The position numbers and the translations under genes were made by a program. This document shows positions 1-16,908 of a stretch of 16,908 nucleotides of DNA, piece by piece. A model generated the notes under the pieces. The model was not told where the DNA came from and did not search any database. It was given only the letters and a program-made list of their open reading frames with translations. Origin of the DNA: Deltaproteobacteria bacterium (GTDB lineage Bacteria > Desulfobacterota > DSM-4660 > Desulfatiglandales > HGW-15); NCBI GenBank assembly GCA_019308985.1, contig JAFDHB010000080.1, forward strand, positions 1-16,908, given 5' to 3'. The number at the start of each line of letters is the position of its first letter. Within the stretch, counting starts at the first letter, position 1.

Positions 1-97
1 TTAGTTCATATTATCGAACCTTGAAAGAGATCGAGTTTTATTGTGTATAACAAAATCATATTTGAAATGCAACAGCAGAAAGGGCCCAGAAATCCCC

Positions 98-115
98 GTT
101 GGCCTGGGGGCCAAC
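98..115 (-). terminator. Hairpin downstream of the MFS gene, possible terminator
   Basis: A perfect 7-bp stem (GTTGGCC / GGCCAAC) with a 4-nt loop lies about 15 nt past the stop codon of the MFS transporter gene. The strand is GC-rich and is followed on the minus strand by only a short T-containing stretch (GGGGATTTCTGGG). It may therefore be a weak intrinsic terminator or just a 3' stabilising hairpin. The remaining bases 1-97 contain no gene I can support. Confidence 0.4.
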
Positions 116-129
116 ACGCCCCCCGGGGA

Positions 130-1278
130 TCATGGGGACTCTGTGTCTTCTAGTTTTCGGGTGAGAATGACGGACGCCATCGTAAGGATACCCAGTCCTA
201 GGATGCCGCTTAAGAAATCCCTTCTGTCTGCTATTGCACCCAGTACTGTCGGCGCAATGCCTATCCCAAATATGGAGGAGATTCCGACTATGACACCCGT
301 GAACACGCTCCTTTCCTGCGGATCGGCCGATTTAGCTATGGCCATGATGCCTGCTGGGAAGAACATCGTGCTGATAGTCGCTTGGGCCACAAGCATCGCC
401 GCCAGGAGCCACTGATTGGGGGCCAGGGCCAGACCCATTGTCGATATCCCCATCATGAGAAAGGTGGCAGTGAGGATCTTCTTGATGCTATATCTGTCGA
501 GGAGAAAGCCGATCAGTACAATGACGAGGAGTCCACCTGCCCTGGAGACCCCGAAGAGGGTATTGGCGGAGTCAAAGGCCAGGCCTTTTTCTTTGATCAG
601 AAAAAGGGGCAGTATGTTATAGATACCCATCGCGTTTATTGCGGCCGTTACCCAGAGAACGGTCATGATCCAGAAATGCCTGCGCCGTAAAAGAGCACTC
701 AATCCGGCCCTTCCCTCCCTGTGTTGTATCATATCAGGGACAAATTTCATGAAAGCAACCAGGGCCACGGCGCAGGCAGCGCCCATGAGCACAAAAAGAA
801 GCCTCCAGGAAACAACCTTGAGGGCCGACGCGGTTATAATAGGGATTGCCAGGATACTGAGGGAAGCGGCGGTTTCGTGGAAGGCAATGGCCTTTCCCCA
901 GTTCCCCTCGCTATAGATCAAGGTCAAAAGGGGTATGGCGCAGGGCAGATATATGCCCGTACCTGCGCCTATGAAAAAGAGACACACTGCGAGATAGCCA
1001 TAGCTATAGGCATATTTCAACGAAAAAAGAGAGGCGACCAGGATAATTAGACCGAGTACAATCGATCTTTTGTACCCCACATGAATGGATAAAAGACCTG
1101 ACAGAAAAACCGCAATTGTATAGCCGATGGACAGACAAAAGAAGAGCGCCCCCGCCAGGGCATGGGATACGAGAAATTCGTCTTCAATGACAGGAAGCAA
1201 GGGGGAGAGGACAGTACGAGCACAGAAGTTAAGGAACCAAAGGGACCAGAAGATTAGGAGAGGAATGAAGTTCATCAA
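130..1278 (-). CDS. MFS family transporter (substrate unknown)
   Basis: This 382-residue, highly hydrophobic protein has about 12 predicted membrane segments in two halves joined by a charged loop near residues 183-200 (DMIQHREGRAG). The loop after TM2 contains GYKRS, a relaxed version of the MFS motif A (GxLaDrxGrrr), and a related LLDRYSIKK stretch occurs at the same place in the second half. Length and topology fit the major facilitator superfamily in the inner membrane. Substrate and direction of transport cannot be read from the sequence; nitrate/nitrite-, cyanate- or oxalate-type carriers are all possible. Two ATG codons are adjacent at the start (MMNF) and no good Shine-Dalgarno is visible, so the start is slightly uncertain. 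It lies downstream of the structured element at 1401-1592 and may be transcribed separately from the 1653-2423 gene. Confidence 0.85.
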   Translation of the reverse strand: MMNFIPLLIFWSLWFLNFCARTVLSPLLPVIEDEFLVSHALAGALFFCLSIGYTIAVFLSGLLSIHVGYKRSIVLGLIILVASLFSLKYAYSYGYLAVCLFFIGAGTGIYLPCAIPLLTLIYSEGNWGKAIAFHETAASLSILAIPIITASALKVVSWRLLFVLMGAACAVALVAFMKFVPDMIQHREGRAGLSALLRRRHFWIMTVLWVTAAINAMGIYNILPLFLIKEKGLAFDSANTLFGVSRAGGLLVIVLIGFLLDRYSIKKILTATFLMMGISTMGLALAPNQWLLAAMLVAQATISTMFFPAGIMAIAKSADPQERSVFTGVIVGISSIFGIGIAPTVLGAIADRRDFLSGILGLGILTMASVILTRKLEDTESP

Positions 1279-1400
1279 GTTTCAGTAGGCCCTCTGCTAT
1301 CATAGAATAAATAGGTGGCAGTTCTCCCGGGGGGTCAGAAAAGATCAGGCATGAAACCAGTTCCGGGGAGACGGGGACAGGCCAGAGTATCTATGACGGC

Positions 1401-1592
1401 TCGAGGGCAAAGCCTTTTCTTTTGTTCCGGGGTTCCCCGGCTGGTCTCTTCAACGGCTTATCTGCGGGGGAGTACTGCCCCCTCCCACTGTTCCCCTCGC
1501 TTATGCTCGGGGCCAGGGGTTTCCCCCACAGATAAACCGAGAAAAGACGGCGCCCTCCCACCAGTCACACCAGAAAAGGCTTTGTCCCTCGA
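1401..1592 (-). ncRNA. ssrS: Candidate 6S-like regulatory RNA (ends approximate)
   Basis: The 375-nt gap between the MFS gene and the BFN-PDZ gene holds a long nested inverted repeat. The outer arms are 1572-1592 and 1401-1420: 20 bp paired with one bulged A. The inner arms are 1522-1539 and 1454-1471: 18 bp contiguous, in which two pairs are G-U wobbles on the minus-strand RNA but C-A mismatches on the plus-strand RNA, so the minus strand is favoured. Between them a GUCUUUUC / GAAGAGAC pairing leaves a central bubble of about 23 nt on each side. The 3' side of this bubble carries a small hairpin (CCGGGGAACCCCGG) and the 5' side begins CUGGUGUG, similar to what I remember of other 6S RNAs. 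A closing stem, central bubble with 3' hairpin, and irregular terminal stem totalling about 190 nt is the architecture of 6S RNA, which mimics an open promoter and sequesters sigma-70 RNA polymerase. No clear promoter or U-tail was found. Alternatives are another structured RNA or a MITE-like repeat. Confidence 0.55.
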
Positions 1593-1652
1593 TCCCCCCT
1601 CGGGGGGGCCGCCTGATGCCCCTCGCTCTGCGGGAGGAGAATCACTATTATC

Positions 1653-2423
1653 CTACTTGGGATGAAGCTCAAGTGTGAGAAACCTCCCCTTCCTAAAGAC
1701 CCTCGCCCTCAGATATGCCCCGCTTCTTTCGAGGGCGGTCCTTAGGGTTTCTTGGTCTTCCACCCTGTATTCCCCGACCTCCACCAGTATGTCGCCCCGC
1801 ATCAATCCGTCACTCTCAGCCGCGCTATCCCTAAGGACATCTGCCACCAACAAGCCACGTGTGGAACCAAAGGAAAAGGCCCTGGACAGGGACGGGGTCA
1901 AGGGCTGGGTTCTCAGTCCATAGGTTTCCTCGATGCCCTTTGATTCCTTAAGGAGAATGGATTTTTCGTCAAAGAGGTGCTTTGAGACGTAAATGGGGGC
2001 CTTGAACTTCAGCGCAATGACGATCGAGTCACTGGGCCGAGCATCGACATCAATCCGTGAACCCTGCCGGTCCATGCCCACCCTGGCGTAATAGACCCCC
2101 TCCTCGAGATGGGTAATCGTGATTTGTTTTACCTCGAGGCCCGATTGTTCGATAACCCTTTCCAAAAGATCGTGGGTGAGGGGTCGCGGATGTTCGACTT
2201 CTTGTAATTCTGATTGTATTGCGTTAGCGGTGAATAGGTCAATCCAAATGGGGAGTGCACGCATTTCCTTTGGATCGGAGAGCATGAGGACTGGTTGTCT
2301 GCTGACGGGGTCCATGACGAGGCGGCTTACTCTTACTCGAACCAAATCCTCATTTCCCGCGAGGGGATACGTCCCCCCAAGGACAAAAATGCCGATAATG
2401 ATAACAAGGGCCTTCTTCCGCAT
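1653..2423 (-). CDS. Exported bifunctional-nuclease (BFN/DUF151) domain protein with C-terminal PDZ domain
   Basis: This 256-residue protein begins with a signal peptide-like segment (RKK, then a hydrophobic stretch, residues 1-23). Residues about 27-155 match the BFN/DUF151 family: PVLMLSD near 44-50, LPIWI near 57-61, RPLTHDL near 80-86 and DARPSDSIVIALK near 127-139. Residues about 175-255 form a PDZ domain (RGLLVADV at 189-196, then GLMRGDILVEVG), of the kind that binds peptide C-termini. BFN proteins such as TM0160 and plant BBD proteins are described as nucleases; enzymatic activity here is only inferred. The fusion to an export signal and a PDZ domain suggests an envelope or periplasmic function. 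An AAGGG Shine-Dalgarno lies 6 nt before the ATG. The gene starts 80 nt after the XRE-cupin stop codon and may be co-transcribed with it. Confidence 0.8.
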   Translation of the reverse strand: MRKKALVIIIGIFVLGGTYPLAGNEDLVRVRVSRLVMDPVSRQPVLMLSDPKEMRALPIWIDLFTANAIQSELQEVEHPRPLTHDLLERVIEQSGLEVKQITITHLEEGVYYARVGMDRQGSRIDVDARPSDSIVIALKFKAPIYVSKHLFDEKSILLKESKGIEETYGLRTQPLTPSLSRAFSFGSTRGLLVADVLRDSAAESDGLMRGDILVEVGEYRVEDQETLRTALERSGAYLRARVFRKGRFLTLELHPK

Positions 2424-2490
2424 CGCTTACCCTTTGATTATTACCCGGTCGTTAATGCCGATTCCGAAGCATCAAGATACGGAAAGCATC

Positions 2491-2511
2491 TCCCGCCAAG
2501 GTCTTAGGGAA
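2491..2511 (-). repeat. 21-bp repeat, copy A (overlaps the stop of the XRE-cupin gene)
   Basis: This sequence matches 3188-3208 at 19 of 21 positions in the same orientation. The shared core on the minus strand is TTCCCTAAGACCT, followed by YGGYGGGA. It spans the TAA stop codon of the XRE-cupin gene. Its function is unknown; it could be a small repeated 3' element or a chance duplication. Confidence 0.4.
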
Positions 2512-3043
2512 TATAGAGGATCACTAGGAGTCGAGCTTCAGTCTCGCCAGGGTTAGAAATGAAGTGGTCAAGATTTGAATTGAAACGGAGGGACTCCTTC
2601 TGACACAGTGTGTGTCTAAGCCTGTCTACTGTGACATCCACTTTACCCTCAAGGACATAGATAAACTCTTCGCCTTCGTGCCTGTAACCTACCCCGTCAT
2701 GATCTGTCTTTGGAGGAATGGCAATGGAAAACGCCATCAGGTGCTTATCCGCTTCCGGGGGCGTAAGGGTCTGGTAGGAATAGTGCTTCGTCCTCTTAGC
2801 CACTTCCTCCATTCGTTTGGCCCTGGTGCCGACGTTCTCTAAGAAACTTCCAGAGTCAAGCTGCATTGCCTTTGCTAGACGAAGAAGCAACGCTACCGGG
2901 GGCTCGACCTGGCCCTCTTCCACCCATTCCAGGTATTCATCCGAACACCCCACCTTGAGCGCCAGCTCCTTGGTGCTAAGGCCCCTGTCCATTCGGAGGG
3001 ATTTGATCCTCTCGCCAACTGTCGATTCATCTCTGGAGACCAT
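2504..3043 (-). CDS. XRE-family HTH transcriptional regulator with cupin domain
   Basis: The protein has an N-terminal helix-turn-helix of the XRE/Cro type (IKSLRMDRGLSTKELALKVGCSDEYLEWVEEG) and a C-terminal cupin_2 beta-barrel of about 75 residues. The barrel contains HEGEEFIYVLEGKVDV and a second motif near HFISNPGETEARLLVI. This layout is that of XRE-cupin regulators such as PuuR-like and SutR-like proteins, which bind DNA and sense a small molecule or metal in the cupin. The open frame extends to a GTG at 3070, but that codon has no Shine-Dalgarno. The ATG at 3043 has AGAGGT 9 nt upstream and is chosen here, giving 179 residues. The target genes are unknown; the adjacent BFN-PDZ gene (80 nt downstream) is an obvious candidate. 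Confidence 0.85.
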   Translation of the reverse strand: MVSRDESTVGERIKSLRMDRGLSTKELALKVGCSDEYLEWVEEGQVEPPVALLLRLAKAMQLDSGSFLENVGTRAKRMEEVAKRTKHYSYQTLTPPEADKHLMAFSIAIPPKTDHDGVGYRHEGEEFIYVLEGKVDVTVDRLRHTLCQKESLRFNSNLDHFISNPGETEARLLVILYIP

Positions 3044-3187
3044 GCCATGAATACCTCTTGCGCGGTTCACGAAGACATAACCCTAACCGACGGCCCTGCT
3101 GGGCCCAGGGTGCACCGATTCTTCAAACCCCCTGACAACAGAAGAATAGGAAACTGGGTGATAGGTGTCAAGGGGGAAATGAGGCCG

Positions 3188-3208
3188 TCCCACCGAGGTC
3201 TTAGGGAA
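3188..3208 (-). repeat. 21-bp repeat, copy B (downstream of the cNMP-PilZ gene)
   Basis: Second copy of the repeat at 2491-2511, 19 of 21 positions identical. It lies about 15 nt past the stop codon of the cNMP-PilZ gene, so both copies sit at or just after a stop codon on the same strand. No stem-loop with a U-tract is evident, so it is not a clear terminator. Confidence 0.4.
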
Positions 3209-3222
3209 AATGCCTTCCCCGC

Positions 3223-3927
3223 TCAAGACGGCGATATCTCCTTCATGTATTCCTTCAGCAGTTTTGAATCCTTTTCACTCATTTCCAGGAATCTGACCCC
3301 CATCCCCGGAGGTTTGCCCTTGACCTCTTCCGCTTCTTGCCTCGCCCAAGTTACCTGACATTTAATCTCTAAGGTTCTGCTGAGATCCGGCAATTGAAGT
3401 CTTAGCAAGAACTTCTCGCCGACCCTCAAAGGCCTCTTAGTAACAATGAAGATACCGCCTGAGCTAAGGTTGCCCGAGTAGGCGGACACAAAGGTCTCTC
3501 GATCCTTGAATTTGAGAGACAGGCTCTTTGCAATCCTCTCCCTTCTTCTCATGGAGAACTCTTGAATTCGATCCATCATCTTCTCGAATCGTCTGACAAA
3601 GGTGACGAGTATGGATCGAAAGTCGGAAGAGAGCTTGTTGAACTCGTCGTCAAGGAACTGTCGGTCAATGATCCCGACAGTGGTCTCTCCGATTGCGCGG
3701 GTCGTTGCGGTTCGCCTGACAGACCCTATGAGGGCCAGTTCTCCGAATATCTCTCCCTCCTTGAGGATGCCCAGCATGTATTTCCTCCCGCCAACGGTTC
3801 GGGACACTTCTATTGCGCCTGAAAGGATAACATAGACCCATGTGCCGGAGCTTCCCTGTTCAAAAATGACTTGGCCGTCCTGGTAGGTCTCCTCCCTGAC
3901 AATGTTGAAATAGTTATGTCTTTCCAT
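3223..3927 (-). CDS. Cyclic nucleotide-binding domain + PilZ domain protein
   Basis: Residues about 10-115 form a CRP/PKA-type cyclic nucleotide-binding barrel. The phosphate-binding cassette is visible as GEIFGELALIGSVRRTATTRA with its Glu and Arg present (FGEL at 61-64, RRTA at 71-74), so cAMP or cGMP binding is plausible. Residues about 127-230 form a PilZ-type domain of the Myxococcus paralogous kind (TIGR02266-like), with RxxxR at 127-131, NLSSGG at 153-158, and PLRVGEKFLL and PPGMGVRF further on. The RxxxR...NxSxxG pair is the c-di-GMP-binding signature. There is no DNA-binding domain, so this is probably a cytoplasmic sensor or adaptor joining two second messengers and not a transcription factor. 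A Shine-Dalgarno-like GAGG lies about 7 nt before the ATG. It has its own promoter (4020-4048) and is followed by a 150-nt gap. Confidence 0.85.
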   Translation of the reverse strand: MERHNYFNIVREETYQDGQVIFEQGSSGTWVYVILSGAIEVSRTVGGRKYMLGILKEGEIFGELALIGSVRRTATTRAIGETTVGIIDRQFLDDEFNKLSSDFRSILVTFVRRFEKMMDRIQEFSMRRRERIAKSLSLKFKDRETFVSAYSGNLSSGGIFIVTKRPLRVGEKFLLRLQLPDLSRTLEIKCQVTWARQEAEEVKGKPPGMGVRFLEMSEKDSKLLKEYMKEISPS

Positions 3928-4019
3928 TCCCTGTCCTCTCTAACCTTGATGAAATTCCCTGTGTGCTCAAGCCTCCCGCAACTCCCCCACAGATTCCTGG
4001 TTGAGAACTTAATGAAATT

Positions 4020-4048
4020 ACTATAATTTAAGATCTCTTCTGCTTCAA
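4020..4048 (-). promoter_or_regulatory. Sigma-70-type promoter for the cNMP-PilZ gene
   Basis: Read on the minus strand, TTGAAG (4043-4048) and TATAGT (4020-4025) are separated by exactly 17 nt, with 4/6 and 5/6 matches to the -35 and -10 consensus. The predicted start of transcription, near 4013, leaves a leader of about 85 nt before the ATG at 3927. It sits just after the putative terminator of the preceding gene, as expected for a new transcription unit. Confidence 0.5.
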
Positions 4049-4050
4049 TG

Positions 4051-4073
4051 AAAAACCCGCTCGCTCAGGCTGT
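4051..4073 (-). terminator. Putative intrinsic terminator after the DUF1624 gene
   Basis: On the minus strand a short GC-rich hairpin (CCTG-AGCGAG-CGGG, one G-U pair, extendable by A-U pairs) is followed immediately by five T residues. It lies about 20 nt past the stop codon at 4094. The stem is short, so it is a modest terminator at best. Confidence 0.45.
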
Positions 4074-4093
4074 TCCGTCCCTTGCCTCTCTTT

Positions 4094-4792
4094 CTAATTG
4101 GAGAATCCCAGCTTTTGCAGCATGAATACGGACCCAAAGAGGAGGGGGCGATGGATCAGGTATATCTTTAGGGAATGCCTGCCGAGAAACCCGACAAATC
4201 CGCCCACGGGACCCTGTTGCATGACAACTCTATGAAGCCCCTTGGATTCACAGTATATACCAGAGAGGACGACTCCGAACCAGGGATAAAGAGGGACATA
4301 ATCCATGGGATTCACGCCTAGCCAGTCGGAGAGAGGAAGGATCCTTGGCCGGAGCAAGAGATGAGACACTACCATTCCCAGGCCCAGAAAGAGAGAGAGT
4401 ACAGGTCTCCCTGCGAAAAACACCCCGAGAAGACTCGCCACAGCAATAAAGTGAAGAATTCCGAAAAAGACAAAATTCCTTGGAAAGAGGACATAGGTAA
4501 CGATGGTAATGACCACGGCCCATCCGCCGATTTTGAGGAACCGGATCTTTACCCTCGGCCACCTGATGCCATCCTTGTGGCTGATCGCCAAACACACACC
4601 GACGCACAGCAAGAAAAGGGTCACAATAAGGCGCGGAAGGCTGAACCAGAATGGACTCTTGGAGAAGTCTATATCGACCAGGCCGAAACCATCCAGGTCA
4701 TAGGCGCAGTGGAACACAATCATGAGGAGGACGGCAGAGCCCCTCACCCAATCTATGACAGGGTACCTGTGTCTGGATTCTATGTCAGACAC
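4094..4792 (-). CDS. DUF1624 / YeiB-HGSNAT-like membrane acyltransferase
   Basis: This is an integral membrane protein with about seven hydrophobic segments. It begins with RYPVIDWVRGSAVLLMIVFHCAYDL, the hallmark of the DUF1624 (heparan-alpha-glucosaminide N-acetyltransferase-like) family; the His in VFH is the conserved histidine. The C-terminus has the family-typical LGRHSLKIYLIHRPLL. Members are thought to transfer acyl groups across the membrane to sugars or other acceptors, but the substrate is unknown here. The open frame reaches a GTG at 4912 inside the end of the M48 gene, but those 40 extra residues are Arg/Trp-rich and unlike the family. The GTG at 4792 has GGAAG 6 nt upstream and puts the family motif at residue 9, so it is chosen, giving about 232 residues. 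It is probably co-transcribed with the M48 protease gene 98 nt upstream. Confidence 0.75.
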   Translation of the reverse strand: MSDIESRHRYPVIDWVRGSAVLLMIVFHCAYDLDGFGLVDIDFSKSPFWFSLPRLIVTLFLLCVGVCLAISHKDGIRWPRVKIRFLKIGGWAVVITIVTYVLFPRNFVFFGILHFIAVASLLGVFFAGRPVLSLFLGLGMVVSHLLLRPRILPLSDWLGVNPMDYVPLYPWFGVVLSGIYCESKGLHRVVMQQGPVGGFVGFLGRHSLKIYLIHRPLLFGSVFMLQKLGFSN

Positions 4793-4890
4793 GGGAATCT
4801 TCCATGCCAGTCGCCAACGATATCTTCTTGAAGCGCCCCATCTTGTCCAGCGCACAGATCCGCATCTCTTGCATCTCCCAGCTGAGAGGA

Positions 4891-6234
4891 CTACTTCCGG
4901 TAGTATCCCCACTCCACCAGCCGACGGTAAGCATACCTGGCGTAAGGACCCCTCGTCACCTTTTGCAGGTACCTGTGGTAGTATTCTGCCGCTTGTTCTA
5001 TCTTTTCCATCCCCTCAAGGGACAATCCGATGAAAAAGATGGTGTTGGGGTTGCCGGGCAGCACTTTCTCGTAGGCCATAAAATCCCTGTAGGCCTCTGA
5101 ATATCTCTTCAGCTTAATCCTCGCAAATCCAGCCAGATGGAGTGCTTGAGCCTCTCCAGGGTAGGCCCCTTTTGCCTCCTCTGCATGTCCCAGGGCCTCG
5201 GCGTACTTCTCCTGGAGGATGAGTGCTTTTGACAGCATAAGGAGCCCTGCGTAGTCCCCCGGGGCCTCTTTCAATGCCTTTCTAAACCAAGCCTCGGCCC
5301 CTGAATAGTCTTTCTTTGCCATTGCCCCCTCTCCCTCCTGCATCGCCAGGATGGCGGCGGCCTTGGCCCTCAGATTCCTTGTGTTGTCCATATATCGTTC
5401 CCTGTAAAGGGGAGCATTTCTGAATTTGGAGTAGCGGGTCTTTGAATAGAACAAGGCCCGTTGATAACGCTCATCGCTCATGGGGTGTGTCGCAAAGAGG
5501 ACCTGCGTGGCAGATGGCCCTTTTTTTGACAGACCCTTCAGCATCTCCATCAGTCCCACCATCCCCATGGGGCTGTAACCTGTTTTGACCATGTAGTCAA
5601 TCCCGAGGGAGTCCGCCTCTCGTTCGTTATCCCTCGAATAGGCCGCCAGCAGAATACCTGACCCAAGCATCCCGATCGTTGCGGCCAGGTCGGTGAGACC
5701 TCTGTTCCTTACTCCCACGGCGGCCGCAGCGCCCGCAACAAACAAGCTGGCTAAAGTGCCCTTGGACATCTGTTCTGCAGTATGCCGTGCGTTCACGTGG
5801 GCCAACTCGTGCCCCAGCAGCGCGGCCAGCTCTGCCTCGTTCTTCAGCTTGAGGAGGATACCCCTGGTGATCCCCACGCTCCCACCTGGAAATGCATAGG
5901 CGTTGATATAGGTGGCATTTAGGGCCATGAATCTGTACGGAAGGTACGGGCGATGGCTGTGGGAGGCGAGAGACCTGCCTGTCCGGTCTACGTAAGTCCT
6001 GATGTCCCTATCCTGAATTTGACCATAGTCCAATGAGAATTGGTGTGGCGAGTTTTGTTTGTCTGTACGGATCTCCTGGTCTTCGGATATCAACATCAGT
6101 TGGGATTTCCCCGTGACGGGATTGGTGGCGCATCCAAAAAGGAGGCCGGCCCCTGACAGAGATGTCAACCACAGGAAGTCCCTGCGTGACACCAGGCGAC
6201 CTTTCGAATGTAGCCCTTCTATCATGGACATCAT
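4891..6234 (-). CDS. M48-family metalloprotease lipoprotein with C-terminal TPRs (BepA/YfgC-like)
   Basis: This 447-residue zinc protease has HELAH at residues 142-146 (catalytic Glu143) and the third zinc ligand in RDNEREAD (Glu206). The N-terminus carries a twin-arginine motif (SRRDFL), a hydrophobic stretch and a lipobox ending at Cys35 (LLFGC), followed by the ATNPVTGK sequence typical of BepA/YfgC-like proteins. It is therefore probably a Tat-exported, lipid-anchored periplasmic protease. Residues about 290-445 are tetratricopeptide repeats (KDYSGAEAWFRKAL, EKYAEALGHAEEA, KRYSEAYRDFMAYE, EKIEQAAEYYHRYL), as in BepA, which handles misassembled outer-membrane proteins. An AGGGAGG Shine-Dalgarno abuts the first ATG; translation may start at Met2 or Met4. 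A promoter candidate lies at 6267-6296. The gene is followed by the DUF1624 gene. Confidence 0.92.
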   Translation of the reverse strand: MMSMIEGLHSKGRLVSRRDFLWLTSLSGAGLLFGCATNPVTGKSQLMLISEDQEIRTDKQNSPHQFSLDYGQIQDRDIRTYVDRTGRSLASHSHRPYLPYRFMALNATYINAYAFPGGSVGITRGILLKLKNEAELAALLGHELAHVNARHTAEQMSKGTLASLFVAGAAAAVGVRNRGLTDLAATIGMLGSGILLAAYSRDNEREADSLGIDYMVKTGYSPMGMVGLMEMLKGLSKKGPSATQVLFATHPMSDERYQRALFYSKTRYSKFRNAPLYRERYMDNTRNLRAKAAAILAMQEGEGAMAKKDYSGAEAWFRKALKEAPGDYAGLLMLSKALILQEKYAEALGHAEEAKGAYPGEAQALHLAGFARIKLKRYSEAYRDFMAYEKVLPGNPNTIFFIGLSLEGMEKIEQAAEYYHRYLQKVTRGPYARYAYRRLVEWGYYRK

Positions 6235-6266
6235 CCCTCCCTAACGCCAATTTTGGATTTTTTTCT

Positions 6267-6296
6267 AGTATTATTCCCATTGGATCCCTTAGTCAA
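6267..6296 (-). promoter_or_regulatory. Sigma-70-type promoter candidate for the M48 protease gene
   Basis: On the minus strand TTGACT (6291-6296, 5/6 to -35) is followed 18 nt later by AATACT (6267-6272, 4/6 to -10). An overlapping AATAAT at 15-nt spacing is an alternative. Transcription would begin near 6260, giving a 25-nt leader with a strong AGGGAGG ribosome-binding site. The rest of the 6235-6493 gap shows nothing else clear. Confidence 0.45.
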
Positions 6297-6493
6297 GGAA
6301 ACCTTGGCGGGTGAGGTAAAGACCGGGATCAAGAGATTGCCGAGATCTTCCATGAGCCCTGTCAGCGCCCACTTACGGGAGACAGGGCCAAATGCCCCGC
6401 AGAACAGAGGATAACGGTTGGCGCTTGCCACAGGTTTCTGCCATGCTCTGATCTGGTTTTCCGAAAAGATGGAGGCTTCGGCCGAAGGAGAAA

Positions 6494-7393
6494 TCAATAG
6501 CGATTCAGGCTCTCGTTCAGAAAGGCGTTTTCTATGGCTATGCCCGCCCTTTTGCCGAGATCCATAAACAAAGAAAGGTCTTTTTTCCTGAAGCAGTGTG
6601 GGCTTGACACGGAATCCAGGTACAGGGCTCCCCTCACCCGGGAGCCACTCATGATGGGCACACACATTACCGAGGCGATTTTGGAAAGCTTGAGGGTCTC
6701 GGCAATTTCATCGCCTCTGGCGGAATGAGCATCGGCAATAACGACAGCCTTCCCTTCCCCCAGCACCCTTTCCACGACTTCTTTGGAATATGCAGTGCCC
6801 TCACGGGCCGCGGGCTCCCTGGACCTCGATATGGTTTCCAGAATTTGGCCTGTCACAGGGTCCGTCAACAGGATCACACCCCTTTCGATTCTCTTCAGGA
6901 TGCTGAAGATATTGTCCAGCAAGTCCTCAAGCGCTCTTCTGATATTTGCGCTCTCCTCCAGGATATGTGAGGCACTGTAGATCAACTCCATGATCTTTTG
7001 ATTGGTCTTGCTCCTGTGCTGAACAGCCTGCCCGCCTTCGTTTCCCACATCCTTGGTCAGCTCAATCGAGTCGAGAAAGGGCATGACATGCTCAACGCAC
7101 CCTTTTCCGAGGCAGATGACACTCATTCCTATTACGATAGGGTTCCCCTCAAGGATTTCAACTTCCTCATCCGGCTTCATGTATTTTCCGTTGAAGAAGG
7201 TACCATTCAAGCTTTTGAGGTCCCTGGCAAAGTAGTTCTGGCCCCTGCGAATTATCTCCAGGTGCCTACGAGACACAGTCTTGTCAAGTATTTGGATATC
7301 GTTTTCTCTACCACGCCCTACGGTAATGACATCTTTCTCTATCTCAAAGGACTTGCCCTGCTCCGGACCGTTCAAAATGTAGATCTTAGCCAT
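6494..7393 (-). CDS. FHA domain + GAF domain signalling protein
   Basis: Residues about 1-95 form a forkhead-associated domain: GRGRENDI at 27-33, SRRH at 41-44 and LNGTFFNG at 62-69. It therefore has the conserved Arg, Ser, His and Asn that recognise phosphothreonine. Residues about 135-292 form a GAF domain (IERGVILLTDPVTGQIL, then SVMCVPIMSGSRVRGALYLDS), which senses small molecules or redox state. The chain ends right after GAF (IAIENAFLNESLNRY). In many Desulfobacterota and Myxococcota proteins an AAA+ sigma-54 activator, cyclase or kinase domain follows this point; none is encoded downstream in any frame here. It probably works as a phospho-dependent adaptor. The gene stands alone and is preceded by a sigma-54-like promoter (7490-7505) and paired palindromes (7655-7692), so it is likely under inducible control. 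Confidence 0.85.
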   Translation of the reverse strand: MAKIYILNGPEQGKSFEIEKDVITVGRGRENDIQILDKTVSRRHLEIIRRGQNYFARDLKSLNGTFFNGKYMKPDEEVEILEGNPIVIGMSVICLGKGCVEHVMPFLDSIELTKDVGNEGGQAVQHRSKTNQKIMELIYSASHILEESANIRRALEDLLDNIFSILKRIERGVILLTDPVTGQILETISRSREPAAREGTAYSKEVVERVLGEGKAVVIADAHSARGDEIAETLKLSKIASVMCVPIMSGSRVRGALYLDSVSSPHCFRKKDLSLFMDLGKRAGIAIENAFLNESLNRY

Positions 7394-7489
7394 CTCAGCC
7401 CATCCTGCAAATAGCCATTGCCTAGTGATCGTTCAGTAGAAAAAGTAGGGCAATAATACACCGGGTTTGCCACGTTCTAATGGAAGTAC

Positions 7490-7505
7490 TTCAAATTTCG
7501 TGCCA
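7490..7505 (-). promoter_or_regulatory. Sigma-54-type (-24/-12) promoter of the FHA-GAF gene
   Basis: On the minus strand the sequence reads CTGGCACGAAATTTGAA: TGGCAC at 7500-7505 and TTGAA at 7490-7494 separated by 5 nt. The consensus is TGGCACG-N4-TTGCA; the -24 element is perfect, and the -12 element has A in place of the usual C. Transcription would start near 7479, about 85 nt before the ATG. An almost identical element occurs at 15210-15225. Confidence 0.65.
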
Positions 7506-7654
7506 GGCAAGAGCATGGGTGGTGTTGAAGGGAGCAACCCGATCATTTTGGCCTTATCCTCTTGTTATTCTTGAAGTACTTTTTCGCAGGATCCATTCAA
7601 TACCTCAAACGTGCGCCTTGAACAGCCGAATGCGCGCGAGAGGAGATCTCAAAA

Positions 7655-7692
7655 TGCACAACTTATTGTGCACATGCACAAGAAATTGTGCA
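7655..7692 (-). promoter_or_regulatory. Tandem palindromes, candidate enhancer-binding sites (locus 1)
   Basis: There are two 18-bp inverted repeats, TGCACAACTTATTGTGCA (7655-7672) and TGCACAAGAAATTGTGCA (7675-7692), with centres 20 bp apart. Both fit TGCACAA-N4-TTGTGCA. They lie about 150 bp upstream of the sigma-54-like promoter of the FHA-GAF gene, where enhancer-binding protein sites are usually found. The outer TGCAC/GTGCA halves recall NtrC sites but the spacing is one base longer. The rest of the 7394-7752 gap holds the promoter and two GAAGTACTT copies (7483-7491 and 7573-7581). Confidence 0.7.
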
Positions 7693-7752
7693 CATCCGAG
7701 CCCGGGGCGCAAGAGGTCCGGTTTCATTAAGGACGGGCGAGCACTCCCTCCC

Positions 7753-8190
7753 CTAAGACTTTTCCTTCTTGACGACCCTGATATCCGTGATCCTAGTGAA
7801 GGGATACTGACCATCCTGATCCTTTTCCAGGTATTTTACCATATCCCAAATCGTATTCAGGGCCATGGTGACCCCGACCAGGGCCTCCATTTCAACCCCG
7901 GTCCGTGCCTGCGCCTTGACCAGGCATAGGGCAGCTATTGAATCCTTGGATACCCTGAAATCTACCTTGACGGTGTCCAGGGGGATTTGGTGACAATGGG
8001 GAATGAGAAGATGGGTCTGTTTGGCGGCATTCATCGCTGCCACTTCTGCCGCCATCAAGGGATCGCCCTTCTTGACACGACCTTCCCTGATCTCACCAAT
8101 GGTCTCAGGAGAAAGAAGAATCTTTCCTGTTGCCTCTGCCCTTCTCTTGATAATCGGTTTTTCCGTGACATCAACCATTCCCATATTCAC
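7753..8190 (-). CDS. moaC: Cyclic pyranopterin monophosphate synthase MoaC
   Basis: This 145-residue protein matches MoaC, which with MoaA converts GTP to cyclic pyranopterin monophosphate, the first step of molybdenum cofactor synthesis in the cytoplasm. Diagnostic stretches are MVDVTEKP, KGDPLMAAEVAAMNAAKQTHLLIPHCHQIPL, the ARTGVEMEALVGV segment, and DMVKYLEKDQDGQYPFTRITDIRVV. The last, with its DMVK lysine, resembles archaeal and deltaproteobacterial MoaC more than the E. coli type. The usual short leader (HFD..G) before MVDV is missing and an in-frame TGA just upstream rules out an extension. The first start is GTG (8190); the ATGs at 8184 and 8178 are alternatives, with AAAGGA upstream. 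It is the last gene of the tetrapyrrole-Moco operon, 69 nt after moaE. Confidence 0.92.
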   Translation of the reverse strand: MNMGMVDVTEKPIIKRRAEATGKILLSPETIGEIREGRVKKGDPLMAAEVAAMNAAKQTHLLIPHCHQIPLDTVKVDFRVSKDSIAALCLVKAQARTGVEMEALVGVTMALNTIWDMVKYLEKDQDGQYPFTRITDIRVVKKEKS

Positions 8191-8259
8191 TGCGTCCTTT
8201 CATTTCCATTGGTTTCCTTTTCGCCTTGGTATCGGGAAACTCCCGCCAGGAATCTTGGT

Positions 8260-8619
8260 TTACGGGTTCAAGAATTCCTTCTTTTGGCTCGCCTCAACCT
8301 TTATTCGATCCACTGCCCTCTCAAGGGCCGGGAACACGTGCTCCCTTATGTCCCCGGCGACTGCCACGGCCAGGATTTCATCGCCCACCATCAGGCGCCC
8401 CTCATTTGTTTCAACTAATACTTCAATAATTCCACGCATTGATTTGATATCTTTTATTATATTTGCGATAGAATCATAGTCATATGAGACCTCAACGGCC
8501 CCCACATCGTTCCCCTTCCTCGAAGTAGCTCGCACGATTCCGAGATGAAAGGCAATCATTCCCATAGAAGAGGAGCCGCGGTGCTCCTTGAGTCTGGCAA
8601 TCATCCTGTTCACGTCCAT
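8260..8619 (-). CDS. moaE: MoaE-like molybdopterin synthase catalytic subunit (short form)
   Basis: This 119-residue protein resembles MoaE, which with MoaD inserts the dithiolene sulfurs of molybdopterin. It keeps a GMIAFHLGIVRATSRKG strand-loop (the counterpart of the FVGTVR region), EGRLMVGDEILAVAVAGDIREHVFPALERAVDRIK, and lysines K107, K113 and K114, whose spacing matches the catalytic K119/K126 pair of E. coli MoaE. The usual HR after the beta-strand is replaced by DIRE. It is shorter than classical MoaE (about 150 residues), so it belongs to a divergent MoaE subgroup. A GAGG Shine-Dalgarno lies inside the end of hemA and the ATG is 2 nt past the hemA stop, indicating translational coupling. 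moaC follows. No MoaD is encoded in this window. Confidence 0.8.
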   Translation of the reverse strand: MDVNRMIARLKEHRGSSSMGMIAFHLGIVRATSRKGNDVGAVEVSYDYDSIANIIKDIKSMRGIIEVLVETNEGRLMVGDEILAVAVAGDIREHVFPALERAVDRIKVEASQKKEFLNP

Positions 8620-8621
8620 TT

Positions 8622-9905
8622 CTACACCTCATTCTCATCATTATCCAGTTTAAAGAGCTTGCGTGTCATATCCAGGTACGCGTCTCTCGTGGCTCGGTCG
8701 GCCTTTCCCTTAAGTACGACAATGGGATCATTGATGATCTTTTCCGCAATGGACATTGTCAGACGCTCAATACCATCCCTTTGGGATGGGGACAACTCCT
8801 TTAAGAGGGAGAGGCTCTTCTTGAGTTCTTTCAGTCTTATGGCCTCAGCCTTCTCTCGCAACGAGATGATCGTTGGAACCACTGAGAGTGTCTTTAACCA
8901 CTTCTCGAACTTGATCACCTCTTCTTGCACGATCCTCTCGGCCTTAATTGCCTCCTTCTTTCGCTGAGCCAGGTTTAGCTCTGTAACCCCCTTTAGATCG
9001 TCTATGTCATAGAGATAGACATTTGAGATCTCGTGCGCAGCGGGTTCCACGTCCCTGGGGACGGCAATATCTATGAAAAAAAGAGGGCGGTTCTTTCTCT
9101 TTCGCATTGAGCTTCTTACGTCCTCGGCGGTGATGACGTAATCAGGGGACGCCGTTGACGTTATGACAATGTCAGCCTCGAGAAGCTGTGTTCCGATTTC
9201 ATCAAAGGAAAGCGGTCGGCCCTTAAAGACCTCTGCTAACCGGACGGCCTTCTCAAAGGTGCGATTGGATACCAGGATCGAACTTACACCGTTATTAAGG
9301 AGATGTCTTGCTGCAAGCTCAGCCATCTCGCCGGCACCGATGAGGAGCACCTTCTTTCCGCTCAGGTCGAAAAAGATCTTCTTGGACAGTTCTACCGCCG
9401 CATAGCTAATGGATACAGCGGAGTCAGCAACATTTGTCTCGGTCCGGACACGTTTGGCAACGTGAAAGGCTCGATGCATGAGTTTATTCAGGATCGTCCC
9501 CGAGACCTTTGCCTTGGATGCAAGGGAATAGGCATCTTTTATCTGTCCTAGGATCTGAGGCTCTCCAACCACCATTGAGTCGAGACTGGAAGTAACTCTG
9601 AAGATGTGTCTCACCGCGTCCTGGTCCTGGTGAATGTACAGGTTCGGAAGAAAGTTTTGCTCGGGGAGGCCGCTCAACTGTGACAGGAAGCGTATAATTG
9701 CCTCCCGTGTCTCAAGAGGGTATTCTGTGACGCAAAGTGCCTCAACGCGGTTACAGGTGGACAGGAACATGCCCTCTTTGACCCATTCGATTTCGCGAAT
9801 GAACGTAACGGCCCTTTGAGGACCTTGAGGATCCTTGGCAAGAGACTCCCTCAATTCAATGGGGGCTGTCTGGTGATTCATGCCTATGTCCAAGATAGTG
9901 ATCAT
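8622..9905 (-). CDS. hemA: Glutamyl-tRNA reductase HemA
   Basis: This 427-residue enzyme reduces glutamyl-tRNA(Glu) to glutamate-1-semialdehyde with NADPH, the first committed step of C5-pathway tetrapyrrole synthesis. The N-terminal domain has GMNHQTAPIELRE and the catalytic cysteine Cys51 in LSTCNRVEALC. The Rossmann domain has GAGEMAELAARHLL and SNRTFEKA. The C-terminal helical dimerisation domain ends the protein. Full length for the family. Its ATG overlaps the stop of the upstream CcsA/HemX-like gene by 4 nt (ATGA), showing translational coupling, and the moaE start lies 2 nt after its stop. The flanking precorrin-2 dehydrogenase and CcsA-like genes suggest that the products go to siroheme and heme for c-type cytochromes. 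Confidence 0.97.
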   Translation of the reverse strand: MITILDIGMNHQTAPIELRESLAKDPQGPQRAVTFIREIEWVKEGMFLSTCNRVEALCVTEYPLETREAIIRFLSQLSGLPEQNFLPNLYIHQDQDAVRHIFRVTSSLDSMVVGEPQILGQIKDAYSLASKAKVSGTILNKLMHRAFHVAKRVRTETNVADSAVSISYAAVELSKKIFFDLSGKKVLLIGAGEMAELAARHLLNNGVSSILVSNRTFEKAVRLAEVFKGRPLSFDEIGTQLLEADIVITSTASPDYVITAEDVRSSMRKRKNRPLFFIDIAVPRDVEPAAHEISNVYLYDIDDLKGVTELNLAQRKKEAIKAERIVQEEVIKFEKWLKTLSVVPTIISLREKAEAIRLKELKKSLSLLKELSPSQRDGIERLTMSIAEKIINDPIVVLKGKADRATRDAYLDMTRKLFKLDNDENEV

Positions 9906-10741
9906 GGAACCATTCGACCTTCCAGACTCCTGAAGCTATGGTAATCACTCAACCATAGGCTCGTCCCGACAAAGGTGAAGATGAGAATTCCAAAGGCAAT
10001 GATGGACATGATGGCCGCCCTCCGGCCGCGCCAGCCCACCGCAAGACGCTCATGCAAGAGAATCGCATAGAAAAGCCAGGTGATGACTGACCATACCTCC
10101 TTGGGATCCCATCGCCAGTATTTTCCAAGGGCGTATTGGGCGTAGATCGCCCCAGTGATCATCCCGAGGGTCATCAAGGGAAAGCCATAGATGAGACTGT
10201 AGTGGTTTATCATATCAAGGGTTTGAAGGGAGGGGAGCCTCGAGTAAAGGGGCCCCAACTTCTTTCCCTTAATCTGGCGCTCTTGGATCAGATACATGAT
10301 GGCCGAAAAGAAGGTCACTGCAAAAACCCCGTTTCCCATAAGGCTTGTCCCAACATGAATCGTCAACCACATGCTCTTGAAGGCGGGTCTAACGACAACT
10401 TCCGCGCCCGGAATTGTAGAGGATATTATGAGGAGGCAGGCTGCGAAGGGTGTCAAGAAGGAACCGAGTATCATCAGTTTGAATTTCAAGTGGAAGACCA
10501 GGTAGGCCCCCACAATGGTCCAGGCGAAAAAGGACAAGGATGACTTCAGGGTGAGTATCGGCTGGACTCCCAGGTTATAGTACTGGATTCCAAAGTACAG
10601 AGTGTGGAGCACAAATCCCATGAGAAGTAACCTGTAGGACCAACTGTACACGGCCTTCTGCTGCTTGATCACAAATACGATAAAACCTCCTGCAGCGATA
10701 AGGACCAGAAAAAGCGCTAGCTTAAGTATCAATAATTCCAT
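9902..10741 (-). CDS. ccsA: CcsA/HemX-type cytochrome c assembly membrane protein
   Basis: This 279-residue protein has about eight membrane segments and the tryptophan-rich haem-handling motif WRWDPKEVWSVITWLFYAILLH (residues 209-230). Histidines occur at the usual positions in neighbouring helices (His46, His129 in TIHVGTSLMG, His230). These mark the cytochrome c assembly family (CcmC/CcsA/HemX). It lies directly upstream of hemA with an ATGA overlap, the arrangement for which HemX was named, so it could either help move haem to apocytochromes with a ResB/Ccs1 partner or control HemA levels. No ResB partner is encoded here. The Shine-Dalgarno is weak. It is 25 nt downstream of the precorrin-2 dehydrogenase gene. 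Family membership is sure; the choice between CcsA and HemX roles is not. Confidence 0.88.
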   Translation of the reverse strand: MELLILKLALFLVLIAAGGFIVFVIKQQKAVYSWSYRLLLMGFVLHTLYFGIQYYNLGVQPILTLKSSLSFFAWTIVGAYLVFHLKFKLMILGSFLTPFAACLLIISSTIPGAEVVVRPAFKSMWLTIHVGTSLMGNGVFAVTFFSAIMYLIQERQIKGKKLGPLYSRLPSLQTLDMINHYSLIYGFPLMTLGMITGAIYAQYALGKYWRWDPKEVWSVITWLFYAILLHERLAVGWRGRRAAIMSIIAFGILIFTFVGTSLWLSDYHSFRSLEGRMVP

Positions 10742-10766
10742 GGTAACACCAATCCTTCATTATGAT

Positions 10767-11459
10767 TCAGGCCTCCTTCTCAGAATCCTCAGCCCTACGA
10801 ACTATTTTCAGGATATCCTCGCCGGACCATTCAATACCGGTCGCATCTTTTATCAATGAGGCAGCTCTTTCCCACTGCCCTGCTGCAAGGCACTCGAGGA
10901 GGGGCGAATTAACCAACTCGTAGAATATCCCCCTGTTTTGCTCCTGGTTCAGTCCGCGACTCAATACGTCTTGCCGCAGTACGCCCATCAAAATCAAAAA
11001 GATCTCATATTCCCTGCCGAACTTCCTTTCCAGCTCCTCCCGGATTCTCCTGGCCAATGCCGGACTCCTACCTGAAGTGGACACACAGATCAGTAGGTCT
11101 CCCCGCCTGAACACCGCGGGCAGGATAAAGCTGCAATCACTTGGCTGGTCTACCGCGTTGACCAGGAGGCCCTTTTCCCGCGCGCATCGGCTTACAAAGC
11201 TATTCAAGTGCCTATCGCTGGTGGCGGAAAACACCATGAGGGGGCTTTGCAAATGGTTTTCCTGGAATTTCGGGCCGAGGTAGGTTATTTTTCCCGTGTC
11301 TACATATTCTTGGAGCCGCCGACTCAGCCCCTCCGCCACCACCTTCACCGCAGCACCAGCCTCTAGCAGGGAATCAATTTTCCGTTCCGCTACCTGTCCT
11401 CCGCCAACAACCAGCACTTCCTTTCCGGAAAGATCAATGAGGACTGGATAATAGGCCAT
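10767..11459 (-). CDS. Precorrin-2 dehydrogenase / sirohydrochlorin ferrochelatase (Met8p/CysG-N type)
   Basis: This 230-residue protein has the N-terminal NAD-binding Rossmann fold (VLVVGGGQVAERKI, residues 16-28) and the catalytic region NAVDQPSDCSFILPAVFRRGDLLICVSTSGRSPALARRIR. Asp104 corresponds in sequence context to the catalytic Asp of CysG and Met8p. It oxidises precorrin-2 to sirohydrochlorin and may insert iron to give siroheme. The uroporphyrinogen methyltransferase half of CysG is absent, so that step must be encoded elsewhere. In sulfate reducers siroheme is also the starting point of the alternative (Ahb) haem route, which fits its place upstream of the CcsA-like gene and hemA; this link is inferred. 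It lies 74 nt after the radical SAM gene in the same orientation. Confidence 0.93.
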   Translation of the reverse strand: MAYYPVLIDLSGKEVLVVGGGQVAERKIDSLLEAGAAVKVVAEGLSRRLQEYVDTGKITYLGPKFQENHLQSPLMVFSATSDRHLNSFVSRCAREKGLLVNAVDQPSDCSFILPAVFRRGDLLICVSTSGRSPALARRIREELERKFGREYEIFLILMGVLRQDVLSRGLNQEQNRGIFYELVNSPLLECLAAGQWERAASLIKDATGIEWSGEDILKIVRRAEDSEKEA

Positions 11460-11533
11460 AGTTGCATCCGATCTCTTGACTAGAAGTGGGAGTCTAGAAT
11501 TTGGGACAGACCCGAAAGTGACTCTATGGCAAA

Positions 11534-12691
11534 TCAGACATATTGGTCCACCATCTGGGTTATGTTTCTTTCAACCTCCTCCGTGCCACCCTTTGATTGC
11601 CATTCACGAATCAAGTTGCTGATTTTCTCATGGGTAACAGGGTCTCGTTTCAGATCTTCCGTGGAGCGGTACGCTCCGCCCCTCCTCCCTACGCGGTATA
11701 TGAGGCGCTCGTCATCCGGGAGCTCCTGGTATTCCCTAATAACGTGGAGCATCTTCTCCTTGTCTTCAGGGAGCCTTCCGCTGACATCTTCCAGTAAGTT
11801 CATTATGTGGTCACTGGTAACGACACTCGTGATTCCCTCGAGGTTCTTGATAAAGACCCTGAGCTCCTCCGCAAGCATGTCATCGGTCTGCACCTTGAAC
11901 TCCCCCTTTATGAGCTTTTCATAGAGGGGGACCCTTTTCGGCACCCTGAGGCTCCTGATGCGAATAAAATGGGGATCTATGCTATTGAGGACCTTGGCCG
12001 TGTCTACAGCGTGCTCTTTCCACAATTGCTGTCCTCCTAGTCCTGGCATGACGTATTCAGAGAGTTCCATGCCCGCCTCAATGACCTTTCTGCCCGCCTC
12101 GATATGTTGGGCAGAATTAACTCCTTTCTTCATCAGCTTCAGGAGAGGATCGTGCCCTGTCTCCAAACCCACATGGACTCGATCTAACCCAGCCTCCCTG
12201 ATCCTTTTCAAAGATTCCAGAGACTTGCGGATAATGGTCCTGGACCTTGAATAGGTCGTCACCCTGATTATTTCGGGAATTTTTTCTCTCAGGAACTGGA
12301 GGACCTCTACCAGGTCATCGGTCTTCATTATCAGGTTATCTGCATCTTGCAGGAAACAGGCTCCGGTACCGTAATAGAGCCAAAGCCCGACACTACGGTA
12401 ACTGCTGGTGTAGGCTGAATCGGTAAGAATGCGGCCGAGGACCTGGTCCGTCATCTTGCCGCTTTGGCCAAGTCTCCAGGACAGGGCCTTAATATCATCA
12501 GCGATATCCCTGACTGTTTGGATATCCTGCTTGATTTCCTCTACCGTCCTCAGGGAGAACTTTCTCTTTTTGTAGACGGGACAAAAGAGACATTGATTCC
12601 AGGGGCAGTTCTGAGTGAACCTCAAAAGGAGGCTCTGAGCCTCATTGGGTGGGCGAATGGGTCCCTGCTCAAAGCTTAAAGTCCTTTCCAT
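11534..12691 (-). CDS. Radical SAM protein of unknown function
   Basis: This 385-residue protein has a [4Fe-4S] cysteine cluster in CPWNQCLFCPVYKKRKF (Cys29, Cys34, Cys37), a CX4CX2C form instead of the common CX3CX2C. A SAM-contact-like LETGHDPLLKLMKKG follows near the middle, so the core resembles the Elp3/HemN-like radical SAM barrel. The C-terminal region (about residues 270-385) is helical and charged, with no recognised accessory domain and no obvious auxiliary cluster cysteines. The substrate is unknown. It is the first gene of the unit leading to precorrin-2 dehydrogenase, CcsA-like, hemA, moaE and moaC, so a role in tetrapyrrole or cofactor metabolism is possible, but this is guilt by association only. 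A promoter candidate lies at 12877-12905. The Shine-Dalgarno is weak. Confidence 0.85.
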   Translation of the reverse strand: MERTLSFEQGPIRPPNEAQSLLLRFTQNCPWNQCLFCPVYKKRKFSLRTVEEIKQDIQTVRDIADDIKALSWRLGQSGKMTDQVLGRILTDSAYTSSYRSVGLWLYYGTGACFLQDADNLIMKTDDLVEVLQFLREKIPEIIRVTTYSRSRTIIRKSLESLKRIREAGLDRVHVGLETGHDPLLKLMKKGVNSAQHIEAGRKVIEAGMELSEYVMPGLGGQQLWKEHAVDTAKVLNSIDPHFIRIRSLRVPKRVPLYEKLIKGEFKVQTDDMLAEELRVFIKNLEGITSVVTSDHIMNLLEDVSGRLPEDKEKMLHVIREYQELPDDERLIYRVGRRGGAYRSTEDLKRDPVTHEKISNLIREWQSKGGTEEVERNITQMVDQYV

Positions 12692-13023
12692 GGCTAAAAT
12701 GGGCAGTCCTCCTTCATCCTTGACGCCTTTCTAAGGCACAACCTCCCTCTTCCTGCGGACGTTCAGCAGGACCCTCGAAAGGCATCTCGTTTCTAAGATT
12801 CCAACATGATGAAATATAAACACAATTTTCCCCTATTCCAGGCCCCTGACTCTATTCTTTTGCAGCCATTGATTTCTATATAGGGGATTGTGCGGCTCAT
12901 ATCAACTTCTTATTCTCCTCCCCTTGGATATCAGGTTTGATGGCTTCGCAAGAAGACCTGCGTTTTAAGGTGGAATGTATTCAGAAGGATTTGCTTGAGG
13001 GGGCGAGGCCGGTATCTCAGGGC
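12692..13023 (-). other. Intergenic region between the PilZ-GNAT and radical SAM genes
   Basis: In this 332-nt gap I see no coding frame worth calling, no repeat and no convincing terminator; a GCCTT-TCT-AAGGC stem near 12729-12741 lacks a U-tract. Its only clear content is the promoter candidate at 12877-12905. Confidence 0.5.
12877..12905 (-). promoter_or_regulatory. Sigma-70-type promoter for the radical SAM - hemA - moaC operon
   Basis: On the minus strand TTGATA (12900-12905, 5/6 to -35) and TATATA (12877-12882, 4/6 to -10) are exactly 17 nt apart. Transcription would start near 12870, leaving a leader of about 180 nt before the ATG at 12691, long enough for regulation, although no known riboswitch was recognised. 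No other strong promoter was seen between this point and moaC. Confidence 0.5.
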
Positions 13024-15102
13024 TTATGAATAGGTTATCTTAAACTTGTTCTGCATGTATTCCAGATATTCATTGCCACATTGGACATTCAGTACCCATG
13101 CCTGATACTGCTTTTCATGGGGAATCTTGTTCGCTTTGACATACTCGAAGGGATAACACATTACCGGGACTTTCTCGGTGTAGTACTGCTTCGTCAATTT
13201 CCCGATTGCAGTGGATAGAATATCCCAGGGTGATTCAGGATTGATAACAAATATCTTGATTCCGTTGAGCAGTTCTGAGAGATTTAGGCCCAAATCAGAC
13301 TGATTTGCAAGGAGTATGGCATACAGCTCATTTGCCTTCAAAAGTGAATAAACTTTGTATTCCCTCCGGAAGCCTGACCGAGCATAGTCTTCTTCAAGGG
13401 TTCCCCCTTCTCCATTCAATCCCAATGCCTCCATTAACAAGCCCCCAGAGTGATGGTCATAGAATCGCTCCAGCTCCCACAGCTCGCCCTTTGAACTCTC
13501 TTTGAGGACCCATTCGTCCGGTAGACGGGCGCCGAGGGAAAGGCTGGTATAGGGAAGATATGAAAAAAGGTCCATTGAGCATCCCTTGGGCTTCTTCAGG
13601 GACCTTGAAAAACCTCCAAAGACCAGGTTTGGAAACCTGTTTTCGGGCCTAAAGTAACACATCACATAATTCATGTTGGAAGAGGGAAGGCGATACATGT
13701 CATTGAGATAGTGCATGATCTGCCTTAAGACGAGAAAACCTGTCCGCTTTTGATCAAGGGGCAATGCAGCATGGTGGTGTATCATCCATGCCTTTTCGTA
13801 GGCCCTGATCATGGAGATGTGGCCGTAAATCTTCCCGTTCCTCTGGTAGGTAAAGTGCCTGGCGATTCCAGGATTGTCCTGATAGAGTTTCCTATAGGTG
13901 TCTTTGAATCTTTCCTTATAAGCTTGTATCAACCGATATTTCTTGGGGTAAATAAAACCTGTGTTGAAAAAGAACTCCCATAGGGAGTTCATGTCCACCC
14001 TGCTGGATATGTAGGCATGAGGATCCAAAGCGCTGGTCAATATGTGGGTGAGTCTGCTGTAAGCGATGATGTCCATGTCAAGGACACTGATCCCGCAGCG
14101 AACCCCCTTTTCATCCCCTGGCATTCGGTAGATGACCTGAGCCTCGCAAGATATCGCCGAGGCGCCCTGGAAGTCTATCTCCATTTTGGGAATAATCATG
14201 CCCGGGACAAGTACAGCATCGTCAGGGGCCTCGTACACCGAAAACCCGGAAGTGGAAATGTCATCCACCGCCATCTGAACCTGCTTCGATAAAAGGGGAT
14301 GCTCAAATATCAGCGTGGGCGTTGGGGTCAACCTCTGTCTGAGGTTTCGAATCTGCTTCTTCCTGAACCGTTTTATCTCGGTCTCCAGGGGAGAGAGGAT
14401 GATTTCCCCCTGCTTTGATCCAAGTTCATGACGGATACACCTGCAATTTCCGGAGAAGATCACCTGCTCGCTGCGCTTCAGACTTATGCTAACAGGGACA
14501 TCGGAGTTAAGCCAGTGGAAAGAACAACTTGAAGCAGGCCGAACTCGAACCCTAAATCCCGTAGGGCTGAAGTCCAACAGTTTTCCTGTGGCATGGAATC
14601 CGTTTTGTATGACTTCGGCCGTGATCCCGTCGCATTTGTAACGCCTTGTTTGGCGCTGACCCAAGGCGCAGCCTTCAGAAGAAATCTTCACCTTAAGATA
14701 ATCCGTGGTTATCTCAAGCAAAGTCGCGGGAACGAGGGTCATGGAACGGCCATCATCAATGACAAGGTAAAGGAACCTGTAGATCTCCACGTCCGTCCCC
14801 GAAGTGTCCCTTTTGTCCCACATGCACGTGACCTTGTTCCCAGAGCATGGCTTGGGATAGGCTCTCAGGAGGATGCTTTCTTCATATCGCGGGTGACGGA
14901 GAAGGACGTAGAGATATCCATCCCTAAAATGGATATGATTTACGTAATTGATCACCTCTTCCTTGGTCACCGAGAGGGAATTCTCTGCGGCCTGGATAAG
15001 ATCCTGGTGTTGGAAGAGCCAGGGAGGAACCTGGGAGGTCCCGGAGAGGGGGCTTGTGGATCCCAAGCGTGTTCGGTTTATTATTTGGCCCTTGTCTTCC
15101 AA
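13024..15102 (-). CDS. Double PilZ domain protein with C-terminal GNAT-like acyltransferase domain
   Basis: Residues 1-145 form an unassigned N-terminal region. Residues about 148-250 form a PilZ domain with RQTRR (150-154, RxxxR) and DFSPTG (177-182, DxSxxG), the two c-di-GMP-contacting motifs. Residues about 258-355 look like a second PilZ-like domain, with DISTSG at 281-286 but no clean RxxxR. Residues about 370-692 resemble the GNAT-type acyltransferase domain found fused to PilZ in Desulfobacterota (HISMIRAYEKAWMIHHHAAL, NYVMCYFRPENRFPNLVFGGF). c-di-GMP-controlled acylation of a protein or envelope substrate is therefore plausible, but no substrate is known. The protein is soluble. The start is TTG at 15102 with GGGGAG 3-4 nt upstream; the only upstream ATG runs into a stop. 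A sigma-54-like promoter (15210-15225) and tandem palindromes (15395-15434) precede it. Confidence 0.8.
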   Translation of the reverse strand: MEDKGQIINRTRLGSTSPLSGTSQVPPWLFQHQDLIQAAENSLSVTKEEVINYVNHIHFRDGYLYVLLRHPRYEESILLRAYPKPCSGNKVTCMWDKRDTSGTDVEIYRFLYLVIDDGRSMTLVPATLLEITTDYLKVKISSEGCALGQRQTRRYKCDGITAEVIQNGFHATGKLLDFSPTGFRVRVRPASSCSFHWLNSDVPVSISLKRSEQVIFSGNCRCIRHELGSKQGEIILSPLETEIKRFRKKQIRNLRQRLTPTPTLIFEHPLLSKQVQMAVDDISTSGFSVYEAPDDAVLVPGMIIPKMEIDFQGASAISCEAQVIYRMPGDEKGVRCGISVLDMDIIAYSRLTHILTSALDPHAYISSRVDMNSLWEFFFNTGFIYPKKYRLIQAYKERFKDTYRKLYQDNPGIARHFTYQRNGKIYGHISMIRAYEKAWMIHHHAALPLDQKRTGFLVLRQIMHYLNDMYRLPSSNMNYVMCYFRPENRFPNLVFGGFSRSLKKPKGCSMDLFSYLPYTSLSLGARLPDEWVLKESSKGELWELERFYDHHSGGLLMEALGLNGEGGTLEEDYARSGFRREYKVYSLLKANELYAILLANQSDLGLNLSELLNGIKIFVINPESPWDILSTAIGKLTKQYYTEKVPVMCYPFEYVKANKIPHEKQYQAWVLNVQCGNEYLEYMQNKFKITYS

Positions 15103-15209
15103 TTGCTCCCCTTCTCAAGGCATTAAGGTTTCTTGAGTCTGGCTCACGGATAGGGGGTGTTAAGCGATCTGAGCCTCGTTGGTGCTACCAGATTGTGTCA
15201 CTAGTGTAT

Positions 15210-15225
15210 TTCAATATCTGTGCCA
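15210..15225 (-). promoter_or_regulatory. Sigma-54-type (-24/-12) promoter of the PilZ-GNAT gene
   Basis: On the minus strand the sequence reads CTGGCACAGATATTGAAA: TGGCAC at 15220-15225 and TTGAA at 15210-15214 with a 5-nt spacer. This has the same -24 hexamer, spacing and -12 variant as the element at 7490-7505. Transcription would start near 15199, about 97 nt before the TTG start codon at 15102. Confidence 0.65.
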
Positions 15226-15394
15226 GATCCTGAGAGTTCTCGGCGTGGCCCCCCTCCGGGGCATAAACCCACGCCAATTCCTTCTTCTTAACTCATTGTT
15301 TTCATAGGACTTTGGTAAGACTAATTCTTTTTGATAAAAATTTCAAGCAATTAATGCTTATGAACCCGGCGGGACCGGGGAGGAAGGAGTGTTT

Positions 15395-15434
15395 TGCACA
15401 AAATTTTGTGCATCAATGCACAAAATTTTGTGCA
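15395..15434 (-). promoter_or_regulatory. Tandem perfect palindromes, candidate enhancer-binding sites (locus 2)
   Basis: TGCACAAAATTTTGTGCA occurs twice (15395-15412 and 15417-15434), each a perfect 18-bp palindrome, with centres 22 bp apart. They match the TGCACAA-N4-TTGTGCA sites at 7655-7692 and lie about 170 bp upstream of the sigma-54-like promoter of the PilZ-GNAT gene. The remainder of the 15103-15485 gap holds that promoter, a GGCGTGG / CCACGCC inverted repeat (15242-15275) and an AT-rich stretch near 15320-15360 that could bend DNA. Confidence 0.72.
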
Positions 15435-15485
15435 TTTCCGAATAGCGGGACCCTGTGGGGCAGGTGCGGGCCAGGCAACCCCCAC

Positions 15486-16865
15486 TCAGGGCCTTTTCTG
15501 TCTCAGGGGGGAATTGTTGCCGCTGACGCCTGAGCCGCCTGTGGCATTCCACACATGGGGGATCTCTCTTTGTGGTAGTTGAGACCTGATCTCCCCCCGC
15601 AATAGAAGGCCGACTCCCAGGATCCTTCCCTTGAAGCTCATGATAACATACCCGTCTTCCACCCCCAGATCCGCTTTTAGGGACCCTTGCTCCAGCAAGG
15701 CCACGAGCTGCTCCCTTTTCAGATCGATCCTGGCCCTTGAGGCCCCGTGGCCGAAGAATCGGATCATTCGGGTCGAGGGTTTGATGAAGTTCCCGATAAC
15801 CTGGAAGGCCCTCATTCCGACCATGGACACCCTGAGTCGAAAGGCACTGTCCAGGTGATCAGATCTCCTCATGAGCCAAAGGCTCTTCCCCTTCTTGAAC
15901 AGGAGATATGGATCAAAGGAGGAGAGAGGAATTCCAAAACGCTCGGCCACCGAGCCGAAGATGGAGTCCCTGGCATCACCTTCCAGCAATTCTGGCCATG
16001 AAGAATCCGACGGAGTTGACTTGGTGCGGGTAGAACCTGGCAGCTTTTTGGATTTCCCTGTCATATTTTTCCTTTCCCCATTGGGCAAGCCCCTTTTCGT
16101 GCCTGATATCCGTTTCTATGGGCAAGAGTCTGGCATTCCTATTCTCCAGAAGGTACTGCACGACCGCCTCATTTTCTTCGGGATCATAGGTGCAGGTGGA
16201 ATAGAGCACCTGCCCCCCCTCCTTTAACAGGTCGAATGCCCGGGTTATGATCCTCTTCTGCAGATCGGGGAGTTTACTCTTCCTCTTCGTTATGACATAC
16301 CTGCTCCTGGAATGAGAGGAGCGAAACCTCCCCTCCCCTGAGCAGGGCACATCCGCCAGTATGCGGTCAAAGACCACCCTCTTGGGGAATTCCTGGGCCT
16401 GATAACTCGTACACCAAGCCTGCTGAGGGTATGGCCCAGGGGAACATGCCGGCTGGAGTAGAGCTCGTTTGCGACTATCAGCCCTGTGTTGTTCATTATT
16501 TCCGCCATTTGTGCTGTTTTTCCGCCCGGGGCAGCACACATATCAAGAACAAGGGCCTCCTTTCCAGGCACAAGAATGATGGGTGCGAGACATGAAGTGA
16601 GGGCCTGGGGGTGAAAATACCCCATGGCATACTCGAAGAGCTTTCCCGGGAACTCCAAGCCCGAGGCGAAATAGAACCCCTCATATCTTGGCGAAGCCCT
16701 TTTGAGTTGGATTCCCTTATCCTGCAACATGACCAAGAGGGATCCTGTCTCAATCCTGAGGCGATTCACCCTGATGTGCACGGGTAAGGGTGCGTGAAGG
16801 CTTTCCACAAAGGAGGGAAAATCCGGTATGATGTCCTGGTATCGGTCAAAGGAACGAAAGGTCAT
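15486..16865 (-). pseudogene. NOL1/NOP2/Sun-family RNA (cytosine-5) methyltransferase, twice frameshifted
   Basis: Three overlapping frames together make a complete RsmF-like protein. Frame one (16865 to about 16405) gives the N-terminal domain and SAM site (LVLDMCAAPGGKTAQMAEIM, then LGHTLSRLGV). Frame two (about 16405 to 15990) gives the catalytic core: TSYQAQEFPKRVVFDRILADVPCSGEGRF, with the motif IV cysteine, and LYSTCTYDPEENEAVV, with the motif VI cysteine. It ends with FYPHQVNSVGFFMARI and then a TGA at 15976. Frame three (about 16000 to 15486), in the same register as frame one, gives the C-terminal RNA-binding (PUA-like) region: WPELLEGDARD, then MIRFFGHGASRARIDLKREQ and DGYVIMSFKGRILGVGLLL. 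Such enzymes methylate rRNA or tRNA. At both junctions residues expected from the family are missing, so small deletions seem likely. It could be a decaying gene or an assembly or sequencing error; the conserved motifs are otherwise intact. Confidence 0.75.
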
Positions 16866-16908
16866 GACCTAGAACATCCCCGTGACCCCGTGACAAGATC
16901 ATGCCCCT

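Follow-up and report, generated by a model that had tools for sequence, protein, structure and literature searches.

Two identical 18 bp palindromes stand in tandem upstream of a gene for a PilZ-domain protein in a 16,908-nucleotide stretch of deltaproteobacterial DNA (the window). Which protein, if any, reads them, and what does it control? The palindromes, each with the sequence TGCACAAAATTTTGTGCA, occupy positions 15395..15412 and 15417..15434, with a centre spacing of 22 bp, and are annotated without a strand. Together they are proposed to form an enhancer (upstream activating sequence, UAS) for an enhancer-binding protein (EBP) of sigma-54 promoters. With a probability of about 0.85, judged from sequence comparison, tandem pairs of this kind are UASs of sigma-54 promoters, most likely bound by an NtrC/AtoC-class response-regulator EBP of a single family, that of the reference protein P0002. 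In what follows, related genomes are labelled G, fetched loci L and contigs C.

Palindrome pairs in the window and in the nearest genome

A sigma-54 type (-24/-12) promoter, TGGCACAGATATTGA, lies on the minus strand at 15225-15211, 170 bp from the pair, and faces the PilZ-domain gene. A second pair consists of TGCACAACTTATTGTGCA at 7655..7672 and TGCACAAGAAATTGTGCA at 7675..7692, also annotated without a strand, with a centre spacing of 20 bp; it is located 150 bp from a -24/-12-like promoter, TGGCACGAAATTTGA (7505-7491, minus strand), which precedes a gene for an FHA-GAF protein. The earlier note on this DNA, made from the sequence alone, had described two identical palindromes with a 22 bp centre spacing, a promoter about 170 bp away and a recurrence of the motif only at 7655-7692, and all three statements are exact. 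The window contains four copies of TGCACAA-N4-TTGTGCA, forming the two tandem pairs, and one additional match with three mismatches at 6901. These five matches at up to three mismatches compare with a chance mean of 0.45 and a maximum of 3 in 200 dinucleotide shuffles, none of which reached five.

The gene behind the first promoter (13024..15102, minus strand) encodes a protein of 692 aa as called from a TTG codon, the start codon being uncertain. Its PilZ domains, recognised by Pfam (E = 1.7e-06), are followed by a predicted tandem GNAT-like fold. Profile searches for GNAT were negative, in Pfam up to E 1 and in NCBIfam up to E 0.001; in the structural model (pLDDT 79.8), the Foldseek/VIA-align matches are PilZ chains and tandem GNAT chains. 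The name PilZ-GNAT, used in the earlier note, is fair because the predicted fold matches both PilZ domains and tandem GNAT enzymes. PilZ effectors of c-di-GMP carry the motifs RxxxR and D/NxSxxG, and the protein has a PilZ fold with both. Among the candidates scored, 1,818 database entries match it at E 1e-20; Pfam annotation, in 120 of these, is PilZ alone or none. The FHA-GAF protein (6494..7393, minus strand; 299 aa) is encoded by the first gene after TGGCACGAAATTTGA and matches Pfam FHA (3.3e-18) and GAF_2 (8e-11).

Two other features of the window were recorded. A second PilZ protein, encoded at 3223-3927 (minus strand), carries a cyclic-nucleotide-binding domain ahead of PilZ; no site pair adjoins it. 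An RsmB/F-type methyltransferase gene at 15486-16865 (minus strand) is split across three open frames; since the first two pieces share a single frame in the counterpart from the nearest genome (L033, 6234-7139), there seems to be a frame difference in the window at this point.

The nearest genome, G001, has all sampled 31-mers of the window in common with it. Exact TGCACAA-N4-TTGTGCA occurs 11 times in its 5.1 Mb, and the reversed control not at all. The sites form nine tandem clusters, one of them seeded by a one-mismatch site, and every cluster has a second palindrome with 0–3 mismatches, 20–22 bp away. Eight of the nine face TGGCAY-N5-TTG, at 52, 139, 150, 166, 166, 169, 170 and 178 bp; the ninth (C288), which has a contig end 258 bp away on one side, is without it. 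The 15-mer TGGCACAGATATTGA itself recurs 178 bp from the cluster on contig C180. Over the 5.1 Mb, TGGCAY-N5-TTG is found at 122 places on both strands, and the reversed pattern at 29; by simple arithmetic from the 122 places, about 0.006 would be expected in the 250 bp outward from any point taken at random.

The first genes after the G001 clusters include those for PilZ-GNAT, FHA-GAF and a class III cyclase (L028). In L032, the cluster precedes a regulator judged from its sequence to be receiver-only, followed by an LpxL-like acyltransferase; the clusters of L035 and L036 precede two RHS-repeat proteins and face TGGCACGGATATTGA. What follows in L030 (8843-9166) is a small protein whose start looks signal-like by eye; in L029 it is a gene of no assigned family, broken by the contig end. 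Site clusters upstream of RHS-repeat genes, with only weaker promoter-like sites, are also present in G005 (L037, L038 and L041), giving five RHS genes in all.

Distribution, promoter orientation and conservation of the pairs

TGCACA-N6-TGTGCA occurring twice with 2–4 bases between was sought in one genome per species, without selection for promoters. The scan returned 96 stretches, of which 80 were examined, holding 83 pairs. Titles of 76 of the 80 loci name Desulfobacterales, Desulfobacteraceae, Deltaproteobacteria, Desulfaltia or the Olavius Delta 3 symbiont; the other four name Methylomirabilota, Phascolarctobacterium, Tectomicrobia and Nitrospinota. The loci are not independent of one another, since a few genomes supplied many of them and several duplicate records of the G genomes.

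The earlier note proposed to scan related genomes for such pairs upstream of sigma-54 promoters, and this is how most of them stand. Within 250 bp outward, TGGCAY-N5-TTG was found at 54 of the 83 pairs in these 80 of 96 loci, always at 51–189 bp; inward it was found at none, up to 600 bp. For comparison, a strict outward promoter was found at 34 of 3,259 random points (1.0%) taken from these loci. A looser promoter score was reached outward at 64 of the 83 pairs, inward at seven and at 7.7% of 1,851 random points. The strict pattern is missing within 250 bp of 29 pairs, and the looser score is not reached at 19, eight of these near a contig or locus end. Similar tandem, in-phase sites upstream of -24/-12 promoters, the arrangement that characterises a sigma-54 UAS, are present. 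The site-to-promoter distances gave no clear helical period between 9.5 and 12 bp.

Some loci depart from this pattern. Five pairs with 2-base gaps in the assembly JAFDKD (Meg22_24_Bin_96; L153, L159, L163, L164 and L171) have no recognisable sigma-54 promoter nearby; two of them are inside called frames of 103–112 aa, and L171 is near a contig end. The Phascolarctobacterium pair (L121), with no EBP match at E 1e-100, lies inside an open frame, 8 bases from the contig end, and is probably due to chance. For the Tectomicrobia pair (L143), no EBP was found in the locus, and the best in the genome has 44% identity to P0002.

Conservation upstream of orthologues, proposed in the earlier note as a check, was partly borne out for the PilZ-GNAT gene and not for the FHA-GAF gene, whose homologues had the site in none of 29 further loci, taken from a longer match list. 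PilZ-GNAT homologues are present in 22 of 41 relatives, and 1,000 bp or less was examined upstream of each. A pair with a promoter precedes the gene in six of the 22 (G001, G005, G007, G014, G016 and G012, the last with one strong and one weak half) and also before two additional homologues, in L113 (59%) and L145 (58%). The six pairs score 33.4–54.4, against background values from 501 windows of -1.0 (95%), 28.7 (99%) and 43.0 (maximum), so that two of them (33.4 and 36.3) lie below the background maximum. In G024 there is a single site with no promoter. No site was found in 13 of the 22, namely G003 (381 bp seen), G010, G015, G027, G028, G029 (749 bp), G032, G034, G035, G036, G038, G040 and G041, nor before the second G001 copy of the gene or one G011 piece; G020 and the other G011 piece were left out as not judgeable. 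Before the PilZ-GNAT gene of G010 comes a MerR-type gene, which is itself preceded by a site whose partner is weak (5648-5685) and by TGGCATACTTCTTGG.

The regulator family beside the pairs and its proposed targets

EBPs encoded beside pairs in L039, L042 and L046 have receiver, sigma-54 AAA+ and HTH_8 domains according to Pfam. A receiver, a sigma-54 AAA+ domain with GAFTGA and a Fis-type HTH are the features of an NtrC-class response-regulator EBP, and the family has them, with GAFTGA in most of its members. Its members form one orthologous group with at least 56% identity to P0002, the next best match having 45%. An orthologue covering most of the length of P0002 is encoded in 20 of 41 relatives, with a 65% fragment in G031; the G001 orthologue is at C115:47500. 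A good site lies within 2.5 kb of the EBP in nine of 21 neighbourhoods (G002, G005, G008, G009, G012, G017, G027, G031 and G037) and is missing within that distance in the other 12, G001 included. In G001, the EBP gene and its divergently oriented acyltransferase neighbour have no good site between them, the best single score being 10.8 versus 23.6–27.2 for the window sites. The neighbours of the EBP on both sides in G005 are histidine kinases, and one of the targets in G037 is a hybrid kinase.

A P0002-family EBP (at least 61% identity) is encoded within 430 bp of a pair in 20 of the 80 scan loci, and relatives with 45–49% identity within 100 bp in three more (L115, L161 and L174); the Methylomirabilota protein of L115 (49%) is 49 bp from its pair. 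Beyond these 23, no other EBP (E 1e-30 or better) was found within 1 kb of a pair in the 80 loci, and the sole other EBP-bearing locus is the Nitrospinota L146, whose protein (46%) is encoded 4.3 kb from the pair.

Presence across genomes points the same way. Among 85 genomes of the order, a relaxed pair was found in 23, the EBP (E 1e-130 or better) in 32 and both in 19; the Fisher p of 3e-7 is too small a value, since related genomes are not independent. Four of the 23 genomes with a pair have no detected EBP orthologue (G007, G015, G070 and G073, drafts 74–90% complete); G016, a congener of G007, has one. Thirteen of the 32 EBP genomes are without an exact pair.

HRNTL is present in the HTH of all 32 EBPs read, and GAFTGA in 29, the G001 orthologue included; the latter is absent from L086, L092 and L100. 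Among 20 other EBPs of the fetched loci (below 55% identity), HRNTL occurs in four, exactly those in the pair-bearing loci L115, L146, L161 and L174, three of which (L115, L161 and L174) are also among the 32; the remaining 16, one of them cut short, are without it. These four distant EBPs have 45–49% identity to P0002 and the same tandem pair in their loci, two of them in other phyla by title. Judged from these residues and sites, this hints at a wider HRNTL/TGCACA code.

The distant proteins also bear on a second reading, to which we assign a low probability, roughly that of a minor contender: that the sites are read by a different EBP of the genome, or by several paralogues, the P0002 family being only one of them. 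G001 has 28 sigma-54 activator matches, its P0002 orthologue's own gene is without a clear site, and the EBPs adjoining the pairs of L115, L161 and L174 have only 45–49% identity. Against this, no further EBP at E 1e-30 or better stands within 1 kb of a pair in the 80 loci, the distant EBPs have HRNTL too, and the pair and the P0002-family EBP co-occur across the 85 genomes.

The first-downstream proteins were scanned in 47 of 49 cases, two doubtful calls (L150 and one of L154) being left out. A receiver is present in 16 of the 47, and eight of these are P0002-family EBPs, each itself a promoter target; lipid A-type acyltransferases and PilZ-domain proteins account for four each. Targets with a family name, among the families listed (25 of 64), are signalling, envelope and surface genes. 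The target in L114 is a GAF-MshEN-T2SSE ATPase, of the pilus or type II secretion motor type; L175, with the same promoter letters, probably holds a second T2SSE target.

Because promoters lie outward of the pairs and an orthologous EBP adjoins a share of them, in eight cases as its own target, the pairs appear to be sigma-54 enhancers, probably of that EBP. The earlier note's idea that a dedicated protein, in the simplest case a sigma-54 EBP, binds the DNA here thus gains support from EBP adjacency, autoregulatory promoters, co-occurrence and the shared HTH signature.

Comparison with known systems and the proposed regulon

NtrC uses tandem sites at glnA and has an RNTL helix. It resembles the system described here in binding a palindrome with TGCAC ends through a Fis-type HTH and in activating sigma-54 promoters. 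That NtrC itself, the true nitrogen regulator, binds the pairs is nevertheless improbable, more so than the reading with other EBPs. The NtrC enhancer consensus, TGCACCAnnnTGGTGCA, is 17 bp long (PMC8743547), and the one-base difference in length mentioned in the earlier note is real, the site here having 18 bp. Written as TGCACCA-N3-TGGTGCA, the consensus has the same TGCAC ends (PMC8743547), and G078 carries one pair TGCACCA-N4-TGGTGCA; the present site differs in its inner half-site and A/T-rich centre as well as in length, the adjoining EBP reaches 424 bits on NCBIfam ntrC (cut-off 558.6), and the named targets (families listed, 25 of 64) are other than those of NtrC, being signalling, envelope and surface genes with no ammonium-assimilation gene among them. 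The G078 pair (C70:16549-16587) is a tandem whose 18 bp sites have NtrC-like halves; a P0002 orthologue is encoded in the same genome.

P0002, the one protein scored against these models, is below all three NCBIfam cut-offs: 455.3 versus 714 bits for AtoC, its best model, 430.5 versus 502.6 bits for PrsR (TIGR02915) and 424 versus 558.6 bits for ntrC. Its assignment as an orthologue of AtoC, PrsR or NtrC was rejected on these scores. AtoC is similar in having paired sites upstream of a sigma-54 promoter, and its site contains TGCACA; the AtoC half sites, in contrast, are asymmetric and 20 bp long. PrsR, the PEP-CTERM response regulator, which we take to be the family of Desulfovibrio vulgaris DVUA0057, is likewise a response-regulator EBP tied to surface genes. 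At atoDAEB, AtoC has two inverted 20 bp sites, GCTATGCAGAAATTTGCACA (PMC3118216), and DVUA0057 is described as a predicted PEP-CTERM regulator (PMC3333781). The EBP regulons of D. vulgaris also combine UASs with sigma-54 promoters and include many cell-exterior genes; the TGCAC string is absent from the main text of that account (PMC4641369). The half-site letters that occur in PMC5963220, PMC3844500 and PMC10162802 belong, in the passages concerned, to primers or promoter rows and not to this motif. Among the papers listed in the literature searches, no account of the site was found in the article text.

The weakest alternative, a REP-type repeat or RNA hairpin with no part in sigma-54 control, is very improbable and largely refuted: perfect palindromes could fold and the five JAFDKD pairs lack a recognisable promoter, but instead of the hundreds of scattered, promoterless copies by which the earlier note would have known such a repeat, G001 has only 11, in clusters of which eight of nine face a promoter, and the strict promoters at pairs lie only outward, at 51–189 bp.

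Under the preferred reading, sigma-54 enhancers bound by the P0002-family EBP, the binder would be a phosphorylated NtrC/AtoC-class regulator with a receiver, an AAA+ domain that usually carries GAFTGA, and a Fis-type HTH with HRNTL; here it would be the G001 orthologue at C115:47500. Each palindrome would take one of two dimers, both placed on the same face of the DNA and two helical turns apart. The bound protein would then oligomerise, loop to sigma-54 RNA polymerase at a -24/-12 promoter some 50–190 bp away and open the promoter. Recruitment of dimers, oligomerisation and looping to the sigma-54 polymerase are the established model for NtrC-type activators. In the window, the genes switched on would be those for the PilZ-GNAT protein, of the c-di-GMP effector type, and the FHA-GAF signalling protein; in G001, they would also include the receiver-only regulator and then the lipid A-type acyltransferase, the nucleotide cyclase and the two RHS-repeat proteins. 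Several relatives would have the regulator switch on both the gene that encodes it and an acyltransferase gene lying divergent to that gene, and this autoregulation may create a positive loop.

As a kind, a sigma-54 UAS with an NtrC-class EBP is long known; the proposed regulon with this site is new. To our knowledge, most EBPs of the Desulfobacteria have no known site. These bacteria are rich in such proteins, with 69 in one genome (PMC12316311). A broader picture, offered tentatively and with somewhat less than even confidence, is that a dedicated sigma-54 regulator, which often activates its own gene and is common across Desulfobacter-type bacteria, may run a surface-remodelling programme. 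The programme would join lipid acylation, by LpxL-like and PilZ-GNAT acyltransferases, to signalling through c-di-GMP and cyclic nucleotides, to single-domain regulators and to giant RHS proteins. One palindrome code would be read by the HRNTL helix, reaching Methylomirabilota and perhaps Nitrospinota. Since one site code can be linked to one EBP family and to a list of targets, a regulon of sediment bacteria that are mostly uncultured is now open to direct tests. What it may serve is suggested by those targets, which include acyltransferases, PilZ-GNAT, RHS and signalling proteins.
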